This document shows positions 1 to 64,000 of a DNA stretch of 64,000 bases, piece by piece. The DNA is from Firmicutes bacterium M10-2. Its GTDB lineage: Bacteria; Bacillota_I; Bacilli_A; Erysipelotrichales; Erysipelotrichaceae. Within the stretch, counting starts at the first letter, position 1. The number at the start of each line of letters is the position of its first letter. The position numbers and the translations under genes were made by a program. The notes beneath the pieces were generated by a model, which was not told the origin of the DNA, ran no database searches, and saw nothing but the letters and a program-made list of their open reading frames with translations. The stretch spans positions 275,122-339,121 of the forward strand of contig KE159692.1 of NCBI GenBank assembly GCA_000403415.2. The letters are read 5' to 3'.

Positions 1-31
1 AATAGTGATCCAATCAAAGGTACAATTCAGA

Positions 32-73
32 CAAAAAAAATAAGCGCACCACTATTTCTAATGATACGCTTAT
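32..73 (-). terminator. Rho-independent terminator downstream of ppdK
   Basis: On the minus strand a 7-bp stem (ATAAGCG/CGCTTAT, 67-73 with 40-46) is followed by a run of Ts (As at 33-40 on the plus strand). It lies about 145 bp beyond the ppdK stop. I see no gene in 74-216. Confidence 0.7.
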
Positions 74-216
74 CATAATTCATTCTTTAATTAAGTCCGC
101 TATAAACGGTTGCATTCGTTTCTCTCCATTGATTTTTCCTTACATACTGTCCGTTAGCCTTTCGGCAAGCTGCCGCCTGCTCGAAAGATAGCGGTAATTC
201 AAAGGAAAGAGAACTG

Positions 217-2844
217 CTACCTACTTTGTATAGCCGCCTGAGCAGCAGCCAAACGCGCAATTGGGACACGATAAGGCGAACATGAAACATAGTCCAAGCC
301 GACTTTATCGACAAAGTGGATCGAAGCAGGATCTCCACCATGTTCACCGCACACGCCAAGCTTGATGTCAGGACGTGTTTGACGACCAAGGTTCGCTGCC
401 ATTTCGACAAGTTTTCCGACACCGTTTTGGTCTAAACGGGCAAATGGGTCGTTTTCGTAAATTTTTGCCGAATAATATTGAGGTAGGAATTTACCCGCAT
501 CATCACGAGAGAATCCGAATGTCAGCTGAGTTAAATCGTTTGTTCCAAATGAGAAGAATTCCGCTTCTTTTGCGATTTCATCCGCAAGAAGCGCTGCACG
601 AGGAACTTCGATCATCGTACCAACATGATATTTCATATCCGACCCGGCTTCTTTGATAATTTCATCTGCTGTTGTCGTTACAATCTTCTTCACATATTTC
701 AATTCGGCAAGATCTCCGATTAACGGAAGCATAATTTCAGGAACAATATTCCATTCTGGATGATTTTTTTGTACATTCAAAGCAGCTTTGATGACAGCGG
801 CTGTCTGCATTTTTGCGATACCTGGATTGGAAACAGCCAAACGAGATCCACGATGCCCCATCATAGGATTCACTTCATGGAGGTTGGAAATCACTTGATT
901 CAATTCATCTTCGCTAATATTCATTTCCACAGCAAGATCCACAATATCATCCGGGTTCGTCGGAACAAATTCATGCAAAGGTGGATCGAGGTAACGAATC
1001 GTCACCGGACGACCTTCCATGGCTTCGTAAATTCCTTCGAAGTCTTTTTGCTGCATAGGTTCCAATTTATCCAATGCCGCTTTCATTTGATCATCTGTTT
1101 TTGCAACGATCATTTCACGAATCGCTTTGATCTTATCGCCTTCAAAGAACATATGTTCTGTACGAACAAGCCCTATACCTTCAGCACCAAACGCTACAGC
1201 TTGGGCTGCATCGCGAGGGGTATCGGCATTTGTACGAATCTTTAAACGGCGCCGTTGATCAGCCCATTCCATGAAGCGTTCGAAATCACCTGAAATTTTC
1301 GCAGGAACAGTTTTGATTGCTTCGCCGTACACATTTCCTGTCGAACCATCAATTGAGATCCAATCTCCGCGGTTGAAACGTTTATCGCCAATTACGAAGT
1401 ATCCTTCGTCATCATGCATTTCGATATCTCCTGCGCCGGATACACAGCAAGCTCCCATGCCACGGGCAACGACAGCTGCGTGGCTCGTCATACCTCCGCG
1501 CACTGTAAGGATACCTCGAGAAACTGCCATCCCTTCGATATCTTCCGGAGATGTTTCCAAACGAACAAGGATCACTTTTTTACCTTTTTCAGCTTCTTCT
1601 TTTGCTTCATCGGCCGAGAACACGATTTGTCCGGAACCGGCACCAGGCGATGCAGGAAGAGCGGATGTAACAACTTCAGCAGCTGCCAAAGCATCTGCAT
1701 CAAACATTGGGTGCAGCAAAGAATCAAGTTGCTGCGGTTCAACCATCATCAATGCTTCATCTGTATTGATTAAACCTTCATCAACCATGTCGCAAGCAAT
1801 CTTCAAAGCCGCTTGAGCTGTCCGCTTTCCGTTACGAGTCTGAAGCATGAACAATTTACCGTTTTCGATGGTAAATTCCATATCTTGCATATTTTTATAA
1901 TGATTTTCAAGTTTAGAACAAATATTGACAAATTGATCATAAGCCGTTGGCGATATTTCTTTTAACTGATCGATCTTTTGAGGCGTACGAACTCCAGCAA
2001 CTACGTCCTCACCTTGTGCATTCATCAAGAATTCACCATACAGTTTATTTTCACCTGTTGCAGGGTTTCTCGTAAACGCAACCCCTGTTCCACAGTCTTC
2101 GCCCATATTGCCGAATACCATCATTTGAACATTGACAGCTGTTCCCCAATCTCCTGGGATATCATTCATACGGCGATAGTAAATCGCACGATCATTGTTC
2201 CATGATCTGAACACCGCTTCGATGGCTTCCATCATTTGCTGTTTTGGATCGGTCGGGAAATCTTCTCCCAGACCTTCATGATAGAACTCTTTAAAACGTT
2301 TTACCAGCTCTTTCATGTCATCAGCAGTGAGCTCAAGGTCATCTTTGATTCCTTTTTCCGCCTTTAATTCATCAATGATTTCTTCAAAACGTTTTTTTGA
2401 TAATCCTTTGACAACATCCGCAAACATCTGGATGAAACGACGATATGAATCATATGCGAAACGTGGATTTCCACTCTTTTGAGCAATCGTTTCAGCAACC
2501 ACATCGTTAATTCCCAAATTCAAGATCGTATCCATCATTCCAGGCATACTTGCCCGGGCTCCAGAACGAACGGAAACGAGCAGCGGATTTTCCGCATCAC
2601 CGAATTTTTTTCCGGTTTCTTCTTCTAGTTTTGCGAGATATTCCATGATCTGCGCTTTAATTTCGTCATTGATCACTTCTTCATCCTCATAATATTGATT
2701 ACAAGCCTCGGTTGTGATCGTGAACCCATTCGGGACCGGCATTCCCAATTTGCTCATCTCTGCTAGGTTCGCCCCTTTTCCACCAAGAAGATTGCGCATG
2801 TTCGCATCGCCTTCGTTAAAAAGGTAGACATACTTTTTTTCCAT
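217..2844 (-). CDS. ppdK: Pyruvate, phosphate dikinase
   Basis: This cytosolic enzyme interconverts pyruvate, ATP and phosphate with PEP, AMP and PPi. The 875-residue length is normal for PPDK. The N-terminal ATP-grasp part holds GGKGANLAEMSKLG. The central phosphohistidine domain has GGMTSHAAVVARGMG with the catalytic His. The C-terminal TIM-barrel PEP-binding part ends near GVCGEHGGDP. The start at 2844 follows GGAGG at 12-nt spacing; an in-frame upstream Met lacks such a site. A CcpA-type cre site overlaps the promoter region, so carbon catabolite control is likely. The gene is monocistronic, between two terminators. Confidence 0.96.
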   Translation of the reverse strand: MEKKYVYLFNEGDANMRNLLGGKGANLAEMSKLGMPVPNGFTITTEACNQYYEDEEVINDEIKAQIMEYLAKLEEETGKKFGDAENPLLVSVRSGARASMPGMMDTILNLGINDVVAETIAQKSGNPRFAYDSYRRFIQMFADVVKGLSKKRFEEIIDELKAEKGIKDDLELTADDMKELVKRFKEFYHEGLGEDFPTDPKQQMMEAIEAVFRSWNNDRAIYYRRMNDIPGDWGTAVNVQMMVFGNMGEDCGTGVAFTRNPATGENKLYGEFLMNAQGEDVVAGVRTPQKIDQLKEISPTAYDQFVNICSKLENHYKNMQDMEFTIENGKLFMLQTRNGKRTAQAALKIACDMVDEGLINTDEALMMVEPQQLDSLLHPMFDADALAAAEVVTSALPASPGAGSGQIVFSADEAKEEAEKGKKVILVRLETSPEDIEGMAVSRGILTVRGGMTSHAAVVARGMGACCVSGAGDIEMHDDEGYFVIGDKRFNRGDWISIDGSTGNVYGEAIKTVPAKISGDFERFMEWADQRRRLKIRTNADTPRDAAQAVAFGAEGIGLVRTEHMFFEGDKIKAIREMIVAKTDDQMKAALDKLEPMQQKDFEGIYEAMEGRPVTIRYLDPPLHEFVPTNPDDIVDLAVEMNISEDELNQVISNLHEVNPMMGHRGSRLAVSNPGIAKMQTAAVIKAALNVQKNHPEWNIVPEIMLPLIGDLAELKYVKKIVTTTADEIIKEAGSDMKYHVGTMIEVPRAALLADEIAKEAEFFSFGTNDLTQLTFGFSRDDAGKFLPQYYSAKIYENDPFARLDQNGVGKLVEMAANLGRQTRPDIKLGVCGEHGGDPASIHFVDKVGLDYVSCSPYRVPIARLAAAQAAIQSR

Positions 2845-2877
2845 GACTTTTCCTCCCATACATTGTAAATAGATTTT

Positions 2878-2905
2878 TGTAACCGTTTACATCATAAGGA
2901 GTATA
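2878..2905 (-). promoter_or_regulatory. ppdK promoter with cre (CcpA) operator
   Basis: On the minus strand a TATACT -10 box (2900-2905) is followed by TGTAAACGGTTACA (2878-2891), which matches the cre consensus TGNNANCGNTNNCA at every fixed base. The cre lies at about +8 to +22, a position where CcpA usually represses. The -35 box is weak. Confidence 0.65.
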
Positions 2906-2930
2906 ACACATTATGTGAAAACTGACCATA

Positions 2931-2959
2931 AAAAAAGCAGAAATTTTCATTTCTGCTTT
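2931..2959 (-). terminator. Rho-independent terminator of spx
   Basis: An 11-bp perfect stem (AAAGCAGAAAT/ATTTCTGCTTT) with a 4-nt loop and a minus-strand T run lies 5 bp beyond the spx-like stop codon. Confidence 0.85.
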
Positions 2960-2963
2960 CATT

Positions 2964-3428
2964 TCATAAAAGATCATTCATAAGCAATCCATCCGAATCC
3001 GGATTTTTCCGAACATTGATGCAAAGTTCTAAGTTCGAACAGGATGCCGGACAACGATCTTCGACTTTCAGGCGAATATGTGCCGGCGTCAAAGATGTGA
3101 TCTCTTCTTCATCAAATCCAACGACTACACTATTTTTCGATAATATAATCGGTCTTTTCAAAACAGATGGATTATTTTGGATCAAACGAATCAATTCGTT
3201 CATGGACATATCTTCTATATTTTTATTCAACAAACGATAACTTTTCGATCGTATAGAAATAATATCGCTTGTTCCGTTTTCGCATCGCGAAAGCAAGAAC
3301 TTAATTTCATCTTCACGCATCAAAGTCGTAAATATATTCTTTTCGATAAATTCAATATGCTTGTCTTTCAACCATTGTTTCGCCTTGCGGCAGCTTGCAC
3401 ATCCCGAAGATGTATAGAGAATTAGCAT
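2964..3428 (-). CDS. Spx/ArsC-family regulatory protein
   Basis: A thioredoxin-fold Spx/ArsC-family protein; Spx proteins bind the RNA polymerase alpha C-terminal domain and redirect transcription under disulfide stress. The N-terminal redox motif CASC (residues 10-13) is the CXXC switch of Spx. The LKRPIILSKNSVVVGFDEEE stretch is the typical Spx/ArsC core. At 154 residues it is longer than usual Spx (about 130). The extra C-terminal tail is Cys-rich (CPASCSNLELC near residues 129-139). The start follows AGGAGGTTTT. It has its own promoter and terminator, and is divergent from trpS. Confidence 0.85.
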   Translation of the reverse strand: MLILYTSSGCASCRKAKQWLKDKHIEFIEKNIFTTLMREDEIKFLLSRCENGTSDIISIRSKSYRLLNKNIEDMSMNELIRLIQNNPSVLKRPIILSKNSVVVGFDEEEITSLTPAHIRLKVEDRCPASCSNLELCINVRKNPDSDGLLMNDLL

Positions 3429-3454
3429 AAAACCTCCTGCTATCTATCTTAAAT

Positions 3455-3482
3455 ATTGTATCACTTTTTCTTAAGCAATCAA
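3455..3482 (-). promoter_or_regulatory. Sigma-A-type promoter of the spx-like gene
   Basis: The minus strand reads TTGATT, a 16-bp spacer, then TACAAT. It lies about 27 bp upstream of the spx-like start codon, in the intergenic region shared with divergent trpS. Confidence 0.6.
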
Positions 3483-3557
3483 CAAAACAAAAAAACTCTT
3501 CCCTCTCTCTTCGTTATTTCGTGATAGAATAGAATCATTGCAAGGAGGAAAAACATC

Positions 3558-4541
3558 ATGAAACGAATGTTAAGTGGGATCAAACCGACCGGACGCCTAC
3601 ATTTAGGAAATTACATTGGCGCGATTTCCCAATTTAAAAAATATCAAGATGAATACGAAATGTTTATATTCATCGCCAACGAGCATGCGATCACCGTACC
3701 GATCGAAGCCAAAGATTTAAGAAAAAACACAAAAGATCTAATTGCTCTTTATTTAGCTTGCGGGCTTGATCCAGAAAAGGTCACCATCTTTCTGCAAAGC
3801 GATGTGCCAGCACATGCACAGCTTGGATGGGTCATGATTTGTATGTCGTATATGGGCGAACTGCAGCGAATGACTCAATATAAAGATAAAACCGCAAAAG
3901 GAGAAACAGGCGTGACTGCCGGACTGTTTACTTATCCCCCACTCATGGCTGCCGATATCCTGTTATATGATCCGGATTATGTTCCTGTCGGAGTCGATCA
4001 AAAACAACATGTCGAACTGACTCGCAACTTGGCGGAACGTTTCAATCATCGCTATTCCGATACATTCAAAATTCCCGAACCGCTAACGACGAAGGTCGGG
4101 CAAAAAATCTTTTCCTTGCAGGATCCGGAAAAGAAAATGTCCAAATCCGCAGCAGATCCGAAAGGAACCATCGATCTGCTTGACGATCCTGCCGCAGCCC
4201 GGAAGAAAATCATGTCAGCAAAGACCGATTCTCTAGGAATCATTCAATTTGACCCAATCAATCAACCGGGTCTTGCGAATTTGTTAACTATTCAATCCGT
4301 ATTGACCAATGAGCCGGTCGAATCAATCGTTTCCCGCTATGAGGGAAAAGGATATGGCGAGCTAAAAAAAGAAATCGGACAAACGGTTTTCGATTTTTTG
4401 AGCAATTTACAGGAAAAATATAATGAAATCCTCAAATCCGGAAAAGTAGAAGAAGTATTAAAGAACGGAGCTGAAAAGGCATCTTATATCGCGAACAAAA
4501 AGATTCGAAAAGTCTATAAAAAAGTAGGCTTCACTCTATGA
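3558..4541 (+). CDS. trpS: Tryptophanyl-tRNA synthetase
   Basis: This class Ic aminoacyl-tRNA synthetase charges tRNA-Trp in the cytosol. The HIGH-type signature is seen as GRLHLGNYIGA near residue 12 and the KMSKS motif is exact near residue 194. The length (327) is normal. The start follows AAGGAGG at 10-nt spacing. A TAGAAT -10-like box lies just upstream. The 130-bp upstream gap is too short for a full T-box leader and none is visible. The stop overlaps the next gene's ATG (ATGA), so the two are translationally coupled. Confidence 0.97.
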   Translation: MKRMLSGIKPTGRLHLGNYIGAISQFKKYQDEYEMFIFIANEHAITVPIEAKDLRKNTKDLIALYLACGLDPEKVTIFLQSDVPAHAQLGWVMICMSYMGELQRMTQYKDKTAKGETGVTAGLFTYPPLMAADILLYDPDYVPVGVDQKQHVELTRNLAERFNHRYSDTFKIPEPLTTKVGQKIFSLQDPEKKMSKSAADPKGTIDLLDDPAAARKKIMSAKTDSLGIIQFDPINQPGLANLLTIQSVLTNEPVESIVSRYEGKGYGELKKEIGQTVFDFLSNLQEKYNEILKSGKVEEVLKNGAEKASYIANKKIRKVYKKVGFTL

Positions 4542-5248
4542 TCGATATCGAATCGCTCTTAAACGAAAAAATCGATCCTCAATATCTTTTATTTCATTCA
4601 AACCTTGTTCCCGGTAAAACCATTCGAGGGATTCGAACAAACGATCTGCAGCAGATCGCCAATCAAATTTTCGAAAAAGAAGGAACTGCATTTTTGGATC
4701 AAAAACCACAAAACGATTATGAATTCTCAGTGATCTACGGAATGCAATGTGCCAGAAAAGAGCTTTCTTTCTCTCAGCATATTCATTATCTGGAAAAATG
4801 GCTGAAAGTCAACGACAACTGGGCCTGCAACGATCTTGTATGCACACGACAAAAATGGATCCGCCACCGAAAAAAAGAAATGGAACCTTTTCTGTTGGAG
4901 TGGTTCAAGACAAACAATGCGTGGAATCAGCGATTTGTTTATACAACTTTGCTTGCGCACTATAAAAAAGAAGAAGATTTACCTTTCATTCAAAGTGTAT
5001 TGCATCTTCCTTATCAACAAACATATTATACGCAAATGGGACTTGCATGGCTGCTTTGCGAGCTGTTGATCCGCTATCCTTGCCAAACGGAAAGCTTGCT
5101 TCTAAGGAATCAATTCGATCCGTTCACCGTTCAAAAAGCGTTTCAGAAAGCCATCGAATCCAATCGGATTTCCCCGGAAACAAAAAACAAATACAGACTT
5201 TTAAAGCAAACACTCAAAAAGGAGCAAAAACAGAAATTATTGTTTTAA
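4538..5248 (+). CDS. DNA alkylation repair protein (AlkD-like)
   Basis: The product resembles HEAT-like-repeat DNA glycosylases (AlkC/AlkD type) that excise alkylated purines. It is 236 residues, all helical in character. The segment KVNDNWACNDLVC (near residue 90) matches the conserved DNW..xD region of AlkD proteins. It overlaps the trpS stop by 4 bp, giving a two-gene operon that ends at a strong terminator. No other catalytic residue can be assigned with certainty by eye. Confidence 0.75.
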   Translation: MIDIESLLNEKIDPQYLLFHSNLVPGKTIRGIRTNDLQQIANQIFEKEGTAFLDQKPQNDYEFSVIYGMQCARKELSFSQHIHYLEKWLKVNDNWACNDLVCTRQKWIRHRKKEMEPFLLEWFKTNNAWNQRFVYTTLLAHYKKEEDLPFIQSVLHLPYQQTYYTQMGLAWLLCELLIRYPCQTESLLLRNQFDPFTVQKAFQKAIESNRISPETKNKYRLLKQTLKKEQKQKLLF

Positions 5249-5268
5249 TTTCTGTCTGCTCCTTTTTT
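5216..5268 (+). terminator. Bidirectional terminator between the AlkD-like and UppP-like genes
   Basis: The outer stem AAAAAGGAGCA/TGCTCCTTTTT and inner stem ACAGAAATT/AATTTCTGT are followed by a T run. The A run on the left would serve the opposite strand, from which the convergent UppP-like gene arrives. The left arm starts inside the AlkD-like coding end. Confidence 0.8.
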
Positions 5269-5338
5269 ATTCTTCTTTTATTGTTTTGTTTATACCTTAA
5301 AATACGAATTTTTAATCTGTGAACTGCCAGCCATTCTT

Positions 5339-6148
5339 TCAAACACAAAAAGTCATAAAGATCAATACGCCAAGTGCAATGCGATACCACCCGATTCCCT
5401 TCCATGAATGATTCTTGATAAAATTCAAGAAAATACGAATAGTAGCTACCGCACACACAAAAGAGAAACAGCTTCCTAAAATGATCATAATGACTTGAGA
5501 TAAAGAAATTGTATTTCCCATCCAAAAATAAACATACACTTCAAAGAGTCCGGAAAACAGCAAAGCGGGTCCCATCAGCAAATATCCAAAACGGCTCGCA
5601 GTCTCTTTCGAGCATCCCACATACAATCCTCCAAGAATCGAAAACGCATAATACGAGGCTCCCGGAATAAGAGCAACACATTGAACAAGCCCGATCACAA
5701 AAGCATGAAGCGGATCAAGCTTTTCCAAAGAGGTGATCTTTTCTTTTGAACTGCGATCGGGAATCAACAAAAAGATGATTCCAATCGAAATCAAGGATAC
5801 CACGATCACAAATGTAGCATCCAAATATTTTTGAATCCACGAACCAATCAAAAATATTCCAACACCAATCGGAAGCGATCCAAAAAAGATGTTTTTCCAT
5901 AAATGGAACATTTTCTTTTTTTCGGCTCCATGACTTGAAAAAAGTACTTTTCGAAACACATAGAAAATCGCGCAGATCGTGCCAATCTCGATCGCAACTT
6001 TAAAAAATTGATAAAATCGATTGGGACTCAATTGCCACAATCCCTGAACAATCAAAAGATGAGCTTTCGAACTAATAGGCAGACATTCCGTAATACCGGT
6101 TAATATTCCCAATAAGATAGAGTGGATCCAATCAAAGATCAAGTGCAT
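5339..6148 (-). CDS. Undecaprenyl-diphosphatase-like membrane protein (UppP/BacA family)
   Basis: UppP/BacA proteins recycle undecaprenyl pyrophosphate at the membrane. This 269-residue protein has many hydrophobic segments and the family block TECLPISSKAH (residues 20-30) with Glu21, Ser27 and His30 kept. Other catalytic positions differ from canonical BacA: residue 17 is Thr instead of Glu, 28 is Lys instead of Thr, and the PGxSRS motif reads PGASYY (162-167), losing the key Arg. Either the enzyme is divergent or it acts on another lipid. It follows murD by 7 bp, so the cell-wall context fits. Confidence 0.75.
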   Translation of the reverse strand: MHLIFDWIHSILLGILTGITECLPISSKAHLLIVQGLWQLSPNRFYQFFKVAIEIGTICAIFYVFRKVLFSSHGAEKKKMFHLWKNIFFGSLPIGVGIFLIGSWIQKYLDATFVIVVSLISIGIIFLLIPDRSSKEKITSLEKLDPLHAFVIGLVQCVALIPGASYYAFSILGGLYVGCSKETASRFGYLLMGPALLFSGLFEVYVYFWMGNTISLSQVIMIILGSCFSFVCAVATIRIFLNFIKNHSWKGIGWYRIALGVLIFMTFCV

Positions 6149-6155
6149 AGTAAGG

Positions 6156-7460
6156 TTAATCCTTTCTGAATTTGTTTACGATCCCCTTGAAAATTTCCCC
6201 TCGAATTTCATAGTTTTTAAATTGATCGAATGACGAGCATGCCGGTGACAGCAACACCACATCTCCCGGATTTGCGATCTTCATCGCTTCGTTGAACGCT
6301 TCCTCCATCGTTTCCACACTCGTCTGATAAGTAAAGATATCTCTGAATCGGTCTTTCGTTTCTCCGAATGAGAAGCAGTGCTTTACCTCCGAATCATATT
6401 GTTTTAAGTCGTCGAAAGAAATGTGTTTATCTTTTCCTCCGCACAATAAGATCACATTGCGATCAAAAGCCGACAATGCTGCGCAAGCCGCATGCGTATT
6501 GGTTGCTTTCGTATCGTTATAAATCCGGATCCCGTTGATTTCCCGAACAAATTCGATCCGATGTTCGACTCCTTTAAACTCTTTGATCACACTTTGGATT
6601 TCTTCAAGAGAAACCCCCAATTTATATGCCATACATGCAGCCATCATCGCATTTCCACAGTTAAAATCCCCCACGATTTTCAAATCTTCGATATCGAACA
6701 ATTTAATATCTTTAAGCCAAGCGGCCCCATCTTTTTTATAAAGATCGACATCTGTTCTTTTCAGCGAGAAATCAATGACTGTACAAGGAATATGTGTCGC
6801 ATATTTCATGATCATTTCATCATCCACATTGCGAATAAACCAGTCATCTTTCGTACAATTTTGATAGATTTTCATTTTCGAGCGATAATATGATTCCAAT
6901 GAATCCATATAATCCAAATGATCGGGAGCCAAATTGGTCACCGTACACACATCCGGATGAAAATTTTCGATACCAAGAAGCTGGAAATTCGATAGTTCAA
7001 GCGCCACATCCAGCACTTCATCCCCATGCTCTAATACTACATCGGATAATGGAATTCCGATATTTCCGGCTACCTGTGCATTCGAATCTTTTTTCTTGAG
7101 CATTTCATATAATAAAGTGGTCACAGTCGTTTTTCCGTCAGTTCCTGTAATCGCTCCGTAATGAAAGTTTTTTGTCAATGAAGAGGCCGTTTCGATTTCC
7201 GTATAAATTTTATCCTTGCGATCTACAAAGTACTTGATCAGCGGAGCCGTATATGGGATCCCCGGATTTTTTACGATCAAAGCGTATTCCCAGTCTTTTA
7301 AACATTCAGGGTGCCCTTGATCATATACTGTAATTCCTTCCAATCCTTCCCGATCGATTTTTTTCATATCTGTCAAAATGACATCATATCCGGCTTTTTT
7401 TAGCAGTTTCGCAGCTGCAATCCCGCTTCGGGCTGCACCGATCACCAACGCCTTTTCCAT
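6156..7460 (-). CDS. murD: UDP-N-acetylmuramoyl-L-alanine--D-glutamate ligase
   Basis: MurD adds D-glutamate to UDP-MurNAc-L-Ala in cytosolic peptidoglycan synthesis. The 434-residue protein begins with a Rossmann-like GAARSGIAAAKLL and has the Mur-ligase P-loop GTDGKTTVTTLL near residue 106. It has the central NTKATNTHAACAAL block and a C-terminal ligase domain (LLCGGKDKHISF). It follows mraY by 3 bp, so mraY-murD-UppP-like forms one minus-strand wall operon. Confidence 0.96.
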   Translation of the reverse strand: MEKALVIGAARSGIAAAKLLKKAGYDVILTDMKKIDREGLEGITVYDQGHPECLKDWEYALIVKNPGIPYTAPLIKYFVDRKDKIYTEIETASSLTKNFHYGAITGTDGKTTVTTLLYEMLKKKDSNAQVAGNIGIPLSDVVLEHGDEVLDVALELSNFQLLGIENFHPDVCTVTNLAPDHLDYMDSLESYYRSKMKIYQNCTKDDWFIRNVDDEMIMKYATHIPCTVIDFSLKRTDVDLYKKDGAAWLKDIKLFDIEDLKIVGDFNCGNAMMAACMAYKLGVSLEEIQSVIKEFKGVEHRIEFVREINGIRIYNDTKATNTHAACAALSAFDRNVILLCGGKDKHISFDDLKQYDSEVKHCFSFGETKDRFRDIFTYQTSVETMEEAFNEAMKIANPGDVVLLSPACSSFDQFKNYEIRGEIFKGIVNKFRKD

Positions 7461-7463
7461 AAA

Positions 7464-8444
7464 TTACATCACTCCTAACCACAATCCGCAAAGGGCACAC
7501 ACAATCCCTACGATCCAAAAATTTCTGACGACCTTTTCTTCGGCCCATCCACTCTTTTCGAAATGATGATGAAGCGGAGCCATTAAAAAGATTCTTTTTT
7601 TCGTTCTTTTATAATGGGTGACTTGAATGATTACACTCAGCACTTCGGCCACAAATACCGCACCGATAAGAACTAGCAAAATTTCCTGTTTGAGAACCAT
7701 TGCGACAGCTGCAATCAATCCTCCCAGCGCCAAACTTCCTGTATCACCCATAAAAATCTTTGCGGGATGCAAATTGAATACCAAATATCCAAGCAGAGAA
7801 AATACGACAAGAAAAATCAAGAAGGCCACATTGAGCTGGCCTTGAATGATCGCAAACACCATAAACGGTATCAAAGCAATCGTCATCAAACCGGAACAAA
7901 GTCCATCAACACCATCTGTTAAATTAACTGCATTCGTTTCTGCCGTAAACATGATAAATACCAAAAAGAAATAGAAAATCCCAAGATCGATTGTCTGATC
8001 GATGATCGGAATCCATACTCCCGTCGATGCAGTCGATCGATACAACAGGAAAAACACAATAGCCAATACGGACTGCAATAGAAATTTCACGCCGGGTTTC
8101 AAGCCTTCATTGTCTTTTCTTACGACAATGATATAGTCATCAATAAAGCCGATCAAACCATATCCTATATAAGCCAATAAAATAATCCCTGTATTGAGAT
8201 CCAATTTAAACGGCGTGCAAAAAGACAAAATCAAAAAAACAACAGACGGAATCAAAATAAAAGCAAGTCCGCCCATAGTCGGCGTTCCGTTTTTCTTTTT
8301 ATGGGATTCAAGTCCTTCTCCTCTTTCAGTCTGTCCAAATTTGATCTTATGCAAATAGGCAATGAGTGCTGGCATGATCCAGAGCATCAACCCCAATGTA
8401 ATCAGACCTCCGGTCGTCATCGCAAGTATTGCGTTTATATTCAT
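7464..8444 (-). CDS. mraY: Phospho-N-acetylmuramoyl-pentapeptide transferase
   Basis: MraY makes lipid I by joining UDP-MurNAc-pentapeptide to undecaprenyl phosphate in the membrane. The protein is multi-spanning, with the conserved NAVNLTDGVDGL, FMGDTGSLALGG and HHHFEKSGW motifs. The start at 8444 (MNINAIL) gives 326 residues and follows GTGAGG. An in-frame upstream Met adds 19 residues without family similarity. It is first in the wall operon and divergent from rpmB. Confidence 0.95.
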   Translation of the reverse strand: MNINAILAMTTGGLITLGLMLWIMPALIAYLHKIKFGQTERGEGLESHKKKNGTPTMGGLAFILIPSVVFLILSFCTPFKLDLNTGIILLAYIGYGLIGFIDDYIIVVRKDNEGLKPGVKFLLQSVLAIVFFLLYRSTASTGVWIPIIDQTIDLGIFYFFLVFIMFTAETNAVNLTDGVDGLCSGLMTIALIPFMVFAIIQGQLNVAFLIFLVVFSLLGYLVFNLHPAKIFMGDTGSLALGGLIAAVAMVLKQEILLVLIGAVFVAEVLSVIIQVTHYKRTKKRIFLMAPLHHHFEKSGWAEEKVVRNFWIVGIVCALCGLWLGVM

Positions 8445-8696
8445 TTTCAAAACCTCACATTCATATCGATTATAACATAGGAAAAAGAAAGAAAGGCACA
8501 AAAATAGCTTGTCATCCGCAAGACAGAAATTACAGAAATAGACAAGTGCCGACAGATTCGATCTTTCCTTATTATTCTTTTGTTCTTTTTAAGACAATAG
8601 CAGAAAATAACACAAAATCACCGCTTTACCTATAGCTCCTTTTTCTTTTTTTATTTGATTTTTCGAAAGATAAAGAAAAACTCGCCAATAAAATAC

Positions 8697-8725
8697 TTGA
8701 AAAACAGTACTCAGAATGGTATTAT
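8697..8725 (+). promoter_or_regulatory. rpmB promoter
   Basis: TTGAAA (8697-8702), a 17-bp spacer and TATTAT (8720-8725) form a strong sigma-A-type promoter. The remaining 8445-8696 stretch is AT-rich, should hold the divergent mraY promoter, and shows no other feature I can support. Confidence 0.75.
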
Positions 8726-8767
8726 GTTTAAGCAATTGTGCAAATGGAAGTAAAGGGGGACAGCAAG

Positions 8768-8962
8768 ATGTCAAGAAGATGTGCAGTATCTGGTAGAGGT
8801 CCTTTATCTGGAAACAAACGTTCTCACTCTATGCACGCGACTCGTCGTAAATGGAATGTTAACCTTCAGAAGGCTACCATCATGGTAGACGGCAAGCCAA
8901 AAAAAGTTCGCGTAAGTGCTCGTGCCTTGAGAACATTAAAAAAACAAAACGCAGCAATGTAA
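8768..8962 (+). CDS. rpmB: 50S ribosomal protein L28
   Basis: A basic ribosomal protein of the large subunit, 64 residues. It starts [20 protein letters not shown] and contains the L28 signature region (KWNVNLQK..) and a C-terminal [14 protein letters not shown]. The start at 8768 follows AAAGGGGGACAGCAAG. Translation further upstream in frame has no family similarity. It has its own promoter and terminator, as is common for rpmB. Confidence 0.96.
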
Positions 8963-8975
8963 TCTTTACTAGATC

Positions 8976-9008
8976 AAAAAAAGGAAGAGGATCTCCTCTT
9001 CCTTTTTT
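8976..9008 (+). terminator. Bidirectional terminator after rpmB
   Basis: An 11-bp stem AAGGAAGAGGA/TCCTCTTCCTT with a 2-nt loop is flanked by A and T runs. It serves rpmB and probably the convergent minus-strand operon ending at 9015. Confidence 0.85.
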
Positions 9009-9014
9009 CATTGT

Positions 9015-10316
9015 TCATTGCTCAATCGTCTTACCGATTTCTTCATAGTTTTGAGCCAGCTGCTTATTCCACGGATGAACTGTACGATAAACGATCGGAC
9101 TTCCTTTTTTTTGATATTCGGTTTCCAAAAACTCAAAATATGTTCCCGGCGTAATGATGCCTCGAATACTTAAAACATCGCTTCCGAGCACACCAAGAAT
9201 CATATCGATAAAAGAAGCACAGTTATCCCCCAAAACCCAGTATGTTTTAAATTTTCCTCGCTTGAGCTTATAAAATTTAGCTCCGGTCCGATAATGCAGT
9301 CTTGAAGGATAATCGATACGATAGGAATCAAAATCATCATATCCTTCTTCTTTTTCGATCTTGCAGTACCAACGATACGAGCGGTCTTCCAATTCTTTGA
9401 TGCGCTTCTCCACTTCCAATCTTTGATCTTTCGTCAAATGAATTCCGTATTCAAAGATCGAATTATTTTCTACCCTCATCGCATTGGGAATATATTTTTC
9501 AAGCGGCACATTGAAATAAGTTCCATCGCCTAGTGTCTGATTGAGTCGAAATGAATCTGTATCATAATTTCCGTAGCTGTAAACCACATCTTCATACGCA
9601 AAGCAAATATGACCTACTTTTTGAAGTCCCTCCGGTCCAATGTGGACCATGACTTTTAAAGGTGTGGAATCATCCAATTTCATATCGAACAAGTCCGGAC
9701 TCTTTCCTTCCGCCAAATATTTATTGATCGAACCAATTGCCCAATCCGGCAAGAACACACACAAAAACGGCGGCAACATGACTCGAATCTTCCGTTTCCA
9801 TTGATAATGCACTTCCGACTGTACGCTATCCCAGGCATCATGCAAATATTGGATCCCGAGCACAATGAAATACAATCCGAAAAACTGCATAAGCAAGTCT
9901 GTATCGAAATTGGGAGTCAATAGCAAAAAACCTCCCAGAAGCGTATAGAGCGAAGCCATTATAAGCAACCCAAGCTTATGCTTTGACCCATTAAGGATTC
10001 GAAGTCCCCATTGTACCAGCATTGCCATTCCGCAAATCAGACAGTATATACCGAACATGACTCGAATGATCCATTCCGGAAAATGCACATACTCTTTCAA
10101 AAACACAACAAAAGCGAATGACAGCAAAGAAAAAAGCAAATCGATCCGCTTTTTTTCCTTGCCGTACATATATGCCAAATACATACAATTGACAAGACAG
10201 TATACAATGGTCAAATCAAGGATGAGCGAAAAAACCCGATGCGGAATAAACACGCAGATCGAGCCGCCGACAATTAAAACAAACCCCAAACCTAAACGAA
10301 GCAAAAGATCTTTCAT
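9015..10316 (-). CDS. Membrane protein: DUF308-like N-terminus fused to a possible cysteine-peptidase-like domain
   Basis: Not recognised as a named gene. Residues 1-170 hold about seven hydrophobic segments arranged like the DUF308/HdeD family. From about residue 200 the protein is soluble. That part holds HIGPEGLQKVGHICFAYED, a Tyr-rich SYGNYD segment, and a later GDNCASFIDMILG with a conserved-looking Cys. This order (His, then Asp-Asn-Cys) resembles DUF4105 or NlpC/P60-type domains, but I cannot assign the fold. It is the last gene of the priA-thiN operon, 4 bp after thiN. Confidence 0.65.
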   Translation of the reverse strand: MKDLLLRLGLGFVLIVGGSICVFIPHRVFSLILDLTIVYCLVNCMYLAYMYGKEKKRIDLLFSLLSFAFVVFLKEYVHFPEWIIRVMFGIYCLICGMAMLVQWGLRILNGSKHKLGLLIMASLYTLLGGFLLLTPNFDTDLLMQFFGLYFIVLGIQYLHDAWDSVQSEVHYQWKRKIRVMLPPFLCVFLPDWAIGSINKYLAEGKSPDLFDMKLDDSTPLKVMVHIGPEGLQKVGHICFAYEDVVYSYGNYDTDSFRLNQTLGDGTYFNVPLEKYIPNAMRVENNSIFEYGIHLTKDQRLEVEKRIKELEDRSYRWYCKIEKEEGYDDFDSYRIDYPSRLHYRTGAKFYKLKRGKFKTYWVLGDNCASFIDMILGVLGSDVLSIRGIITPGTYFEFLETEYQKKGSPIVYRTVHPWNKQLAQNYEEIGKTIEQ

Positions 10317-10320
10317 ACAC

Positions 10321-10923
10321 TCATTCGTTCGTCAAGACACAAAGAACAGCACCTTGTTCTACCTTGACTTTTCCCTTCTTTTCGATCAAGGTGTTGGATA
10401 ATGTGTAAATATCCGATTCGCAGATTTTTCGATGATCGAGCGGATACATAAATCCTTCCAGGGAAATGATCGTTTCTCCTATTGCGAAAAATGACACATT
10501 GGGATAGGTCGTTTCGATTTCATGCTCTCCTTCTTTTAAATAAAACATACATTGATTTTCATCAAGCAAATATAAATCATGCCATCGATACGCAAGCAAA
10601 CGAATATTGGCAATCGTATGATCGATCCGCTTTCCGAATGCACCCACCACAATGATTTTTTCGAATCCTTTTTCTTTCGCGATCATGATCGCAAGTTCGG
10701 TATCCGATTCATCCTTCTGCACCGGATGTTTTTCAATCACAAACTTCTCGCAAATCGAACGAAACTGCTCCTGATTCATCGAGTCGAAATCCCCGACAGC
10801 CATATCCGGATGAATCCCTTGCTCAATCAAACGAAGCACACCGGCATCTACCCCGATATAATACGCATCTTTTACAATCGGGATTTTAGTTGCCAGTGGC
10901 GTAGCTAAGATTGCGACCTTCAT
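10321..10923 (-). CDS. thiN: Thiamine pyrophosphokinase
   Basis: This enzyme transfers pyrophosphate from ATP to thiamine, giving thiamine diphosphate. The 200-residue length is typical. Family motifs are GVDAGVLRLIEQGIHPD, GDFDSM, QKDESDTELAI (metal/ATP site) and GAFGKRIDHTIANI. The start codon overlaps the rpe stop (ATGA). The position right after rsgA-rpe is a conserved Bacillota arrangement. Confidence 0.93.
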   Translation of the reverse strand: MKVAILATPLATKIPIVKDAYYIGVDAGVLRLIEQGIHPDMAVGDFDSMNQEQFRSICEKFVIEKHPVQKDESDTELAIMIAKEKGFEKIIVVGAFGKRIDHTIANIRLLAYRWHDLYLLDENQCMFYLKEGEHEIETTYPNVSFFAIGETIISLEGFMYPLDHRKICESDIYTLSNTLIEKKGKVKVEQGAVLCVLTNE

Positions 10924-11582
10924 TGCAGCAAACTTTCGATCGAGTGGATGATATCTCCTTTAAAGACATAACTTCCTGCAACAAGCACATCGCATCCGGA
11001 TTGAATGGCTTTCTTATAAGTCGAGCCATTGATTCCCCCATCGATTTCGATCAAGAACGGCAATCCGAGCTCTTTTCGCATATGATCGAGCCATTCCACT
11101 TTTTCAAGCTGGTCTTCCATAAAAGACTGCCCGCCAAATCCAGGCTCTACACTCATGATCAACACCATATCCAGATCGCCAAGCACATCGGCAAACGGCT
11201 CGATCTTCGTTTTCGGTTTGACCGTAATTCCTGCTTTCGCGCCTTGAGAATGAATCAGATTGATCAGATTCTTGATCCGCACCGGATCGTTTTCCAGCGC
11301 CTCTGTATGGAAAGTAATCATATCCGCTCCATGTTCGATAAAAATAGGAGCGAAAAACTCAGGGTTATCCACCATTAAGTGCACATCCATAAACAAAGGA
11401 CACGCTTTCTTGAAGCCGGATAAAATATCCGGGCCAAAAGTTAGATTAGGCACAAAATGCCCATCCATCACATCAAAATGGAGCCATTCGGCTTTCGAAT
11501 GACGTAAAGCATCTAGCTGTTCGTCAACATGGGAATAGTCCAAAGATAAGATCGATGGTGCAATAATCAAATGCTTGCTCAT
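10920..11582 (-). CDS. rpe: Ribulose-phosphate 3-epimerase
   Basis: This TIM-barrel enzyme of the pentose phosphate pathway interconverts ribulose-5-P and xylulose-5-P. It is 220 residues. Signature segments are APSILSLDY, HFDVMDGHFVPNLTFGP, DVHLMVDNPE, MSVEPGFGGQSF and EIDGGIN, which include the metal-binding His and Asp residues. It overlaps rsgA upstream and thiN downstream by 4 bp each. Confidence 0.97.
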   Translation of the reverse strand: MSKHLIIAPSILSLDYSHVDEQLDALRHSKAEWLHFDVMDGHFVPNLTFGPDILSGFKKACPLFMDVHLMVDNPEFFAPIFIEHGADMITFHTEALENDPVRIKNLINLIHSQGAKAGITVKPKTKIEPFADVLGDLDMVLIMSVEPGFGGQSFMEDQLEKVEWLDHMRKELGLPFLIEIDGGINGSTYKKAIQSGCDVLVAGSYVFKGDIIHSIESLLQ

Positions 11583-12448
11583 TTATAGTTATCCTTTCTA
11601 GACGTTCCAATACGAATCGTCACATAGTCTTCATACAAAGTTTGAGGAATCTTGCCTTCTTCGACAGCCTTCTTGATTGCACAATCCGGTTCATTCACAT
11701 GTGCACAATCCGAAAAACGGCACTGACCCAAATACGGCTGGAACGCCTTGATTTTTTTGTCTAAGGAGGAAATATCCATCTGGGTAAAATCCAAGCTTGA
11801 AAATCCCGGCGTATCTGCGACCCAGCCGCCTCCTACTTTATGAAGCTGACAAAACCTGGTCGTATGTTTTCCTCGGCCAAGCGCTTTTGAAATTTCTTGG
11901 GTCTGCAATTGAAAGGTTGGATCCAATCGATTGAGCAGCGAACTTTTCCCGGCTCCCGATTGTCCGCACAACACGCTTTCTTTATTGGCAAGGACATCCT
12001 TCAATTCTTTGTCGTCACTGCCCGGATACGTTTTCACTACGCGGTATCCGCATCTTTCGAGTGCTTGCAGCTGCTTATCGATCTCTTTCCGCTCTTCTTC
12101 ATTGACAAGATCCCATTTTGTAAGGCAGATGATCGATTCAGTGTCGGCAAGCGAAACAAGAAATATAAGTCGATCCAGCAAATGGATGGAGAAGTCCGGA
12201 TCTTTGCAGCTTGTTACAATCAAAGCTTGATCCACATTGGCAATTGCAGGACGAAGCAAACGGTTCTTTCGCGGCAAGATTTCCAAGATCCGATAAGAAT
12301 CTTGAACCTTTTCATACTTCACTCGATCCCCCACGACCGGAATTGCGCCTTTTCGCATTTTTCCGCGAGGAATCGCAACAATCGTTTCTTCTTCGTTTTC
12401 GATCGTATAATGATTTGAAATAATTTTTGTTATGGTTCCTGTTTTCAT
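11579..12448 (-). CDS. rsgA: Ribosome small subunit-dependent GTPase
   Basis: RsgA is a circularly permuted GTPase that checks late 30S maturation. It has an N-terminal OB-fold (about 1-65). The G motifs come in permuted order: TKWDLVN (G4), GQSGAGKSSLLN (G1, about 160) and DTPGFSSL (G3). The C-terminal zinc domain has CRFSDCAHVNEPDC. The 289-residue length is normal. It lies 2 bp after prkC and overlaps rpe. Confidence 0.96.
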   Translation of the reverse strand: MKTGTITKIISNHYTIENEEETIVAIPRGKMRKGAIPVVGDRVKYEKVQDSYRILEILPRKNRLLRPAIANVDQALIVTSCKDPDFSIHLLDRLIFLVSLADTESIICLTKWDLVNEEERKEIDKQLQALERCGYRVVKTYPGSDDKELKDVLANKESVLCGQSGAGKSSLLNRLDPTFQLQTQEISKALGRGKHTTRFCQLHKVGGGWVADTPGFSSLDFTQMDISSLDKKIKAFQPYLGQCRFSDCAHVNEPDCAIKKAVEEGKIPQTLYEDYVTIRIGTSRKDNYK

Positions 12449-12449
12449 T

Positions 12450-14111
12450 TTAATAATACAGTGTCACTACACTGTCTGTTCCTTCCTGTGTATACACACT
12501 TCCGATTCCCGGATCGACACCGGTCACTTTGTTTGTTTGGGACGAAGTATTTTTACGTGTCATGACCGCAATACCACGGGAATTCAAATAATCTTTCGCA
12601 TCTTCGATATCCATTCCGATCAAAGTCGAAGGAATTGTAATGGTCGGATATTGCGAAATCACAAAATGAATCGGCGTATCGGCATCTGGATCAACACGCA
12701 TGCCGGGTTCTACCAAAGACTGAGACAAAATGATTCCAGGATTGGTATTTGGTTCTCCTTGGTATTCAATTGAAATATCAAAGTGAACATTTTGATTTGC
12801 GAATTCCTTCTCGACCGCCTCGATTGTCATTCCCGTATAATCCTGCACTAAAAATCCAAGTCCTTTCGAAACAGTGACTTGAATGCTCGAATCATCCTGA
12901 ATGATAGCTCCTTCTTTTTGATTGGTTTTGATGACATGACCTTCTGCCACGGTGTCGCTCAATGCGTTTTCAAAATGCACATTGTCCAAAGAAAAATGTG
13001 CCTGTTCCAAAGCAGCCTTTGCTTCTTCTTCAGTTAAACCGACAATTTGAGGCATAGTTTCATAGCCAAGTATCCCGCTAAAGCGGATCACTCCGCTTAG
13101 CATACCGATTGCCACCCCCAATACACAGACGATCGCAATTCCTGCCAACCACATGGAAATCGTGATCCATTCATGCCTTTTTTTGACAGGTTGAATTTTC
13201 TTGACCGGCTTTTTCTGAACTTTGACGTGCCCGTCCTCGACTTCGATGATTTCAAGAGTTGGATGTTTCAAATGAATCCGGGGCATATTCAAATATGCGC
13301 TTTCCAGACAATGCTCGAGATCATAAAGCATTTCATCTGCTTCGTGATAACGTTCTTCGATATCTTTCGCAGTCGCTTTCAGCACGATGTTTTCAACAGA
13401 TTGCGGAATGGAAGGATTGAATAAACGCGGATAAGGCATCGGTTCTCTCAAATGCTTGATTGCAATCTCGGTAGGAGTATTCCCTCGATAAGGAACATCG
13501 CCTGTCAGCAATTCGTAAAATACAATTCCTAGCGAATAAATATCGATCTGCGCATTGGGTTCCTTTCCTTGCGCCGTTTCGGGAGCTAAATAATGCGCTG
13601 AACCCATCACTGTATTGTAATAGGTAAGCTGCACAGCATCATTTGCGATGGCGATCCCGAAATCTGTAATCTTCACGGTCCCGTCATCTTTGACGAGAAC
13701 GTTTTGCGGTTTGATGTCACGGTGAATAATATGGTTGGCATGCGCTGTAACAATTGCACTCGTCAATTGATGCATGATTCCAAGCGCTTCATGATAATCG
13801 AGCGCTCCACGCTGAGCAATCAGCTGTTTTAAAGTGCGCCCACGTACATATTCCATTACGATGTAATGGCAACCATTTGATTCTCCTACATCGTAAATGT
13901 CAACCACATTGGGATGAGATAGCTTTGAAGCGGCGCTCGCTTCTCTTTGAAAACGCACCAAAGTTACCGGGTCGTCAGCCAGTTTATCCCGAAGCACCTT
14001 GATGGCAACTTCGCGATTTAATATCCGGTCAAAGGCCAAGTAAACATCTGCCATTCCTCCTTGTCCGATTACCGAGCGGATTTCGTACCGTTTGGCTATC
14101 ATTTGGATCAC
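12450..14111 (-). CDS. prkC: Ser/Thr protein kinase with PASTA domains
   Basis: A PknB/PrkC-type membrane kinase that senses wall fragments. The cytosolic kinase domain (1-270) has GQGGMADVYLA, HRDIKPQNVLV and DFGIA. A single membrane segment lies near residues 320-345 (MWLAGIAIVCVLGVAIGML). Three extracellular PASTA repeats follow to residue 553. The start at 14111 is GTG, overlapping the phosphatase stop (GTGA); an ATG 9 bp downstream is possible. The adjacent cognate phosphatase gene is the usual partner. Confidence 0.95.
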   Translation of the reverse strand: MIQMIAKRYEIRSVIGQGGMADVYLAFDRILNREVAIKVLRDKLADDPVTLVRFQREASAASKLSHPNVVDIYDVGESNGCHYIVMEYVRGRTLKQLIAQRGALDYHEALGIMHQLTSAIVTAHANHIIHRDIKPQNVLVKDDGTVKITDFGIAIANDAVQLTYYNTVMGSAHYLAPETAQGKEPNAQIDIYSLGIVFYELLTGDVPYRGNTPTEIAIKHLREPMPYPRLFNPSIPQSVENIVLKATAKDIEERYHEADEMLYDLEHCLESAYLNMPRIHLKHPTLEIIEVEDGHVKVQKKPVKKIQPVKKRHEWITISMWLAGIAIVCVLGVAIGMLSGVIRFSGILGYETMPQIVGLTEEEAKAALEQAHFSLDNVHFENALSDTVAEGHVIKTNQKEGAIIQDDSSIQVTVSKGLGFLVQDYTGMTIEAVEKEFANQNVHFDISIEYQGEPNTNPGIILSQSLVEPGMRVDPDADTPIHFVISQYPTITIPSTLIGMDIEDAKDYLNSRGIAVMTRKNTSSQTNKVTGVDPGIGSVYTQEGTDSVVTLYY

Positions 14112-14854
14112 GGTCTTTCACCTGCCTCTTTTTCCAAAAGAACAATCGTGCAATTATCGGCCCCGCCGGCTTGATTCGCTTTGGAAATCAAAAAATTCAC
14201 TTTTTCCGAAAGAGAAAGTCGTTCGTCCTTTACGATTTCTTCGATCACATTTTCATTCACGTAACCGTGAAGTCCATCGCTGCACAACAGCAAGTGACGA
14301 AAATTCGGATCGATTTTGTGCATATCCATCCGAAATACCTTCCATACCCCTAAAGCCGAAGTCAAGGTATTCCGCTGCGCATGCGTTCTGGATTCTTCCT
14401 TTGAGATCTTTCCCTCACGCATGAGCTGCGCGATGACCGAGTGATCTTCGCTCATCTGGATGAATCCATCCGAATAATTGGCATACAAGCGGGAATCTCC
14501 CACATTAAATATATAGGCTGCACGGCGAGTAATAATCGTTCCGACACATGTCGTGCCCATTCCCCGCTGTTTGATATTGTGTAAAGATCTCGAATAAATT
14601 TCATCGTTGGCTTTATTAAGAACATTTTGGACCCAGCTTTCGACTTGATAATCTTTTTCTAAAGCCGGCGACTTCATAAATTCATTGTATACACACGTCG
14701 TTGCGATATTGCTGGCAATCTCGCCTGCTGCACTTCCCCCAATACCGTCGCACACGAGCGCGATCCAATCTCCCATATCGTTGCGTGCAATGCAGTAATC
14801 GTCTTCATTGGTCGTTCTTGTTCGTCCGATATCCGTATTCCCGCAAACTCTCAT
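14108..14854 (-). CDS. prpC: PP2C-family protein phosphatase
   Basis: PrpC dephosphorylates PrkC and its targets in a Mn-dependent way. The start at 14854 gives 248 residues beginning MRVCGNTDIGRTRTTNEDDY, the standard PP2C opening with the metal-binding NEDD. It also has LVCDGIGGSAAGEIAS, GDSRLY, LLCSDGLHGYV and GADNCTIVLL. The start overlaps the rlmN stop and follows AAGGAGAGGCGA, so the longer frame upstream is inside rlmN and rejected. Confidence 0.95.
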   Translation of the reverse strand: MRVCGNTDIGRTRTTNEDDYCIARNDMGDWIALVCDGIGGSAAGEIASNIATTCVYNEFMKSPALEKDYQVESWVQNVLNKANDEIYSRSLHNIKQRGMGTTCVGTIITRRAAYIFNVGDSRLYANYSDGFIQMSEDHSVIAQLMREGKISKEESRTHAQRNTLTSALGVWKVFRMDMHKIDPNFRHLLLCSDGLHGYVNENVIEEIVKDERLSLSEKVNFLISKANQAGGADNCTIVLLEKEAGERP

Positions 14855-15894
14855 TCGCCTCTCCTTTTCATTTCTTTGATCCGCAATTGACCACATGCAG
14901 CGTCGATATCGTTGCCGTGCTCTTTGCGGATCGTACAACGAATTCCTTCTTTCATAAGCTGATCGTAAAAGACCATCGCCTCTTCATGTGTCACGCTTTT
15001 GAATGTTTTCTCATCTACGCTGTTATACGGAATTAAATTCACATATGCATTGTATCCTCGAAGCAGCTTGGCAAGCTGGTGCGCATGCGTCTTTGAATCG
15101 TTGACTCCCTTTAACAAGATGTATTCAAAAGTAAGTCTTCGATTGTTTTTGGCACAATATTCATCTAACGCTTCCATCAACTGTTCCAAAGGATATGCAT
15201 GATTGATTGGCATAAGCTGATCGCGAAGTTCATTCGTTGGCGCATGCAGCGAAATCGCTAAATTGTATTGCGTATGCGCATCGGCAAACTCTTTGATTTT
15301 CGGAACGACACCGCAAGTCGAAATTGTAATATGCCTTGCTCCGATGCCGATTCCTCGATCATGATTGAGTGTGGCTAAAAAATTCATGACATTGTCGTAG
15401 TTATCAAATGGTTCCCCGGTCCCCATCACAACAATATGGGAAAGTCGGTCTCCTGTTTTGTCCAGTTCTCGTTGAACATTCATAAATTGGGCAACCATTT
15501 CCCCGCTTGTCAGATTCCTCTTTTTCTTTGTCAGCCCACTTGCGCAAAAAGCGCAGCCCATATTGCATCCAACTTGAGAAGACACACAAATACTTTTTCC
15601 ATAGTCAAAATGCATCAACACACTTTCAAGCAGAGCTCCATCTTCTGTTTGGAATAAAAACTTTGTCGTTCCGTCGGCAGCCACTTGTTTTCGGACCAAT
15701 TTAAGCGGATCGATAATGAACTCTTCTTTTAAAAGTTCTCTTGTATCTTTGGATAAATTGCTCATATCGTCAAACGAAGTTGCACGCTGTCGATAAAGCC
15801 ATTGAAAAATCTGATGTCCGCGAAAGGATTTCCATCCGCATGATTGAGCGAACTCTTGTATTTCATCGTAATTAAGATCATATATACTTTTCAT
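14851..15894 (-). CDS. rlmN: 23S rRNA (adenine2503-C2)-methyltransferase
   Basis: This radical-SAM enzyme methylates A2503 of 23S rRNA (and A37 of some tRNAs). It is 347 residues. The cluster motif CNMGCAFCASG lies near residues 109-119. It also has VVMGTGEPFDNYDNV, a C-terminal ECGNDIDAACGQL-like region (HGNDIDAACGQL), and the second mechanistic Cys. The start follows AAAGGAAGAAAAAA. It lies 21 bp after rsmB. Confidence 0.97.
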   Translation of the reverse strand: MKSIYDLNYDEIQEFAQSCGWKSFRGHQIFQWLYRQRATSFDDMSNLSKDTRELLKEEFIIDPLKLVRKQVAADGTTKFLFQTEDGALLESVLMHFDYGKSICVSSQVGCNMGCAFCASGLTKKKRNLTSGEMVAQFMNVQRELDKTGDRLSHIVVMGTGEPFDNYDNVMNFLATLNHDRGIGIGARHITISTCGVVPKIKEFADAHTQYNLAISLHAPTNELRDQLMPINHAYPLEQLMEALDEYCAKNNRRLTFEYILLKGVNDSKTHAHQLAKLLRGYNAYVNLIPYNSVDEKTFKSVTHEEAMVFYDQLMKEGIRCTIRKEHGNDIDAACGQLRIKEMKRRGE

Positions 15895-15915
15895 TTTTTT
15901 CTTCCTTTCGTGTTC

Positions 15916-17133
15916 TCAAATTGTACCATGTTTCAGTTTTGCAGCAAAAAAGCCATTGGAAATTCCGGATGGTTCAATTGTTTTCTGTTCGAGCAAGGAA
16001 AAGTTTTCGTGTTCTTTTAAAAACCTTTCCACTTGTTTTTCGTTTTCCTTTTTATTGAGGGTGCACGTAGAATACACAAGAATCCCTTCTTCTTTGACAT
16101 GGTTTGCGGCTTGACACAAAATATCATACTGCAGCGGAATCAAAGTATCCATCGTTCCCGAATCCATGTGAATCTTGATATCCGGTTTTCTGGCCAGCGT
16201 TCCGTATCCGGAGCACGGCACATCGCACAATACACGATCATACAGCGGCAAATCATCTAGATTTCTCGCATCTTTTTCCAAAGTCATGATCTGACCGAAG
16301 CCTAACCGTTTCTTGTCGTTTTCAATCAATTGAACGCGGTGCGCATGCAGATCCAGCGCCATGATTTGCCCGGTGCCATTCATCTTTTCGGCCATGGCCA
16401 TTGTTTTTGTTCCCGGGGCAGCGCACACATCCAAAATCGATTCTCCTTCTTGAGGATCGAGCATTTCCACAATTTGATAAGCACCAAGATCTTGCGGAGA
16501 AAGAGAACCATTTTGATAAAGCAGATCGTATTCTAAAGCTTTTCCGGTATATTGGTAGATCGGATCGTGAATTTCGATCAAGCGATCACACGGCACTTTT
16601 TCCTTCATCACATTGCGCCGCACCGAAAGAAATTGAACTTCGGCACTTGCTTTTGCGAAATTAAGCGCTTTTTCCTGTCCGTATTGCGAGATCCACATTT
16701 TGACAAGCCATTCCGGAAGCGAGAAAGTAATCGAAATTTCTTCAATCTCATTCTTAAAAGAGAGAACGGGATTTTTATCGACCTTCCGTAAGATGGCGTT
16801 CACGAATCCGGCAGCTTGAGGTCGAATCTTCTTTGTGATTTGCACAGCTTCGGAAATGATGGCATAGCTTGGCACTTTTTTCAAAAACAGCAGCTGATAG
16901 ACAGACATAGTCAAGAGGATCTTGATCTTTCGATTCACTTTATTCCCGTTGGCGAATTGCTGCCACATCTTTAAACAGTATAAATAATTGCGCAGTGTTC
17001 CGTAAAAGATTGTTGTCGCCAGCGCTTGGTCTTTCTTATCGACTTCATGCAAATGCTGTTTGAGATAAAGACTGCTGTATGCCTGATCGACGATTACCGC
17101 ATAAAGAGCATCTAAAATCCATTTTCTTACCAT
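15916..17133 (-). CDS. rsmB: 16S rRNA (cytosine967-C5)-methyltransferase
   Basis: A NusB-like N-terminal domain (1-135) is joined to a SAM-dependent C5-cytosine methyltransferase. SAM site LDVCAAPGTKTMAMAEKM is near residue 245. The catalytic cysteines are in CDVPCSGYGTL and YSTCTLNKKENE. It is 405 residues. The start follows GGAGGAATAAATTT, 4 bp after priA. The usual neighbour fmt is absent from the cluster. Confidence 0.95.
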   Translation of the reverse strand: MVRKWILDALYAVIVDQAYSSLYLKQHLHEVDKKDQALATTIFYGTLRNYLYCLKMWQQFANGNKVNRKIKILLTMSVYQLLFLKKVPSYAIISEAVQITKKIRPQAAGFVNAILRKVDKNPVLSFKNEIEEISITFSLPEWLVKMWISQYGQEKALNFAKASAEVQFLSVRRNVMKEKVPCDRLIEIHDPIYQYTGKALEYDLLYQNGSLSPQDLGAYQIVEMLDPQEGESILDVCAAPGTKTMAMAEKMNGTGQIMALDLHAHRVQLIENDKKRLGFGQIMTLEKDARNLDDLPLYDRVLCDVPCSGYGTLARKPDIKIHMDSGTMDTLIPLQYDILCQAANHVKEEGILVYSTCTLNKKENEKQVERFLKEHENFSLLEQKTIEPSGISNGFFAAKLKHGTI

Positions 17134-17137
17134 AAAT

Positions 17138-19264
17138 TTATTCCTCCAGCATCAGCGGATGCATATTGATTTCCATCTTCACATTCGATCGTTCGAGTTC
17201 ATGAACGAGCTTCCATAAGATTGTTTCCAAATGGCGCCGATCCTTATCTTTAACCAAAAGCCTTACACGCTTCTTTTTCATACGCATGGAAATTTCGATT
17301 GGTCCCAGGACCCGAGCATCATGAAGCTGCTGTTTAGCTTTTACAGCGACTTGTTTTGCTTTTTGTTCGTCATCATGCGAAAACACGATTGTCGCCATGA
17401 ACACATAGGGCGGATAGCTTCCCAAATGGCGATATTGCATTTCCTTGGCAAAAAACTCCTTATAATTATGATGGATAACACTTTCCATGACATAATGGTG
17501 CGGATCGAATGTCTGGATCATGACTTCCCCTTCTTTTTCGGCTCGACCCGCCCTTCCTGAAGCTTGTTCGATCATTTCATAGGCGATTTCATTGGCTCGA
17601 TAATCCGTGCGCACCAATCCGGCATCCGCTTGCAAGATTCCAACTAAAGTAACGTTAGGAAAATCGAGTCCTTTGGCAACCATCTGGGTTCCGATCAATA
17701 TATCCCCTTCTTTTTCGAACTGCTCGAGAAGTTTTGTGTGCGCATCCTTTTTTCTTGTGCTGTCGGCATCCATTCGAATGATGTGTGCTTGCGGAAAAAG
17801 AGCAGCGATGTGCTGTTCGAGTTTTTCGGTCCCCATTCCCCGGTCAAAGAAATGTTTTGATCCGCAGTGTGGGCACGTATGGTCGAAGCGATAAATCGTT
17901 CCGCAGCAGTGGCACATGAGGGAATCGTTCGATTTATGATACGAAAGGGCGATTCCGCAATCAGGACAAGTAATGACTTCTTGGCAGTTCTGACATTTGA
18001 CAACCGGCAAATAACCTCTTCGATTCAACAACAAAATGACTTGCTCTTTCTTTTGCAGCCGCAAAGCAATGGCATCAAGCAATTGCTTCGAAAATCCCTG
18101 AATCATTTCTTCTTCACGCAAATCAATCATATGTATATTCGGCATCGTTTTTGAAATCCGATGTTTGAGTTCGACAAGTTCATATACATTTCGATATGCT
18201 CTGGCGTAAGATTCAAGCGATGGCGTTGCACTGGCAAGAACGACTTTACAATGATGACGTTTTCCGCGCCATAAGACCACATCTCTTGTGTGATATCTCG
18301 GCATGCTGTCTTGCTTATAAGATGTATCGTGCTCTTCATCCATGAGTATGAGTCCTAAATTGGAAAAAGGCATAAAACATGCCGATCTTGTACCTACGAC
18401 GATCTGAACTTCATCGTTTTTGACTTTTTGATATTGATGATATTTTTCGCTTGCGCTCATCTGCGAATGATAAATCGCGATGTTTTGCTTGAAACGGGAA
18501 CGTACCCGAGAAATCATCATTGGAGTAAGACCGATTTCCGGGACGAGGAAGAGAACTTGTTTTCCTTGATCGATCGCTTGTTTAGCCAATTGCATGAACA
18601 CTTCGGTCTTTCCCGATCCGGTCACGCCATGAAGCAAAAACACATCGTTTTTTGAATGAAGAATGGTTTGAATGGCAGTTTTTTGTTCCAAAGTCAAAGC
18701 GACCGCTTGGTCTTCTTTTTCGATGAACATCGCTTCCGGCCTTTTTTTTCTCTTTTCGATCTTGATATATCCTTTTTCCAAATATGTTTTTGCATGGCTT
18801 TTGGCCAGCTTGCGAAATTCGCTTGCTTTCATAGGAAGCAGTTCTTTCAATTCCGTCCAGCGCTCTTGTCCTTTTTTTGTCAGAGGCTGTTTGCTTTCCT
18901 GTCTGATAAACCAGTCTTCATAGACAATCGGAGCATGCCGCAATTGGGGCCGCAATGCAGGTGGAAGCATTGTCTTAAAACAGCTCATCATGCTTGAAAC
19001 ATAGGTATCGGAAATATAAGCTGCAAGGTCGAACAGTTCATCATTGAGAAGAGGCTGTTCATCGATGATTTCGGAAATCGGTTTGATCTTGGTTTGATCC
19101 AAGCTGCTCGGTTCAGCCGGACCCATGATCACGGCTCCCAGATCCCTATGATTGAAAGGAACCTTGACGCGCATTCCTCTTTGAAGAACGCTCTCGCTTG
19201 AATAAGTAAATGTTTGATTCAGATCGAGAGCGCTATGCTCGATCCAGACGTTGTATAATGGCAT
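17138..19264 (-). CDS. priA: Primosomal replication-restart helicase
   Basis: PriA is a 3'-5' superfamily 2 helicase that restarts stalled forks. The 708-residue form begins MPLYNVWIEHSALDLNQTF, which is the normal family N-terminus. Walker A is HGVTGSGKTEVFM and the DEEHD box is present. The zinc cysteines run from CQNCQEVITCPDC to CPHCGSKHF. An alternative start at 19336 has a TGGAGAT site but lies inside the upstream terminator hairpin. The promoter at 19271-19300 would start RNA almost at this ATG. Confidence 0.93.
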   Translation of the reverse strand: MPLYNVWIEHSALDLNQTFTYSSESVLQRGMRVKVPFNHRDLGAVIMGPAEPSSLDQTKIKPISEIIDEQPLLNDELFDLAAYISDTYVSSMMSCFKTMLPPALRPQLRHAPIVYEDWFIRQESKQPLTKKGQERWTELKELLPMKASEFRKLAKSHAKTYLEKGYIKIEKRKKRPEAMFIEKEDQAVALTLEQKTAIQTILHSKNDVFLLHGVTGSGKTEVFMQLAKQAIDQGKQVLFLVPEIGLTPMMISRVRSRFKQNIAIYHSQMSASEKYHQYQKVKNDEVQIVVGTRSACFMPFSNLGLILMDEEHDTSYKQDSMPRYHTRDVVLWRGKRHHCKVVLASATPSLESYARAYRNVYELVELKHRISKTMPNIHMIDLREEEMIQGFSKQLLDAIALRLQKKEQVILLLNRRGYLPVVKCQNCQEVITCPDCGIALSYHKSNDSLMCHCCGTIYRFDHTCPHCGSKHFFDRGMGTEKLEQHIAALFPQAHIIRMDADSTRKKDAHTKLLEQFEKEGDILIGTQMVAKGLDFPNVTLVGILQADAGLVRTDYRANEIAYEMIEQASGRAGRAEKEGEVMIQTFDPHHYVMESVIHHNYKEFFAKEMQYRHLGSYPPYVFMATIVFSHDDEQKAKQVAVKAKQQLHDARVLGPIEISMRMKKKRVRLLVKDKDRRHLETILWKLVHELERSNVKMEINMHPLMLEE

Positions 19265-19270
19265 GAAATT

Positions 19271-19300
19271 ATTGTATACCGAGATTGGCAAGGTGTGCAA
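19271..19300 (-). promoter_or_regulatory. Promoter of the priA operon
   Basis: The minus strand has TTGCAC (19295-19300), an 18-bp spacer and TACAAT (19271-19276). The predicted transcript start falls at or near the ATG at 19264, so the mRNA may be leaderless. Confidence 0.5.
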
Positions 19301-19319
19301 ATAAATAACGTGCGAATAT

Positions 19320-19361
19320 GAAAAAGGCGGATGCATTGATCTCCATCTTCTTTTCCGCCTT
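19320..19361 (-). terminator. Terminator of the DUF4438 gene
   Basis: An 8-bp stem AAGGCGGA/TCCGCCTT with a 22-nt loop is followed by a minus-strand T run, directly after the DUF4438 stop at 19367. Confidence 0.7.
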
Positions 19362-19366
19362 CTTAG

Positions 19367-20251
19367 TTATCGACTGATTGCCCGGATATATGTTTTAAGG
19401 TTGGCATCCCTTTCTATGCGAGGTTCTATCATTCCTTTTTCGCTTGTGGTCGCAACAACAGTCACTCCCGGCCCATGTCCGCTTGTAAAGGAATCGGAAT
19501 GAACAACAACACCAATGGAAACGGCTCCTTCTTTATAATGTGGTCCGTATGTACAGTCATGATCGAGAATGGCTACGAAATCTCCGAAACGAAGATTATT
19601 GATCCCGTATTTTTCATTGGCTTCTTCATCTTGGGTCATGATGTCGTAATCCCCTTCCATCATCGTTTGACTTCCAAGACCGCTCCCCATCAAATGAGCA
19701 GGGATACAAGTGACCACAGGCCAAGAAAGAGTGTTGTCTTTCGCATCAATAGGCATAATGTCGAAAAGTTCAGGATCAATATTCATCATATGAATATTCG
19801 GGAACCGGTCAAGCTTCATCCCCTGCCCGTAAGCTTTAATCAGGAATATTTCGGTTCCATCCATTTCTTCAATGACTTCTTTTGGAAAATATGCCATTGT
19901 ATGATCGACTCCGCCATGGGTTCCTGTCACGATTCCTTTCGCGCCTTTCTGACTTCCGGAAAGAATCTTCACTTCGTTTCCGATGCATGAAAACGTTTCA
20001 AGAGCGTGGTTTTCTTTCGTTTGGCTGTTGGCCATCGATACGCCGGGCTCAATGTGATCTCCGGCAATATTCATGCATGAATCGCCAATTTCATGAGAAT
20101 ACACAATGCCGCCAGTTCCGATTGGCATTCTGCCTTTTCCGTCGTATCCTACATAAAATCCGGATACTCTTGGATGATCGACTTTGGCATTGAGGGCGAT
20201 TTTCACCAAATTTTGCTTATTGTATGGAATGTTCATAATAATTTTAACCAC
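19367..20251 (-). CDS. DUF4438 family protein
   Basis: Function unknown. The 294-residue frame resembles DUF4438 proteins: VSGFYVGYDGKGRMPIGTGG, GDHIEPGVS, GTHGGVDHTMAYF and an HSDSFTSGHGPGVT segment near the C-terminus. No membrane or signal segment is present. The frame starts at a GTG (20251); an ATG five codons later (20236) is equally possible, and neither has a clear Shine-Dalgarno. The IscB element ends immediately upstream, so the native leader may have been cut off. Confidence 0.7.
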   Translation of the reverse strand: MVKIIMNIPYNKQNLVKIALNAKVDHPRVSGFYVGYDGKGRMPIGTGGIVYSHEIGDSCMNIAGDHIEPGVSMANSQTKENHALETFSCIGNEVKILSGSQKGAKGIVTGTHGGVDHTMAYFPKEVIEEMDGTEIFLIKAYGQGMKLDRFPNIHMMNIDPELFDIMPIDAKDNTLSWPVVTCIPAHLMGSGLGSQTMMEGDYDIMTQDEEANEKYGINNLRFGDFVAILDHDCTYGPHYKEGAVSIGVVVHSDSFTSGHGPGVTVVATTSEKGMIEPRIERDANLKTYIRAISR

Positions 20252-20257
20252 GGAAAA

Positions 20258-20277
20258 CCATATGCTTTAGGATATGG
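20258..20277. repeat. Right-end hairpin of the IscB element
   Basis: An imperfectly spaced palindrome, CCATAT (20258-20263) and ATATGG (20272-20277) with an 8-nt loop, lies between the iscB stop and the DUF4438 start. It is a plausible recognition hairpin for a Y1 transposase supplied elsewhere. Confidence 0.4.
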
Positions 20278-20311
20278 TAGGAGTGGTCTTTTCCTTTCTT
20301 TAATATTTTTG

Positions 20312-21562
20312 TTATGTTGTTTGTAATCTTGTTTCTGTCAGGTATTTTTTGGATTTTTCCAATAACTTGAGTTTTTTGTAGCTTATGCTGCCATTCTTTA
20401 CTTTTACACCTGTTAATGTACGTATGTCAAAATATCCTGTCTTTCTTCTTCCGAATATGAAATATTCGTTATTTTGATATTGTACTTTATCAAATAGCCG
20501 ATATCTGTGTACAACGTATTCAGCCTGATTACGTTTCCGTATACCATGTTTGGTTGGTTTGGTTTTGTGTATTTGTCTGTTATGACAGCGCACCTTCTTT
20601 TGATAGTAATAATATGGCAATGGTTCTGCTTTCGGATTTTTCGAAATACATCTTGCATCTACATAATGCTCTTTCGGAAGATTGTTCCCAATACGGGTGT
20701 TCTTGGTGATGTATCCGTACGTCATGTGAACATCCGGGTATATGTTTTTCAGCATATCATAGCATGACCATCGCATGATTCCCATGAAGGCGGCATCTTT
20801 GAATGACATACCGCGTTTGATTGTTTTTGGTAATATTACTTTTCCGTTATGATATCCGGTATGACAGGTTTCACATAGTGTAATCAGATTGTTTGGTGCA
20901 TTGCCGCCAGTCTGTCTGGATTCTATATGATGGACATTTAAAATGTTATCTTTCGAACGTCCTTTACAGCATTGGCAGGTGTGGTTATCACGGAATAATA
21001 CGTATTCGCGTACATTCCAAAAATCAAGCTGTTCACCTTTTTGGTATTGTACACCATGAATATCCGGGTGTTTGATTTTTTGGATGTCAAAACTTGCCGT
21101 TTCAATGAGAATGGTTTTTGTCGGCAGTAGTTTATGGACGTTTGCAATAACCGTTAAATGACATTGTATTCTCTGCCGGATGCTTGGTGCTAACCATCCC
21201 GGTTTCCTGCTATGTGTCCGGTTTTGAAAGCGTGGCTTGCGATATCGTGTTTTACGGCTTCTACGTGAACGTCTTAATTCGCGTCTGGCAGCAAGCAGTT
21301 TTACAATGTCATTACGGAGTTCTATTTCTGCAGCATAAAGTTCCTTTTGCTTGGTTGTTGCAGAGAGTCCGATCTGTTTACTGCCGGCGTCTACGCCCAG
21401 TGTAATGTCTTGTGTATAATGTGTACTGTTATATAGTAACTGAATTGTGAACGGACAGCGCTTTATAACTTTTGCTTTGCCTGATTTGAGTAAATGTCTT
21501 ACTTTACCATGCCGTTCGGTTGGCATAAGCGGCTGTCCTGATTGATCCAATACGTATACCAT
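20312..21562 (-). CDS. iscB: IscB RNA-guided nuclease
   Basis: IscB is the compact Cas9 ancestor, an omegaRNA-guided DNA nuclease with RuvC and HNH domains. The 416-residue protein begins with the PLMP domain (PLMP at 11-14). The split RuvC residues are visible: Asp58 in GVDAGSKQIG, Glu154 in ILIETASF and Asp302 in HYVDARC. An Arg-rich bridge helix covers 93-120. The inserted HNH (about 176-245) has CxxC pairs and HHIESRQTGGN..N. All catalytic residues seem present, so it is probably active. The start lies in the palindrome CCATTCGAATGG, behind AAAGGAG. Confidence 0.93.
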   Translation of the reverse strand: MVYVLDQSGQPLMPTERHGKVRHLLKSGKAKVIKRCPFTIQLLYNSTHYTQDITLGVDAGSKQIGLSATTKQKELYAAEIELRNDIVKLLAARRELRRSRRSRKTRYRKPRFQNRTHSRKPGWLAPSIRQRIQCHLTVIANVHKLLPTKTILIETASFDIQKIKHPDIHGVQYQKGEQLDFWNVREYVLFRDNHTCQCCKGRSKDNILNVHHIESRQTGGNAPNNLITLCETCHTGYHNGKVILPKTIKRGMSFKDAAFMGIMRWSCYDMLKNIYPDVHMTYGYITKNTRIGNNLPKEHYVDARCISKNPKAEPLPYYYYQKKVRCHNRQIHKTKPTKHGIRKRNQAEYVVHRYRLFDKVQYQNNEYFIFGRRKTGYFDIRTLTGVKVKNGSISYKKLKLLEKSKKYLTETRLQTT

Positions 21563-21850
21563 TCGAATGGCACTCCTTTCTTGATAATCGAATTATAACG
21601 CAGTCTACATTATGGAATAACATAGACTGTAAGCAGCCTTCGCCAATGTTATGTAAGGTTTTAAGACGAAGTCTTTGACTGACGCACGGATCCTACCCCT
21701 CAGATCGGTTTAACGACAGTCCTTAGAGCAGTGAGCTAGGCTGTATACTCACCGGTAACTATTTACGGTTGATAAGTATCATTCCGCTATTCTTACATAA
21801 CGTAGCCCGTTAAGGCTTAGGCTAGTCAATTATGGACTTTTGCAAGCCCA
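21563..21850 (-). ncRNA. Predicted omegaRNA of IscB
   Basis: IscB systems encode the guide RNA just upstream of iscB in the same sense. This 288-bp gap has no ORF and is rich in structure. A long-range pair GTTATGTAAG/CTTACATAAC joins 21793-21802 and 21644-21653. A 3' hairpin AGTCTA/TAGACT lies at 21602-21629, and the sequence runs into the iscB Shine-Dalgarno. By analogy the guide is at the 5' end near 21850-21870, in or beside the methyltransferase 3' end. Exact ends cannot be fixed by eye. Confidence 0.65.
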
Positions 21851-22597
21851 TTACTCTTTAGAGTATGGGTGGATTGACTTTCTCAACTCCTTATTTAATT
21901 TATCAAATGCGAAGATTGCGGTCGAACTCGCTGTGTCAAGAGCATTGCGATATTCACGTCCGTATTGGATATATACGTTGTAATCGCTATGAGAAAGAAT
22001 TTTTTTAGAAAGTCCTCTCATCGCTCCTCCTACGGCGATGCAGCACGTTTTCGGATAGCGAAACGTAGAGAGCGGAAGAGCATCCTTGCGGTAAGCGCAA
22101 ATCAGCGGAATATGATGCTTTTGTAAATATTGAATACATTGCTCTTCGCTTGCGTAAGCGATATCGAGTTTTTCAAAGGCTCCTGCACTCGCTTTTAAGA
22201 TCGTATCGCTGGCATTGGACCAATCTCTTGTCGGCAAGATAAGCAATGTTGCTCCGGCTGCGTAAATTGTACGGCATATGCTTCCTAGATTATACGGATC
22301 TTCGAGCCCTTCGACATAAAAGATGGTCCCTTTCTTTTTCGAAATCGTGTCGATCGTTGGGATGTACAAATCTTCTGCCTCCAAAAGCATGCCTCCGTGC
22401 TGTTTGGATCGGGCCAGTTCATCCATTTGTTCTCGGCGCATTGGAATTACTTGGATCCCTTTCTTTTTTGCTAAATGAATAATGTACGAAAAATCCTTTG
22501 TTCGTTTGTTCGGATCAATATAAAGTGGTCCGGCTTTTCGTTTTCCTGCTTCTAAGATTGCTTTGCAGGAAATTGTTCCTTGATAAATTTTGTTCAT
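21851..22597 (-). CDS. TrmH/SpoU-family RNA methyltransferase
   Basis: A SPOUT-class 2'-O-methyltransferase of rRNA or tRNA. The C-terminal knot has FYVEGLEDPYNLGSICRTIYAAG, CCIAVGGAMRGLS and VYIQYGREYRNALDTASSTAI. The usual motif 3 Asn/Leu-S pattern is slightly altered. The start MNKIYQG at 22597 gives 248 residues; an in-frame Met five codons upstream is weaker. The last residues lie exactly at the IscB element border and may be supplied by the element. Confidence 0.85.
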   Translation of the reverse strand: MNKIYQGTISCKAILEAGKRKAGPLYIDPNKRTKDFSYIIHLAKKKGIQVIPMRREQMDELARSKQHGGMLLEAEDLYIPTIDTISKKKGTIFYVEGLEDPYNLGSICRTIYAAGATLLILPTRDWSNASDTILKASAGAFEKLDIAYASEEQCIQYLQKHHIPLICAYRKDALPLSTFRYPKTCCIAVGGAMRGLSKKILSHSDYNVYIQYGREYRNALDTASSTAIFAFDKLNKELRKSIHPYSKE

Positions 22598-22696
22598 AGC
22601 CACATTATACACCTTTTCCTAAAATGTATGATGAATTTAGGTTTTCCTCTTGTGGCATAAATGGTAAAATGAAACAAAATGCAATGGAGGTGTTCG

Positions 22697-23854
22697 ATGC
22701 ATATTGAATTTTCAAAAGATATGAAGAAACGGATCATCGTCTATTCTTCATCCTTGATCCTTGCGATATTAGCGTTCACGTTGATTACTCGATTTGATGA
22801 AGTCGTCAAGTTCTTTCAAGAAATGATCCGTATTTTATTTCCTTTTTTATTAGGTTTTGCGATTGCGTTTATTTTAAATCAGCCAGTTATGGCTTTTGAG
22901 CAAAAAGTATTGGGTAAGACAAAACTAAATAACGGCTCAAAAAGAATTCTTTCCGAATTGGTCGTATTTATTGTGTCCATTGGATTTTTAATTTTGATCA
23001 TCGGAATGGTGGTTCCTTCCTTATTGGATTCGATCAAGATGTTTATGACCAACATTCAGGAATATTCAAATACACTGTATGAATATTTAGATTATTTCGC
23101 AAAAACCTTTAATATTTCTTCGGAAACAATTTCTCAATGGTTTTCCGATTTGGATCTTCTGCCTTCGATTTCTCAGGCTTTACGTTCCTATATTCCAAAA
23201 ATCGCAGATTTTTCCATGGGGTTTGTCAAAGAAATCGCAAACTTTATCATTGCGATTGCGGCGGCCTTTTATATTTTATTGGATAAACAATCTCTGATTC
23301 GCGGAATCAAAAAACTAAATTACTCTATCTTTACGAAAGAATTTGCGAATTACTTAACTTTATTCAGTCACGATGCAAAAGAAGTATTTGAGCAATATAT
23401 TGTCGGAAACTTATTAGATTCTCTGATTGTCGGTGTCGTTTGCTATTTCGGAATGCTTATTTTCAAGATTCCGTATGCGCCAATGATTGGATTCATTGTC
23501 GGTGTCACCAATATTATTCCTATTTTCGGACCATTCTTAGGGGCAATTCCGGTCATTATTATCCTGCTCTTGATCAATCCTTGGTATTCCTTGATCTTCG
23601 CGATCTTTATCTTGGTTCTTCAGCAAATTGACGGAAATGTCTTAAAACCGGTCATTCTCGGAGATAAATTGGGAATTTCCGGATTTTGGATCTTGTTTAG
23701 CGTAACGGTCGGAGGGGCTTTGTCGGGAGTGCTGGGCATGTTCCTTGGCGTTCCGGTATTTGCCTTGATCTATGCAAGTTTGAAAGATCTGGCACAAATC
23801 AACTTAGAGAAAAAGAATATCGAAATCAATGACGAGGCCGGTATCATACAATAA
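22697..23854 (+). CDS. AI-2E family transporter
   Basis: A polytopic membrane protein of the AI-2E exporter family (named for TqsA; members also include Na+/H+ antiporters, so the substrate is unknown). The 385-residue protein has eight or so hydrophobic segments. It has the family's DSLIVGVVCYFGMLIFKIPY, GVTNIIPIFGPFLGAIP, LQQIDGNVLKP and SGVLGMFLGVPVFA blocks. The start at 22697 follows GGAGGTGTTCG. It is monocistronic, with a terminator 20 bp after the stop. Confidence 0.92.
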   Translation: MHIEFSKDMKKRIIVYSSSLILAILAFTLITRFDEVVKFFQEMIRILFPFLLGFAIAFILNQPVMAFEQKVLGKTKLNNGSKRILSELVVFIVSIGFLILIIGMVVPSLLDSIKMFMTNIQEYSNTLYEYLDYFAKTFNISSETISQWFSDLDLLPSISQALRSYIPKIADFSMGFVKEIANFIIAIAAAFYILLDKQSLIRGIKKLNYSIFTKEFANYLTLFSHDAKEVFEQYIVGNLLDSLIVGVVCYFGMLIFKIPYAPMIGFIVGVTNIIPIFGPFLGAIPVIIILLLINPWYSLIFAIFILVLQQIDGNVLKPVILGDKLGISGFWILFSVTVGGALSGVLGMFLGVPVFALIYASLKDLAQINLEKKNIEINDEAGIIQ

Positions 23855-23870
23855 AAAATTTGTTTCAACG

Positions 23871-23915
23871 AAAGGATTGATTCCTGTATTCGACAGGAGT
23901 CGATCCTTTTAATTT
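23871..23915 (+). terminator. Terminator of the AI-2E transporter gene
   Basis: A stem of about 16 bp (AAAGGATTGATTCCTG against CAGGAGTCGATCCTTT, with internal wobble) and a 7-nt loop is followed by TTAATTTTTG. Confidence 0.85.
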
Positions 23916-23991
23916 TTGTATTATCCTCTTCTTTTGTAATACTCGATCTATTCGATCCCTGTTTTCTTTCCGTTTATTTTAGACATAGAAA

Positions 23992-24035
23992 AAGTGAACC
24001 TCCTTATTTGGTTGTCCAAATTTTGGGGTTCACTT
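23992..24035. repeat. Hairpin resembling insertion-sequence termini
   Basis: Inverted arms AAGTGAACC (23992-24000) and GGTTCACTT (24027-24035) enclose 26 bp. Similar TTCACTT/AAGTGAACC-type sequences occur at IS3-like element ends in Bacillota, so this may be a remnant; that link is from memory only. The rest of 23916-24174 is AT-rich with no gene I can support. Confidence 0.35.
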
Positions 24036-24174
24036 CATCACTGCTCGTGTTTTTATTTTAATAGAAAAAATGAATTCAATTTATCGATCAATCCATCCTT
24101 TCTGGGAAACATTATATCTCTTATCGAAAAAACTTTCTCTAAAAATCCGACTTTTATCCGACACATAAAAAAAA

Positions 24175-24195
24175 AGCCCTTTATTTAAGGGCTGA
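24175..24195. repeat. 21-bp direct repeat, copy 1 (flank of MITE-like element)
   Basis: This segment is identical to 24387-24407. It is itself a hairpin (AGCCCTT/AAGGGCT). In this copy the hairpin is preceded by nine As, so on the minus strand it is a complete terminator stem with its T run. Confidence 0.8.
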
Positions 24196-24386
24196 CAGAG
24201 TGTTGACAAACTACCTATTTTGAAAAAATTAAATTTCAATAAAATAAAAGTGGGTAAAAAGGTCTAAAAAAAGAGTAATATTAGGTACTTAAATACCTCA
24301 AATTGCTCTTTTTTTATTCATTTGTGGGAGAAAAATAAAAAGCTGTGACAAAGCCGATTTGAAAAATCGACTTTGTCAACAGCCTG
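24196..24386. mobile_element. 191-bp MITE-like element
   Basis: Bounded exactly by 21-bp direct repeats. Its ends form 17-bp inverted repeats with three mismatches: CAGAGTGTTGACAAACT at 24196 and CAGGCTGTTGACAAAGT read inward from 24386. Inside is a second hairpin pairing GACAAAGCCGATTT with AAATCGACTTTGTC (about 24347-24378). A symmetrical A/T-flanked terminator-like hairpin lies at about 24267-24315. There is no ORF. Ends and palindrome targeting suggest mobilisation by an IS1182-like transposase, which is inference. Confidence 0.6.
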
Positions 24387-24407
24387 AGCCCTTTATTTAA
24401 GGGCTGA
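24387..24407. repeat. 21-bp direct repeat, copy 2
   Basis: A second copy of the terminator hairpin, now without its T run because the 191-bp element separates the two. It lies just past the tRNA 3' end remnant at 24416-24434, where a tRNA terminator would be. Confidence 0.8.
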
Positions 24408-24415
24408 ATTTGCAG

Positions 24416-24434
24416 TGGTGGGGACGGTGGGATT
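24416..24434 (-). other. Attachment-site remnant: tRNA 3' end (prophage border)
   Basis: The minus strand reads AATCCCACCGTCCCCACCA. It can be parsed as the end of a T arm, a 7-nt acceptor strand (CGTCCCC), the discriminator A and CCA. The rest of a tRNA is absent: sequence on the prophage side turns into A-rich DNA. A tRNA fragment at one prophage end is the usual product of integration into a tRNA gene; the intact tRNA should sit at the far end, with a 5' acceptor strand near GGGGACG. Confidence 0.65.
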
Positions 24435-24512
24435 AAAAAAATACGGTTTATACTGTCTTTTTTAGCCTTATTTTCGACTGTTTTGGTTGTATTTTCTGTA
24501 GTTTTTAAAAAC

Positions 24513-24533
24513 TTTTACACCATTTTTTACACC
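24513..24533. repeat. Paired TTTTACACC repeats near the prophage end
   Basis: Two direct copies of TTTTACACC (24513-24521 and 24525-24533) lie 80-100 bp inside the tRNA-derived border. The spacing and position would suit integrase arm-type binding sites. The rest of 24435-24549 is AT-rich without a gene. Confidence 0.4.
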
Positions 24534-24549
24534 ACAAAAAATCAGGAGT

Positions 24550-24771
24550 TTATTGCTCCTGGCTTGATTTTTCGGCTTCATCGATCACGGCTTGCATGGC
24601 TTTGCGTATCACGTCGGACTGTTTTAACCCTAAAACTTTTAAGGCCTCTCTGAACGATTCTACAAATTCTGTTTTATAGGATACGTTGATACTTTTCATG
24701 TTCTCCTTATCCCATTTCTTTTGGTATTCATGTTGATTGAATACTTTTTCTCCGTTCGTTCTATTTCCCAT
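24550..24771 (-). CDS. Small ribbon-helix-helix-like protein
   Basis: 73 residues, charged and soluble. The segment SINVSYKTEFVESFREALKV followed by GLKQSDVIRKAMQAVIDEA looks like an Arc/MetJ-type strand-helix-helix DNA-binding unit. The start follows AAGGAG at 7-nt spacing. It is the last gene of a small operon at the prophage edge and could be a regulator or antitoxin-like protein; no partner toxin is recognised. Confidence 0.6.
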   Translation of the reverse strand: MGNRTNGEKVFNQHEYQKKWDKENMKSINVSYKTEFVESFREALKVLGLKQSDVIRKAMQAVIDEAEKSSQEQ

Positions 24772-24868
24772 TTTTTTGCTCCTTGTATTTTAGATACATG
24801 ATTGCTGTTAACAAAACCAACATCGCAATGTTCAGCCCAATTTGAATAGTATTGATTGTATTTTTCAT
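24761..24868 (-). CDS. Small single-span membrane peptide
   Basis: A 35-residue frame, MKNTINTIQIGLNIAMLVLL and onward, ending KYKEQKNGK. It has one hydrophobic helix and a basic tail. It overlaps the start of the next gene by 11 bp, as coupled phage genes often do. Its own Shine-Dalgarno is poor, so it is uncertain. Confidence 0.4.
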   Translation of the reverse strand: MKNTINTIQIGLNIAMLVLLTAIMYLKYKEQKNGK

Positions 24869-24914
24869 ACTTTTATTTTTTTTGTTGTGAATCTATAATA
24901 ATGACTAGGAAGGA

Positions 24915-25046
24915 TTATCTCCTTCCAGTCAAATTGTTGAGAAGCTCTAGGATTTCATTAAGGAAGGCTACTCCTAATGCTATCCATTCAAGTTTTTGCT
25001 TGAGCGTGAGCTTCTTCTTTTTTTGTTTTCTGGGCGGGTATTTCAC
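24915..25046 (-). CDS. Small basic phage protein
   Basis: A 43-residue frame starting at GTG behind GGAGGATAAAGTT. The N-terminus is very basic (KYPPRKQKKKKLTLKQK). An amphipathic or hydrophobic helix follows (LEWIALGVAFLNEILELLNN). Similar short genes are common beside phage lysis modules. Function unknown. It is the first full gene behind the promoter at 25117-25145. Confidence 0.55.
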   Translation of the reverse strand: MKYPPRKQKKKKLTLKQKLEWIALGVAFLNEILELLNNLTGRR

Positions 25047-25116
25047 AACTTTATCCTCCTTTTCTTATACCCTTGCTTTACTTAACCATTTTTATCACTC
25101 TCCTTTAACTGTCTTT

Positions 25117-25145
25117 ATTATAGCGTACTGCAATCAGTATGTAAA
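25117..25145 (-). promoter_or_regulatory. Promoter of the terminal prophage operon
   Basis: The minus strand reads TTTACA (25140-25145), a 17-bp spacer and TATAAT (25117-25122), nearly consensus. Just downstream is AAAGGAG followed by a complete mini-ORF, ATG GTT AAG TAA (about 25077-25088). The 25189-25257 stretch holds only the endolysin 3' flank. Confidence 0.75.
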
Positions 25146-25165
25146 GCTTTTTTGTCTTTTTATAT

Positions 25166-25188
25166 TAAAAAAGAGGCCTGAAGGCCTC
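25166..25188 (-). terminator. Terminator of the phage late operon
   Basis: A perfect 6-bp GC stem GAGGCC/GGCCTC with a TGAA loop is followed on the minus strand by six Ts. It lies 70 bp beyond the endolysin stop, separating late transcription from the terminal operon. Confidence 0.75.
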
Positions 25189-25257
25189 AATTTTGCCTGC
25201 TCAATAAATGGGTTTTGTCAGGCTAAGTAATTGTTTAGCAACTTTATATTAGCACAT

Positions 25258-26100
25258 CTATTTAAAAGTTGCCCAAGGATCTTTGCCATGGACTTCAGAG
25301 CCCGAAACGGCTACAACTCCATAGCCCCCAGACTGTCGGACATATTTAACCCAACGATGCCCTTTATAAGCGCATTTAGCGATGTAGCGAACAGATTGAC
25401 CACTATTGTATGTCACCCCTCCGATTACTTCGCCGTCTGGAGTATCTTTATGGATTCGGATTTTGTCTCTTGTGAAAGTTGCCGTTCCATTTTCTTGAAT
25501 CCACTTGAGATTTGTTGTGTATGGGTCTTTTGTAGTTGGTTGGCTTCCTCCAATCTGGTCTGATTTTTTCCAAGCCATGCCGTTTCCGTTTTTAACGGTC
25601 GTTCCATCAATCACACATGCCTTGTCAGCGCTGATCGATCCAGGCAAGTAATATGTGCCGTACCCGTTGCGATCGTACATGTGCTTAAACTTGCCTTTCG
25701 CTACCTCGAAATGACAGTGATTTCCGGTGGCATAACCAGCTGTTCCTTCGTCGCCGAATTCTTGACCCTGCGCGAATTTCTTCACCTGAGCAATATCGGC
25801 AATGTAGTTATCGTGAAGGAACATGAATGTGGCGTAGTCGATTGTACCGTCGGCGAACATTACTTTTTTATCGCTCTCCATAAATACGGCATTTCCGTTA
25901 GCATAGCTGTCTGTGGCTACAAGATGCATAGATACCGGTGCATAAGTTGGCTCGATCCCTGTATCCTTCCCGGCAATATCAAGGGCATTCACGCCCTTGT
26001 GGCTCAGCTGACCGTTGTTTCCTTGTGTAATGTTCATCGTTTCCATCGGAAAGCCGATGAGTTCATAGCCGTTTTTCGTGATTTTCTGATTCTTTTTCAT
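25258..26100 (-). CDS. Endolysin: M23 peptidase with SH3b domain
   Basis: Probable lysis enzyme cutting peptidoglycan peptides. The N-terminal part looks like a LytM/M23 domain: HKGVNALDIAG supplies the first His and Asp, and GNHCHFEV (about 127-134) the HxH of the zinc site. The C-terminal 75 residues (TATFTRDKIRIHKDTPDGEV...) resemble an SH3b wall-binding domain. It is 280 residues with no signal peptide, so a holin is needed. It follows the two membrane proteins of the lysis cassette. Confidence 0.85.
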   Translation of the reverse strand: MKKNQKITKNGYELIGFPMETMNITQGNNGQLSHKGVNALDIAGKDTGIEPTYAPVSMHLVATDSYANGNAVFMESDKKVMFADGTIDYATFMFLHDNYIADIAQVKKFAQGQEFGDEGTAGYATGNHCHFEVAKGKFKHMYDRNGYGTYYLPGSISADKACVIDGTTVKNGNGMAWKKSDQIGGSQPTTKDPYTTNLKWIQENGTATFTRDKIRIHKDTPDGEVIGGVTYNSGQSVRYIAKCAYKGHRWVKYVRQSGGYGVVAVSGSEVHGKDPWATFK

Positions 26101-26130
26101 TTTGTTTCCTCCTAAATTAAAAGACCCCCA

Positions 26131-26547
26131 TCATTCTTGAGAGTCAGCTGATTTTTTGAGCAATGTAACAAAGGGATCAAGGGGATGGATATCTGTTCTG
26201 ATTGGCAGCTCCATGATCTCCTCCATCATTTTCGTTCCTTCGCCGTTGCCGTGCAGTCCTTCGTATGCAGTATAAATGTCGCGGAAATTCTGCCTTTGAT
26301 CAGGCGTGATAAATTTCTGAATAGTATACTCGGCGTGAAGTCTGCTGAGCATATACTTGAGAATGAGTTTGATTCCCTCGCTGTTCGCCTGTACATGTGC
26401 CAGTTCCTGGGCTTTCTCTTTCTTGCGGTCTTCGTGCGCCTGGTCGCGCTTATCGTCCATCTTTTTGAGACGATGCAAAATAAACGGATAAAGGACCGCC
26501 GTTATAAGCGACGATCCTGCGGCAACGAGCCAGCCCCAAATTTCCAT
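26131..26547 (-). CDS. Lysis-cassette membrane protein with coiled coil
   Basis: 138 residues. One N-terminal membrane helix (WGWLVAAGSSLITAVLYPFI) is followed by a highly charged coiled coil (KKMDDKRDQAHEDRKKEKAQ) and a soluble C-terminus. The position between holin and endolysin and the XhlA-like shape suggest a holin partner or second holin. Function not proven. Confidence 0.6.
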   Translation of the reverse strand: MEIWGWLVAAGSSLITAVLYPFILHRLKKMDDKRDQAHEDRKKEKAQELAHVQANSEGIKLILKYMLSRLHAEYTIQKFITPDQRQNFRDIYTAYEGLHGNGEGTKMMEEIMELPIRTDIHPLDPFVTLLKKSADSQE

Positions 26548-26549
26548 AA

Positions 26550-26855
26550 TTATTCACCTTCGTTTTCTTTATTTTCTGTTTCTTTATCTTCAATCCACTT
26601 AGGCTTAAGAATTAGCTGCTTAAATGCCTCATAACATCCGGTAGACGCTAAACCGCTAACCGATCCAGAAAGGATAATTTCAATTGACACACCGTGCGCG
26701 TCAATACATGCCAGGATCATGCCGATTACCGCCATGACCAGCGGGATAAAGCGACGGCTTTTGTCATCCTCGACCGTGAGAGTCGTCCAGACGTATCCGA
26801 TCACGACACAAATACCAACAATTAAAAGATTAAAATAGCTCTGTAAAAATTCCAT
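26550..26855 (-). CDS. Phage holin
   Basis: 101 residues. There are two to three membrane helices (LLIVGICVVIGYVW, FIPLVMAVIGMILACI and a weaker third) and a charged C-terminal tail ending KETENKENEGE. The first helix is followed by a charged turn TVEDDKSRR. Size, topology and location upstream of the endolysin fit a class II-type holin, which forms membrane lesions that release the endolysin. Confidence 0.75.
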   Translation of the reverse strand: MEFLQSYFNLLIVGICVVIGYVWTTLTVEDDKSRRFIPLVMAVIGMILACIDAHGVSIEIILSGSVSGLASTGCYEAFKQLILKPKWIEDKETENKENEGE

Positions 26856-26858
26856 GAT

Positions 26859-27491
26859 TTAGTTCTCCTCTTCTACAATTTCCCATCCGGCCGGATATTC
26901 AGCCGGGCTGTGCACATTGCCGTCGATTTTCGAGCGGTAATGCTTTTCCTCAAAAGTAATCCCGTCACCCTTGCTGTAGGCGTCATGCGCGCCCGTAGGC
27001 TTTTTAAATGGCGGGTACGGGTCTTGCGGATCGGCGACATTGACATAGAGCGACACGGCTTTGTCTGGCGTCCAGTCGGCCTGCGATGTGTGGTCTTGCA
27101 GAACCTTGTACAATTTGCCTTTGTACTGCAAATAGTATCCGGCCGGATATTCTACTTCTGCACACCACTCAGGATACAGAGAGCGCATTTCCAAGGCTTC
27201 GGCATCTGTTGCTCCTTGCAGCGTCTTCATCGCGACAAGTTCCTGGAGCTTTTCTGCTGCAAGTTGCCGTTCAAGCTCTTCCTGTTCCTTTTTTAGATAA
27301 TTCTGATATTTTTCTTCATTGAGGTATAAAAAAAGCTCGCCTGTACTGTACGAGCGAACCTCATATCCCTGCATTTTATCGGGATAGATCACACCATCCG
27401 GCAGATCGACTTCGATCTGTGTTTCCACTGTTTGGCTGGTTGCGATCATTCCGACCGAATTATCGTTATTTAAACTTACATAAACTTTCAT
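26859..27491 (-). CDS. Tail-associated protein with carbohydrate-binding modules
   Basis: 210 residues from MKVYVSLNNDNSVGMIATSQ. A coiled-coil middle (YLKKEQEELERQLAAEKLQE) is followed by two carbohydrate-binding (CBM5/12-like) segments: YPAGYYLQYKGKLYKVLQDH..W, and AYSKGDGITFEEKHYRSKID..SPAEYPAGW. It may decorate the tail tip and bind host glycans. The start at 27491 follows AGGAGGG; the longer open frame runs into the recombinase leader and is rejected. Confidence 0.75.
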   Translation of the reverse strand: MKVYVSLNNDNSVGMIATSQTVETQIEVDLPDGVIYPDKMQGYEVRSYSTGELFLYLNEEKYQNYLKKEQEELERQLAAEKLQELVAMKTLQGATDAEALEMRSLYPEWCAEVEYPAGYYLQYKGKLYKVLQDHTSQADWTPDKAVSLYVNVADPQDPYPPFKKPTGAHDAYSKGDGITFEEKHYRSKIDGNVHSPAEYPAGWEIVEEEN

Positions 27492-27558
27492 TAGTACCCT
27501 CCTGATACTATTTTCTAGGGTGCTTTTAGCGTCATCCCAGGACGAAAGGACGAAAGAC

Positions 27559-28455
27559 ATGAAATATAAAGATTTATTAAACGAATGGCTGGAAGATCAA
27601 AGAACTTATCAAAAGTATTCGACCTATTCCTTGTACTGCAATATCGTACAAAATCACATCATTCCCGATTTAGGCGAATGTGATATAGACGCACTAACAA
27701 CAGATAAGATACAAGCCTATGCTCTCGAAAAGATCGATCATGGCAGCCTTGTCGACGATAAGGGCTTGTCCGTCCGCTTTGTAAAGGACATCATCGGAGT
27801 TGTTGCTTCGACATCAAAAAAAGAGCTGAATATCAAGCTCCCGTATACTCCGCCAAAACAAATTGACATCTTTGAAAAAGAAGACCAGATCAAGCTTATG
27901 AATCACCTCCATTCGCATATGTGCCCCAAGAATCTTGGAATCTTGCTGTGCATGCACACAGGGATCCGGATCGGCGAACTATGCGCCTTGAAATGGAGCG
28001 ACATAAATCTTGATACTCGTACAATAAAGATCGAAAAAACCATGATCCGTACGTATACCAAGGCTGACGGCTCTAAACTCCGAATTACACCGCCCAAGTC
28101 ACGATCAAGCGTCCGCATCATTCCTCTTAATTCAACAATTTCATACTCGGTTAATTTAATGCAAAATAGCGAGGATGATACGTATGTCCTGACCGGGACC
28201 AAGCGATATATAGAGCCGAACAAATATCGTCTGTATTACAACAAAATGTTGAAGCAGTTAGGTGTCAAACACCTCAAATTCCATTGCCTCCGCCATACCT
28301 TTGCGACCCGTTGCATCGAATGTGGCTGCGATTATAAATCATTAAGTCAAATCCTTGGCCATTCTAACGTTTCCATAACGATGAATCTCTACGTCCATCC
28401 ACAGATGGAAATGAAGCGAAAATGCGTTGAAATGCTGGCTGACTATTACAAATAG
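27559..28455 (+). CDS. Tyrosine recombinase, probable tail-fibre invertase
   Basis: 298 residues from ATG 27559. An N-terminal SAM-like core-binding domain (1-90) is followed by the catalytic domain with Arg137 (TGIRIGEL), His242/Arg245 (HCLRH), His268 (LGHSN) and Tyr278 (NLYVH). There is no arm-binding domain of lambda-Int type. The gene is on the opposite strand from all neighbours. It ends 5 bp from a 13-bp inverted site and a spare tail-fibre 3' end. That placement, inside the tail module and not at an att site, argues for local inversion rather than prophage integration. Confidence 0.85.
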   Translation: MKYKDLLNEWLEDQRTYQKYSTYSLYCNIVQNHIIPDLGECDIDALTTDKIQAYALEKIDHGSLVDDKGLSVRFVKDIIGVVASTSKKELNIKLPYTPPKQIDIFEKEDQIKLMNHLHSHMCPKNLGILLCMHTGIRIGELCALKWSDINLDTRTIKIEKTMIRTYTKADGSKLRITPPKSRSSVRIIPLNSTISYSVNLMQNSEDDTYVLTGTKRYIEPNKYRLYYNKMLKQLGVKHLKFHCLRHTFATRCIECGCDYKSLSQILGHSNVSITMNLYVHPQMEMKRKCVEMLADYYK

Positions 28456-28460
28456 CAAAT

Positions 28461-28473
28461 GTATGACCTTTAC
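28461..28473 (+). repeat. Inversion crossover site 1
   Basis: GTATGACCTTTAC, matching the inverted copy at 28979-28991 at 12 of 13 positions. It lies 5 bp after the recombinase stop codon. In the cassette frame it encodes the MTF of MTFTAGQTGG. Confidence 0.7.
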
Positions 28474-28720
28474 TGCCGGTCAGACCGGCGGCGAATACAA
28501 ACACGTCTTGAGTGTTAATGAGATGCCAGCGCACGGCCATGATTCTAAACCAATGTGGGCCGGCAATTCAGGGAGTGGATCAAACAACGTTGTAAACGGT
28601 TATCCAACCACAGGAAAATCGGGTCAGTATGGCATTAAAACCGAAAATACAGGCGGTAGCCAAGGTCATAACAACCTTCAACCCTTCGTGGGTGTATATA
28701 TATGGAGGCGTACGGCTTAA
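28461..28720 (+). pseudogene. Silent alternative 3' end of the tail-fibre gene
   Basis: Coding without its own start. The reading MTFTAGQTGGEYKHVLSVNE..MPAHGH..WRRTA aligns along its full length with the C-terminus of the tail-fibre gene at 28717-30981 (MTFTSLGTGGNYNRSLAIAN..LPAHQH..WRRTA), but the middle is different. It terminates at TAA 28718-28720, which overlaps the opposing fibre stop in the palindrome CTTAAG. Inversion between the 13-bp sites would join it in frame to the fibre body. Confidence 0.8.
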
Positions 28721-30981
28721 GCTGTTCTACGCCAAAGATATACGCCAATCCAAGGTTGGCAGATTGAGAATGCTGATCCTGAGCCGACAGAATTAGATTT
28801 CCAAGCATTTGAATTACCGCCTGCATTGATCATAGGTCTTTCTTTAAATCCAGCGGTTTGCGTTAAGCCGTATCCGCTTGCTTCATTGCCAGAAGCATAT
28901 ATATTCATGACATGTTGGTGGGCTGGGAGATTGGCTATTGCTAGTGATCTATTGTAGTTTCCACCTGTTCCAAGAGACGTAAAAGTCATACTTGTACTAC
29001 CGTCGTTTCCAGTGCCCACGCCGACCAAACAACGCCCTTGTCCAAACTGCACCCATGTACCGCCAATTCGTGTTCCAGGATTGACGTTATCGACAGTAGC
29101 CTCCACATGCCCGACCGGACACATGGCGTTAAGATATTCCCAACGGGCTTTGATGTATCCAGACGGCAGACTTGCCACTTGCACGTTTGCAAAGTTCCAT
29201 GACATACCTCCAATGCGATACTGCACGACATCGAAAACAGCCGCCTGCTCTGATCCAGCCTTAGGCACGTATACACCCCATGTATTGGCAGATTCTTTTG
29301 CCAAATAGATCGGGTTGTCTGGATCATCCGTCGTGATTACCGCAGGTTGCGGATCGGTCGTATTTCCGCCGTTAATAACGATCTTGCCAGTCGCAAAAGC
29401 CATGTTTCGAGCGCCACAATGGTATTTAAATTCCAATCCTGCGTAGTTCCATGCAGCCGCTTGCGTCTTGATCGTGAGGATCTTCAGATATCCATTGCTT
29501 CCTGATGCACTTGTGATATGGGCGTGCTCGATCGGCAGGCCAAACTGCATGCTTTTATTGTTTGAGCTGACCATACCAAAAGCAATGCTCTTTCCGCTTG
29601 ATCCGAAGTTGATCAGCGCAAACGAAGGCGCGATATCCGAATACACTGTAGCACTTGTAAAAAAGTCCGCCGCCACGGCTCGGAAACTGAATTTCGAATC
29701 CACAGAAAATGGACCGGTTTTGATGATGCTTGAATTCGTGCTATACGAATCCGTGATCGTGTAAATGTCGGTCCATGTATTTCCATTTAGCTGTTGGATT
29801 TTAAAAGATCGGCTGTTCTTGTTCCCCATCGCTGCAATCGCAAAATTGAACGAGATCTTGACCGCTGTTCCGTCCTCGCTTTCGACTCCTGTGCTCGTAC
29901 ACCGCACTGCTTTAAATGTAGGTATAGACGGTGAGGAGTAAGCCGAAACAGCGACCGATACCGTTTTGGAAGCGGTACGTCCTCGGCTGTCTGTGACGGT
30001 TGCCACAACGCTGATGCTTCCCGATCCGTTTATAACTTGAGTTGTAAACACGTTCGAGTTTCCAGAGTATGTTTTGCCGTCCGCTTTTACCGAATAGCTC
30101 TTGATCGTGCTTCCTTGGTTTCCGGCGGCGGCTACAGTCACCTTAAAAGTCGACCGACCCTGAACATAGGCCGCAAACTGTGCTGCGATCCCGGTTGTTG
30201 CCTCCGCTACGGCTACCGATGATATGCTCGGCACAATGGTTGATGGGACGTTCAAGGTTACGTTTATGATCTTGTCACCTATGATCGTGCTTCCTGACTT
30301 GGTTCGCACAAGGATATTCCATACACCGCTTGATGCGTTCGGAATCTTGGATGCCAAAGATACACCAGTGTTCCATGTATATGTATCATTGACGCCAGAT
30401 ACCAAAAATGCGCCCCACGAACTATCGCCAGAATATTTGACATATATTTCATGGGTGTATGCTGTTGATGCTCTGTGGGTCGTGATCACGATTGCACTGC
30501 CCATCGTCTGCGTGCTTACGTTTACCGTAGCCGGCGATGTTCTTGGAATCTTTGGAATGTTTGTCGTAATGCACTGGAACGATCGAATATTAGGCTGGAT
30601 GGGATCGCCGGATCCTGTTACCCAGAGCATCCAAGCGACCTGATGGCCAGGCCAAGAACCGTCTGTGTTATGTGTGACAGTAACTGTGTGGTTAACCGCT
30701 AAAGTTACGGATCCAGGAGGCGAAGGCATATTGTTAGAACATGTCTTTTCAGCGCTGTCATTATTAGCAAGCGAGCACCGGCCGTGAATTGTTGCTGCAT
30801 GAATTCCTCTGGCACTTGTGAGTGTATTGAATCTCAATGAGATCATTTCGACTTGCGTTTGGTTCGCCGCAATGTCCTGCCTATATCTCCAATTTAACGT
30901 GATCGAGTAGTATTTTGTTCCCCACTGTGAGGCACTCCAAACCTCGGGAGAAAACGTTTGACTCCATGCTCCCCATGCCAT
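28717..30981 (-). CDS. Tail fibre / receptor-binding protein (DUF859-like) with switchable C-terminus
   Basis: 754 residues. The N-terminal 150 residues and the repeated beta-sandwich (fibronectin-like) segments resemble siphovirus DUF859 structural proteins. From about residue 640 a collar-type tip begins: PVGHVEATVDNVNPGTRIGG, then GQGRCLVGVGTGNDGSTSMTF, PAHQH and a terminal WIGVYLWRRTA. This arrangement is known from tail-collar/receptor-binding tips. The last 91 codons lie in the invertible segment. Upstream neighbours are the tail appendage genes with G-tracts. Confidence 0.85.
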   Translation of the reverse strand: MAWGAWSQTFSPEVWSASQWGTKYYSITLNWRYRQDIAANQTQVEMISLRFNTLTSARGIHAATIHGRCSLANNDSAEKTCSNNMPSPPGSVTLAVNHTVTVTHNTDGSWPGHQVAWMLWVTGSGDPIQPNIRSFQCITTNIPKIPRTSPATVNVSTQTMGSAIVITTHRASTAYTHEIYVKYSGDSSWGAFLVSGVNDTYTWNTGVSLASKIPNASSGVWNILVRTKSGSTIIGDKIINVTLNVPSTIVPSISSVAVAEATTGIAAQFAAYVQGRSTFKVTVAAAGNQGSTIKSYSVKADGKTYSGNSNVFTTQVINGSGSISVVATVTDSRGRTASKTVSVAVSAYSSPSIPTFKAVRCTSTGVESEDGTAVKISFNFAIAAMGNKNSRSFKIQQLNGNTWTDIYTITDSYSTNSSIIKTGPFSVDSKFSFRAVAADFFTSATVYSDIAPSFALINFGSSGKSIAFGMVSSNNKSMQFGLPIEHAHITSASGSNGYLKILTIKTQAAAWNYAGLEFKYHCGARNMAFATGKIVINGGNTTDPQPAVITTDDPDNPIYLAKESANTWGVYVPKAGSEQAAVFDVVQYRIGGMSWNFANVQVASLPSGYIKARWEYLNAMCPVGHVEATVDNVNPGTRIGGTWVQFGQGRCLVGVGTGNDGSTSMTFTSLGTGGNYNRSLAIANLPAHQHVMNIYASGNEASGYGLTQTAGFKERPMINAGGNSNAWKSNSVGSGSAFSICQPWIGVYLWRRTA
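28979..28991 (-). repeat. Inversion crossover site 2
   Basis: On the minus strand GTATGACTTTTAC lies inside the tail-fibre gene (codons for S-MTFT). It is the inverted partner of 28461-28473 with one mismatch. Confidence 0.7.
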
Positions 30982-30987
30982 TTTTGA

Positions 30988-32868
30988 TTACCTCACTTTC
31001 TTAAAATCCAAGGATCCATTTGCTCGTGGCACAAAGGCAAAGTTGCCAATTCGCAGGGAATTTAAAAACACGCCGTCATAGATGTACAGCGTGCTGTCTG
31101 AGATATATGCGACCTCTTGATTACCCTGCAAAAAAGATATGCGATCCTTTGCGATTTTGAGCATCTGGTTGTTTCCTTCTTCGCCTAAAAATATGTTTCC
31201 ATCAATGAATCTTATGAACTTAGTGATCGTTGCGAATTCAGCGTTGGTCAAGTTTTGGTTGCTGTCAACCATCTGCTTGAAAGAATTAAAAGACATCTCA
31301 AACGAGTTGTATTTCTGCTCCAAGATCGTTGATGCTTCGGCAATGATCCGATCGGTATCACCTTTAGCGTAATACTGCTGAGCAACTTCATTTTTGATGC
31401 TCTCGCCCGTCTGCGTGATCGCGGTAGACAAGCGCTGTTCCAATTGCGCCGCTGAATTCTGGATCGCTTCATCAATTGAGTTCCTTACAGTAAGAGGTAG
31501 TCCTCTAGCAATTATGCTCATAGGCACCCCCCCCCCGACCAGATCGGCAGGGTTTGGACGATAGTCAAACTCCGTTTGTCCTAAAGTCAGCATGATATTT
31601 CTGACATGTATTTTAGTACCGGCTTTTAAAACGGATCCTATCCTCCGAATTTCAAAATCAATAAAACCACGATAGACGTTATCAAAAATATATGTTGGAC
31701 TAGGAATGTGTACCCCTGTAAATTTAGTTCGGGTAGTCGGTACAGTAAAACCTTGCGCATTAGCATCACAAATATCTCTTAAAATTTGTACATTGGATGC
31801 TCCGGTTGGAAGTTCAGCCCAAGTTTCAAAAGTTAGACGATATCGCGTTAAAGCATAAGGTAAGTTTATCCATTGAAATCTTACATTGGCTAAGCTTGTT
31901 GTATCTTTAGTAACAGTCAAATCGAAACCACCGTCTGACACTACTTTTGAAGTAATGAACGCACTTCTATCATTACCAATTTCCTCCAAAAGCGCCTTTG
32001 ACACTGAAAGAATGTTATACCCCTCTGCATACTCAAATCCGTCCGGCGTCGTTACAATCGGGAGCGTTGGATAATCATTCATAATGAGTACCCCCCCCCG
32101 GTCGAGATTTGAAGGCACGCTAGAGCCAATCACAAAAACATCAGCCTTAACAAGCTCCGTAGTTATATCCGTGTGAGTTGCCGTCGTTAAATTCGCATCA
32201 AGCCACAATCCCATTTGAGAATATTGTGCAGGGACTGTTTGAGTGACTGTTGAAACACCTTCTCCATTTTCAATCACTTGAATAGATTCAGGATAAGTCG
32301 AAACTCGATCATTGCCGGAATTGAACCACTCTATACGAGCACGAAGTTTTTTGCCTGATGTAGATTTGATTCGAACCTGAAACGTTACTATGTCGCCGGC
32401 TTTGATGCCCCAGTCGGAATAAGGCTTTGTGGCCCATGTTGACAATTGTCCACGATACATATCTACGCCTATTCCAGCCCAGTCATCATGATAGGGAATG
32501 AGCGAAAGCGACCCCAGTAACGAAACATCTAATAGCGCGCTATTAGGATTTCGAGCAATCATAAAAGCGACATAAGCTGTTTCAAACTTAAGTGTGTGGT
32601 CTGTAAAATAATTCCATCCTTCTCCAAGTCCTAGATATTTTTTATTTTTATCAAATTCAAGAACCCATATCATCAAACGAGAATTATTGCCTGAAAAAGT
32701 AACTTTTCTATCCGAACTGCAAGAGATTAGTTCTTTTGACCGAACGCGTCTTCCATGAAGCGGATGAGAAGAAGGATCTTTAACCCTTGTTTCATAGTCG
32801 CTCCCAGCTGAAGCATACGGTTCTAATTTGCCTTGTTCAAAGTTCGTTGAATCAATTTTGATTTCCAT
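30988..32868 (-). CDS. Phage tail appendage protein containing two G-tracts
   Basis: 626 residues starting MEIKIDSTNFEQG behind AGGGGTGAGAAT. It has several beta-rich modules, two of them of the type seen before FDYRPNP in phage structural proteins (carbohydrate-binding-like). A helical zone AIQNSAAQLEQRLSTAI follows. The C-terminal LYIYDGVFLNSLRIGNFAFV resembles minor tail proteins. Two runs of G (coding strand) at 32099-32091 and 31536-31527 encode Gly linkers between modules. The first 36 codons of the longer open frame lie within the upstream gene and are rejected. Confidence 0.75.
   Translation of the reverse strand: MEIKIDSTNFEQGKLEPYASAGSDYETRVKDPSSHPLHGRRVRSKELISCSSDRKVTFSGNNSRLMIWVLEFDKNKKYLGLGEGWNYFTDHTLKFETAYVAFMIARNPNSALLDVSLLGSLSLIPYHDDWAGIGVDMYRGQLSTWATKPYSDWGIKAGDIVTFQVRIKSTSGKKLRARIEWFNSGNDRVSTYPESIQVIENGEGVSTVTQTVPAQYSQMGLWLDANLTTATHTDITTELVKADVFVIGSSVPSNLDRGGVLIMNDYPTLPIVTTPDGFEYAEGYNILSVSKALLEEIGNDRSAFITSKVVSDGGFDLTVTKDTTSLANVRFQWINLPYALTRYRLTFETWAELPTGASNVQILRDICDANAQGFTVPTTRTKFTGVHIPSPTYIFDNVYRGFIDFEIRRIGSVLKAGTKIHVRNIMLTLGQTEFDYRPNPADLVGGGVPMSIIARGLPLTVRNSIDEAIQNSAAQLEQRLSTAITQTGESIKNEVAQQYYAKGDTDRIIAEASTILEQKYNSFEMSFNSFKQMVDSNQNLTNAEFATITKFIRFIDGNIFLGEEGNNQMLKIAKDRISFLQGNQEVAYISDSTLYIYDGVFLNSLRIGNFAFVPRANGSLDFKKVR
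31527..31536 (-). repeat. G10 tract in tail gene (slippage site)
   Basis: Ten Gs on the coding strand encode the GGG of DLVGGGVPM. An in-frame ATG lies 6 nt after the tract. One base lost gives TGA overlapping that ATG (ATGA); one gained gives TAG within eight codons. Confidence 0.8.
32091..32099 (-). repeat. G9 tract in tail gene (slippage site)
   Basis: Nine Gs encode the end of LDRGGVLIM. An in-frame ATG lies 8 nt after the tract. Loss or gain of one base leads to a TGA at or beside that ATG. Confidence 0.8.
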
Positions 32869-32882
32869 ATTCTCACCCCTTT

Positions 32883-34019
32883 CTAGTTCTCCAGCGTCGC
32901 ATAGACTTCTTTCGGAGCCGTAAGCGTCAAAGTCTTTCCTGTTGCGATCGCCGCAGCCACTCCGACCTGATACCACTTAATTGCGCCGTATCGACCTACC
33001 TCGGAATCGGTCAGCTCTTTTCCGCCTTTAAAGATCTTCGCCGTGATAGTGATCGACTTTACGGTGTCTGTAAATTCGAATCCGGTTGGCGTGTCGTAGA
33101 CGATCGTAAAAGCATCTATTCCATCATTGATTCGGGTTAGGGAAATTGATGCTGTCGCTTTAGTGCTCATACAACCGACCCCCCCCCCGCAAATTTGGGT
33201 GATTTCTGAAGGTGTAATTGTTGGGTCGCCATCTTTTTTAAAGATTAGCGCGATTTGTGTTGTGCGAGGATCCAGATCGTGCCACTTATCTTCTGACTGC
33301 CATCCTGTATACACACCTAAATACTTTTCGTTGTTAAACTCTAAAATAAAATATGAATAGCACTGATTGATGTGGACTGCAATCTTCTCAGCGTTAACAG
33401 GAATTAAATATTTCGAGCGGATGCGATTATTCCAATTCGATTTCATACCTTCATAAGAGGAATTATTGGGGGCATTTTCACTAGCCGTACCCTGCTCAAA
33501 CATATCTTCATCTAGCATATACGCTGGATTATCCAATGGATTTACTGAATAATCTGTTGCTTCAGCTCCAAACTCTGCTTTTGGGTAGCCGATGATCCAA
33601 GTTGCATTATTTTCACTATTCGGCTTGCAGGTCGCTTGCATTCTTACTTCTACTCCAACCAAGCCAGCTGTAGGTTTCCCAGCTGGCCGGGTTATGGTGT
33701 AAGTCGCTTTTACCCTTTCATCTTTTCCCCAGCTCGAAAGAAGTGCCGTGCTTTGATATGTCGTACTCTTTGTGCCGTCTGTGTCCTCCCAAAATTCTGT
33801 TGTATGCATGCCAAATCGGCCGACCATATCAGAAGAGCTGGGAAGGGCTTCGCTTCCTCCTGAAGATTTCACATAAACGGAAAGCGTGATTGTTTTTCCG
33901 ATTATTTCGTCTGAAACGTCTTGCATATTAAAATTGGCATAGACTGGCGAGGTTGTCGATTTTGTCAATGAATAGCACTTTGCTGTATTCCGCAACAAGT
34001 TTTTATTTACAATCTTCAT
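32883..34019 (-). CDS. Phage minor tail protein containing a G-tract
   Basis: 378 residues. N-terminal beta-rich carbohydrate-binding-like module (NLLRNTAKCYS... to FGAEATDYSVNPLDN), a short central domain, and a C-terminal Ig-like module (DTPTGFEFTDTVKSITITAKIFKGGKELTDSEV). The latter resembles the C-terminal module of the preceding tail endopeptidase (TTVVGTGATLSVNQP). A G10 tract at 33188-33179 encodes ICGGGVGCM. It begins 1 bp after the endopeptidase stop. Probably part of the tail tip. Confidence 0.7.
   Translation of the reverse strand: MKIVNKNLLRNTAKCYSLTKSTTSPVYANFNMQDVSDEIIGKTITLSVYVKSSGGSEALPSSSDMVGRFGMHTTEFWEDTDGTKSTTYQSTALLSSWGKDERVKATYTITRPAGKPTAGLVGVEVRMQATCKPNSENNATWIIGYPKAEFGAEATDYSVNPLDNPAYMLDEDMFEQGTASENAPNNSSYEGMKSNWNNRIRSKYLIPVNAEKIAVHINQCYSYFILEFNNEKYLGVYTGWQSEDKWHDLDPRTTQIALIFKKDGDPTITPSEITQICGGGVGCMSTKATASISLTRINDGIDAFTIVYDTPTGFEFTDTVKSITITAKIFKGGKELTDSEVGRYGAIKWYQVGVAAAIATGKTLTLTAPKEVYATLEN
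33179..33188 (-). repeat. G10 tract in tail gene (slippage site)
   Basis: Ten Gs on the coding strand, in frame, followed after 8 nt by an in-frame ATG (GTCGGTTGTATGAGC). Loss of one base creates GTATGA, placing a stop over the ATG; gain of one reaches TAA in eight codons. Confidence 0.8.
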
Positions 34020-34020
34020 A

Positions 34021-37000
34021 TTATCCCTCCAATCTCACGGTGTAGTTTGCTGTCGCTACGCTTACCGGCTGATTGACACTTAAAGTTGCGCCGGTTCCGA
34101 CCACAGTCGTCGATCCATTAAGGTACCACTTCAAAGCTCCTTCTGCCGAAATCTGTGCCGCACTCAATTCAATACCGCCTTTGAATACATGAGCTGTCAG
34201 CGTCGTGACAATCGGCGTATTTTTGAAAACTGTGCCGTTGGTCGTCGTGATCTGAATCGTGATCGCATCCTTGCCTGAAACCCCTTGTGCGCCAGGACTG
34301 CCAGTCATCCGCACAGGGCTTGTCTCTGAGGTCGATCCGTCCACATACGTGATTTTATCTTTAATCCAGATATATTTTCCTGCTGTTTCCGCTGGCTTGG
34401 TCGTACTCCAAGACCCGCCTGTGCATGTCGTTTCTGACGTAGAAAGATAGTAGTAACGCTCTTGCTTTTGGCTGGTCAAAGAATTCACTTTATTCGAAAC
34501 CTGAGTAACCGTCTGTGAGATCTGATTTGCTTTGACCGTGATCTGAGAATCCGCATAGTCTTTTGCGCCTTGAATGGCGGTGCTCACTTCCGTCTTTGTT
34601 GCTCTCAAATTGATCGCCTGCGAGTTCTGCGTGATCGCCGTTTCGGCTAATGAGACTCGGCTCGTCAGCCCGTCGATATCATCCTGGATATCGCTGATCT
34701 GCCCTTGTGCTAATGCAATATCTTTTTTCGCTTGATTGACATCGGCTTGAGCCTTATTAACAGCTTGCTGAGCAGTGCTTAGCGCTGTTTTCGCTGCGTC
34801 GAGCTGTTCCGCCGTTGTGGCCTGATCATTCTCAAGTGCTGCTACTGCGTCCTGCGCCGCTTTCAGGTCCGCCTCGGCTTTTGTCAGCTTTTGACTGGCT
34901 TCGCTCTGTGCCGATTGCAGACTGCTCAAGTTATTTTGGGCCGCCGTCAATGCGCTGCTCTGCTTGACCAGTTCAGCATCGATCGCATCCTTGTTTTGTT
35001 GGTACTCCGTGTTCGACACCTTGCTTTTCAGGCCATCCGCATTCGCTGTGATCTGAGTCTGCAAATCGCCCTCGATGTCAGACATTTCGGCCTTGGTTGC
35101 GTAGGTTCCAGATATGTCCACAAGGATTTGTTCTGTCGCGTCGGCTACGTCTTTTTTTGCTTCGGCGGCCGCATCTTTGGCTTCTTGGATCCCGGTCTTG
35201 ATCGGCTCGATTTCCTTTTCGATGTCCTGCGCTTTGCTCAGCGCATCACCCGCCTGCTTTACGGCATCTTGGGCACTTTGGCTTGCGTCACTTGCGCTTG
35301 TCGCTGCCTGATTGGCGGTGTCGATTGCCTGCAGCGTAGCGCTCCATGTGCCGTCAAGCTCAGGATCAGAGTAAGCGATGGCATCCGGGTTTTTATAGAC
35401 AGCCTTAAACCGCACCCAAAGATATTTAGCTGCATCAAATGTCGGTAGAGTAGCGCTCCATGATCCGCCCTCTTGAGCTGTGTTGCTGGTCGACATGTAA
35501 AATTCCCTCGTCATGCTCACGAGAGACTGCCCATCATCGCCTCGGATTTTGACCCATGTATAATCACTCACAAGCTCGGAATCTGCCTCCAGATGATCGC
35601 TATACGTCCCCATCCATTTGCCTTCTGTCTTGCCGTTGTTTCCGGTAAAGGTCTGGCCTCCATCGTTAGAGTATCGGATATGCAGATAGAGAGGATCGGC
35701 GGCAACGCCATCATGCACATTCGTCAGCGTGACCTCGGCCCGTGCGTACACCTTGCCGCCTTTGGCCGCCTCAAAACCATATACGGCCTGCGCACCAAAA
35801 TCGCCGGAAGAAACCGTGATATTTTTTGTTGTAGCGATCTGTGTTCCGTCTTTCTTCCAAACAATCTGATACTGGCTGGCTATATCGACTACACCATCAA
35901 TGACCTGCGCGGTCAGCGTCGTGGATCCTGTGTCATTGACAAACTGGATCCCGTTATCCGACATGATCTGCCCGATGTATACCTTGTTTTCTTTGATCAA
36001 GGCTTCGACACGAGCCATCAAAGAGGTGTCGATTTCAGACTTCAAAACTTCAATATTGCTATAAATTGTCTTGTTCCTTGATTCATCCGTGATACTTCGC
36101 ACCTGCTCCGTAACACGTGCTTCTAAATAAAGAATAGGATTATATTCTTCATCTGTGATCCGCACTGTATCGCCGATTCCGGTATCCGCATAGCCGTCAA
36201 TCTCATAAGTGACTTTCGGCGTACAATTCTTCTTTAATTCAGCCAGCGCTCGACCATATAACATTTCCTTGTCCGTAACATCGCAGTCCCAATGGACTAA
36301 AATGTAGCGGTCATTTGACTGCGACATAAAACTCGGAAACCGATCACGAGCGAGAGGCGCACGGATCAATGCACCATCCGTAAAATATTCGACTCTTCCG
36401 TCTTTGTCTTTTACAGTGTGGCTGACCCCGGATATATCAATCTTGGAATCGCTGCCTTCGATCGTCCCTCCATGCGGATAGATACAGGTATACAGATCCG
36501 TGATATCGCTTGTTTTCTTGATCCCTTTGATCTCCCGGCCGTACACAAGGTTAGAGACATTCGCTTTTCCAATGCCTTGTACGGTGTCGGAATGCGCACG
36601 ATATACGTTCATAACGATCTTATTCATGGAGTAATCCTGATTGAGCTGCGGCACGAATTCCAGCTCTGCATCAAATACGTTTGCTAAAGAGTACAAACGA
36701 GAAAGGACGGTATTTTCACCGTCCCATTTGTTCTTTATTTGCTTGTCTGACACCTCGTTTAAGCCGATCTGTACCGTGTTTTCAGGATCAAACTGATTCT
36801 TATACCACACAAAAGAATGCGCCTCTCCTGGATCGATTCCTGCGACCTGCTCGTTCAAAAGCTCCAAATTCGTTGACCACGCTTCGACTTCGACCACGTC
36901 CTCGTCCCGGTGCAAAATCATAATGTTGAGATAGTAATCGCGTCGGTCCGTGCGGAATGCGATCTTGTATCCCTCAACGAGATGCAAGGAGTCCGGATGC

Positions 37001-37167
37001 TTGGCGTCAGTCTTGAACGTAAAAGTATTACTTGTACCTTCCAGATACTCGTGTAATTCGTCATCCCAAAACGGAAGGCCATCAGGCACGTCATTATCGA
37101 GGAAGCCCACGACCGTATCGTTCTGGTCGAGGATCGCGATTCGTGATGTAAGTTTGATCATAGCCAT
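34021..37167 (-). CDS. Tail endopeptidase / tail-associated lysin-type protein (Tal)
   Basis: 1048 residues. The first 370 (MIKLTSRIAILDQNDTVVGF, then YLNIMILHRDEDVVEVEAWS) match the phage tail endopeptidase/gp44-like hub that follows Dit in siphoviruses. Residues 620-900 are a long coiled coil rich in Ala, Gln and Lys. The C-terminus carries Ig-like modules. It overlaps the Dit gene by 10 bp. It would form the tail tip hub to which the following appendage proteins attach. Confidence 0.85.
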   Translation of the reverse strand: MAMIKLTSRIAILDQNDTVVGFLDNDVPDGLPFWDDELHEYLEGTSNTFTFKTDAKHPDSLHLVEGYKIAFRTDRRDYYLNIMILHRDEDVVEVEAWSTNLELLNEQVAGIDPGEAHSFVWYKNQFDPENTVQIGLNEVSDKQIKNKWDGENTVLSRLYSLANVFDAELEFVPQLNQDYSMNKIVMNVYRAHSDTVQGIGKANVSNLVYGREIKGIKKTSDITDLYTCIYPHGGTIEGSDSKIDISGVSHTVKDKDGRVEYFTDGALIRAPLARDRFPSFMSQSNDRYILVHWDCDVTDKEMLYGRALAELKKNCTPKVTYEIDGYADTGIGDTVRITDEEYNPILYLEARVTEQVRSITDESRNKTIYSNIEVLKSEIDTSLMARVEALIKENKVYIGQIMSDNGIQFVNDTGSTTLTAQVIDGVVDIASQYQIVWKKDGTQIATTKNITVSSGDFGAQAVYGFEAAKGGKVYARAEVTLTNVHDGVAADPLYLHIRYSNDGGQTFTGNNGKTEGKWMGTYSDHLEADSELVSDYTWVKIRGDDGQSLVSMTREFYMSTSNTAQEGGSWSATLPTFDAAKYLWVRFKAVYKNPDAIAYSDPELDGTWSATLQAIDTANQAATSASDASQSAQDAVKQAGDALSKAQDIEKEIEPIKTGIQEAKDAAAEAKKDVADATEQILVDISGTYATKAEMSDIEGDLQTQITANADGLKSKVSNTEYQQNKDAIDAELVKQSSALTAAQNNLSSLQSAQSEASQKLTKAEADLKAAQDAVAALENDQATTAEQLDAAKTALSTAQQAVNKAQADVNQAKKDIALAQGQISDIQDDIDGLTSRVSLAETAITQNSQAINLRATKTEVSTAIQGAKDYADSQITVKANQISQTVTQVSNKVNSLTSQKQERYYYLSTSETTCTGGSWSTTKPAETAGKYIWIKDKITYVDGSTSETSPVRMTGSPGAQGVSGKDAITIQITTTNGTVFKNTPIVTTLTAHVFKGGIELSAAQISAEGALKWYLNGSTTVVGTGATLSVNQPVSVATANYTVRLEG

Positions 37168-38699
37168 GCCTCCCTGATTTCTGCTGTGATTGTTGGCGCC
37201 GGAACACTAAAAGATGAGTTATAAAATTCAACCTTGTTTACTCCCGGTTTGGCCAAAAAGTATTTTGTGCCCGTCATCTCGTCCTGCGGCCTCGGCATCC
37301 CACGAAAATACATCTTGCCTTCATTGCCTTTCACTACCATATCAGCATTGCCAGCATACCGGTTTGGCACATCCTTCCAGTGCTGTACACCGAGCTTATC
37401 GAAAATAAACCCTCGGATGCCCATATGTGTTACAAGCCTGTTTCGATAAACCGGATGACACTTGAAAGCCATTGAAACCTTGGCACACTCCCAGTTTTCG
37501 ATTTCCGGGACGTCAAACGATGGGTAAGTGGCCCACCAGTAAAAGGTGAGCTTCCTGCCGACCTTTCGAAGATCACAATATCCGTTGGTGTGGAACCAAG
37601 GGTTTTTATTTGTTTCATGACTTGATTCATAAGAATACGAAGCCAGGATCTTGCCGTTGCTCCACATCTCGTAGTTGGCCGTGTTGCCACTCAGATCCTG
37701 CTTGTACCAGTTGACACCAGCGATCTGCTTGTTGTCGGCCGTTAACCAGTTGATGTTAAACTCTCCGACCTGGCCCATCAGACCGGCCCACATGACCACA
37801 CGCCACCAGCTGTAAAAGTTTTTAGCGCCGACATGACCGTTTGAATCAGCAGGTACCGCTACAGTGCGCTGTCCGCCTGTCATAGCCTGCCCTGGATTCG
37901 GGCCGGCACTTCCGAAAGAAAGCCATTGCTCGTTCCACCAGGTTGCCACAGCAAGCGTGCCCGTTGCATCGTAGTTCGGATGCATGTAGTCAACGCCGGA
38001 TGCTCCATCGTCTGCTTTGTTAAAAAAGTTCGTCATGGTCAGCAGCCGCTCGTTCATTTCCACGATCTTGCCGTCTGCTTCTTCTTTCTTGCCGTACTGC
38101 ATGGCTCCGCTTTCGCTTACGATCCCGATGTATCCATTTTCATGGTTCATGTGGATCTTGTAATCGATCGGGACTGCTGCGGTTCCTTTATTTTCGATGT
38201 TTGCGGTAAGCACTCCCTCGATCAGAGTGGCTGGAAACGACTTAGTGACGGTAGAATACTTCAAAGGATCTGTACAAGTAAACACGATCTCGCCGACAAC
38301 AAAATTCTTGCCTGGTTCTACGGTCGAGTTTTCGGTTTTTGTCGCCACAAAGTATTTATCCGGTTCATCGGCAAAGATAAGCTGGGCCTGCTCTGGATCG
38401 AGCAGGGCGTTCAGCTTGTTATAAGCCTGCCGAAAATCGTGATCTGTCTGCGCGCCCATCATGTAATGCACTGTGATCTTTCTTTCCGGATAGCGCTTTT
38501 TTCTGTATTTAGAGCCGTTGGAAAAGCCGACCTCGAAAGTATCAAGTTCGGCTTCCATCAGCTCACGACCGGTCGTTCCGGTCACGACGAATTGTGGTAT
38601 CTCGTCTTCGATCCAGACCCCGTTAAAGGAGAAGGATTCAGCCATACGATCTTTGACCTCGCCTTTGGTGGCAGGCATTAAATCGTGAAATTCATACAT
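37158..38699 (-). CDS. Distal tail protein (Dit)
   Basis: 513 residues. The N-terminal 160 (FSFNGVWIEDEIPQFVV..., KYRKKRYPERKITVHYMM, FADEPDKYFVATKTENSTVE) are the Dit core that forms the hexameric ring at the tail end. It is longer than minimal Dit (about 250) because an extra beta-rich, Trp-rich domain (about 210-480, NEQWLSFGSAGPNPG...) is inserted or added. This looks like an evolved Dit with a carbohydrate-binding module. It lies 1 bp after the tape measure stop. Confidence 0.85.
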   Translation of the reverse strand: MYEFHDLMPATKGEVKDRMAESFSFNGVWIEDEIPQFVVTGTTGRELMEAELDTFEVGFSNGSKYRKKRYPERKITVHYMMGAQTDHDFRQAYNKLNALLDPEQAQLIFADEPDKYFVATKTENSTVEPGKNFVVGEIVFTCTDPLKYSTVTKSFPATLIEGVLTANIENKGTAAVPIDYKIHMNHENGYIGIVSESGAMQYGKKEEADGKIVEMNERLLTMTNFFNKADDGASGVDYMHPNYDATGTLAVATWWNEQWLSFGSAGPNPGQAMTGGQRTVAVPADSNGHVGAKNFYSWWRVVMWAGLMGQVGEFNINWLTADNKQIAGVNWYKQDLSGNTANYEMWSNGKILASYSYESSHETNKNPWFHTNGYCDLRKVGRKLTFYWWATYPSFDVPEIENWECAKVSMAFKCHPVYRNRLVTHMGIRGFIFDKLGVQHWKDVPNRYAGNADMVVKGNEGKMYFRGMPRPQDEMTGTKYFLAKPGVNKVEFYNSSFSVPAPTITAEIREAWL

Positions 38700-38700
38700 T

Positions 38701-41700
38701 TTATCGTTCTCCTTTCATTTTTTTCAAAAATTTCGATCGTTTCTCTGTGACATCCTCGTAGTCTTCCGAGGTCGCTTTTGCGAATTCACGACCGTTTACA
38801 TAGAGTGGAACATCTACGGCGACATTGATCCCATACGAGTAATCCGACGCCTGTGTGAATTGCCCGCCCGCGAATGCAAATGCCATTGGATCCGCGGCCA
38901 TAGCAGTTAGATCCATGATGTTGTCGATCGCGCCTTGGACTTGCCGATATGTCCCTTCGATTCCTTTTACTAGTCCCAGTCCAATATACCGCCCATCCTC
39001 GGCCGTAACCTTAGAAGGCGAATTGATCCGAGCCTTCGCCCGGATGGCTTCATCGGCCGCCGCTGCCAGTCGTGCGGCTGCAGCTTGGACCGCACCCACA
39101 GACGCATTCAGTCCAGAAGCGAGTCCTTGACCAATATACGCTCCACAGGAATAAGCCCGCCCTCTAGCGGCGCTCAAAACATTAAACATCGATGCTAAAG
39201 CGCTAGAAGCGATCGAAGGCAGTTTAGCCATTCCAGAACGCACTCCATTGGAGATCCCGTTTCCGATCTGCGTTCCAGAAGTTCTTGCTTTATTCGCTGC
39301 TTGATTCATCGCCTGGATCATTTGGTTTAAGGCGGATTTAACTTGGCTTGTCCCTTTTACAGCCCCCTGTCCGACTTGGGCAAAAGAAGATATTGCCGAA
39401 GAGGACAGCGAAGCAAAGCGAGAGATCGCTGCGGTAATCATACTTCCAAGGCTTTGCAGTCCGGTTGATAAAGCTTGAACCGGACCGTTTAAAGACGACA
39501 TAGACGAAGCGCATGTTTTCACAGCAGATCCAAGGATCGCCATGCTTGCGCTCGCCGCCACCAGAAGAACTCCGGCTGCAGCAGCCGAGGCAGCAAAGCT
39601 AGTCAAGGCTGATGACGCAGAGGACAATGGCCCGCTCAAGGTACTCATATTCTGGAACTGGGCAACAACTTGAGGCATCTGTGCGCTTGCTGAAACTATG
39701 CTTTCTACATTGTTTGCAATCATAGTAAGTCCAGTCGCCAATAACTGCATCTGTGCTCCGGTATCGCCTAGGTTCAAAGCATTTGCAGCAATAGCCCCTA
39801 CGCCTGTCGCGACAGCTGCTAGGCTCGCACCCATATCAAACAGATTGAGCCCCGTCAACCTTTCCACTCCCCGTGCCAAAAGGTCAAACCCTTTTCCCGC
39901 ATTCAGGCATGCATTACCGATCGAGTCGATCACACTCGCCACACCAGACAAGACATTATTGACCATATTTCCAAACGATTCGAAAACACCCGAAACGCCT
40001 TCGAACACCGAGTCGACGATCCCTTTAAACTCATTCAAGACGTCGCAGACACCACTGAATACGGTTTCAACAATGTTTCTCAAGTTCTCCAACGCTGGGT
40101 TGACTTGATTAACGAGGTTCGTAAATGCGTCGCAAATTGCTTGTACGGCTTGGCTGGTCGCTTCCACCATTTTTGTTACTTCCGGAATGTATGGAGCCAA
40201 TACTGAAATAATTTGTGTAATCGCATTCGCGATGATCTGAACGATATTCGTGAACATGTTTGCGATGATCTCGATCACTGGCGTCAAAGCCTCAACGATC
40301 GTAGCGATAGCCGTGCCAATGGCTTCGATTACCGCCGAAAGCGCTTCCCCAAAAGCCGTGACTAATGGAGATAGCTTCGCCAATGATTCTGCAATAATCG
40401 GCAGGATCGGAGCCAGCTGATTCAGCGCTTCCACAAAAATTTGAACTGCGGTATTTAGTACGCCAGTCATAATATCGGCCAGCCCCTGAAGGAACGGCAA
40501 CACGATATCTTTACACGCGGCCAACGCAAGGAACGCCGCCGTCAGGGTGGCGACCACTCCAGCAAATGCCAGCACTCCAACCGGATTCAAACTAGAGATA
40601 GCCGAAGAAATGCCACGGAACGCCGTGCTGATTCCTTTTCCGACCCCTTTGAACGCCGTGCTGATCCCGGTGCCAATACCCTTAAACATATTTCCAATGG
40701 AGTCGACGCATTGCGCCACTTTGCTTTTTGTTTGATTTAATGGCGGCGCTGCCCCCGATGGCAATTTTTTGAATGGATTCGGTAATGCTTTTTTCAATAA
40801 AGAAAAAACGCTTCCGAGAGCGCCAGATGCGAGGGATTTCAATCTATTGAACGATCCGCCAAAAAGCATGACGGCGCCAACGCCAGCCGCGAGTTTGCCG
40901 ACGACTCCGCCTGTTTTTGCATCTAAATCCGCGATAGCCGTTACGGCATCCGCAATAAAGCGCGCCACCGATCCGATGACTTCCCCGAACGTTTTCGCTC
41001 CATTCGCCGCATCGCCAGACAAGGAGGTAGCCACCCTTCCGATCATATCCCCCAAACCGTTAAATGCGGCCTTTACAGCCTCTATAGCGCCAGTATTTAA
41101 AAATCCGTTTTTGAAATTGTCCCACGTCTTTTTAACATTGTTGATGACCGTTGAAAACCGATCTAGAGAGAAGCTGTCGATGACGTCCGCGAGCTTGGAA
41201 ATCGCATCGATCCCCACCTGGCTTAGCTTATCAAATGCCGGAGCAAGTTTGACTTGCAGTGTTTCCATCAGCCCCTGCATCGCCTCATCCACACCTTTAT
41301 ACTGGGTGGCCATTTTACCGAAGGCGTCATTGTTACCAACAGCTGAAATGGCGTCAAAGAAATCTTGCGTCGCGACGGTCCCTTCTGACACATTGGAAAT
41401 CAGCTCGGATGTGGTCATGCCCATCTGTTTTGCGACAGCGGCGATTCCTGCCGGTGTTTGTTCAAGCATGAGCTTGAAATCCGCCCAGGCAACAGTTGGC
41501 TTTGCCGCCATCTGTGTCGCTTGCTGACTCAACGTTTTCATAGCCTGCTGAGGGCTTTCAGCTGCTGCCGCAAGGCCGCCAAACCCGGTGACGAGCTTGT
41601 CACAGTTTTTTATACCGACCGCCGAAAGCTGGGAATACGTGCTAGCCATGTCGGAAGCGCTATATATAGACTCTGTCGCAAATTTGGATAGTGTCCCTCT

Positions 41701-42447
41701 TACACGCTCGATCTCTCCGCTTGAAGCTCCAAAAGCCTTCATATTCCCCTCGAATGTCTTCCAGGCTTTGCTTGAGTTGTTCATTTCTCCAACGAATCCC
41801 GAAAATTGACTCGTGATCAAACCAATACCTTTTTTACCGACTTCCATGAGCGCGCCGAATTTAATGGCGCTCATGCTTCGGCTCGTATCATCAGCCTCTT
41901 TCTGCAGACCTTTCAGCTTGTTTTTGATCCCATCCAAGATGTTGCCAGCGGCATCCTTTGCTTGCACAACAAGGATATGGGGGTTTTTAGCTATGGCCAC
42001 CGCTTTTGTTTTGATCGAATCTAGCTTGCTCGTTGCTTTGTCTCTTATGGTTGCAATGATCTCGAACGGTTTTTTCGCGATACCTGAAGCGGTCGCTTTG
42101 ATCTTTTCGATCTTGCTGGTCGCTTTGTCGACCGCTTCGATCGGGATCTTTGGCGGATTGGCAGCCACTGCGTTTGCTGCATTTTTTACTTTTTCAACTT
42201 TTGGCGTGGCTTTGTCGACCGCTTCGATCTTAGTTTCAATGTCGGTTTTCGATAGCCCCTCTGCCGCCTCTTGGACTTTTTCGATCTTTGGCGATGCTTT
42301 GTCCTGCGCCTTGATCATGATGTCGCCGATTTTCTTTACCGTTGTGTTCAACTCCGATAATACGGTCTCGATCCTTGATAACGCCCTGGTCATCCCTTCG
42401 TCGCGTGCACTAAGGATCGCCTCGATCTTATGTTGTGTTGAACTCAT
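38701..42447 (-). CDS. Tail tape measure protein
   Basis: 1248 residues, which by the usual rule sets tail length at roughly 190 nm. Residues 40-175 contain about five degenerate repeats of a 30-37 residue unit with the core VDKATPKVEKVK. The TMP domain follows (FEGNMKAFGASSGEIERVRG..LAAAAESPQQAMKTLSQ). Several hydrophobic stretches are present (VLAFAGVVATLTAAFLALAA), then long low-complexity Ala/Ser-rich helices. It overlaps the frameshifted chaperone gene by 4 bp. Confidence 0.93.
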   Translation of the reverse strand: MSSTQHKIEAILSARDEGMTRALSRIETVLSELNTTVKKIGDIMIKAQDKASPKIEKVQEAAEGLSKTDIETKIEAVDKATPKVEKVKNAANAVAANPPKIPIEAVDKATSKIEKIKATASGIAKKPFEIIATIRDKATSKLDSIKTKAVAIAKNPHILVVQAKDAAGNILDGIKNKLKGLQKEADDTSRSMSAIKFGALMEVGKKGIGLITSQFSGFVGEMNNSSKAWKTFEGNMKAFGASSGEIERVRGTLSKFATESIYSASDMASTYSQLSAVGIKNCDKLVTGFGGLAAAAESPQQAMKTLSQQATQMAAKPTVAWADFKLMLEQTPAGIAAVAKQMGMTTSELISNVSEGTVATQDFFDAISAVGNNDAFGKMATQYKGVDEAMQGLMETLQVKLAPAFDKLSQVGIDAISKLADVIDSFSLDRFSTVINNVKKTWDNFKNGFLNTGAIEAVKAAFNGLGDMIGRVATSLSGDAANGAKTFGEVIGSVARFIADAVTAIADLDAKTGGVVGKLAAGVGAVMLFGGSFNRLKSLASGALGSVFSLLKKALPNPFKKLPSGAAPPLNQTKSKVAQCVDSIGNMFKGIGTGISTAFKGVGKGISTAFRGISSAISSLNPVGVLAFAGVVATLTAAFLALAACKDIVLPFLQGLADIMTGVLNTAVQIFVEALNQLAPILPIIAESLAKLSPLVTAFGEALSAVIEAIGTAIATIVEALTPVIEIIANMFTNIVQIIANAITQIISVLAPYIPEVTKMVEATSQAVQAICDAFTNLVNQVNPALENLRNIVETVFSGVCDVLNEFKGIVDSVFEGVSGVFESFGNMVNNVLSGVASVIDSIGNACLNAGKGFDLLARGVERLTGLNLFDMGASLAAVATGVGAIAANALNLGDTGAQMQLLATGLTMIANNVESIVSASAQMPQVVAQFQNMSTLSGPLSSASSALTSFAASAAAAGVLLVAASASMAILGSAVKTCASSMSSLNGPVQALSTGLQSLGSMITAAISRFASLSSSAISSFAQVGQGAVKGTSQVKSALNQMIQAMNQAANKARTSGTQIGNGISNGVRSGMAKLPSIASSALASMFNVLSAARGRAYSCGAYIGQGLASGLNASVGAVQAAAARLAAAADEAIRAKARINSPSKVTAEDGRYIGLGLVKGIEGTYRQVQGAIDNIMDLTAMAADPMAFAFAGGQFTQASDYSYGINVAVDVPLYVNGREFAKATSEDYEDVTEKRSKFLKKMKGER

Positions 42448-42809
42448 GACCCATCGCCTCCTTTGTTCTTTTGAGCCAGAAACCTTTTATAAGCCTCCAA
42501 CTGTGGTGACATTTCCTTTTTCTTCGTTTGCTTCTTTTTCAAGCGGTCCAACGCGCGCTCATAGTCATACAGTTTCGTGAATTTCGCGTAGATCAGGCGC
42601 CCTTTTTTATCCCGTAAGGAAGCCTTGTTGCTCGCGTAAGCCAGCTCGTGGATCCGATAATCGAGATCGACGTTTTTCAATGCCTGAGCTTCACACAAGA
42701 GGCGATATTCATGCATATCCAGGTCGAGAGCTTGCTTCATTGTGTTGTAGCCGAAAAAGCGAAAACAGTTGATTGCCACCTCGTCAATCAGCTCTTGGGC
42801 GCTTATGCT
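42444..42809 (-). CDS. Tail assembly chaperone, frameshift extension (T part)
   Basis: This frame is open upstream past the stop of the previous gene but has no good start. The track of codons SISAQELIDEVAINCF.. runs in the -1 frame from about 42809, so it is probably made only as a C-terminal extension of the 42803-43216 protein, like lambda gpG-T. The region DLDMHEYRLLCEAQAL is typical of these chaperones. The C-terminus is very basic. It lies directly before the tape measure gene, as expected. Confidence 0.75.
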   Translation of the reverse strand, partial: SISAQELIDEVAINCFRFFGYNTMKQALDLDMHEYRLLCEAQALKNVDLDYRIHELAYASNKASLRDKKGRLIYAKFTKLYDYERALDRLKKKQTKKKEMSPQLEAYKRFLAQKNKGGDGS

Positions 42810-43216
42810 TTCAGCTCGCCCTGTTTCAGCTTGTCCATTTCCTCTTTCACGGCCGCGCCCATCGGATCGGCCATTTTCTTCAATGCCTTCCTGCAGACAT
42901 TCGCTTTGTACAAAAAATTGATCACCTCGTCGCTAAAGATATCCAAGTCTTCGCAAGATTCGAGATAGCCTTCAATGTCCTTTTTCGTCGGCCTTTCCTT
43001 GGCCTCGTGATTGCATAAGCTGTAAACGATATCGCGCAGCGCACAAATATCACCAACCTCCTGCCATTGGATAACGGCCTGTGCCAGTCCTGTTCCAGCC
43101 CCGATCGTCGGGTTGTCCTTCTTGGAAGTTTCGCCAAGCATCTCTCTGTCGATTTCTGCTAAAAACCCAAATGTAGCCCGCAATTGATGTACTTTATCTT
43201 TGATTGTGATTTCCAT
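42803..43216 (-). CDS. Tail assembly chaperone (G part)
   Basis: 137 residues, MEITIKDKVHQLRATFGFLA and onward. An alpha-helical acidic protein in the position of the siphovirus tail chaperone, between major tail protein and tape measure. It coats the tape measure during tail assembly. It ends KLKQGELKA-stop. A -1 slip near GAGCTGAAAGC, just before the stop, fuses it to the next frame. It overlaps nothing upstream; the start follows AAAAGGAG. Confidence 0.8.
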   Translation of the reverse strand: MEITIKDKVHQLRATFGFLAEIDREMLGETSKKDNPTIGAGTGLAQAVIQWQEVGDICALRDIVYSLCNHEAKERPTKKDIEGYLESCEDLDIFSDEVINFLYKANVCRKALKKMADPMGAAVKEEMDKLKQGELKA

Positions 43217-43263
43217 TCCTTTTCTCCTTTTTTAAAAATAAAAAGGAGTCGTTTGAAGACTCC

Positions 43264-43845
43264 TTACGAATTGCCCTCGGCAGAGGTTTGAACTACTGTG
43301 TCTTTAAATACATACTGAGCTGCTTCCAGCTGTTCCTGTGTCAAGGTCGCGTAGCCATCTTTAGGCTCGCCAAAAACACCCACCGTTAAAGAATACTCAG
43401 TAAAGTCCTCCGCATTTGCGGTCAGTTCAAACTCCGTAATATAGCCGTTATAGTAGCAGGATTCGTATTTCCCTGCATTCTCTCCCGTACCTTCGATCGC
43501 GGTATTAATTTCCCAGACCTCAACGACCTTGTCTTTCAATAAAGCCGCTTTTACCTTTTTAACGTTTTCGTCGCCTTTAGCGAAAAGAGCGCTCAGTGTG
43601 ATCTCAATCTCTGCGCCTCCTGGAACACGAACTGATCCAGACTTTGTTACAACATTGTCCGCATCCTTGGAAATGCTGGTCGATCCTTCCGTCTGAAATG
43701 CCAGAATCATCGCCGCTTCTTTTGTCAAATCTTCCAGGACACGAACTAAATACATAATTTTCGATCCCTGCACCGGTTCGGCCGCAAAGATCTGCAAGTC
43801 AAAATTCTGAATATTGACCTTGTTGAAATCAATTTTTGTTTTCAT
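43264..43845 (-). CDS. Major tail tube protein with Prp-type leader
   Basis: 193 residues from ATG 43845, which follows GGAGGAAATAAG; the longer open frame starts inside the upstream gene. It is beta-rich like siphovirus tail tube subunits (ITLSALFAKGDENVKKVKAA, FELTANAEDFTEYSLTVGVF). The N-terminus contains NFDLQIFAAEP near residue 15-25, the same leader motif as the scaffold and capsid proteins. The next gene downstream is the chaperone pair. Confidence 0.85.
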   Translation of the reverse strand: MKTKIDFNKVNIQNFDLQIFAAEPVQGSKIMYLVRVLEDLTKEAAMILAFQTEGSTSISKDADNVVTKSGSVRVPGGAEIEITLSALFAKGDENVKKVKAALLKDKVVEVWEINTAIEGTGENAGKYESCYYNGYITEFELTANAEDFTEYSLTVGVFGEPKDGYATLTQEQLEAAQYVFKDTVVQTSAEGNS

Positions 43846-43846
43846 C

Positions 43847-44242
43847 TTATTTCCTCCAATATTTGTACTCACAATTCACCAGCCCATGCATCAGTGGCTC
43901 CGATGTCGTATCATCTGGCAAAATGTCTTCGTTTCCTCCAGACATGCACCAGCCATAAGACGGCGAGGCGTCGATCGATTGTGCGATACGGCGAATTCCA
44001 AAAAGCAAGGAGGAAAAATCGCCCCTCGCTCGAATGTTGTTCGTCCACGCGTGAATTGTAATATTTACCCGGCCGAAAAAGCCGCCTTTCACCTGATAAG
44101 AGGCAGAATCCTGCGTATTGCCAATGTAGATGAAAGGGTACGGCGTGTCCTCGGGAGGCAAATCTCCATCGAACACCATTCCTGGGAACGCCTTTTCAAG
44201 TGCCACACGAAACTGACTGAATAACTCTTGTTGTGGACTCAT
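43847..44242 (-). CDS. Tail completion / minor tail protein
   Basis: 131 residues. DLPPEDTPYPFIYIGNTQDS, then GFFGRVNITIHAWTNNI and LMHGLVNCEYKY resemble gpU-like/DUF3168 tail terminator proteins that cap the tail tube. Position between the HK97 gp10-like gene and the major tail protein supports this. It overlaps the previous gene by 4 bp (ATGA). Confidence 0.75.
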   Translation of the reverse strand: MSPQQELFSQFRVALEKAFPGMVFDGDLPPEDTPYPFIYIGNTQDSASYQVKGGFFGRVNITIHAWTNNIRARGDFSSLLFGIRRIAQSIDASPSYGWCMSGGNEDILPDDTTSEPLMHGLVNCEYKYWRK

Positions 44243-44586
44243 AGATCACTGATCACCGCCTTTTTCAAGTCGATAATGAAGCGGTCTTTCTGGGCGTTGA
44301 ACGCCGGTTCCATGTATGGCTGTGCCTTCATAAATCGAGTGCCCAGCTCGACATATTCGGAATAGTGCGCTGTGGCAAAAACGGCCCCCGTCTTTCCGCC
44401 ATCTCGCATTTCAAGGCCAATGTTCCGCTTCAATGTTCCGGTATCGACTGGGCAAAGATCTTGTGCGCGCCCTTGCATTTCCGAAGTGTTTTGAGCCACA
44501 GCTCGTGTGATCTTTGCTGGATCTGCCGCCTTGATCAGTTTCCGCTGCATCTCGTTCAGCCCACTGATATCGCATATAAGCCTCAT
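44239..44586 (-). CDS. HK97 gp10-like neck protein
   Basis: 115 residues. ARAVAQNTSEMQGRAQDLCP-type helix, then VDTGTLKRNIGLEMRDGGKTG, HYSEYVELGTRFMKAQPYM and a C-terminal helix form the HK97-gp10 family pattern. These proteins act at the head-tail joint. Four-base overlaps join it to both neighbours. Confidence 0.85.
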   Translation of the reverse strand: MRLICDISGLNEMQRKLIKAADPAKITRAVAQNTSEMQGRAQDLCPVDTGTLKRNIGLEMRDGGKTGAVFATAHYSEYVELGTRFMKAQPYMEPAFNAQKDRFIIDLKKAVISDL

Positions 44587-44888
44587 TCTTGTACCTCCGT
44601 AAGCACGAACGTCTGCTTATGGCGCAGCTTGCGTGCCCTTTCCACTTTGTAAAGTTTTTCGCCGATCCGGATCCGATCGAACGCCCGATTGTAATGATTT
44701 TGGATGTGGGCAGTTACGCTACCATCCTCAATTCGGCCGTAGATCAGACGCATCCTGTCAACGCCCGTATCAAAGACGCTGGCCATCCGTCGCGTTTCAG
44801 AGATTGTTTGCGGTCCGTAGTTGCCTGTTTTGGCGTCATACGTGCCGTGTTCGATTTTCTGAAAAAAGATCGGGGTGTCGTATCTCAT
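44583..44888 (-). CDS. Head closure (stopper) protein
   Basis: 101 residues. MRYDTPIFFQKIEHGTYD, then RMASVFDTGVDRMRLIYGRI, RAFDRIRIGEKLYKVERARK resembles SPP1 gp16/phage head-tail joining proteins. Its place between the gp6-like connector and the gp10-like protein is standard. Confidence 0.75.
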   Translation of the reverse strand: MRYDTPIFFQKIEHGTYDAKTGNYGPQTISETRRMASVFDTGVDRMRLIYGRIEDGSVTAHIQNHYNRAFDRIRIGEKLYKVERARKLRHKQTFVLTEVQE

Positions 44889-45220
44889 AGGAACCGCACC
44901 CGCCCTTTCTTCTGGTCGTGCTGTTTAGACCGCCATGCCTGCATATCATCTTCGAATGGCGCGAAGTCATCATCGGTAAACGTCATGCTTTCACCTTCGA
45001 TCGAATGGCTCGCCACGCCTTCCGATCCGATCCGGTTGAATCGTTTGATCGCGACCTCCACCAGGATGTAGGACAACTCCTCTGGCACCGTCTGAACGCC
45101 CAGGAGCACGAGGAGGCGCGCCTGCGTGAGATTCAGGATCGCTTTGAGTTGGTCATCGTTCGCTTCATCGCGCTGATCGAGCATCAATCTGATCGTCTGC
45201 AACGTTTCCACGTCTCTCAC
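44885..45220 (-). CDS. Head-tail connector (HK97 gp6/SPP1 gp15-like)
   Basis: 111 residues, helical: TIRLMLDQRDEANDDQLKAI, LVLLGVQTVPEELSYILVEV, KRFNRIGSEGVASHSIEGES. This is the classic pattern of DNA-packaging adaptor proteins that bind below the portal. It is the first gene after the capsid and overlaps the next by 4 bp. Confidence 0.82.
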   Translation of the reverse strand: MRDVETLQTIRLMLDQRDEANDDQLKAILNLTQARLLVLLGVQTVPEELSYILVEVAIKRFNRIGSEGVASHSIEGESMTFTDDDFAPFEDDMQAWRSKQHDQKKGRVRFL

Positions 45221-45235
45221 CTACGTTTCTCGCTG

Positions 45236-46174
45236 CTACTTCGAGGACGGCGTGGCAGTCGTAGTCAATTTGACTTTAGCGACAGCCTTCTTGTTAACTT
45301 CCGGAATATACTCGCCAGACTTACCATGTCCTTGAAGCGCGACGCCATCGAAATCCTGCGCCTCGATCGTACGAGTCGTGTTGATACCGGTAAATGCCTT
45401 AGCAATGCCTTCGATGTAAGCGTAAACAACTTCGTTCTCCCCGAAATAGTCTTCTGCAACTTCCGTGATGATAAAGCCTTTGAATTTGCGGGCTTCATTG
45501 TCATCGATATTCACTGTGGATCCTTTGCTCGACGTTGTCAGTCCGCTGTCCACGATCGCGTTGTATACATCTGGTGTTACTTTAGCGATCCTCTTTCCTT
45601 TGGCTTTGACGTTCGTGAAGTATTTGGACAGTTCACTGAACAATGCGGCGACCGTATCTTTCGTGATGCTGCTCACTTCGATCGTTTTCGAAGCGCTCTT
45701 CGAAATGAATGCCGCATGCTTACCGTTTAGTTCCTCAGTCACAGCCTGTGCCTGCAGATCGAGGCGATCGGCGATAGCTTGCTCAAAATCGGCATTGACC
45801 GTAGACCGGTCTACACCTTCGTGGAAAGCCCACTCTGCTGTATACGGAACATCGGTATCTTTATAGATGACTTCCGTGCGGTTTCCAAAACGAGATGTGC
45901 TTTCAGTGCCAGTACCAAACGCGACATTTTCGCCTTTGTTGTAGGTACCGATCGTGACCGGGATATCAGACGTCTTAACACTGAATGCCGTCGCGGAATC
46001 CCGCACGCCGTCCACCACATCGATCTTCCCTCCGACGAAAAAGTCATTGAATTGAGCTTGCACACCAAACACGGCTAACATGAGTTCTTTAAACTCCTTG
46101 CTGAACACCCGGATGTTCGAATTCTGCGGTTCATCCGCAAACATCTGAAGATTGATCTTTTTCATTCGCTTCAT
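45236..46174 (-). CDS. Major capsid protein with Prp-type leader
   Basis: 312 residues; HK97-fold-like coat protein judged from content (GENVAFGTGTESTSRFGNRT, HEGVDRSTVNADFEQAIADR) and position after the scaffold. The N-terminus is MKRMKKINLQMFADEPQ. INLQMFA matches the leader cleaved in Bacillota proteins by Prp, with cleavage expected after Ala13. The start follows AGAGGTAAAAAGT. Removal of the leader would leave a mature N-terminus DEPQNS. Confidence 0.9.
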   Translation of the reverse strand: MKRMKKINLQMFADEPQNSNIRVFSKEFKELMLAVFGVQAQFNDFFVGGKIDVVDGVRDSATAFSVKTSDIPVTIGTYNKGENVAFGTGTESTSRFGNRTEVIYKDTDVPYTAEWAFHEGVDRSTVNADFEQAIADRLDLQAQAVTEELNGKHAAFISKSASKTIEVSSITKDTVAALFSELSKYFTNVKAKGKRIAKVTPDVYNAIVDSGLTTSSKGSTVNIDDNEARKFKGFIITEVAEDYFGENEVVYAYIEGIAKAFTGINTTRTIEAQDFDGVALQGHGKSGEYIPEVNKKAVAKVKLTTTATPSSK

Positions 46175-46190
46175 ACTTTTTACCTCTTTT

Positions 46191-46781
46191 CTATCGTTTA
46201 TACTTATTCAGTTTTGCTTCGAAAGGGCTTGGCTTTTCATGGTCGGTCCGGTATATTTTCGGAGTTCGTCCCAGTGCCCTTTCAGCTTCGACTGCTTTAC
46301 GATCTGCCTTGATGACCGACACGAGCTTCTCGATCCGCACGTTCGTATCTTCGGCAGTTTCTCCGACTACGAAGTCCAGGATATCCTGGGTAGCCGTGAT
46401 CTTGTGATTCTCTTGAAGAATCGTGGCAGCGCTCTTGGAAAGTTCAGTACGTTGGGCTTGCTTTTCCAGCTGCGCGATCTGGTTTTTCAAGTTCTCGTTT
46501 TCCATCTGGATCTTTTCCTGTTCATACGCCTTTTTTTGTTCTTCGTTCATCTTTGCGAGCTTTTGCGCTTCTGTCCGAGCTTCCTCGATCTTTTTTTGGT
46601 TCTCTTTTTCAGCACGTTTCAGCCGGTCCTTCACGATCTTGTCCAGCTCAGCTTGAGTGAACGTCTTCTCGCCTTTTTCTTCTTCCGAAGATTTTGGCGC
46701 GTTTTCCGGCTCGTCTGGTGTCAGATCCGGTGCCGATTCTTCCGCAAAAAGCTGCAAGTTGAATGGTTTCACAATAAACAT
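46191..46781 (-). CDS. Capsid scaffold protein with Prp-type leader
   Basis: 196 residues, dominated by a Glu/Lys/Gln-rich coiled coil (KIEEARTEAQKLAKMNEEQK) typical of scaffolds that guide capsid assembly and then leave. The N-terminus MFIVKPFNLQLFAEES contains NLQLFA, the Prp cleavage motif. The start at 46781 follows GGGAGGTAAGAAAA; the longer open frame lacks a site. It lies between the Prp-like protease gene and the capsid gene. Confidence 0.9.
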   Translation of the reverse strand: MFIVKPFNLQLFAEESAPDLTPDEPENAPKSSEEEKGEKTFTQAELDKIVKDRLKRAEKENQKKIEEARTEAQKLAKMNEEQKKAYEQEKIQMENENLKNQIAQLEKQAQRTELSKSAATILQENHKITATQDILDFVVGETAEDTNVRIEKLVSVIKADRKAVEAERALGRTPKIYRTDHEKPSPFEAKLNKYKR

Positions 46782-46884
46782 TTTTCTTACCTCCCATAGT
46801 TTTACGTCACAATGTTTGACTTCCGTACCTTTTAACGTCTTGAACGTTTGGACATATAAAAAGGACAACGAATTCCGCTGCCCC

Positions 46885-47199
46885 CTATCCCTTTTTCATG
46901 TATGCGCATTGAACATGATCAGGGTACGCGCTGGCGATACTCATACAGCCGAGTCGAAAACTTTCGACCAGCAGGATCGCATCATCCTCCGCGTGATTGC
47001 CATAAATTTGATGCCAGCCCTCCGTCTGATCATGGTAGATACAGGCACCCGTCAACTCTTCGATCGACTGGATCAGATTTTCAAATAGCGCTGAGATTGC
47101 GCTGCACACGATGTCTTTTCCAGGTTCTGCGTATTGAGCATGCCCCGTGATCGTGATCACGAACTCTTTTCTTCGCCGCTCTACTTTGATGTCGATCAT
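46885..47199 (-). CDS. Prp-like cysteine protease (phage-encoded)
   Basis: 104 residues. The Prp/YsxB family signature is clear: GHAQYAEPGKDIVCSAISAL, with catalytic His20 and Cys32. In Bacillota host Prp removes the N-terminal leader (LNLQFFA type) of ribosomal protein L27 and of some phage capsid and scaffold proteins. Here the phage carries its own copy directly upstream of scaffold and capsid, whose leaders bear NLQLFA and NLQMFA. It is thus a probable head-maturation protease. Start follows AGGAGAACAAGCT. Confidence 0.88.
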   Translation of the reverse strand: MIDIKVERRRKEFVITITGHAQYAEPGKDIVCSAISALFENLIQSIEELTGACIYHDQTEGWHQIYGNHAEDDAILLVESFRLGCMSIASAYPDHVQCAYMKKG

Positions 47200-47381
47200 A
47201 GCTTGTTCTCCTGGAACAGCTCTAGCAGTGCCTTCTGAAACGCTAATGAAAATACGATAACAAAAGGCAGATACAGCGGCGAAAACACGATCAGCCAGGA
47301 TAGATCAAAGCTAAAAAAGGCTTTCAATGAAAACAAGATAATAAATAGAATCGTAAAAAGGCTGGGTAAATATTTTGTCAT
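47196..47381 (-). CDS. Small two-span membrane protein
   Basis: 61 residues, mostly hydrophobic with two membrane helices (LFTILFIILFSLKAFFSF and WLIVFSPLYLPFVIVFSLAF). Start follows AGAGGAAATAACGA. It overlaps the protease start by 4 bp, so the two are coupled. Unknown function. Confidence 0.6.
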   Translation of the reverse strand: MTKYLPSLFTILFIILFSLKAFFSFDLSWLIVFSPLYLPFVIVFSLAFQKALLELFQENKL

Positions 47382-47384
47382 TCG

Positions 47385-47453
47385 TTATTTCCTCTTTTCT
47401 AAAGAATTTGTTGATGGCGGTCCACAATACGGGCATCGTTTCATACTACTCAT
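47385..47453 (-). CDS. 22-residue Cys-knuckle peptide
   Basis: MSSMKRCPYCGPPSTNSLEK plus two residues. It starts behind AAAGGAGAACCTATAA and ends 3 bp before the next start. CPYCG is a zinc-knuckle half-site. Either it is a tiny regulator in the style of Mu Com, or it is a leader ORF. Too short to be sure. Confidence 0.4.
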   Translation of the reverse strand: MSSMKRCPYCGPPSTNSLEKRK

Positions 47454-47479
47454 TTATAGGTTCTCCTTTTGGCCAAAAT

Positions 47480-47507
47480 AAAAACCGTATCTATTGAATA
47501 CGGCTAA
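47480..47507 (-). terminator. Terminator after the YjcQ-like gene
   Basis: Stem CCGTAT/ATACGG (47485-47490 with 47498-47503) followed on the minus strand by TTTTTATTTT. It may split head-gene transcripts into portal/MuF and capsid units. Confidence 0.65.
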
Positions 47508-47514
47508 AAATAAG

Positions 47515-47883
47515 CTAGATGATGCTTCCGATCAGCGAAGATAAGACAGCTATAAAAGCCTGGCCACAAAATTCTTTTGCCTTTTCCATTCGGCTATTCG
47601 TATTAAGATACCCGACTCCCTCATAAGTGATCTTATAAGGAGGATCGGTCTCAATATATAGGCCAACATCTTTCGTCCGGTTCCGCAGAATTGCGAAGCC
47701 CTCAATATAACCCTTCTCAATCAGCGTTGCGACGATCTCCATCCAATATCTTTTAGGGATTGTCATCAATTTAGAATCCCATGAAAAATCCTCTAATACC
47801 GGAGTTTTGCCGTTCTTCATACATTCGTAGAGGTACCGCAAAATCTTATAAATCAATATATCCATGTCATTATTCGCCATCAA
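47515..47883 (-). CDS. YjcQ-like winged-helix protein
   Basis: 122 residues: DILIYKILRYLYECMKNGKT, YWMEIVATLIEKGYIEGFAI, KITYEGVGYLNTNSRMEKAK. This matches the YjcQ family, phage/chromosomal proteins with a winged-helix-like fold and unknown role. The C-terminal 20 residues are hydrophobic. It starts within the end of the previous small gene. Confidence 0.75.
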   Translation of the reverse strand: MMANNDMDILIYKILRYLYECMKNGKTPVLEDFSWDSKLMTIPKRYWMEIVATLIEKGYIEGFAILRNRTKDVGLYIETDPPYKITYEGVGYLNTNSRMEKAKEFCGQAFIAVLSSLIGSII

Positions 47884-48034
47884 TCACCTCTAGGTCATCC
47901 TCTTTCACGTCTATGACCGTCCATCCTTCTGTTCTGTCTGGGTCAATAACATAAGAACCATCTGGATTTCTATCTACTATAGTTCCTGTCTCTCCGGTCG
48001 GTTTAATCTTAACCTGCTTATACAATTCCAACAT
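47870..48034 (-). CDS. 54-residue acidic phage protein
   Basis: MLELYKQVKIKPTGETGTIV followed by DRNPDGSYVIDPDRTEGWTV and an acidic end. It begins behind a perfect AAAGGAGG. The content (short strands, TGTIVDRNPDGSY turn) suggests a small SH3-like barrel. It overlaps the YjcQ-like start by 14 bp. Unknown function. Confidence 0.6.
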   Translation of the reverse strand: MLELYKQVKIKPTGETGTIVDRNPDGSYVIDPDRTEGWTVIDVKEDDLEVIDGE

Positions 48035-48050
48035 CTTACCATCCTCCTTT

Positions 48051-50339
48051 TTATTTGATGCGGTGGGTAGTTATCAGTCTGATTTTATCTTCACCTACAT
48101 CTTGACTCCAAACAACTTGAAATTTTTTCTTTTTTTCTACACCTAACATCATGTTAACAGAAAACCGTTTACCATATTCTGTTTTTTTTCTATCATACGA
48201 AGATTTGACAACCTGTTCAAGAATATCGTTCTCCAATTGCCGCCAATTTTCCTGCGAATACCCTACATCAAAAAATTCTTTAGCGTGTTTTGCCCCTTCT
48301 TTTAGCATATATTTTTTAATCTTATCAGGGTGAATGTAGTGATCCTTGGAAAGCCTATTGTGATCGTATTCATCTAGCTTTTTCCAATCCTTCCAGCTCA
48401 GTCCGTGCTTGTCATATGTTTCCGACCACCCATCGAACAGCTTCACTTCTTCATCGCTGACTCCGAAGTCGGTACGCTCCATATAGGCGCTTGTGCTGCA
48501 CCGACAGTTGCTAGTAATAACTCCATTGGCAATGTATAATGTCGATAGAGAGGAGGCGTCATAAACATGCCCTTTATAAAATCTAACATCAACGCTGACG
48601 ATGTCATCAAAATGTATAAATCCGGTAAAACCACTAAGGAAATTGCTAATTTCTTCGGAGTTGGTGCCCGCAAAATAACCGAAATCGCTAGTTCTGTCGG
48701 ATATACTCCCACACCTATTCAAAATAGTGTTGATATTGGACTCGTCGTTTCGCTTTATAAATCTGGCGTTAGTCAAAACGCAATCGCCAAACAGCTTGGA
48801 GTTAGCCGATCCGTTATTAGGAACCGTCTTTGCAAGGCGGGCGTAATAATCAGAGGGCCTGCGGAAGCCAACCAACTCATGATGAGTAAGCGCACGCCCG
48901 AAGAGAACGCTAGAAACTCTCGAGCTGCTCATGATGCCGTCCGCAACAAGCCCAAGACCCACCAACAACTCTGCAATCATGCACTTGGCGTTCAAAACGC
49001 TTTCACTTCCTTCAAGAGTCCTTATGAACAAGATATCGCCGATGAGCTTATTAATCGCGGAATTAAATTTGTTCCTCAACTCGCTGTTGATAAATACAAT
49101 ATCGACTTTGCTATCGGGAATAACATCGCCCTTGAGGTCTTCGGCGGAAATTGGCACGCTAAAGGTAGGCACCGAGCTAGATTTGCTGAGCGCAGCAAAA
49201 AGCTTTTCGATAGTGGGTACGCCATTGTTATTTGTTGGATTGGTTTCAACCATAGATTTAACCCGTCCGCAATAGTTGACTACCTTATCTCCCTTGATAA
49301 GGTTCTTTGCTCTGACCCATCCGCGCGCCGTAAGCACTATGTGATTGGGGGTCACGGAAAGCCTTGTTCCATTGGAAAGTCCAAGCTCAACTACATTTCC
49401 TGAATATTCACTTCTCATAATCGCTTCTATGTCAGGAGCGATTATTTTTGTATCAGGAAGCACACAATTTGGATGCATAGGCGGGGCATTCACGCCTGGC
49501 TGCATATCCTCCATGCCAAAATGTTTCCCGTTGATCGCTAAACAATGCGGGCAAGCCGTCCCTAGGGAATGGAACGTATATTGATCGAATCCGTTTTCTT
49601 CAAATGACCTATGCTGCGCTTCCGTTTGAACCCGTGCCATTTCTGTGATCATCAAACGGTTCGCGTTATACTCGCTCGATTTCACCTTTTTCCGAAGCGT
49701 ACGCGCCAATTCTTTCGGATTCCGACCTTGGATAAGGCCTGTCGATAAAAGGCTTCCCAGCTCGTTTCTGAGCGTGTCCTGATGCTTCCAGATCCGGTCG
49801 CTCCAAGTCGCGTTGTGAAAGCTGGCGTTCACGATCGAATGTGCGTACCGGGCGTTGTCATGGACCGTACGACCCAATATACCGGCTTGCCGTTTGAACG
49901 TCTCGATCGTGCGCTTTGTCAACTTCTCTTCAAAGAACCGCTGCAGCTCGTCGAAGCCGCCAACCAGATGCATCCCGATGTTCGCTTTCAACAGCTCCAA
50001 CCGATTCACCTTCATTGTGAGGTTGTACAGGCGCATTTCCTCGTTTGCCTGGTCAGAAAAGTTTTTCTCGGCCACATACTTTTTAGCAAGCTCGGCATAC
50101 GTTTGTATATCCAGTTTAGAGACCCTTTTTTTCGCTTCTGCATAGGTGATCCCCTCTTTTGTGGCATATCGAGTGTAGAAATTATTGATCTGGATCTCGA
50201 TTTCATTCATCATCTGTCGGTAGATGCGTTCGATTTCTTGGCTATATGCCTTCTCTTCTTGGATATTGTGCTTCCGCTGCTCTTCTTCCCGCTCGCGCCA
50301 ATAGTCGGCGCTATTTTTCGATTCCGGCTTCGCCATCAT
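48051..50339 (-). CDS. Minor head protein (MuF/SPP1 gp7-like) interrupted by an intein
   Basis: 762 codons, of which 320 are an intein (residues 292-611). The spliced product would be 442 residues: helical N-terminus, MuF core (VQTEAQHRSFEENGFDQYTF, LGTACPHCLAINGKHF) and the conserved end PPMHPN-CRCSTSAY, exactly where the intein sits. MuF proteins enter the capsid with the portal and help ejection. The start overlaps the portal stop. The intein lies at the family's most conserved motif, as inteins tend to do. Confidence 0.92.
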   Translation of the reverse strand: MMAKPESKNSADYWREREEEQRKHNIQEEKAYSQEIERIYRQMMNEIEIQINNFYTRYATKEGITYAEAKKRVSKLDIQTYAELAKKYVAEKNFSDQANEEMRLYNLTMKVNRLELLKANIGMHLVGGFDELQRFFEEKLTKRTIETFKRQAGILGRTVHDNARYAHSIVNASFHNATWSDRIWKHQDTLRNELGSLLSTGLIQGRNPKELARTLRKKVKSSEYNANRLMITEMARVQTEAQHRSFEENGFDQYTFHSLGTACPHCLAINGKHFGMEDMQPGVNAPPMHPNCVLPDTKIIAPDIEAIMRSEYSGNVVELGLSNGTRLSVTPNHIVLTARGWVRAKNLIKGDKVVNYCGRVKSMVETNPTNNNGVPTIEKLFAALSKSSSVPTFSVPISAEDLKGDVIPDSKVDIVFINSELRNKFNSAINKLIGDILFIRTLEGSESVLNAKCMIAELLVGLGLVADGIMSSSRVSSVLFGRALTHHELVGFRRPSDYYARLAKTVPNNGSANSKLFGDCVLTNARFIKRNDESNINTILNRCGSISDRTSDFGYFAGTNSEEISNFLSGFTGFIHFDDIVSVDVRFYKGHVYDASSLSTLYIANGVITSNCRCSTSAYMERTDFGVSDEEVKLFDGWSETYDKHGLSWKDWKKLDEYDHNRLSKDHYIHPDKIKKYMLKEGAKHAKEFFDVGYSQENWRQLENDILEQVVKSSYDRKKTEYGKRFSVNMMLGVEKKKKFQVVWSQDVGEDKIRLITTHRIK
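48507..49466 (-). other. Intein in the MuF gene
   Basis: Starts at Cys292 (CVLPDTKIIAPD, block A) after extein Asn291. Block B is SVTPNHIVLTARGWVRAKN with the TxxH motif. Block F is VYDASSLSTLYIANG. It ends at Asn611 (VITSN, block G), with extein Cys612. The penultimate residue is Ser instead of the usual His. About 220 residues between blocks B and F show no LAGLIDADG endonuclease in the sense frame; this stretch is the mirror of the antisense gene at 48567-49403. Confidence 0.9.
48567..49403 (+). CDS. Antisense homing endonuclease nested in the intein (Vsr/EDxHD-like)
   Basis: 278 residues on the strand opposite to the intein, wholly inside it. Two helix-turn-helix units (12-40, TTKEIANFFGVGARKITEIA; 57-90, SQNAIAKQLGVSRSVIRNRL) are followed by a Vsr/DUF559-like nuclease core: Glu154 in SPYEQDIADEL, Asp180 in KYNIDFAI, Glu190 and His197 in ALEVFGGNWHA, and KKLFDSGYAIVICW. 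The ATG follows AGGAGG (48551-48556) and a TATAAT box lies at 48535-48540, all within intein codons. This would be the homing function missing from the sense frame. Confidence 0.88.
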   Translation: MPFIKSNINADDVIKMYKSGKTTKEIANFFGVGARKITEIASSVGYTPTPIQNSVDIGLVVSLYKSGVSQNAIAKQLGVSRSVIRNRLCKAGVIIRGPAEANQLMMSKRTPEENARNSRAAHDAVRNKPKTHQQLCNHALGVQNAFTSFKSPYEQDIADELINRGIKFVPQLAVDKYNIDFAIGNNIALEVFGGNWHAKGRHRARFAERSKKLFDSGYAIVICWIGFNHRFNPSAIVDYLISLDKVLCSDPSARRKHYVIGGHGKPCSIGKSKLNYIS

Positions 50340-51720
50340 CTACCTCCTCATGATCGTGTTCCGCAAAAAGGCCCTGAATCAGCTCGCTATCCTTCGTCTC
50401 TTCTTCCTGGATCCGTTCCAATTCGGTGTCCGGATCGTCGACGTAGGATAGCAGCGAAAGTTGGGTCCGTTTGGATACAAGGCCTTCGGCATCCTTTGCG
50501 ATCGAAGTCTCTTCTGCCCGGTTGTTCGGGATATTTCTAGATGTCGTGATCACGATTTCTTTCCAAGCATCCGGATCGGGCACGTTTGTGGCCAGCGAGC
50601 AGAAGATCTTGTACCGCTTTTTCAGCGATTTTTCAATTTTTCGGTCAAATCCAAGCGCCAGATTGCTCATGGCCTGCAGCTTGTAGGCCAGTGAAACTCC
50701 GCTGGTCGCGTTGCCGTAAGCTTCGTCGCTGATGTTTGCGACCATCGATATCTGATAGATCTGCTTCTCCAGCCGATCGAGGAGATTTTCTTGTGTTCCG
50801 TCTGCCGTGGGTTTGGTCAAAAACTGGACCACGACGTCCGAGGCGTTGTCTGTACCGTAAAAATTAATGACCCTCTCGTCTCGGATGCGTTTTACATTGT
50901 CCTCGTCGACTTCGGCTCCCAGGATCGCTAGATAAGCCTCCGCGAACGCCTCTACATCGTTGGCTTTTTCAGAGATCACGTGGTTATACTCTTCGATCAG
51001 TCCGCCCACTGTTTCGAACAATCCGATCCGCTCGTCATTGAGACGGTATTCAACTACAGGAATGTATCCGTAGGGATTTTCTTGCGGATCTTCTTTCTTT
51101 TCGCCATCGAACGCGATGATCGAGTCTCTTGTAAGGATCTCGCCATACACATCGCCCAGATTTTGATCGCTGCTGGTTTGGCTGTTGTTTTCGTGGTAGC
51201 CGTAGCGCACCGCAAACAAGGCGCGCTGCTTCAATGTATCGTCATAGACCACAAATAACTCGTCTGGTTTGACGGCTGTCATTTTTGTTTGACTCTCCTC
51301 GTCCTGGTAGAGGTATTCGAAAGCATGACCAAAAATACAAACATATTTCAAGAGCTCGAACTCATGATCCGAGATCTCATTGGCGTCTTCGAATGCAGTA
51401 ATCGTGTCCAAAACGGTCTGATCGGGATGTGTCTTCTTGATCCGGTTGCCATAAGCATAGCCCATGAACGTGTCGGTAATGTAACGGGGGAAATTGGCCA
51501 CAAGCCGGTTGTCCGGTTTCCAATTCGGTTTGTTTGGAGAAAAAAAGATATCGTGAAACCCTTTGTACATCATCTCCAGGTACCGATATCTTTGTTTTCG
51601 TTTTTTATGCAGTTTGATATATTCTTCGACCAGCTCCATCGATATGCCGTTTTGGATACGGCTTGGATCGCATACAAGCGGATCCGGAAGCTGATAGGGG
51701 TTTTTTGATCGTGTCATCAT
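50311..51720 (-). CDS. Portal protein (SPP1 gp6-like)
   Basis: 469 residues. The family pattern is clear: LHKKRKQRYRYLEMMYKGFH, NRLVANFPRYITDTFMGYAY, HAFEYLYQDEES, PVVEYRLNDERIGLFE, EKANDVEAFAEAYLAILG and an acidic C-terminus. The portal forms the dodecameric ring for DNA entry. It overlaps TerL by 4 bp and the MuF gene by 29 bp. Confidence 0.94.
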   Translation of the reverse strand: MMTRSKNPYQLPDPLVCDPSRIQNGISMELVEEYIKLHKKRKQRYRYLEMMYKGFHDIFFSPNKPNWKPDNRLVANFPRYITDTFMGYAYGNRIKKTHPDQTVLDTITAFEDANEISDHEFELLKYVCIFGHAFEYLYQDEESQTKMTAVKPDELFVVYDDTLKQRALFAVRYGYHENNSQTSSDQNLGDVYGEILTRDSIIAFDGEKKEDPQENPYGYIPVVEYRLNDERIGLFETVGGLIEEYNHVISEKANDVEAFAEAYLAILGAEVDEDNVKRIRDERVINFYGTDNASDVVVQFLTKPTADGTQENLLDRLEKQIYQISMVANISDEAYGNATSGVSLAYKLQAMSNLALGFDRKIEKSLKKRYKIFCSLATNVPDPDAWKEIVITTSRNIPNNRAEETSIAKDAEGLVSKRTQLSLLSYVDDPDTELERIQEEETKDSELIQGLFAEHDHEEVDDGEAGIEK

Positions 51721-52964
51721 ATTCCTCCTTTGAACGTTTTCAATTTTGGGCTTCCTTTCGAGAAGCGCTCGACGCTGTACCGCATCGCGTCCATCAAATG
51801 GTTAAAATCATCGATCGGACGGTTGATCGTTTTGCCGAACCGGTCCTTATCCCATGTATAATTCGAGATCTCCGTAATGAAATGGACGCAGCGCGGATGG
51901 ACAAGGATCTCATAGTCCTGGATGAACTGGATCCCGTGATTGATGGAGTCGGGTCCTTTGACCGAAGCCGTCACACGGAGGCCGTACCCTCTCAGCTCAT
52001 CGATCGATTTGGGCTCGGCACTGTCCGCTACGATCTTCTTCTTGGCATAGCCTGACTTCGTCACTTCTTCATAGATCTTTCGGTTGGTCAGTCCTTTTTT
52101 GTATAATTCATCCCAAACGAAGATCTTCTTTCTCTTCTGGTCGATAAATCCGATAAAGAGGGCTGCCGGATCGTTCGAGTATCCAAAGTCCAGTCCGTTG
52201 ATCGATTCGTACTGCTGAACGTCGTCGAGCGTGAACTCGGCCTCCTGCCAGTTCTCGAACACCAGCCCTTCCACGATCCCCCAATGACCAAGACCGGCTA
52301 CCTGATAGCGTCTTGGATTGTTTTTCTTCATATCCTCGAACAGCTTCAGATCGGCCTCGTCGAGCCATTCATTGCATTGATAGTTGGTCGTGATCGCCAG
52401 CACATTTGGATCCGGTGTATCAAAGAAACGCTTCTTGATCCAATGGTGTTCGTTCCACGGATTCAGAGTCAAGGTCCATTGTTTCCAAAGGCCTTTTGGA
52501 AGCTCTCCACGAATCGACTCGTCAAGCATGTTGAAATCGTCCTCGCTCATGAGCTCATATGCTTCTTCGATCCATCCCCAGCAGAGAACGCCTACCGATA
52601 CAGTGATCGATGTGACTTTAAGCGGATCATCCAGGCCCCTGAACAAGATCTTCTGCCCTGTCGGCTTGTAAGTGGCTTCGAGAGGGGAAAGTTTGAAATC
52701 CCAAAGGTGCGACACATGCAGCCGTTCGCACGCCCACTGCAGATCGGTGAAGCAGCTGTCTTTGAGTGTCCGATACGTCTTCCGGACCACCAGCAGGTTG
52801 GATCCTGGATATTTCATTAAGTTGTAAATAAACCATAGAGCCGTAGTCTTGGATTTTTTGGACGCGCGGGATCCTTTTACTACCCGATATCTGCCACGAA
52901 AGCCCCAAAACTGTTTGTATCCTCTGCCGACCAGATTTGGAAGATATACGGTCCTAGTCTTCAA
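51717..52964 (-). CDS. Terminase large subunit (PBSX-type)
   Basis: 415 residues. This is the DNA-packaging ATPase/nuclease. ATPase: Walker A-like VKGSRASKKSKTTA, Walker B region CWGWIEEAYE, and coupling motif TLNPWNEHHWIKKRFFD. Nuclease: NGLDFGYSNDPAALFIGF with the first Asp, IVADSAEPKSIDELR, and HLMDAMRYSVE. Its start overlaps the small subunit gene by 11 bp. Confidence 0.95.
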   Translation of the reverse strand: MKTRTVYLPNLVGRGYKQFWGFRGRYRVVKGSRASKKSKTTALWFIYNLMKYPGSNLLVVRKTYRTLKDSCFTDLQWACERLHVSHLWDFKLSPLEATYKPTGQKILFRGLDDPLKVTSITVSVGVLCWGWIEEAYELMSEDDFNMLDESIRGELPKGLWKQWTLTLNPWNEHHWIKKRFFDTPDPNVLAITTNYQCNEWLDEADLKLFEDMKKNNPRRYQVAGLGHWGIVEGLVFENWQEAEFTLDDVQQYESINGLDFGYSNDPAALFIGFIDQKRKKIFVWDELYKKGLTNRKIYEEVTKSGYAKKKIVADSAEPKSIDELRGYGLRVTASVKGPDSINHGIQFIQDYEILVHPRCVHFITEISNYTWDKDRFGKTINRPIDDFNHLMDAMRYSVERFSKGSPKLKTFKGGI

Positions 52965-53370
52965 GGTCGGACTCTCCTGTAAAGACAGGAACCTCGATCG
53001 AGAGGTTTACGTTCTTTTCAAAAGCTCCATACGATTTGGCCAGCAGCTCTGCCGCTTTGTTTCTCTCCTTCGTGTTCGATCGAAGAAGTTCGATATCTCC
53101 GTCCATCGTAAGAACTTCATCTTTCTGCTCTCCGCGCATTACAGCCGTCAAGTATTCCATGACTTCCTGAATATCGGCAGTATTCTCGTCGTGGATCTCC
53201 TGCACCCGCTGTTCTTTATAGGCTTTGACGTCCGGTTTGGAAAGAAGGCGGTTTCCTGCAGAGCGGGCGACCGAATCGCTTCGAACATTCTTGTAGACTT
53301 TTTTATAGGCTCTGGTCACATTCATGCATTTCAGATACTCATCAACGAACAGCTTTTGTTTGTCAGTCAT
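52954..53370 (-). CDS. Terminase small subunit
   Basis: 138 residues from MTDKQKLFVDEYLKCMNVTR, the typical Terminase_2 opening with a helix-turn-helix (VTRAYKKVYKN..ARSAGNRLLS KPDVKAY). The start follows AAAGGAGGGGG; 17 extra upstream codons are rejected. It recognises the packaging site and recruits the large subunit. Confidence 0.92.
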   Translation of the reverse strand: MTDKQKLFVDEYLKCMNVTRAYKKVYKNVRSDSVARSAGNRLLSKPDVKAYKEQRVQEIHDENTADIQEVMEYLTAVMRGEQKDEVLTMDGDIELLRSNTKERNKAAELLAKSYGAFEKNVNLSIEVPVFTGESDLED

Positions 53371-53483
53371 GGAACCCCCTCCTTTCCTTTCATAGTCCGC
53401 ATCCAAAAGAAAAGCGCCCAAGTTGAACGCTATCTAAACTTTATAATGATTTTGTTTGCATTTCTAAGCTATCTGATTTACTA

Positions 53484-53819
53484 TCAAATCAGAAAAAGTT
53501 GAATAATATTTTTTACGCTCTCGAGGATGTTTGGTGGACACTCCTCTATTTTTTTTGCGTTTCTGGCATCCAAGTCCATTGCCCGGACGTGTTCGCAAAA
53601 AATTTTCCCTTTCACATCCTTTGTTCCTTCTAGAGCAATGTGCAAAGGGAAATCTTTGTTGTTTGTAGAAATAGGACAAACCAAGTACATCCCTGTTTTT
53701 TGGTGGTATGTGTCATTTGACACAATTACTCCGGGGCGATGCCCTCGTTGTTCGTGCCCTTTAGTTGGACTAAATTCTAAAAATATAATATCTCCTTCCG
53801 TAAAATTCGTTTTATTCAT
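53484..53819 (-). CDS. MazF/PemK-family toxin (endoribonuclease)
   Basis: 111 residues. FTEGDIIFLEFSPTKGHEQRG, HRPGVIVSND, YLVCPISTNNKDFPLHIAL and GKIFCEHVRAMDL show the SH3-like barrel of MazF mRNA interferases, with the conserved Arg-x-x-Val region and Thr/Ser in CPIS. It follows its antitoxin gene by 15 bp. It lies between the packaging genes and the regulator region, on the same strand. Confidence 0.92.
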   Translation of the reverse strand: MNKTNFTEGDIIFLEFSPTKGHEQRGHRPGVIVSNDTYHQKTGMYLVCPISTNNKDFPLHIALEGTKDVKGKIFCEHVRAMDLDARNAKKIEECPPNILESVKNIIQLFLI

Positions 53820-53834
53820 AAATCTCCTTTCTCT

Positions 53835-54107
53835 TTATATGGATTCTTTTCCTTCATAATCCATACCTTCCCAAGCCTCCATCTCATCTCCGAATAGTTC
53901 TTGATAAGATGGGCCTGAATAACTAGCAAACAAATCTTTTAAAGTTTTGATCTTTTTTGGTTTAGCAGGTGTTAATACGATTTTATCGCCCTCCACCTCT
54001 AACAGCAGTTCATCGCCGATATCAATCGACAGTAAATTCAATATAGCTTGTGGCAACCTAACGCCTCTACCGTTGCCCCATTTTGCTACGGTAAGTCCTT
54101 TCGTCAT
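53835..54107 (-). CDS. MazE/AbrB-type antitoxin
   Basis: 90 residues. The N-terminal AbrB/MazE swapped hairpin is evident: AKWGNGRGVRLPQAILNLLS, IGDELLLEVEGDKIVLTPAK. The C-terminal 40 residues are acidic and flexible (ELFGDEMEAWEGMDYEGKE), as needed to cover the toxin. The start follows GAAGGAGGATTTATAA. An inverted repeat flanks the promoter. Confidence 0.9.
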   Translation of the reverse strand: MTKGLTVAKWGNGRGVRLPQAILNLLSIDIGDELLLEVEGDKIVLTPAKPKKIKTLKDLFASYSGPSYQELFGDEMEAWEGMDYEGKESI

Positions 54108-54133
54108 TTATAAATCCTCCTTCAAAATTTATA

Positions 54134-54175
54134 CCTTGTATAGACATTGTATCATTTTCTTGTGTTTATACAAAG
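54134..54175 (-). promoter_or_regulatory. mazEF promoter with flanking operator repeats
   Basis: Minus strand TTGTAT (54168-54173), 16-bp spacer, TACAAT (54146-54151). Inverted arms CCTTGTATA (54134-54142) and TATACAAAG (54167-54175) flank the promoter and are probable MazE binding sites for autorepression. Confidence 0.6.
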
Positions 54176-54230
54176 TAAAAACAATCTTTTTTATGTTTTT
54201 GTTAACGTCATCTATGTTTCATGTAAATGA

Positions 54231-54345
54231 AAAAGCCGAAAATCAACAGACTCCCGACTTGATCACGCATCGACACGCATCGACACGCATGTTCACGCAT
54301 CGAATAGCACTTGGCTTTTCCGGTGCTCTTTTTACATTTCTTGAT
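54231..54345 (-). ncRNA. Candidate small RNA with CGATGCGTG repeats
   Basis: An extended -10 box (TGC-TATAAT, minus strand, TATAAT at 54352-54357) predicts a start near 54345. A 10-bp hairpin with G-U pairs, UGUU loop and five Ts ends at 54231-54258. Between them are a hairpin AGCAC/GTGCT and three close copies of CGATGCGTG plus one variant (about 54260-54302). A 30-codon ORF crosses the repeats but has no Shine-Dalgarno. The rest of 54176-54230 is AT-rich leader. Confidence 0.45.
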
Positions 54346-54390
54346 GATACTATTATAGCACCTTGACATGGTTCACTAGTGTACTCTTTC

Positions 54391-54428
54391 AGAAAAAAAA
54401 ATAACCGGAAGTCGATCGACTCCCGGTT
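54391..54428 (-). terminator. Terminator of the DUF2335 moron unit
   Basis: A near-perfect 26-nt palindrome (54403-54428, one mismatched pair each side) followed on the minus strand by nine Ts. The stem includes the stop codon of the DUF2335 gene. Confidence 0.85.
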
Positions 54429-54912
54429 ACTTATCTCCATCCTTATCGGATCCTTGGTATCTCCCGCTAATAAAAATAAATACCAGCGTCGCCGCCGCGC
54501 CGACAAGAGTTGTAAAGCCTTCAAGAGCGCGCCCCTGCGATAAGAGGAACATCCCCCCGCCCAGCACAATCAGTGCTATTATAAAGCCCATAAACTGACC
54601 ACGTTTCTTCGTTTTCGCATCTTCTCGAAGCATATACGTAGCGTTTACCAATCTTGCTTCCTGCTCTTTTTCCGCCATAGCAATTATCCGATCCGCTGCA
54701 TCGGGGTGGGCCTCATTGTACTTGATCAGTTCAGAAGCCGAAGGAAGAGGGCCTTCATATATTTGACTGCTCTCCTCATAGCGTTCTATAACTAAGTTTC
54801 GTTGTCGAGGTGAAAGCTTATCAATCTCGGCTTCAACCTTCTGAATCTCACTATCCTGCTCAGTCGGCGTAAGCGGTTCATTATCCGTTTTTGTATTGTC
54901 TTTCATAATCAT
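54427..54912 (-). CDS. DUF2335-like membrane protein
   Basis: 161 residues. Soluble N-terminus with LSPRQRNLVIERYEESSQIY and GPLPSASELIKYNEAHPDAA..RIIAMAEKEQ, then two membrane helices (FMGFIIALIVLGGGMFLLSQ and FTTLVGAAATLVFIFISGRY). This is the DUF2335 pattern, frequent in prophages and defence-linked loci. The second Met (54906) is also possible. With the 69-residue gene it forms a unit with its own promoter and terminator. Confidence 0.75.
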   Translation of the reverse strand: MIMKDNTKTDNEPLTPTEQDSEIQKVEAEIDKLSPRQRNLVIERYEESSQIYEGPLPSASELIKYNEAHPDAADRIIAMAEKEQEARLVNATYMLREDAKTKKRGQFMGFIIALIVLGGGMFLLSQGRALEGFTTLVGAAATLVFIFISGRYQGSDKDGDK

Positions 54913-55090
54913 TCATCGCCCATTTCAAGGACTTCCCTACATTCTCCCAATCTTTCTGGATCTGTTTGGCGTCCTGCCTTCTTCCAGCTACATTCGGCAA
55001 TTTTAAAGGCTGCGGCCAAATGACCATAAAAGAAGCCAAACCTGAAATAAACGCTTTCTTTAACTCTCTTTTAAAAGTATTCTGTTTCAT
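54881..55090 (-). CDS. Small protein preceding DUF2335
   Basis: 69 residues, basic, starting MKQNTFKRELKKAFISGLAS with one short hydrophobic stretch, then a polar part rich in Trp and Lys (IQKDWENVGKSLKWAMNDYE). Start follows AAGGAGGTTAAATT. It overlaps the DUF2335 gene by 32 bp. Unknown function. Confidence 0.6.
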   Translation of the reverse strand: MKQNTFKRELKKAFISGLASFMVIWPQPLKLPNVAGRRQDAKQIQKDWENVGKSLKWAMNDYERQYKNG

Positions 55091-55112
55091 AATTTAACCT
55101 CCTTGTACACAT

Positions 55113-55142
55113 AGTATATCCATTTTGCTTGCAATTTTGCAA
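55113..55142 (-). promoter_or_regulatory. Promoter of the DUF2335 moron unit
   Basis: Minus strand TTGCAA (55137-55142), 18-bp spacer, TATACT (55113-55118). The transcript would start about 15-20 nt before the Shine-Dalgarno of the 69-residue gene. Confidence 0.6.
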
Positions 55143-55162
55143 CTATAACAGCCAAGCTTGGT

Positions 55163-55597
55163 TTACAATACCTTTTCAATCACCACGTTGATGTGCTTAT
55201 ACATTCCCCGCTTTGAATAGCCGTGATCGCCAGCCACATCTTCTGCCGATCGGCAAGAGTGATACAGATCCTGCAGCAGCCTCTGGTCCTCCACGCTCAG
55301 TTTCTTGACGACATCCGCCTGCTGCAGCGACAGCGTCAGCGCATCGATCTGCACCTCCTTTTCGGTCTTCTTCTCGATCAGATCCAATAAGCGACCGTTC
55401 GAGTGGCTCGGGGACGTCGTGGTCGGCATGGGAAGCGGGCTCTTAGCCTGCTCCTCGGTCAGTTCGATCCCGGAATGAGTCAGCCCCATCATTTCCTCTT
55501 CTATCACCTCGATCTCCAAAGTCAGTCGGTCAATACTTTTCTGGTACTCATACTTGTGACGATATGAATCAATCACCAGCTTCGTTAGTCCTGTCAT
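55163..55597 (-). CDS. ArpU/RinA-like late transcription regulator
   Basis: 144 residues from MTGLTKLVIDSYRHKYEYQK. An N-terminal coiled coil (IDRLTLEIEVIEEEMMGLTH) is followed by a sigma-region-4-like helix-turn-helix (LSVEDQRLLQDLYHSCRSAE, VAGDHGYSKRGMYKHINVVI). Such proteins sit just upstream of terminase genes and switch on the late operon. Start follows GATGAGGATT; the upstream 26 codons overlap the previous gene. Confidence 0.75.
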   Translation of the reverse strand: MTGLTKLVIDSYRHKYEYQKSIDRLTLEIEVIEEEMMGLTHSGIELTEEQAKSPLPMPTTTSPSHSNGRLLDLIEKKTEKEVQIDALTLSLQQADVVKKLSVEDQRLLQDLYHSCRSAEDVAGDHGYSKRGMYKHINVVIEKVL

Positions 55598-55691
55598 AAT
55601 CCTCATCTCCCTTTCGTGCCACAATGCGCATTGACATGATTCCCATTCCGATATAGATACCAAAGGCGAATCCAAAAAGAAACTTGATCAT
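55569..55691 (-). CDS. 40-residue membrane peptide
   Basis: MIKFLFGFAFGIYIGMGIMS then a charged tail MRIVARKGDEDYDRTNEAGD. One membrane helix with glycine-zipper character. It overlaps both neighbours by a few bases. Similar short genes occur in early phage modules; function unknown. Confidence 0.55.
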   Translation of the reverse strand: MIKFLFGFAFGIYIGMGIMSMRIVARKGDEDYDRTNEAGD

Positions 55692-55945
55692 GCTTCCGAC
55701 TCCTGCATAGCGTCCTTGATCAGCAGCAGCGCATGCTTGATTGTCCGGTCCCGATGGACTCCGCTCCATAGTCCGGATGTGATCCCTACCGCCAAAGTGT
55801 TTGGAGAATCTGGCCAAATATGGGCAAATTGTCTGCCATTACGCATGATATCGATAGCAAGACCCACACGTCTTATCTCATAACCTTCGGCTGTAAAGAT
55901 CCCTCTAGCCTTCTCGATCAAATCGAGTTTTCCTGCTCCGATCAT
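55688..55945 (-). CDS. Small phage protein, unknown
   Basis: 85 residues from MIGAGKLDLIEKARGIFTAE; a start at 55966 adds seven codons. Mixed alpha/beta content, with YEIRRVGLAIDIMRNGRQFA and HIWPDSPNTLAVGITSGLWS. No recognised family. Overlaps the next and previous genes by 4 bp, so part of a tight early operon. Confidence 0.6.
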   Translation of the reverse strand: MIGAGKLDLIEKARGIFTAEGYEIRRVGLAIDIMRNGRQFAHIWPDSPNTLAVGITSGLWSGVHRDRTIKHALLLIKDAMQESEA

Positions 55946-56460
55946 TGGTCTTTCCCCCAAACGCAACCGTGCTTGATCTTCTCAAACAAGGCGATTTCAG
56001 CAAGGCCGATGACCACATCGCGCGCATGGCTCTCCCCCTGTTTTCCAATCTCAGCCAATGAATAAAACGCATCCGCTACCTCTTCAAATGTTGGCAGCGC
56101 ATTTTGTTTTTCTAAACATGCACTTATTGTTGGCACTTCTTCTGTTGTACTTATCTTTAATTTTTCCATAATCTTCTTCTCTCTTTCTTTCGCCTGCTGT
56201 TCCGCTTTTTCCTTGATCCTGGCGCTCTGCAGCTTTTCAAAATTCTTGGTGACCTGCTCTTTAGCCTGTTTCAGTGTGTAAAGGATTTGCTCCTCGGAAC
56301 AATATGTCGTATCGCCTATTCCATCGATCTGCACTTTGATAGGGTGGCTACCGGTCTCCGCAATAGACCTGATCGTTGCGGCCTGAACCACAAAATAATC
56401 ACCGCTGATCGAACCCGTAATATAAACACTGTCCCCGACGCGTTTCTTTCTTCTGCCCAT
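55942..56460 (-). CDS. Phage protein with coiled coil, unknown
   Basis: 172 residues. The N-terminus is a small beta domain (VGDSVYITGSISGDYFVVQA). A highly charged helix follows (LQSARIKEKAEQQAKEREKK), then a helical end. Start behind GGAGACCTCTG. Function unknown. The 4-bp overlap with its downstream neighbour supports co-translation. Confidence 0.6.
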   Translation of the reverse strand: MGRRKKRVGDSVYITGSISGDYFVVQAATIRSIAETGSHPIKVQIDGIGDTTYCSEEQILYTLKQAKEQVTKNFEKLQSARIKEKAEQQAKEREKKIMEKLKISTTEEVPTISACLEKQNALPTFEEVADAFYSLAEIGKQGESHARDVVIGLAEIALFEKIKHGCVWGKDQ

Positions 56461-56660
56461 CAGAGGTCTCCACCGATCAGATCTTCCAAAGCTTTACATG
56501 CCTCTTTGTATGCGGTTTTCAATCTTTTCGTGTACTTCTTGTACTGATCTTCAGGTGCTCTTTCGTTGTTTAAGACACCGATAACTCTATCTGCGGTTAT
56601 GTACAGAGATTTAAGCCTCTGCGAGGCGATAAGCTTAGTTTCATTTTTTGTAAGTTTCAT
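56460..56660 (-). CDS. Small helical phage protein
   Basis: 66 residues from MKLTKNETKLIASQRLKSLY, Lys-rich, with KYTKRLKTAYKEACKALEDL. Start follows AGGACGAAAAA. The longer open frame lies under the plus-strand gene at 56716-57072 and is rejected. Unknown function. Confidence 0.6.
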   Translation of the reverse strand: MKLTKNETKLIASQRLKSLYITADRVIGVLNNERAPEDQYKKYTKRLKTAYKEACKALEDLIGGDL

Positions 56661-56715
56661 TTTTTCGTCCTGCTTTCTAATTAAGTTGTTATAATTCGTC
56701 CATAGGAGGTCCGAT

Positions 56716-57072
56716 ATGAACGAAGACTTTTCAAACGTAAATCTGTTTTTGTCCGAAAAATTCAAGCTCTTTCTTATGCGATTCCGAAAAGGAGTCGATG
56801 GAAGTTTCTTGGGACGTTCACTGGTTTCTCTGCTAGGCTTGAGATTTATCACGGCAAGCTATCCTTTCTGCGATACTCTTAAAACCGAAGGCGATAATCC
56901 CAAGGCTCTGTACACCCTAACAACTCGTTATTGGCGGTACTGCGTATGGAAAAGAAACCGTCTCTTTGACAAAATCCTAACTTCCATCATTATTCCAATT
57001 TTCGTTTCTGTAGCTACAACGCTATTGCTGCTAAAACTGCAAGAACTAATAGAACTATTAAGGCAGCAATGA
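56716..57072 (+). CDS. Counter-transcribed protein with C-terminal membrane anchor
   Basis: 118 residues on the plus strand within a minus-strand operon. Start behind AGGAGG (56704-56709) and an extended -10 box TGTTATAAT (56687-56695). Basic N-terminal part (FLMRFRKGVDGSFLGRSLVS), then WRYCVWKRNRLFD and a C-terminal helix ILTSIIIPIFVSVATTLLLL. It fills a gap in the minus-strand genes. A lysogeny-expressed exclusion or signalling protein is possible, but no family is recognised. Confidence 0.65.
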   Translation: MNEDFSNVNLFLSEKFKLFLMRFRKGVDGSFLGRSLVSLLGLRFITASYPFCDTLKTEGDNPKALYTLTTRYWRYCVWKRNRLFDKILTSIIIPIFVSVATTLLLLKLQELIELLRQQ

Positions 57073-57193
57073 TGATCTTCAGCAGCTCGAACCTCCCGTC
57101 AATGTATTCAAAGAAGTCCATCTCTTCTTCAGAGACCCCATAGGTTTTCATGAACGCTTCCCTGCGTTCTTTTTCTTGTTCTAGTTCTGTCAT
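57014..57193 (-). CDS. 59-residue membrane protein
   Basis: MTELEQEKERREAFMKTYGV, an acidic middle (SEEEMDFFEYIDGRFELLK) and a C-terminal membrane helix IIIAALIVLLVLAVLAAIAL. It lies 18 bp after the helicase stop. Its 3' end overlaps the 3' end of the plus-strand gene by 59 bp, so both C-terminal membrane helices come from opposite strands of the same DNA. Confidence 0.55.
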   Translation of the reverse strand: MTELEQEKERREAFMKTYGVSEEEMDFFEYIDGRFELLKIIIAALIVLLVLAVLAAIAL

Positions 57194-57211
57194 ATATCTT
57201 CTATGCCTCTT

Positions 57212-58570
57212 TCATCTTCTTAACGCGTCCAGAAGAGTGCGCTGAGTGACCTCTTTCGACTGGAGGGCTCTCAGCATGTCTTCATCGATCGTGCCCTTTG
57301 CCAGGATGTGATAGATCACGACAGGATCCTGCTGTCCCTGACGATAGATCCTGGCGTTGGCTTGTTGGTACAGCTCAAGGTTCCAGTTTGGCAAGCTGTA
57401 CCACACACCAATGTGACCACCTTTTTGAAGGTTCAGTCCATGCCCGGCACTGGCAGGATGGACCAGCAGCATGTCGATCTTGCCGACATTCCAGTCTTCG
57501 ATGTCCTGGTGCGTGTCCAAGGCGCGCACGCTGTACTGCTTTTCGAAATGGTTTCGGATCCGATCGGCTTCGTGCTTGAAATAGTAGAAGACCATGACCG
57601 GCTGGCCATTGGCGGAAGTCATCAAGTCTTCCAGCTCCAGGAGCTTCATATCATGCAGCGTGTGGACATCTTTGTGATCGGATGTATAGATCTGTCCGGA
57701 AGCAAATTCCGAAAGAAACAAGGTCAGGACGCCAGCATTGGCGGCCATGATCGCGTCGTCCATCTGTCCTTGACACACTTCCAGGATCTTCTCTCGTTTA
57801 AACGTTTTGTACTTCTGCAAAGCCACTCCAAGATCGATCAAACGGTCGATATAGGCGACAGGCGGAAGGTCGGCGCATTCCGACTGCTTGATACTCATGC
57901 AGATGTCGCCGACCGTGTCATAAATCTGCTCCTGCGCTCCGTCTTTCACGCCCCAGTCGTATACGACATGGCCATTCATCCGGGCCGGATACAAATATCG
58001 GGCCTGAAAGATTCGCTGTGTTTTTCCCAGGCGTTCCCCCTGATCCATCAAATAGATCTGCGCCCAAAGATCAGGGATGCCTTTCGGGGCAGGAGTTCCG
58101 GTCAGCCCAATAAATCGCTTCGTCGCTGGCATCACACGGCGCAGGGCCTTGAAGCGCTTGGCTTTTGGACTTTTGAAAGTCGACAGCTCATCGATCACGA
58201 CCAGCTCGAACGGCCATCGCTGATCAAGGCGTTCAATCAGATCAGTGACATTGTCCTTGCTCACCAGATAGATGTCTTTCCCGGAAGGAATTGGCTCTCT
58301 TCCCTTTGCCATCGGTGCTGTGATCAAAGCCCAGGTCAGGAACCGGGTATGATCCCACTTTTGGATCTCATCCGGCCACGTCGATTCGACGACGCGTTTA
58401 GGACCGATGATCAGGACCTTTTTGACATCGAACATCAGAAGCTCTGAGATCACGGATAAGGTCGACACCGTCTTGCCGGCACCCATCGGCAGGAACAGAC
58501 CACAGGTGGGCCGATCCAATGCCCACTCGATCGCCTTCGCCTGGTACGAATGCGGGCGGAATACGGTCAT
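57212..58570 (-). CDS. SNF2-family DNA helicase
   Basis: 452 residues from MTVFRPHSYQAKAIEWALDR. Helicase motifs: I LPMGAGKTVSTL, II VIDELSTFKS, III GLTGTPAPKGIPDLWAQIY, and VI QANARIYRQGQQDPV. This is the phage SNF2-like ATPase that follows VRR-NUC in many Bacillota siphoviruses and probably remodels replication forks. The ATG at 58570 overlaps the VRR-NUC stop; the upstream nine codons are rejected. Confidence 0.92.
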   Translation of the reverse strand: MTVFRPHSYQAKAIEWALDRPTCGLFLPMGAGKTVSTLSVISELLMFDVKKVLIIGPKRVVESTWPDEIQKWDHTRFLTWALITAPMAKGREPIPSGKDIYLVSKDNVTDLIERLDQRWPFELVVIDELSTFKSPKAKRFKALRRVMPATKRFIGLTGTPAPKGIPDLWAQIYLMDQGERLGKTQRIFQARYLYPARMNGHVVYDWGVKDGAQEQIYDTVGDICMSIKQSECADLPPVAYIDRLIDLGVALQKYKTFKREKILEVCQGQMDDAIMAANAGVLTLFLSEFASGQIYTSDHKDVHTLHDMKLLELEDLMTSANGQPVMVFYYFKHEADRIRNHFEKQYSVRALDTHQDIEDWNVGKIDMLLVHPASAGHGLNLQKGGHIGVWYSLPNWNLELYQQANARIYRQGQQDPVVIYHILAKGTIDEDMLRALQSKEVTQRTLLDALRR

Positions 58571-58857
58571 ACTTCCCTCCGGAACCTCAGCGCGCACATC
58601 ATTCTGTCAACCATCTCTTTGTTCCAGATCACGAAGACCGGAACGTTTTGATGCTGAAGCTGCTGGATCTGATATTTCTGCACTTTCGATAAGCGGCCAG
58701 AGTCGCGTTTCAATTCAACGAAAAACTGGATCCCGTACAAAGTGCACCACCGATCCGGAACGCCCTGCATTCCTGGTGATGTGAATTTCCAGCACAGACC
58801 TCCCTTCGCTTCGATTCTTTCCTTCAAATACTTCTCAACGTCTCTTTCGTATTCCAC
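58567..58857 (-). CDS. VRR-NUC nuclease
   Basis: 96 residues from a GTG at 58857 behind AGGAGGAGAAAA; no better start exists. VEKYLKERIEAKGGLCWKFT, SPGMQGVPDRWCTLYGIQFF, VELKRDSGRLSKVQKYQIQQ show the PD-(D/E)XK VRR-NUC fold: Asp in GVPDR, the ExK in ELK, and the downstream Gln. It is coupled to the SNF2 helicase and could process branched DNA. Confidence 0.92.
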   Translation of the reverse strand: MEYERDVEKYLKERIEAKGGLCWKFTSPGMQGVPDRWCTLYGIQFFVELKRDSGRLSKVQKYQIQQLQHQNVPVFVIWNKEMVDRMMCALRFRREV

Positions 58858-58881
58858 TTTTCTCCTCCTATCTGTGCGTAC

Positions 58882-59170
58882 GGCAACAAATGGCAACAAA
58901 GTCAGGGGTATTTCTAAAATATAAAAAATGCCACTTTATAGGATTTATAGAATTTCTATACCCCTTTATTTCCTATAATTCCTATATACTCATATTTATT
59001 ACTTTACCGATTAAAGTTTGTTTACTTTGTAGCCAAAGCGCCTATATCCCCTTTATTTATCGGGGCTTAAGCCGGCAACAAAGTTAAAAAGTTTGTTTGT
59101 TTTTGTTGCCGATAGCCTACACTCTGTTGCCGTCCTTCTTAATCAAATTATTTTTTTAACCGGCAACAAA
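58882..59170. repeat. Iteron-like cluster of GGCAACAAA repeats
   Basis: Nine-base GGCAACAAA occurs at 58882, 58892, 59074 and 59162 on the plus strand and at 59102-59110 on the minus strand, with a one-mismatch copy at 59123-59131. The 310-bp gap between VRR-NUC and VapE genes is otherwise very AT-rich (58910-59060). It may be the phage replication origin or a repressor array. No gene is seen in this gap. Confidence 0.6.
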
Positions 59171-59173
59171 CTT

Positions 59174-61528
59174 TTACTTCCTGAAGCCCCGTTGATTCCC
59201 GTATATACCCATTTTTAACGTGCTTTTTGCCCTTTCCCATCCGCATTTCTCGATGATCATCTTGATCTCACGCTGGTCGGAATTGGGGAAATTGGCCTTG
59301 CTTCCGCCCAGCAGTTCGCACCATACTTCGAGTGCGCAGACCTTCGTTCGCTCTTCTGTGCCTTCATTATTCGGGTCGTTCAACCACTCGACGCGCTCCC
59401 ATATATCCAGTTTGGCCCAATTCGTCGGCAGCTTCCTTTCCAGGTAGTTGCGGATAAGATCTTCTCGACTGGACTTGAAGCGGAACTCTTCCTGCTTGTC
59501 GAGTGCCATGGCTTCCAGTTCTGGTTTCAGAAAAAGTTCTTCCCCTTCTTTATAGCGGACGTAGGCTTCGGCAAAGATCTGATCGCGTTCTTTCGGCAGC
59601 TCCTTGAAAAGGTCTTTCGTTACCGGGTGCTGGCGTACGAGAAGTGGCCAGTATCGGCGGTTGCCCGCATAGTCCCGAAGGAACTCCACATCGTTGGTCG
59701 TACCGAAAAAAACGCACTGGCGTGGGTTGTTCGACACCCGTCTTCCGTAGGCTTTGCGGTACTTGTCATGCGTCTTGGTCAGGAACTGGCGCTGTCCTTC
59801 GATGTCGGTACGTCTGGTGAACGTCAGTTCGGCCAGCTCGATGATCCATGAGCCGTCGAGCGCCTCGTAGGCTTCTTTTCCCTTGATGTCGCTGATCGTA
59901 TCGTTGAACCACTTTCCGCCCAGTGTCGAGAATGTCCAGCTCTTGCCTGTGCCCTGTTGAGGGCCGACAAGGACCAGAGTGTAGTCCATCTTGCAACCGG
60001 GTTCCATGACCCGCTTCACGCAGGCTGTGATGGCCTTGCGTGTGACCGCTCGTGTGTATTCGGAGTCTTCGACCCCGTGATAGTCGATAAACAGCGTGTC
60101 CAGACGCGAAGTCCCGTCCCATGCCGGCAGGCCGTTGAGATAGTCCCGAACCGGATGGAACTCGTTGCGCTGGTGTACGACGCGCAGGCCGTCCTCGATC
60201 GCGCTCTTGCCTTTGAGCTGATACTTCTTCTCGAGATAATAGCGCAGCTGGGCGTCGTCGCTGTCCGACCATCCGGGCTTGGTGCTGTCATATCTCCACC
60301 ATGGCATACTGCCGGACTTGACCGGATAGCCGTTGAACAGATCATCTCCTCCGATTCCTTTCAGCGCTTCATCGTTGGTCAGGATCAGCACAACATTGTC
60401 GATCGTCGTCTTGATATTGCCTCGCTTGTCCGTCTCAAGCTCTGTTAGCCAGCTCGTATCCGTCCCTTCCAGATCCTTGAAATCTTCTTCTGCGTTGCTG
60501 TATCGTTCTTTCATCAATGTTGCCTTGCAGTCCGGATCTTCTTCGCAGAAGTCGAGCATCCGCGTCCAGGACGGGCGTTTTACCGTTGGAGTGCCTGGTG
60601 TAAGGTCTTCATCCAGATCACGGAACAAATGGATCCTGACCAGGTCGAACGCGTTGCACAGCTGCGTGCTGATCGGATCTGTTGCATGGTTCGAATAGGC
60701 GAACTTGTCGTCATAGACCACAAGACCCTTTTCAGTGGAGCCGTGAATGTACGTATAGCGGTCCTCGCTGTCTGTAGCCTCATAGACGTCGGGCAGAAAC
60801 TTGGCGATGGCCTCCTGGATCGAGTATGTACGGCAGAAGGCGCCGACGAAGCCCGTCTTTGAAAGCGGGTCCTCCTGCTTGTCGACGGCCCTCTTATGGA
60901 GCTCCTGCTGTCTTGATGATCGTGGCCAGCTCGTAATGTCTTTCCAGTCGATGTATTCGTCAAGCAGCAAGTCCGGATCCAGTTTCTTCCCTTCCTGCTC
61001 GTAGAACTCATATACGCCGTCTTTTGGCGTGGATGGCCAGAACATCAATCTCGCTGCCTGATAGGTCGTGTCGTCGAAGTAGTCGATCCCGAGCATCGAA
61101 GCGACCATGCGAGCCAAAGGCTCGTACTCGTCCGGATCGATCTCTCTTGATAGTGGGACGATCAGCCGATATTTCGGCTTTTCGGGAACGTGTTTGTGCG
61201 TTGAGTACATAGCCAGGCAATTGCCCGGAAAGACGTGCTGCACTGCCTCCCAAAACCCGACCGGCGCGAAGTCGATATCGAGCGTGATCAGCGATCGTTT
61301 GATGATGGACAGGCTGTTGCGGTGGCCGTCCTTGAGATACCCGCCGACAAAGCCTCCCACATCTTTAATGGCCCCCTGTTCCTTCTTCGACATCCTTCGA
61401 TATTCCTGGACTGTCTCTTTTGTATGGTAAGCCGGCCGGATCCGATCGAGCAGCTCATCCCAAGTGACGGACTCGTTGCGATAGGGATCCTGCCAGCGGT
61501 TCTTACATGTAGCGATTCGAAATTGCAT
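59174..61528 (-). CDS. VapE-type primase-helicase
   Basis: 784 residues from ATG 61528 (AGAGG at 8-nt spacing; a GTG three codons earlier is possible). N-terminal half: primase-polymerase-like, with TLDIDFAPVGFWEAVQHVFP and YRLIVPLSREIDPDEYEPLA. C-terminal half: VapE ATPase with Walker A GPQQGTGKSWTFSTL, then LAELTFTRRTDIEGQRQFLT and CVFFGTTNDVEFLRD. It would prime and unwind phage DNA. It follows PolA by 12 bp. Confidence 0.92.
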   Translation of the reverse strand: MQFRIATCKNRWQDPYRNESVTWDELLDRIRPAYHTKETVQEYRRMSKKEQGAIKDVGGFVGGYLKDGHRNSLSIIKRSLITLDIDFAPVGFWEAVQHVFPGNCLAMYSTHKHVPEKPKYRLIVPLSREIDPDEYEPLARMVASMLGIDYFDDTTYQAARLMFWPSTPKDGVYEFYEQEGKKLDPDLLLDEYIDWKDITSWPRSSRQQELHKRAVDKQEDPLSKTGFVGAFCRTYSIQEAIAKFLPDVYEATDSEDRYTYIHGSTEKGLVVYDDKFAYSNHATDPISTQLCNAFDLVRIHLFRDLDEDLTPGTPTVKRPSWTRMLDFCEEDPDCKATLMKERYSNAEEDFKDLEGTDTSWLTELETDKRGNIKTTIDNVVLILTNDEALKGIGGDDLFNGYPVKSGSMPWWRYDSTKPGWSDSDDAQLRYYLEKKYQLKGKSAIEDGLRVVHQRNEFHPVRDYLNGLPAWDGTSRLDTLFIDYHGVEDSEYTRAVTRKAITACVKRVMEPGCKMDYTLVLVGPQQGTGKSWTFSTLGGKWFNDTISDIKGKEAYEALDGSWIIELAELTFTRRTDIEGQRQFLTKTHDKYRKAYGRRVSNNPRQCVFFGTTNDVEFLRDYAGNRRYWPLLVRQHPVTKDLFKELPKERDQIFAEAYVRYKEGEELFLKPELEAMALDKQEEFRFKSSREDLIRNYLERKLPTNWAKLDIWERVEWLNDPNNEGTEERTKVCALEVWCELLGGSKANFPNSDQREIKMIIEKCGWERAKSTLKMGIYGNQRGFRK

Positions 61529-61540
61529 CGCATTCACCTC

Positions 61541-63505
61541 TTAATCTTTCTTATAGTAATCGGATACAAATCCGTCGGCCGTCAGGATCAGTCCTGGCGC
61601 CCAGTCAATCGGTTCGGCCATCAGATCCTCCAGAATCTGTAAAGACTCTTCAGCCCGATCGGCCGGAACTTCGCAGATGATCTCGTCATGAACATGAGCG
61701 ATGATCCGGAAATCGGTTCTTTTAGTCACCCGTTCGAGTGCTACGGCCAGACAGTCCCGCGCGATGGCCTGAACGATATTCTCCGTCAGCTTCCCGCCAA
61801 AGGTATCGACGCGCGACATCTTCGTTCCTGTGTGTTTCGCGTACGAGATTTTGTCGTCCTTGAGCGTCGGCATCCAGTAGGCCATGCACCGCCCAGAAGG
61901 CAACTGGATGAATACATAACCTGGCCGACGAATGAACCGGATGCCGTGGCGGAGATTTACAGCCTCCCCATTGAGGCATCGCTTGAAGCCCGATTCGATT
62001 GAACGCCATAACTTGCATATGTGAGGCGAAGCCCCTCGCCACTTCCTTACGATTTCTTTCATCTCTGTCTCATTAAGCCCCATCTTGTCGGCACCAAACG
62101 CGATCAGCGCGCCAATACCACCCTGATAGCCCAAAGCCAATTCTGCCACCTTGCCCTGTTTGCGCAGATGGCTGTTGACTCCATGCTTCTCGACTGGTAC
62201 GCCGAACATCTGGCTGGCTGAAGCACAATAGATATCTTTCCCGTCGGCAAAGGCTTTCATGCGCCACCCTTCATCAGCCAGCCAGGCAATCACTCTTGCT
62301 TCGATGGCACTATAGTCAGCCACGATCAATTTGTGGCCTTCTTCTGGCACGATCACGGTCCGAATGAGAGTCTTGGCTGCTTCGGTGATCGATCCGTACA
62401 ATAGTGTCAGCATGTCGAAGTCGTTGTTGAGCACACATTGACGCGCTGGATCGAAGTCGTAGAACGCCAATTTAGAGGGCATATTTTGAAATTGGACCAA
62501 ACGTCCGGCCCATCGTCCGGTACGGCCGCCAAAGAAGCGGAAGCATCCGCGCACACGGCCGTCATCGGAAACGCATTTAGTCATCGCGATATATTTTTTG
62601 ATCGAGCTCGATCCGGACTCTAAGCGAAGCTCCAGAACTCTTCTAACATCCTCCGGGAGCTCGCCTTTGAGCAGTTCCTTGATCGTCGGCTTGTTGAGCG
62701 ACTCGATCTGCATCCCAGTCTCCTGATAGATCCACTCCTTGAGCTGGATGATCGAGTTCAGGTTGATACCGCCCGTGATCTTCTCGCATTCTTCTTTCAT
62801 CTCTTTGACCATGAGCGGGTATTTTTCTGTCAAGTTCTTGATCATCGTCATCTCGAGACGTACTCCAGTATCATTGATTCGCTGATCAATGCAGTAGCGC
62901 ATCCACTCCTCTTCCGGCATCGGGTATCGCCGCAGCTTGTTGTAGATCTCTTGTTCGACCTCGACGTCGCGTTTGTTGTAGAAGACGAAGCGCCCCCACT
63001 TTTCGGGATCGTCTTCGGGCATGTTCCGTGTCCGTCCTCCATTGGCTTTTGTCGGCTTGCACGGCTTGGAGAAGTAGTTGATCAGAAGAGTTCCGGCGCT
63101 GTCTTTGGCCAACTCGCACCCGATCGCTTCGGCACAATGTTTCAGAGATGCAGGCAAGCCCAGCTCGCACGCGTGGATCATCGTGCAGTACCAGGCTTTC
63201 GGATCAAGGTAATTATGGTTTTTTCCATCGCCAAACGCGTGCGACAGACAGATCCTTTCGAAGCTGGCATTGTGCGCCACCTTCATTACTTCGGGGTCCA
63301 GGATGTCCCGTAGCACCTTCGCCGGCATGGTCTTCCGGGTCGGCATCTCGATGACCTGGACCGGATCGTCGTTATAAGCAAAAGCGAGGAGCAGGATCTG
63401 AAATCCGGCATCCTCGCAGTAGTTGTATACAGATGATTTGCCGAGGTCGATCGGCGAGTACGTTTCAAGGTCGATGTGCAGCACCCTAGGCGAACGGGTC
63501 TTCAT
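61541..63505 (-). CDS. Phage DNA polymerase I (family A)
   Basis: 654 residues from MKTRSPRVLHIDLETYSPID. An N-terminal 3'-5' exonuclease domain has DLETYS (Asp/Glu) and VAHNASFERICL. The polymerase domain has ADYSAIEARVIAWLADEG (motif A), KQGKVAELALGYQGGIGAL (motif B) and HVHDEIICEVP (motif C). It replicates phage DNA. The start lies inside the previous gene by 20 bp; 30 upstream in-frame codons are rejected as they are shared with it. Confidence 0.95.
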   Translation of the reverse strand: MKTRSPRVLHIDLETYSPIDLGKSSVYNYCEDAGFQILLLAFAYNDDPVQVIEMPTRKTMPAKVLRDILDPEVMKVAHNASFERICLSHAFGDGKNHNYLDPKAWYCTMIHACELGLPASLKHCAEAIGCELAKDSAGTLLINYFSKPCKPTKANGGRTRNMPEDDPEKWGRFVFYNKRDVEVEQEIYNKLRRYPMPEEEWMRYCIDQRINDTGVRLEMTMIKNLTEKYPLMVKEMKEECEKITGGINLNSIIQLKEWIYQETGMQIESLNKPTIKELLKGELPEDVRRVLELRLESGSSSIKKYIAMTKCVSDDGRVRGCFRFFGGRTGRWAGRLVQFQNMPSKLAFYDFDPARQCVLNNDFDMLTLLYGSITEAAKTLIRTVIVPEEGHKLIVADYSAIEARVIAWLADEGWRMKAFADGKDIYCASASQMFGVPVEKHGVNSHLRKQGKVAELALGYQGGIGALIAFGADKMGLNETEMKEIVRKWRGASPHICKLWRSIESGFKRCLNGEAVNLRHGIRFIRRPGYVFIQLPSGRCMAYWMPTLKDDKISYAKHTGTKMSRVDTFGGKLTENIVQAIARDCLAVALERVTKRTDFRIIAHVHDEIICEVPADRAEESLQILEDLMAEPIDWAPGLILTADGFVSDYYKKD

Positions 63506-64000
63506 CGTTGTCGCCGCTGCCAAAAGCCGATGCCGAGGCCATGTCTGCGAAATCCGACTCTGCCGATGCGGATCCGGTACCCAGCGGTTCGCCATCCGAC
63601 ATCTTGCACACGTTGTTCAACCCTTTCGAGATACCCATACCACCCTGCGGGTGATTATACGGATACATGGACAGCGTGACCTGGCAATAGTCGCCGCCCT
63701 GAATGTCTTCTTCGCCAAGATGGACGAGTGCCCCGTCCTGGACGGCTACGACGCCCGGCTTGTTCTTGCGCTTCAGGTTCATCAGGTAACAGCCTTTCAC
63801 GTCTTCCGCATCCAGCGAGTCAGGACGCAGATCGGAATCGCAGTCGATCAGGATACCCTTGTTGCCGCCGTCCGGACGGATGAGTGGCGTCTTCCCCTTA
63901 GACTGGAACTTTGCCCCGTGTTTCTTCACGCCGGCTTCGAAAGCCGCCTTGTAGGCCGCGTTGATCGCGTTCAATGTCTTCTTGTCTTCCTTGTCGATCA
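63486..64000 (-). CDS. DUF2815 single-strand DNA-binding-like protein (5' end cut by the window)
   Basis: The frame is open to the window edge, so the start is outside. The visible 171 residues match DUF2815 phage proteins: AINAAYKAAFEAGVKKHG, KTPLIRPDGGNKGI, GCYLMNLKRKNKPGVV, VTLSMYPYNHPQGGMGISKG. The acidic, Ser/Ala-rich tail ends DNDEDPFA, like ssDNA-binding proteins whose tail recruits partners. It is first in the row of replication genes seen here. Confidence 0.85.
   Translation of the reverse strand, partial: IDKEDKKTLNAINAAYKAAFEAGVKKHGAKFQSKGKTPLIRPDGGNKGILIDCDSDLRPDSLDAEDVKGCYLMNLKRKNKPGVVAVQDGALVHLGEEDIQGGDYCQVTLSMYPYNHPQGGMGISKGLNNVCKMSDGEPLGTGSASAESDFADMASASAFGSGDNDEDPFA

Follow-up and report, generated by a model that had tools for sequence, protein, structure and literature searches.

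The window, a stretch of 64,000 nucleotides (64 kb) from Firmicutes bacterium M10-2, contains prophage tail genes that run on the minus strand, so that the three homopolymeric tracts described here appear as C-runs on the plus strand and as G-runs in the sense of the genes (Table 1). The Tal-like protein matches the profile phrog_588 ('tail fiber protein and host specificity') over positions 8-873 of 955, and the C-terminal part of the 626-aa ORF matches positions 853-938 of the same profile, resuming it where Tal leaves off. Since a related phage contig (L073, 52% identical to Tal) carries Tal and the C-terminal domain in a single chain of 1361 aa, the tract region looks like a set of extra modules inserted into what is one uninterrupted chain in other phages. 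The last, Ig-like module of the 378-aa ORF matches the tail profile phrog_3267 (E 8.9e-5). A structure model of the 626-aa protein was poor (mean pLDDT 43.7); in it, tracts 2 and 3 fall into stretches with a pLDDT of ~22-29 between predicted strand-rich parts, a position that would be compatible with linkers without proving them.

Table 1. Features of the tail-tip region, given as positions in the window
Feature	Position	Strand	Remarks
Tal-like tail protein, 1048 aa	34021..37167	-	Pfam Prophage_tail, E 1.7e-9; upstream of the putative switch region
378-aa ORF as sequenced	32883..34019	-	N-terminal module (~276 aa), tract 1, 95-aa Ig-like module
Tract 1, G10	33179..33188	-	in frame
ATG of internal ATGA start after tract 1	33168..33170	-	8 nt from last G
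626-aa ORF as sequenced	30988..32868	-	module 1, tract 2, module 2, tract 3, C-terminal domain; GTG start at 32976 also listed
Module 1, 256 aa, tail-fibre-like	32101..32868	-	phrog_24919 tail fiber, E 5.1e-8
Tract 2, G9	32091..32099	-	in frame
ATG of internal ATGA start after tract 2	32080..32082	-	8 nt from last G
Module 2, 181 aa	31540..32082	-	different module in its place in L066
Tract 3, G10	31527..31536	-	in frame
ATG of internal ATGA start after tract 3	31519..31521	-	5 nt from last G
C-terminal domain of 626-aa ORF	30991..31521	-	widespread among phage tail proteins (136 relatives in viral contigs)
Next tail gene, 754 aa	28717..30981	-	DUF859, E 1.7e-38; Gp10_C, E 5.3e-17

Rarity, register and ribosome-binding capacity of the tracts

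All three tracts fall within 1.7 kb of tail-tip genes, and their positions, lengths and in-frame state were found to be as reported in the initial annotation of the locus. The window contains no other run of seven or more G or C residues, and the whole genome, comprising 2,407,520 bases, has four runs of at least nine Gs, three of which are tracts 1-3, while the fourth occupies the position of the ribosome-binding site ahead of a response-regulator gene. Because GGG is rare among the glycine codons of the 11 phage genes in the window (70 of 417), the pure G-runs are no by-product of codon use. Each tract thus has the hallmark of a simple sequence repeat (SSR) contingency locus, a pure simple repeat within coding sequence that is rare in the genome.

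The tracts share not only their composition but also their register relative to the ATG that follows. The distance between tract and ATG, previously given as 6-8 nt, is 8 nt for tracts 1 and 2 and falls outside this range for tract 3, with 5 nt. As proposed, the loss of a single G places a TGA on the start codon: in all three cases it begins at the second position of the ATG, generating an exact ATGA overlap. The gain of one G, in turn, leads to a stop 8, 5 and 14 nt past the A of the ATG for tracts 1, 2 and 3, respectively, and thus within the span of about eight codons that had been suggested. An in-frame ATG followed by an A and located 5-8 nt downstream occurs at 1.05% of random positions in the six tail genes, so that the chance of finding the ATGA layout at three tracts is on the order of 1e-6, a value based on criteria that were picked after the case had been seen. 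Taken together with the genome-wide rarity of the runs and the length polymorphism described below, the ATGA register leads us to reject a chance origin of the arrangement.

The tracts were also suspected to serve as Shine-Dalgarno sequences, and their pairing energies agree with this notion. With the 16S tail as the pairing partner, we obtained duplex energies of -10.9, -11.5 and -11.5 for the three tract regions, compared with -7.5 to -11.8 at ten gene starts nearby and a random mean of -2.7. The tracts therefore pair with the 16S tail as well as the real gene starts around them. Moreover, the split state of all three consists of a stop/start overlap with a G-run 5-8 nt away, the layout characteristic of translational coupling.

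Tract length, reading frame and module exchange in related phages

With the Tal protein as a query, we identified eight related contigs in a viral collection; when viral contigs were scanned with the 626-aa and 378-aa proteins, no match was returned. A further candidate from the viral-contig scans (L076) was unrelated, as was L083, the one we inspected among 14 genome-contig stretches obtained in a DNA scan with the flanks of tract 3; the other 13 were set aside by title. Five of the eight contigs, representing three lineages (L066-L068, which are >99.9% identical to each other, L070 and L071), carry tracts 2 and 3. Tract 2 is a G8 in L066-L068 and L071 and a G9 in L070, and tract 3 is a G10 in L066-L068, a G9 in L070 and a G11 in L071; the spacer after tract 3 is 6 nt in all of them, and every length represents a single consensus per contig. 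In L070, the modules are fused at both tracts, while L071 shows the ATGA split at both. L066-L068 are split at tract 2 and adopt the third frame at tract 3, which ends 14 nt past the ATG, as they have the same G10 as the window but a spacer that is 1 nt longer. L069, L072 and L073 contain no run of seven or more; L069 and L072 end short of the joint, and L073 extends beyond it. Tract 1 has no counterpart in the relatives, in which the Ig-like last module sits at the end of Tal.

A search of related prophages for the tract-ATGA layout, as called for in the initial annotation, thus recovered tracts 2 and 3 at other lengths, with the ATGA retained in every copy. An invariant tract length, or the absence of the tracts in close relatives, had been named as the outcome that would speak against a switch; neither was seen for tracts 2 and 3, and the lack of a counterpart leaves tract 1 outside this comparison. 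The idea that slippage converts a fused protein into two coupled products is partly supported, in that a change of tract length moves close relatives exactly between the fused and the ATGA-split frame. The natural third frame at tract 3 of L066-L068 means that this is no strict two-state switch. In both the split and the third-frame phages, the downstream modules remain open and under purifying selection, with a dN of 0.062 and a dS of 0.382 for the downstream C-terminal domain of L066 and L071.

The strongest indication of hypermutability comes from the comparison of L070 and L071. These phages have a dS of 0 in modules 1 and 2 (dN 0.005 over 255 codons and 0.002 over 181 codons, respectively), amounting to zero synonymous differences over 436 codons, yet they differ at tract 2 (G9 versus G8) and at tract 3 (G9 versus G11). 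Repeat number and reading frame thus vary between very close relatives, as in contingency loci, and neither shows the constancy across relatives that characterizes programmed frameshift sites. Over a 7.6-kb tail stretch with 95.7% identity, an alignment with a high gap penalty places only three indels between the two phages, a 9-nt in-frame change and the two tracts, whereas blastn introduces 12 gap openings into the same stretch. As the indel count varies with the alignment, the case for hypermutability rests on the part with a dS of 0. The runs have, at the same time, kept their purity over larger distances: outside the tracts, the window and L070 agree at only 83 of the 186 4-fold sites that can be compared and at 14 of 32 glycine codons, and the tracts are still pure G. 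Collectively, these data provide good support for the hypermutability of the tracts.

The same joints mark sites of module exchange between phages, as judged from the distribution of sequence identity around them. The flanks of tract 3 are near-identical in four lineages, over ~20 nt before and ~30 nt after the run, and beyond this conserved stretch module 2 is replaced in L066 and the C-terminal domain in L070. Accordingly, L066 and L071 share 234 of 255 residues in module 1 and 164 of 177 in the C-terminal domain but only 48 of 164 in module 2, and module 2 of the window is identical to that of L071 at 106 of 180 residues, compared with 52 of 163 for L066. Between L070 and L071, nucleotide identity drops from ~100% before tract 3 to about 48-50% within ~100 nt downstream.

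Distribution of the layout beyond the lineage

To place these observations in a wider context, we surveyed loci encoding the C-terminal domain, keeping the best 80 of 136 relatives, all 80 of which were scanned (1,003,595 bases). These best 80 loci contain 11 runs of at least eight Gs, ten of which are tracts 2 and 3 of the five contigs described above and one of which lies elsewhere in L161, and they lack runs of eight or more Cs. The remaining 75 of the 80 have no tract at the joint, and in all of them except L095 and L165, the latter at a contig edge, the frame is open for 80 codons or more ahead of the domain. As so many loci lack it, the tract is a trait of this lineage rather than of the C-terminal domain.

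The bare pattern of a G-run followed by ATGA also joins phage genes outside the tail. A scan for G10 followed by ATGA yielded at least 121 sites; among the matches listed, 31 have at least 60 open codons on both sides, and 13 of these 31 show the exact ATGA overlap. Ten of the 13 were annotated, including one tail protein (L201) and two loci with DNA methyltransferases (L254, in which the split lies within phrog_498, between positions 217 and 222, and L204), the rest being other or of unknown function. A second scan (L294-L369) gave at least 77 sites, with 22 open on both sides and five with ATGA among the matches listed, and its continuation (L370-L384) at least 17 further sites, one of them open on both sides among the matches listed. 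Of 272 genomes from the family of the bacterium, 33 carry a G9 no more than 9 nt from an ATG, in mixed contexts among the matches listed (n=30).

Two cases from these scans resemble the window. In both L201, extended as L385, and L359, which was chosen by eye from its module end, a comparable tail module closes with AAWAPAEGEALSV or AAWAPADGESLA, followed by a G11 or G9, an ATGA and a further module; L201/L385 (G11) is in the split state and L359 (G9) in the third frame. Both originate from the same metagenome (3300021255), which weakens them as independent cases. The module preceding the tract in L359 is a CBM_4_9 domain (E 2.4e-8) with ~34% identity to carbohydrate-binding tail proteins of Lactococcus and Streptococcus phages, some of which are annotated as antireceptor or receptor binding protein. 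For the modules of the window, by contrast, Pfam gives no significant match, and the 152-aa module of L385 matches neither Pfam nor PHROG nor any of the phage records searched. L385 contains two more G9 runs at the ends of tail genes, neither of which fuses to the next gene at lengths from -2 to +2. The combination of a W-x-P-A module end with a G8 was absent from all 392 genomes scanned; as the modules of the window also lack it, this result is uninformative for them.

A proposed poly-G hinge between tail-tip modules

We consider it reasonably likely that each G-run acts as a contingency hinge at the joint of two tail-tip modules. In this model, the run, whose length changes we observe in relatives, would gain or lose bases by slippage during replication. 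At one tract length, both modules would be joined in a single polypeptide; after the loss of one G or the gain of two, the upstream module would stop at the TGA of the ATGA and the downstream module would start on that ATG. The G-run would then act as a Shine-Dalgarno sequence, such that both modules would be produced as separate but coupled products, and fused as well as split forms would be made and used by the phage. With three hinges in series, modules of the receptor-binding type could be linked or separate, and the tail tip, and with it receptor binding, may thereby vary at a high rate. The joints are also sites at which phages have swapped whole modules, as observed in the relatives. 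Several observations count against this proposal: besides the window, the tracts occur in only three lineages, one of which is neither fused nor in the ATGA state at tract 3; 75 of the 80 loci with the C-terminal domain lack a tract at the joint; tract 1 has no relative for comparison; and the two further G9 runs of L385 fuse to the next gene at none of the lengths from -2 to +2.

Among the competing explanations, one retains the hinge but denies it a function: the G-run may simply be a strong Shine-Dalgarno sequence at an ATGA junction that slips, with fused and separate proteins assembling equally well, the length drifting freely and nothing being regulated. This reading accommodates the non-tail phage genes that are also joined by a G-run before an ATGA, the occurrence of all three frames in a handful of lineages and the fact that the genome's fourth G9 run is an ordinary ribosome-binding site. 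However, both the window and L070 have the run in the interior of a long ORF. No Shine-Dalgarno sequence is needed there, and still the run remains pure amid saturated synonymous sites; the clustering of three of the four genomic runs in the tail-tip genes is not expected either, so that we regard this reading as unlikely. Less plausible still is programmed recoding, in which the ribosome or RNA polymerase slips at a set rate and each virion contains both forms at any tract length. Ribosomes are likely to slip on G-runs of such length, and the ATGA layout is compatible with two products, but recoding sites usually hold a fixed length and frame, whereas near-identical phages differ here in both.

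The conserved stretch could also mainly provide homology for module swaps, with length changes as a side effect. The near-identical flanks of tract 3 in four lineages, beyond which modules are replaced, would be well explained in this way, but homology requires neither a pure G-run nor an in-register ATGA, which makes this reading quite improbable as the main explanation; a recombination joint and a contingency hinge can, on the other hand, both hold. Finally, homopolymer errors in sequencing or assembly could make the lengths appear variable. Each contig indeed provides one consensus, two substitutions separate L066 and L067 just past tract 3, and the Tal ORFs of L067 and L069 are broken. Nevertheless, tract 2 is a G8 in three separate metagenome contigs, the junctions of the window, L070 and L071 are each intact and sensible, and errors would leave the long G-runs before an ATGA unexplained, so that we give this possibility hardly any credence.

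Phages vary receptor binding by other devices, such as diversity-generating retroelements and invertible tail genes; unlike these, the hinge would require neither a reverse transcriptase with its template repeat nor an invertase. Poly-G phase variation, for its part, is known as a means of varying the bacterial surface, often to escape from phages. The nearest precedent found in the literature searched is cj0031/cj0032 of Campylobacter jejuni, in which indels in a G9 split one multidomain gene, with domains on either side of the run, into two reading frames (PMC4889913). That locus, however, encodes a chromosomal restriction-modification enzyme that is switched ON or OFF. The window, by contrast, has several tracts in tandem within modules of a phage tail, and each of them comes with an ATGA and a well-placed Shine-Dalgarno sequence, from which one would predict that the split state, too, is ON and yields two proteins. 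Contingency loci with poly-G/poly-C or poly-A tracts vary the bacterial surface, including phage receptors (PMC10877375, PMC3711429). They share with the hinge a homopolymer, its length polymorphism and a surface-exposed product, but they alter the surface of the bacterium, whereas the hinge would alter the phage's own receptor-binding side. The split and fused gene pairs of the GeneTack clusters, which likewise alternate between one ORF and two with the second start near the first stop, are sorted as either phase variation or translational coupling (PMC3711429), whereas the window combines features of both at one site. A Pseudomonas phage has a variable C-homopolymer, but in an intergenic position (PMC5114362). 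In the literature searched, which included PMC10877375, PMC4746626, PMC3711429, PMC5114362, PMC3517423 and PMC4889913, we found no tract that fuses and splits phage tail modules.

It is tempting to speculate, although we offer this as a tentative and less probable extension, that poly-G hinges have evolved repeatedly in phages where receptor-binding modules join, combining a ribosome-binding site, a hypermutable fuse-or-split switch and a recombination joint and giving rise to populations that are mixed with respect to their linked modules. If the hinge exists as proposed, its two states would both be productive, in the form of either a single linked protein or a set of coupled ones, and one would predict that raw reads from viromes and induced prophages contain mixed tract lengths. 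In that case, it would also be understandable that such a tail protein can appear as a single gene in the annotation of one phage and as three in that of a near twin. Phage populations would then mix tail tips with differing numbers of covalently linked binding modules, thereby using the poly-G trick on their own receptor-binding tip, as a phage-side mirror of the phase-variable bacterial surface.

G-runs outside the prophage tail region

Besides the three G-runs of the window, the host genome contains a single G9 run (L001; see the table), and the response regulator gene concerned has histidine kinase and ABC transporter genes as its neighbours. Changes in the length of this run could tune expression of the regulator. 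At locus L059, with its Tal-like ORF, TAATG follows the G7 run, and the ORF would be about 49 codons longer if the run were G8.

Positions of G-runs and of a divided gene
Feature	Location	Strand	Setting
G9 run	L001:9753-9761 (G000:C1:365752-365760)		Ribosome-binding site of response regulator
G7 run	L059:10697-10703 (genome G041)		End of 978-codon Tal-like ORF
Three G9-G11 runs	L385 (IMGVR_UViG_3300021255_001119): 4230, 4654, 7724	minus	Tail-end genes, each run at a gene end
Divided modification gene	L254:1402-2684 (IMGVR_UViG_3300011002_000002)		G10 + ATGA junction

Recurrent junctions in viral contigs

Six viral contigs (L175, L178, L194, L231, L282 and L289) share the arrangement ACAA-G10-N6-ATGA, followed by a small ORF in an overlapping frame. 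Contigs L173 and L238 carry an almost identical junction, CCTCGATGACTGAG, preceded by G10 in one and G12 in the other, so that their frames differ. For two of the three runs in the phage contig L385, small length changes produce no fusion with the next gene.

A DNA modification gene

In the viral contig L254, a ParB-like nuclease part and a DNA methyltransferase part are separated at the junction, whereas phrog_498 combines both within one protein. This junction is a possible hinge between fused and split forms of a phage modification gene.

Follow-up and report, generated by a model that had tools for sequence, protein, structure and literature searches.

The analysed stretch of 64,000 nucleotides (the window) contains a prophage head operon, in which prp comes after the genes for terminase, portal, MuF and some small proteins and before those for scaffold, capsid, the connectors and the tail tube (Table 1). 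The 104-residue product of prp matched the Pfam family PF04327 (Peptidase_Prp, MEROPS C108) over the full profile (positions 1–90 of 90; 1.8e-20, 73.4 bits against a cut-off of 27) and PHROG 4478, annotated as 'peptidase' (8e-22). In the alignment to SaPrp (4peo/7kld), residues H20, C32, D29, G19 and G27 corresponded to SaPrp H22, C34, D31, G21 and G29, and Glu40 occupied the position of SaPrp Phe42. The AlphaFold2 model (pLDDT 85.8, pTM 0.80) had the Prp fold, with TM-scores of 0.84 to SaPrp 7jvs and 0.83 to 7kld; its structure matches included SaPrp with substrate at a TM-score of 0.84. Residues 24–27 were the weakest stretch of the model; the loop to which they belong lacks order in unbound SaPrp as well (PMC9405229). 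A sequence-only reading of this DNA had placed a Prp homologue with His20 and Cys32 in the head module without naming its strand, and the intact minus-strand reading frame with its Pfam and PHROG matches bears this out. The prp frame starts at an ATG that overlaps the stop codon of the gene upstream, and the two genes are probably coupled in translation. Among close relatives, dN of prp was lower than dS, as counted from few changes.

Table 1. Features of the phage region in the window. A slash marks the predicted cleavage site of a leader.
Feature	Position	Strand	Evidence and remarks
Major tail tube protein	43264..43848	-	Pfam PF06199 (4e-18), PHROG 238; N-terminal leader MKTKIDFNKVNIQNFDLQIF/AAEP, type DLQIFA
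Major capsid protein	45236..46174	-	PHROG 840 major head protein (1e-112); N-terminal leader MKRMKKINLQMF/ADEP, type NLQMFA; start 46174
Head scaffolding protein (DUF4355/Gp46-like)	46191..46781	-	Pfam PF14265 (7e-16), PHROG 172; N-terminal leader MFIVKPFNLQLF/AEES, type NLQLFA; start about 46781
prp, Prp-family cysteine protease	46885..47199	-	104 aa; Pfam and PHROG matches, SaPrp alignment, AlphaFold2 model
Small membrane-like protein	47196..47381	-	Directly upstream of prp, 4-base overlap; PHROG 1374 (unknown function)
MuF minor head gene	48051..50339	-	Contains intein (Pfam Intein_splicing)
Antisense open frame in the intein	48567..49403	+	HTH domains and MTES_1575/Vsr-like endonuclease
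Two adjacent small genes	53484..54107	-	111 and 90 aa; MazF-MazE-type toxin-antitoxin look (by eye)

The scaffold, capsid and tail tube proteins each begin with a Prp-type leader at an ATG start that is preceded by a purine-rich, Shine-Dalgarno-like stretch, so that the NLQxFA-type motifs claimed by the sequence-only reading were all recovered. The start of the tail tube protein was read as the ATG at about 43848, not the GTG at 43872. Among 393 open frames in the window, the pattern [ND][LI]Q.FA matched four times, the expectation from shuffled proteins being 0.12; three of these are the leaders, and the fourth is internal to an 81-aa frame. For the pattern NLQ...FA in the window DNA, two matches were found against 0.06 expected. 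The scaffold leader is identical in a near relative (L005), in which the residues directly past the Phe-Ala bond differ, with gaps.

Two further features of the region were recorded. The pair of small genes with a toxin-antitoxin look lies directly upstream of the terminase genes. The intein of the MuF gene carries in its middle, on the opposite strand, an open frame that has the appearance of a homing endonuclease gene in antisense orientation. Searches with tblastn found relatives of this endonuclease in 127 phage records, 89 of them over at least 80% of its length. Both relatives that were checked, in Gordonia phage Vivi2 and in Escherichia phage Snoke (where the intein is annotated), lie antisense inside MuF-type genes and have no gene annotation of their own; a literature search found no paper on an antisense intein endonuclease. 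The MuF frame of L005, from about 6406, has an insert at the same position and a long frame (804 aa) that continues differently, which suggests a different intein insert.

The host genome has its own prp (G000:C16), which adjoins rpmA and follows rplU (the latter named by eye), and its L27 protein begins with MRFTLDIQFF/ASKK, a leader of the type DIQFFA. A location between rplU and rpmA, which marks the host enzyme, is thus that of this copy, whereas the window prp sits in the head operon. Prp was present in 189 of 196 genomes of the host's order; phage copies are rare there, because only six genomes had a second Prp match, and a class-wide search found phage Prps to be rare in the window's own class. 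We also considered a recent copy of the host gene as the origin of the phage prp. This was unsupported: in the tree, the window Prp grouped weakly with the Prp of a metagenomic phage rather than with that of its host.

Compared with host Prp as known from SaPrp (MEROPS C108), which acts on L27 and on the capsid and scaffold of phage 80alpha, the window system shares the fold, the His, Cys and Asp residues, the xLQxF/A leader form, and capsid and scaffold as predicted substrates. It differs in a phage-borne prp within the head operon, an added leader on the tail tube, the P2 residue (the residue before the Phe-Ala pair of the leader) and the Phe42 position. The window phage resembles 80alpha-type phages in its leader-bearing capsid and scaffold, but whereas those lack a protease of their own and are processed by host Prp, it carries prp.

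We scanned viral contigs and phage records, together with genomes that contain phage Prps, and obtained 98 Prp loci without L27; merging of loci at 85% identity and addition of those found via capsids and genomes gave 104 distinct phage Prps. Catalytic residues were conserved in nearly all of them, although the main search pattern itself required the G, D and C, a bias that is absent only from loci found in other ways. One phage Prp (L470; genome G590, C60:23714-23995) has Gly in place of the catalytic Cys (KDIVGAGV) and stands beside a protein with a TLQLFA leader; it may have been inactivated or may serve a role other than catalysis. The earlier treatment of the arrangement as a peculiarity of the window phage did not hold, since at least one leader was found within 8 kb downstream at 88 of the 104 loci; at least two were found at 63 and three at 32. 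The 16 loci with no leader include some short contigs. Leader proteins clustered into scaffolds (main cluster, 51 genomes), several capsid families unlinked by BLAST, and two tail-tube families, and leaders on scaffold, capsid and tail protein together occur in Oenococcus phages, Lactobacillus prophage Lj965 and metagenomic phages.

A second comparison started from capsid and tail-tube alignments, with no direct selection for prp, and clusters at 90% identity were sorted by the presence of an upstream Prp gene. Capsid leaders were present in 48 of 64 prp-bearing and 8 of 43 prp-less clusters (p=1e-8), and tail-tube leaders of the window's family in 38 of 53 and 0 of 10, respectively (p=3e-5), relatedness being ignored in both tests. 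Co-occurrence across many phages thus gives good support to prp and the three leaders as one putative system, and the tail-tube result supports the further guess that the tail protein is a predicted substrate as well. The link between tail-tube leader and prp is not a universal law, because the major tail protein of Staphylococcus phage phi13, mentioned with regard to host Prp, is reported to have a Prp motif, as the window tail tube does (PMC5744158). The pairing also bears on the idea that phage Prp mainly targets host L27 or another host protein and remodels ribosomes during infection, with the structural leaders as a side effect. Members of the Prp family do process L27, and the L27 of the window's host bears a leader, but this idea leaves unexplained why the phage gene lies in the head operon and is accompanied by leaders on structural proteins with a P2 residue other than that of L27, and we regard it as very improbable.

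The window phage belongs to a group of phages for which a peptidase is already annotated. Like it, the PHROG 4478 phages (Oenococcus phages, Lj965) have a phage Prp near portal and scaffold genes and leaders on scaffold, capsid and major tail protein; they differ in their [ND]LQRFA leaders and in a prp that overlaps the end of the portal gene. The Krappator X27 paper names a putative maturation head protease (PMC12403621); the words 'peptidase' and 'Prp' are absent from it. The capsid-processing cysteine protease of Cp-1 belongs to the same clan (CR) and trims the capsid N terminus, but it is set apart by its description as a member of a different family that removes about 40 residues (PMC9405229). 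Literature searches for a phage-encoded Prp with leaders gave only the 80alpha work and a review. What seems to be new, as far as the open-access literature shows, is the rule that the presence of leaders and the residue at their P2 vary with whether the phage has a protease of its own.

The P2 residue of capsid leaders was Phe or Tyr in none of 48 prp-bearing and in all 8 prp-less clusters (p=7e-10, relatedness ignored); with His counted as a ring residue, the numbers were 2 of 48 and 8 of 8. Host taxon is the main confounder of this contrast, and we therefore compared prophages with a DUF4355 scaffold from one order and read the L27 leader of each genome; since phage Prps are rare in the window's class, these paired data came from the order of Diplocloster (G541). 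In hosts with Phe or Tyr at P2 of L27, the prp-less prophages had DVQFFA, NLQFFS, NLQYFA, NLQFFA and DLQHFA leaders (Phe, Tyr or His in 5 of 5, two near copies counted once), whereas the prp-bearing prophages had Leu, Met or Ile in 8 of 9 (near copies merged, window included). The exception (G574) combines NLQFFA and SLQFFA leaders with a divergent Prp that has Gly at position 40. Fisher's test gave p=0.003 when His was included among the ring residues and 0.023 when only Phe and Tyr were counted. One genome with an NLQYFA leader on L27 (G545) holds both kinds side by side among four prophages. Another (G658) has Val at P2 of its L27 and a prp-less phage with Ile. Phe at P2 despite prp was seen in both leaders of L530 and in single leaders of L089, L209 and L296, and seven genomes had Arg at P2 in every leader found. 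Non-homologous proteins of one genome agreed in P2 in 65% of comparisons against 39% in shuffles, a difference inflated by shared descent.

At the host side, Leu at P2 of L27 is common, and Arg or Lys occurs in some Bacilli. A supposed absence of Arg at P2 from host L27 was rejected, as NIQRFA and DIQRFA leaders occur in some small-genome relatives. In the small-genome relatives L429, L434, L440 and L436, host L27 leaders are NIQRFA, DIQRFA and NIQKFA, and the Prps have Tyr or Ile at the SaPrp Phe42 position.

In the SaPrp structure 7KLD, Phe42 forms an edge-to-face network with the P1-P2 Phe-Phe of the substrate (PMC9405229). This position was hydrophobic in 152 of 161 host Prps, a usual rather than strictly defining trait that the window Prp with its Glu40 lacks, and in the 104 phage Prps it was Gln, Asn, His or Ser in 70 and Asp or Glu in 8. 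Phages with Arg leaders had Asp or Glu there in 5 of 8 cases and the others in 3 of 80 (p=7e-5, unadjusted). A strict pairing of Asp or Glu at position 40 with Arg leaders was rejected: the window phage combines Glu with Leu, Met and Ile, which does not fit simple charge pairing with P2, and phylogeny-independent pairs were too few. Phage Prps fall into few deep groups of the poorly resolved tree, whose group labels wrongly count three phage rows (P2=His) as host, and the shift to Gln or an acidic residue may therefore represent few events.

The P2 pattern is partly confounded by host taxon and phylogeny. It might track host taxon and phage descent only, with specificity unchanged and prp-bearing phages residing in hosts with a tolerant Prp, an account that competes with altered specificity and leaves the pairing of Prp and leaders untouched. 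The origin of most prp-bearing phages from Clostridia, the frequency of Leu at P2 of host L27 and the few deep phage groups in the Prp tree speak for it. We nevertheless consider it unlikely in view of the paired data from hosts with Phe or Tyr in L27, including the four prophages of one genome, and of the observation that P2 differs with prp status inside single families of capsids and of scaffolds (L608 and L611, two scaffolds, share 55% identity). A different account holds that host Prp cuts the leaders, as in 80alpha, the phage prp being a redundant extra dose or a relic. The host prp adjoining rpmA and the leader on L27 fit this, as does the reliance of 80alpha on host Prp, an enzyme that cleaves leaders having either Phe or His at P2 (PMC9405229, PMC5744158). 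However, the phage prp is intact and has dN below dS, the leaders co-occur with it and depart from host L27 at P2, and the residue in contact with P1-P2 is a different one in the phage enzymes, which together make this account decidedly improbable.

We consider it likely that the window encodes a phage-owned Prp-leader system that serves head and tail proteins with altered specificity. Expressed from the head operon immediately ahead of scaffold and capsid, the phage Prp would most likely cut the Phe-Ala bond of the scaffold, capsid and tail tube leaders during assembly and remove about 12–20 residues. Compared with host Prp, its substrate site appears altered where it contacts P1-P2, and the leaders have Leu, Met or Ile (Arg in other lineages) at P2 in place of the aromatic residue of the host L27 leader. 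The leader may delay or guide assembly and be shed afterwards. In 80alpha, cleavage of the capsid protein is dispensable and the scaffold leader is essential but its cutting is not (PMC5744158), and the leader may therefore serve folding rather than cleavage. With an enzyme of its own, the phage would escape both competition with nascent L27 and the specificity of the host; as to independence from host Prp, which we only infer, the host has its own prp, and its enzyme might still cut the leaders. With slightly less than even confidence we extend this reading to private Prp-leader systems in many tailed Bacillota phages, in which the P1-P2 contact (the Phe42 position, to Gln or Asp/Glu) and P2 of head and tail leaders (to Leu/Met/Ile or Arg) changed together, uncoupling virion processing from, and perhaps making it orthogonal to, the essential processing of L27 in the host.

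The Prp of the host is essential and has been proposed as a target for antibiotics, and 80alpha-type phages borrow it. A phage-owned Prp with a different leader code would show viruses freeing their assembly from a host enzyme, and naturally diverged protease-substrate pairs would let P2 specificity be read and tested. Prp-type leaders would extend to tail tubes as a rule, and the purpose of leaders on phage structural proteins could be tested in a host that carries phages both with and without prp, as G545 does among its four prophages.

Follow-up and report, generated by a model that had tools for sequence, protein, structure and literature searches.

An antisense gene for a putative homing endonuclease inside the MuF inteins of bacterial viruses

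Inteins are usually classed by the presence of a nuclease in their own reading frame. In the stretch of Firmicutes bacterium M10-2 DNA analysed here (64,000 nucleotides, hereafter the window), a gene for a MuF-like minor head protein is interrupted by an intein that lies opposite a complete open reading frame of the other strand. A sequence-only reading of the window had proposed that this antisense frame is a homing endonuclease gene; the proposal would have failed if there had been neither a plus-strand transcript nor homologous antisense ORFs in related inteins, or if codon statistics had pointed to selection on the minus strand only. The locus thus raises the question of whether the antisense gene is real and, if it is, whether it serves the mobility of the intein around it. 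Both coding frames, selection on each of them, their conservation, empty insertion sites and horizontal mobility are observed. Our main reading, to which we assign a probability of about 0.9, is that of a mobile intein with a homing endonuclease gene that lies on the other strand and is not part of the intein frame; transcription of the gene, DNA cleavage and homing are inferred.

Layout of the intein and of the antisense gene

The coordinates of all features are collected in Table 1. The insert carries splicing motifs of its own, with CVLPDT at its start, TPNH at residue 39 and GHVY at residue 299. Judged by these motifs, it qualifies as a self-splicing element; splicing activity itself is inferred. 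No Rfam intron match was obtained anywhere in the window, and the insertion is an open-frame intein. Searches with Pfam, TIGR and PHROG profiles gave no match to a nuclease domain in the frame of the intein, as had been claimed from the sequence alone. The other structural claims of that reading, namely, a plus-strand ORF of 278 codons inside the MuF intein and the AGGAGG, ATG and TATAAT embedded in intein codons, also proved accurate to the nucleotide. At the window locus the two frames are in register, such that the first position of an antisense codon faces the third position of an intein codon. The sense product of the intein could be modelled with confidence only at its ends, and its residues 128-281 (pLDDT <50) lie opposite the HTH half of the nuclease.

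Table 1. Features of the intein-interrupted MuF gene and of the antisense gene (window positions)
Feature	Position	Strand	Basis or remark
MuF-like minor head protein gene (phage SPP1 gp7 family), intein-interrupted	48051..50339	(-)	TIGR01641 E 3.9e-22, PF04233 E 5e-14, PHROG 115 E 2.4e-109
N-extein of MuF gene	49467-50339	(-)	junction HPN/C
C-extein of MuF gene	48054-48506	(-)	junction TSN/CRC
Intein, 320 aa	48507..49466	(-)	PF14890 E 3.9e-11 and conserved splicing motifs in alignment
Intein Cys1	49464-49466	(-)	splicing motif
Intein Asn320, +1 residue Cys	48507-48509	(-)	splicing motif, end ...TSN/C
Antisense gene of putative homing endonuclease, 278 aa, ATG to TGA, codon-registered with intein frame	48567..49403	(+)	wholly within intein
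First HTH unit, residues 10-43	48594..48695	(+)	Pfam HTH matches and AlphaFold helices
Second HTH unit, residues 57-90	48735..48836	(+)	HTH_7, HTH_28, HTH_23 and AlphaFold model
Vsr/EDxHD-like nuclease core, residues 150-255	49014..49331	(+)	PF18741, residue invariance, likeness to 3r3p and 1cw0
Predicted catalytic-core residues	Glu154 49026, Asp180 49104, Glu190 49134, His197 49155	(+)	nuclease core
Shine-Dalgarno AGGAGG of antisense gene	48551..48556	(+)	inside intein codons Asp-Ala-Ser-Ser after GHVY
Intein block F Gly-His-Val-Tyr	48561..48572	(-)	His codon CAT 48567-48569 = antisense ATG start
Promoter-like TAGTAA - 17 nt - TATAAT, upstream of antisense gene	48512..48540	(+)	TATAAT at 48535-48540
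Putative intrinsic terminator: 12-bp stem 49417-49445, then TTTTGTATCA	49417..49455	(+)	inside intein N-terminal codons
Intein block B TPNH	49341..49352	(-)	opposite nuclease C-terminal tail, residues 256-270

The predicted nuclease and its distribution

In the antisense protein, tandem HTH units are matched by Pfam PF02796 (E = 2.1e-8) and the Vsr-like REase domain by PF18741 (E = 6.8e-9), the latter falling just short of the curated cut-off. Glu154, Tyr177, Asn178, Asp180 and Glu190 are invariant in an alignment of 95 homologous sequences, and His197 is conserved in at least 90% of them; no conserved Asp that could be the second Asp of EDxHD occurs past His197 among the invariant and near-invariant columns of this alignment. 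The profile of this alignment matches I-Bth0305I in the PDB (3r3p, E = 1.2e-4). The AlphaFold model of the protein has a mean pLDDT of 93.5, and its best PDB match according to Foldseek is again I-Bth0305I (E = 3.4e-3, probability 1.00). VIA-align over the nuclease domain gave Z = 10.3 to DNA-bound Vsr (1cw0) and Z = 9.5 to I-Bth0305I, and over the N-terminus it returned HTH proteins. The proposed architecture of two HTH units followed by a Vsr/EDxHD-like core with Glu154, Asp180, Glu190 and His197 is thus backed by Pfam, PDB profiles, structure and conservation. On homology and the structural model, the fold of the predicted product meets what is expected of a Vsr/I-Bth0305I-like nuclease; that it cleaves DNA is inferred.

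Homologs were sought by tblastn, which retrieved 127 phage records at an E-value of 1e-5 and 137 at 1e-3, from phages of Salmonella, Escherichia, Gordonia, Pseudomonas, Klebsiella, Vibrio and others. In the annotated loci that were fetched, the nuclease match is almost invariably on the strand opposite a MuF/minor head gene, and scans of IMG/VR and GTDB added further loci across many phyla. The sense frame in this register is open from end to end opposite 141 of 145 distinct nuclease sequences (in the two remaining minus-strand frames, stops average 9 and 19), and these sense frames are inteins, mostly of MuF genes. In the scanned set, N-exteins contain Phage_Mu_F in 73 of 99 cases and Phage_min_cap2 in 8 of 99. 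The arrangement was also approached from the sense strand, with the intein C-terminus as the query and the nuclease unused: antisense nucleases are present in 79 of the 80 MuF inteins found in this way, and the sole exception, L228, is probably truncated, since just 34 sense residues precede the motif. The arrangement is therefore widespread in bacterial viruses, and the homologous antisense ORFs, the lack of which in other MuF inteins would have counted against the proposal, exist at 141 loci. Within the same order, a clear match to the window nuclease was found only in its own genome. Two candidates for free-standing nucleases (L013 and L032) were matched via HTH repeats only and were not counted.

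Selection on both strands and signals within intein codons

The length of the antisense ORF is by itself weak evidence, being only moderately unusual: when the intein was reshuffled synonymously 2000 times, an antisense run of at least 278 codons arose 25 times (p ~0.0125). A chance ORF is excluded by the protein homology, by conservation in 141 loci and by the pattern of substitutions. An alignment of 25 sequences was too diverse for a pattern search, and smaller alignments were used instead. Within the overlap, single-hit codon changes that leave the nuclease unaltered but modify the intein outnumber those of the reverse kind by 518 to 240 (1:1 expected, p = 1.7e-24), and the bias has the same direction in 13 of 13 independent locus pairs. 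In all 13 pairs, changes in the overlap peak at antisense position 3, that is, at sense position 1, and those in the single-coding MuF flanks peak at sense position 3, the ordinary sense pattern. Along the nuclease, the ratio of position-3 to position-1 changes reaches its maximum of 2.0 at residues 166-180, around Asp180. It drops to 0.77 at residues 1-15, opposite block F, and to 0.65 at residues 241-255, opposite the sequence that follows block B; opposite the TPNH of block B itself (nuclease residues 256-270) the substitution bias reverses or vanishes. According to this map, the middle of the overlap is therefore dominated by the nuclease and its ends by the intein. Protein-level selection acts on both strands of the overlap, and the plus strand is clearly included, the opposite of the minus-strand-only outcome named above as a refutation.

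A further constraint is visible in codon choice. In this register, a stop on the opposite strand results only from TTA and CTA (Leu) and TCA (Ser). None of these codons occurs in the nuclease frame of 140 loci, where 979 would be expected from the codon usage of each locus, and none in the sense linker, where 1294 would be expected. The intein frame is kept open opposite the nuclease. Because all three codons have synonyms, the register places no constraint on the amino acid sequence, and this freedom is the probable reason for its use.

Expression signals of the antisense gene are written in the same codons. The His codon of block F is CAT (antisense ATG) in 86 and CAC (antisense GTG) in 12 of 98 loci, compared to 204 CAT and 274 CAC among other His codons of the same ORFs (Fisher p = 2.4e-17). 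Shine-Dalgarno sequences of at least 5 nt stand ahead of the start in 64 of the 98 loci, where synonymous resampling predicts 12.9. The promoter-like site of the window is unexceptional alone (p = 0.16 versus synonymous resampling) and does not figure in the list produced by a generic promoter scan of the window; across the set, such sites are enriched (26 of 67 loci at p<=0.05, 3.4 expected). Without transcript data, the TATAAT of the window taken by itself is weak evidence for a promoter. The putative terminator of the window begins 13 nt after the nuclease stop codon, with TTTTGT following the stem. In the clade of the window it recurs with compensatory substitutions: both sides are changed in 22 cells, a value that none of 500 shuffles reached and that most slid controls fall far short of. 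Terminator-like hairpins are only slightly in excess over all 141 loci (26 versus 16 expected), and the terminator, clear only in the clade of the window, is not claimed as a general feature. The loci behind these signal counts are partly redundant and do not represent independent events.

It could be argued that a conserved intein domain on the sense strand would yield an open and conserved antisense reading for free. The exact codon register permits conservation of this mirror kind, and opposite nuclease residues 1-15 and 241-255 it is indeed the sense frame that prevails. However, the mid-overlap substitutions, which are antisense-silent and sense-changing, already refute the argument. Moreover, it is the antisense and not the sense protein to which the matches to known families and the good fold belong, a free-standing homologue without an open sense frame exists (L022, described below), and the start codon and the Shine-Dalgarno sequence are themselves under selection. 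We attach virtually no credence to a mirror origin of the antisense frame.

Mobility, mechanism and known systems

Evidence for mobility comes from closely related phages. When the 660-nt flanks of the intein of Gordonia phage Vivi2 were joined, they matched in one piece in the near-identical Brandonk123, Geodirt, Sanjuju and others, and in two pieces in Nordenberg, Lennon, Sedona and Keitabear. Intein-plus and empty sites likewise coexist in the Escherichia Kagunavirus phages around Snoke, as the authors of the Snoke paper remarked for K1ind2 (PMC6776784). Intein-less relatives of the MuF protein of the window, 60% and 48% identical to it, read through the site as HPNCHC and HPICHC. Between the window and L009 the nucleases are 63% identical and the exteins 19%; for L043 the corresponding fractions are 0.60 and 0.26, and the contrast is similar for L004, L048, L059 and L180. 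As far as sequence comparison can tell, the criterion of horizontal mobility is met.

An intein at the same MuF site, found in Gordonia phages Lennon, Nordenberg, Sitar, Thing3 and Barsten, carries an unrelated antisense nuclease on its opposite strand. This nuclease has a FIDGEG motif, matches PHROG 5046 (labelled HNH endonuclease) with an E-value of 3.6e-15 and is homologous to the LAGLIDADG-like endonuclease of Cyanophage PP. There is no direct Pfam match to the Gordonia protein, the Cyanophage PP homologue matches LAGLIDADG_1 with an E-value of 0.003, which does not reach the curated cut-off, and no relatives of this LAGLIDADG-like antisense nuclease were found in IMG/VR. Lennon and Barsten are 92% identical in the nuclease frame and 72% in the sense frame, with 38 nuclease-silent single changes versus 3 sense-silent ones. 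Antisense encoding must therefore have arisen on two or more occasions.

We propose that the minus strand is read as MuF-intein-MuF and that the intein would excise itself from the protein, such that the capsid gene stays functional. The plus strand would be an independent gene, equipped with a promoter-like site, Shine-Dalgarno sequence, start, stop and terminator of its own. In a mixed infection, the nuclease would recognise and cut intein-less MuF alleles near the HPN/CRC junction, and repair from the intein-bearing copy would insert the intein and the nuclease together. As the stop-creating codons are all replaceable, a nuclease of any sequence could face an open intein frame; opposite the HTH units this frame would be mostly an unstructured linker, and at the ends of the overlap the same bases would encode splicing blocks F and B along with the ends of the nuclease. 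A broader inference is that antisense encoding is a general, repeatedly evolved way for an intein to carry a nuclease: the nuclease would be tied neither to the timing of late genes nor to a fused splicing domain, it would be written in the one register open to any protein, and its promoter and terminator may in addition place the capsid gene under antisense control. We regard the odds on this broader inference as even.

Phage homing endonucleases can also act as regulators and in exclusion, and the N-terminal half of the present protein is dominated by HTH units. The antisense gene might then be real and its role not homing: the nuclease could cut or exclude rival phages without moving the intein, or serve in HTH-based regulation. 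Against such a role stand the almost constant location of the gene inside the intein, the polymorphism of sites among near-identical phages, the much higher similarity of nuclease and intein than of exteins, and the replacement by an unrelated nuclease family at the same site, all of which are what homing predicts; a role other than homing appears improbable. As for the window itself, the homing-cycle model predicts decay of the nuclease after fixation, and there are no expression data to rule out that its gene is a decaying remnant, once active and now hitch-hiking in a fixed intein. Nevertheless, its ORF, catalytic residues, Shine-Dalgarno sequence, start and terminator show no damage, comparison of relatives reveals purifying selection, and intein-less MuF relatives persist as targets. 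We consider a remnant very improbable and retain the reading of a mobile intein with an antisense-encoded homing endonuclease.

This reading may be assessed against known systems. According to reviews, nucleases of inteins are translated as fusions with the intein (PMC3943268). Canonical HEN-containing inteins, such as PI-SceI and TliVMA (PMC8966425, PMC3943268), are likewise mobile and have splicing blocks, a nuclease within the insertion and empty alleles. However, their nuclease is an in-frame fused domain, a criterion not met by the MuF intein, where it is a separate antisense gene whose codons lie one for one opposite those of the intein, blocks B and F included. Nuclear group I introns do provide examples of antisense nuclease genes, and I-DsqI has been shown to cut (PMC9548176); the analogy drawn in the sequence-only reading is correct in this respect. 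In that system (I-DsqI, Dsq.L2066), too, the nuclease gene lies opposite the host gene in a self-splicing element, and I-DsqI cuts the empty site, but the host is an RNA intron in rDNA and hence, unlike in the MuF intein, there is no protein-coding overlap (PMC9548176). I-DsqI also differs from the MuF antisense nuclease in being a eukaryotic His-Cys box enzyme with a spliceosomal intron. I-Bth0305I (PDB 3r3p; PMC3943268) has the nuclease fold, the Glu/Asp/Glu core positions and an extended DNA-binding region with HTH in common with the MuF nuclease. The former is intron-encoded (3r3p was deposited as 'Mobile intron protein'), whereas the latter is antisense within an intein. For fractured genes with split inteins, a free-standing Vsr-like nuclease gene is reported to lie between the intein halves (Dassa et al. 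2009). Those nucleases would belong to the same broad family and be linked to an intein without fusion, but the halves are said to be separate genes, whereas the MuF intein is continuous and has the nuclease on its opposite strand.

The remark in the sequence-only reading that no antisense nuclease gene was known to be described for inteins agrees with the full-text literature, where we found no such description; since subscription papers were mostly not covered, an earlier notice cannot be excluded. Papers on Snoke (PMC6776784), UPWr_S (PMC8425127) and vKMB36 (PMC11162368) mention the intein and not the opposite-strand gene. Beyond what had been read from the sequence alone, the present analysis adds the register rule, the covarying terminator, the start codon built from a splicing motif, empty sites and mobility, free-standing relatives and the second nuclease family. 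Under the usual classification these inteins would be filed as having an unexplained insertion, and counts of nuclease-less inteins may consequently be overestimates. With its ~840 bp of codon-registered coding sequence that is antisense throughout, selection readable on both strands and at least 140 natural replicates, the overlap is a rare model for the origin and persistence of overlapping genes. The near-absence of nuclease-less MuF inteins (1 of 80) is unlike the decay predicted by the homing-cycle model and can be tested in existing phages.

Near-full-length free-standing nuclease genes were identified in Acinetobacter phage P1068 (L022) and in a Thermoleophilia contig (L125), both convergent with and adjoining an intein-less MuF gene. 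As natural controls that no longer face an intein frame, they have 12 and two sense-stopping codons, respectively. Their position beside intein-less MuF resembles collaborative homing, in which a free-standing endonuclease is combined with an endonuclease-less element (PMC2988022). The difference is that in a quick tree both fall among intein-embedded lineages, which suggests escape and not the original state; escape from inteins is the likelier direction, as inferred from this tree. The tails of both copies still mirror block B in decayed form, with TIL*SNG in L022 versus ILTSNG in L018.

Forms and families of antisense nuclease

In five of the compared loci (L009, L043, L049, L050 and L059) the nuclease is about 237 residues long and lacks the first helix-turn-helix unit, and their inteins are about 47 residues shorter, matching this loss. 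A second kind of nuclease, LAGLIDADG-like, lies antisense inside MuF inteins of Gordonia phages (L274 and L277). It has no relation to the nuclease family of the window and is under strong purifying selection. Copies of the window's own type of nuclease gene are also found outside inteins, in Acinetobacter phage P1068 (L022) and a Thermoleophilia contig (L125), and these look like escapees from the antisense site within an intein.

Features of the window and of compared loci
Feature	Location	Strand	Remark
DUF6883	window 48051-48350	-	end of MuF C-extein; PF21814, E = 3.8e-13
Small ORF	window 47515-47883	-	next after MuF gene
IscB-like ORF	window 20312-21562	-	416 aa
HEARO RNA	window 21629-21878	-	Rfam RF02033, 122.6 bits
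Free-standing nuclease gene	L022 2390-3283		convergent with adjoining intein-less MuF gene
Free-standing nuclease gene	L125 3477-4172		convergent with adjoining intein-less MuF gene
LAGLIDADG-like nuclease	L274 2983-3693	-	antisense inside MuF intein, same site
LAGLIDADG-like nuclease	L277 about 2605-3193	+	antisense inside MuF intein, same site

Insertion sites and apparent intein turnover

Three very dissimilar inteins occupy one site in the near-identical MuF exteins of Vividuovirus (L014, L028 and L274), and empty sites occur among such exteins too; apparently, competing elements replace one another there. In Mycobacterium phage Sejanus (L019) and Escherichia phage fEg-Eco06 (L020), the antisense-nuclease intein seems to lie not at the HPN/CRC junction but elsewhere in the minor head gene, the junction contexts being VHN/CTIDGKTRPSH and TSTT/CFTAET, respectively. 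The nuclease match in the latter phage is only partial.

The MuF protein and a further element of the window

Because the 'head protein' profile PHROG 15127 aligns through the intein of the window MuF protein (residues 29-618), the family model itself seems, judging from this alignment, to contain the intein and hence the mirrored nuclease as well. The DUF6883 domain of this protein is perhaps of the C-terminal type found in polymorphic MuF proteins. Elsewhere in the window, an IscB-like ORF, whose HNH-type sequence was judged by eye, has a HEARO RNA immediately upstream and is thus probably part of an IscB/omega-RNA element.
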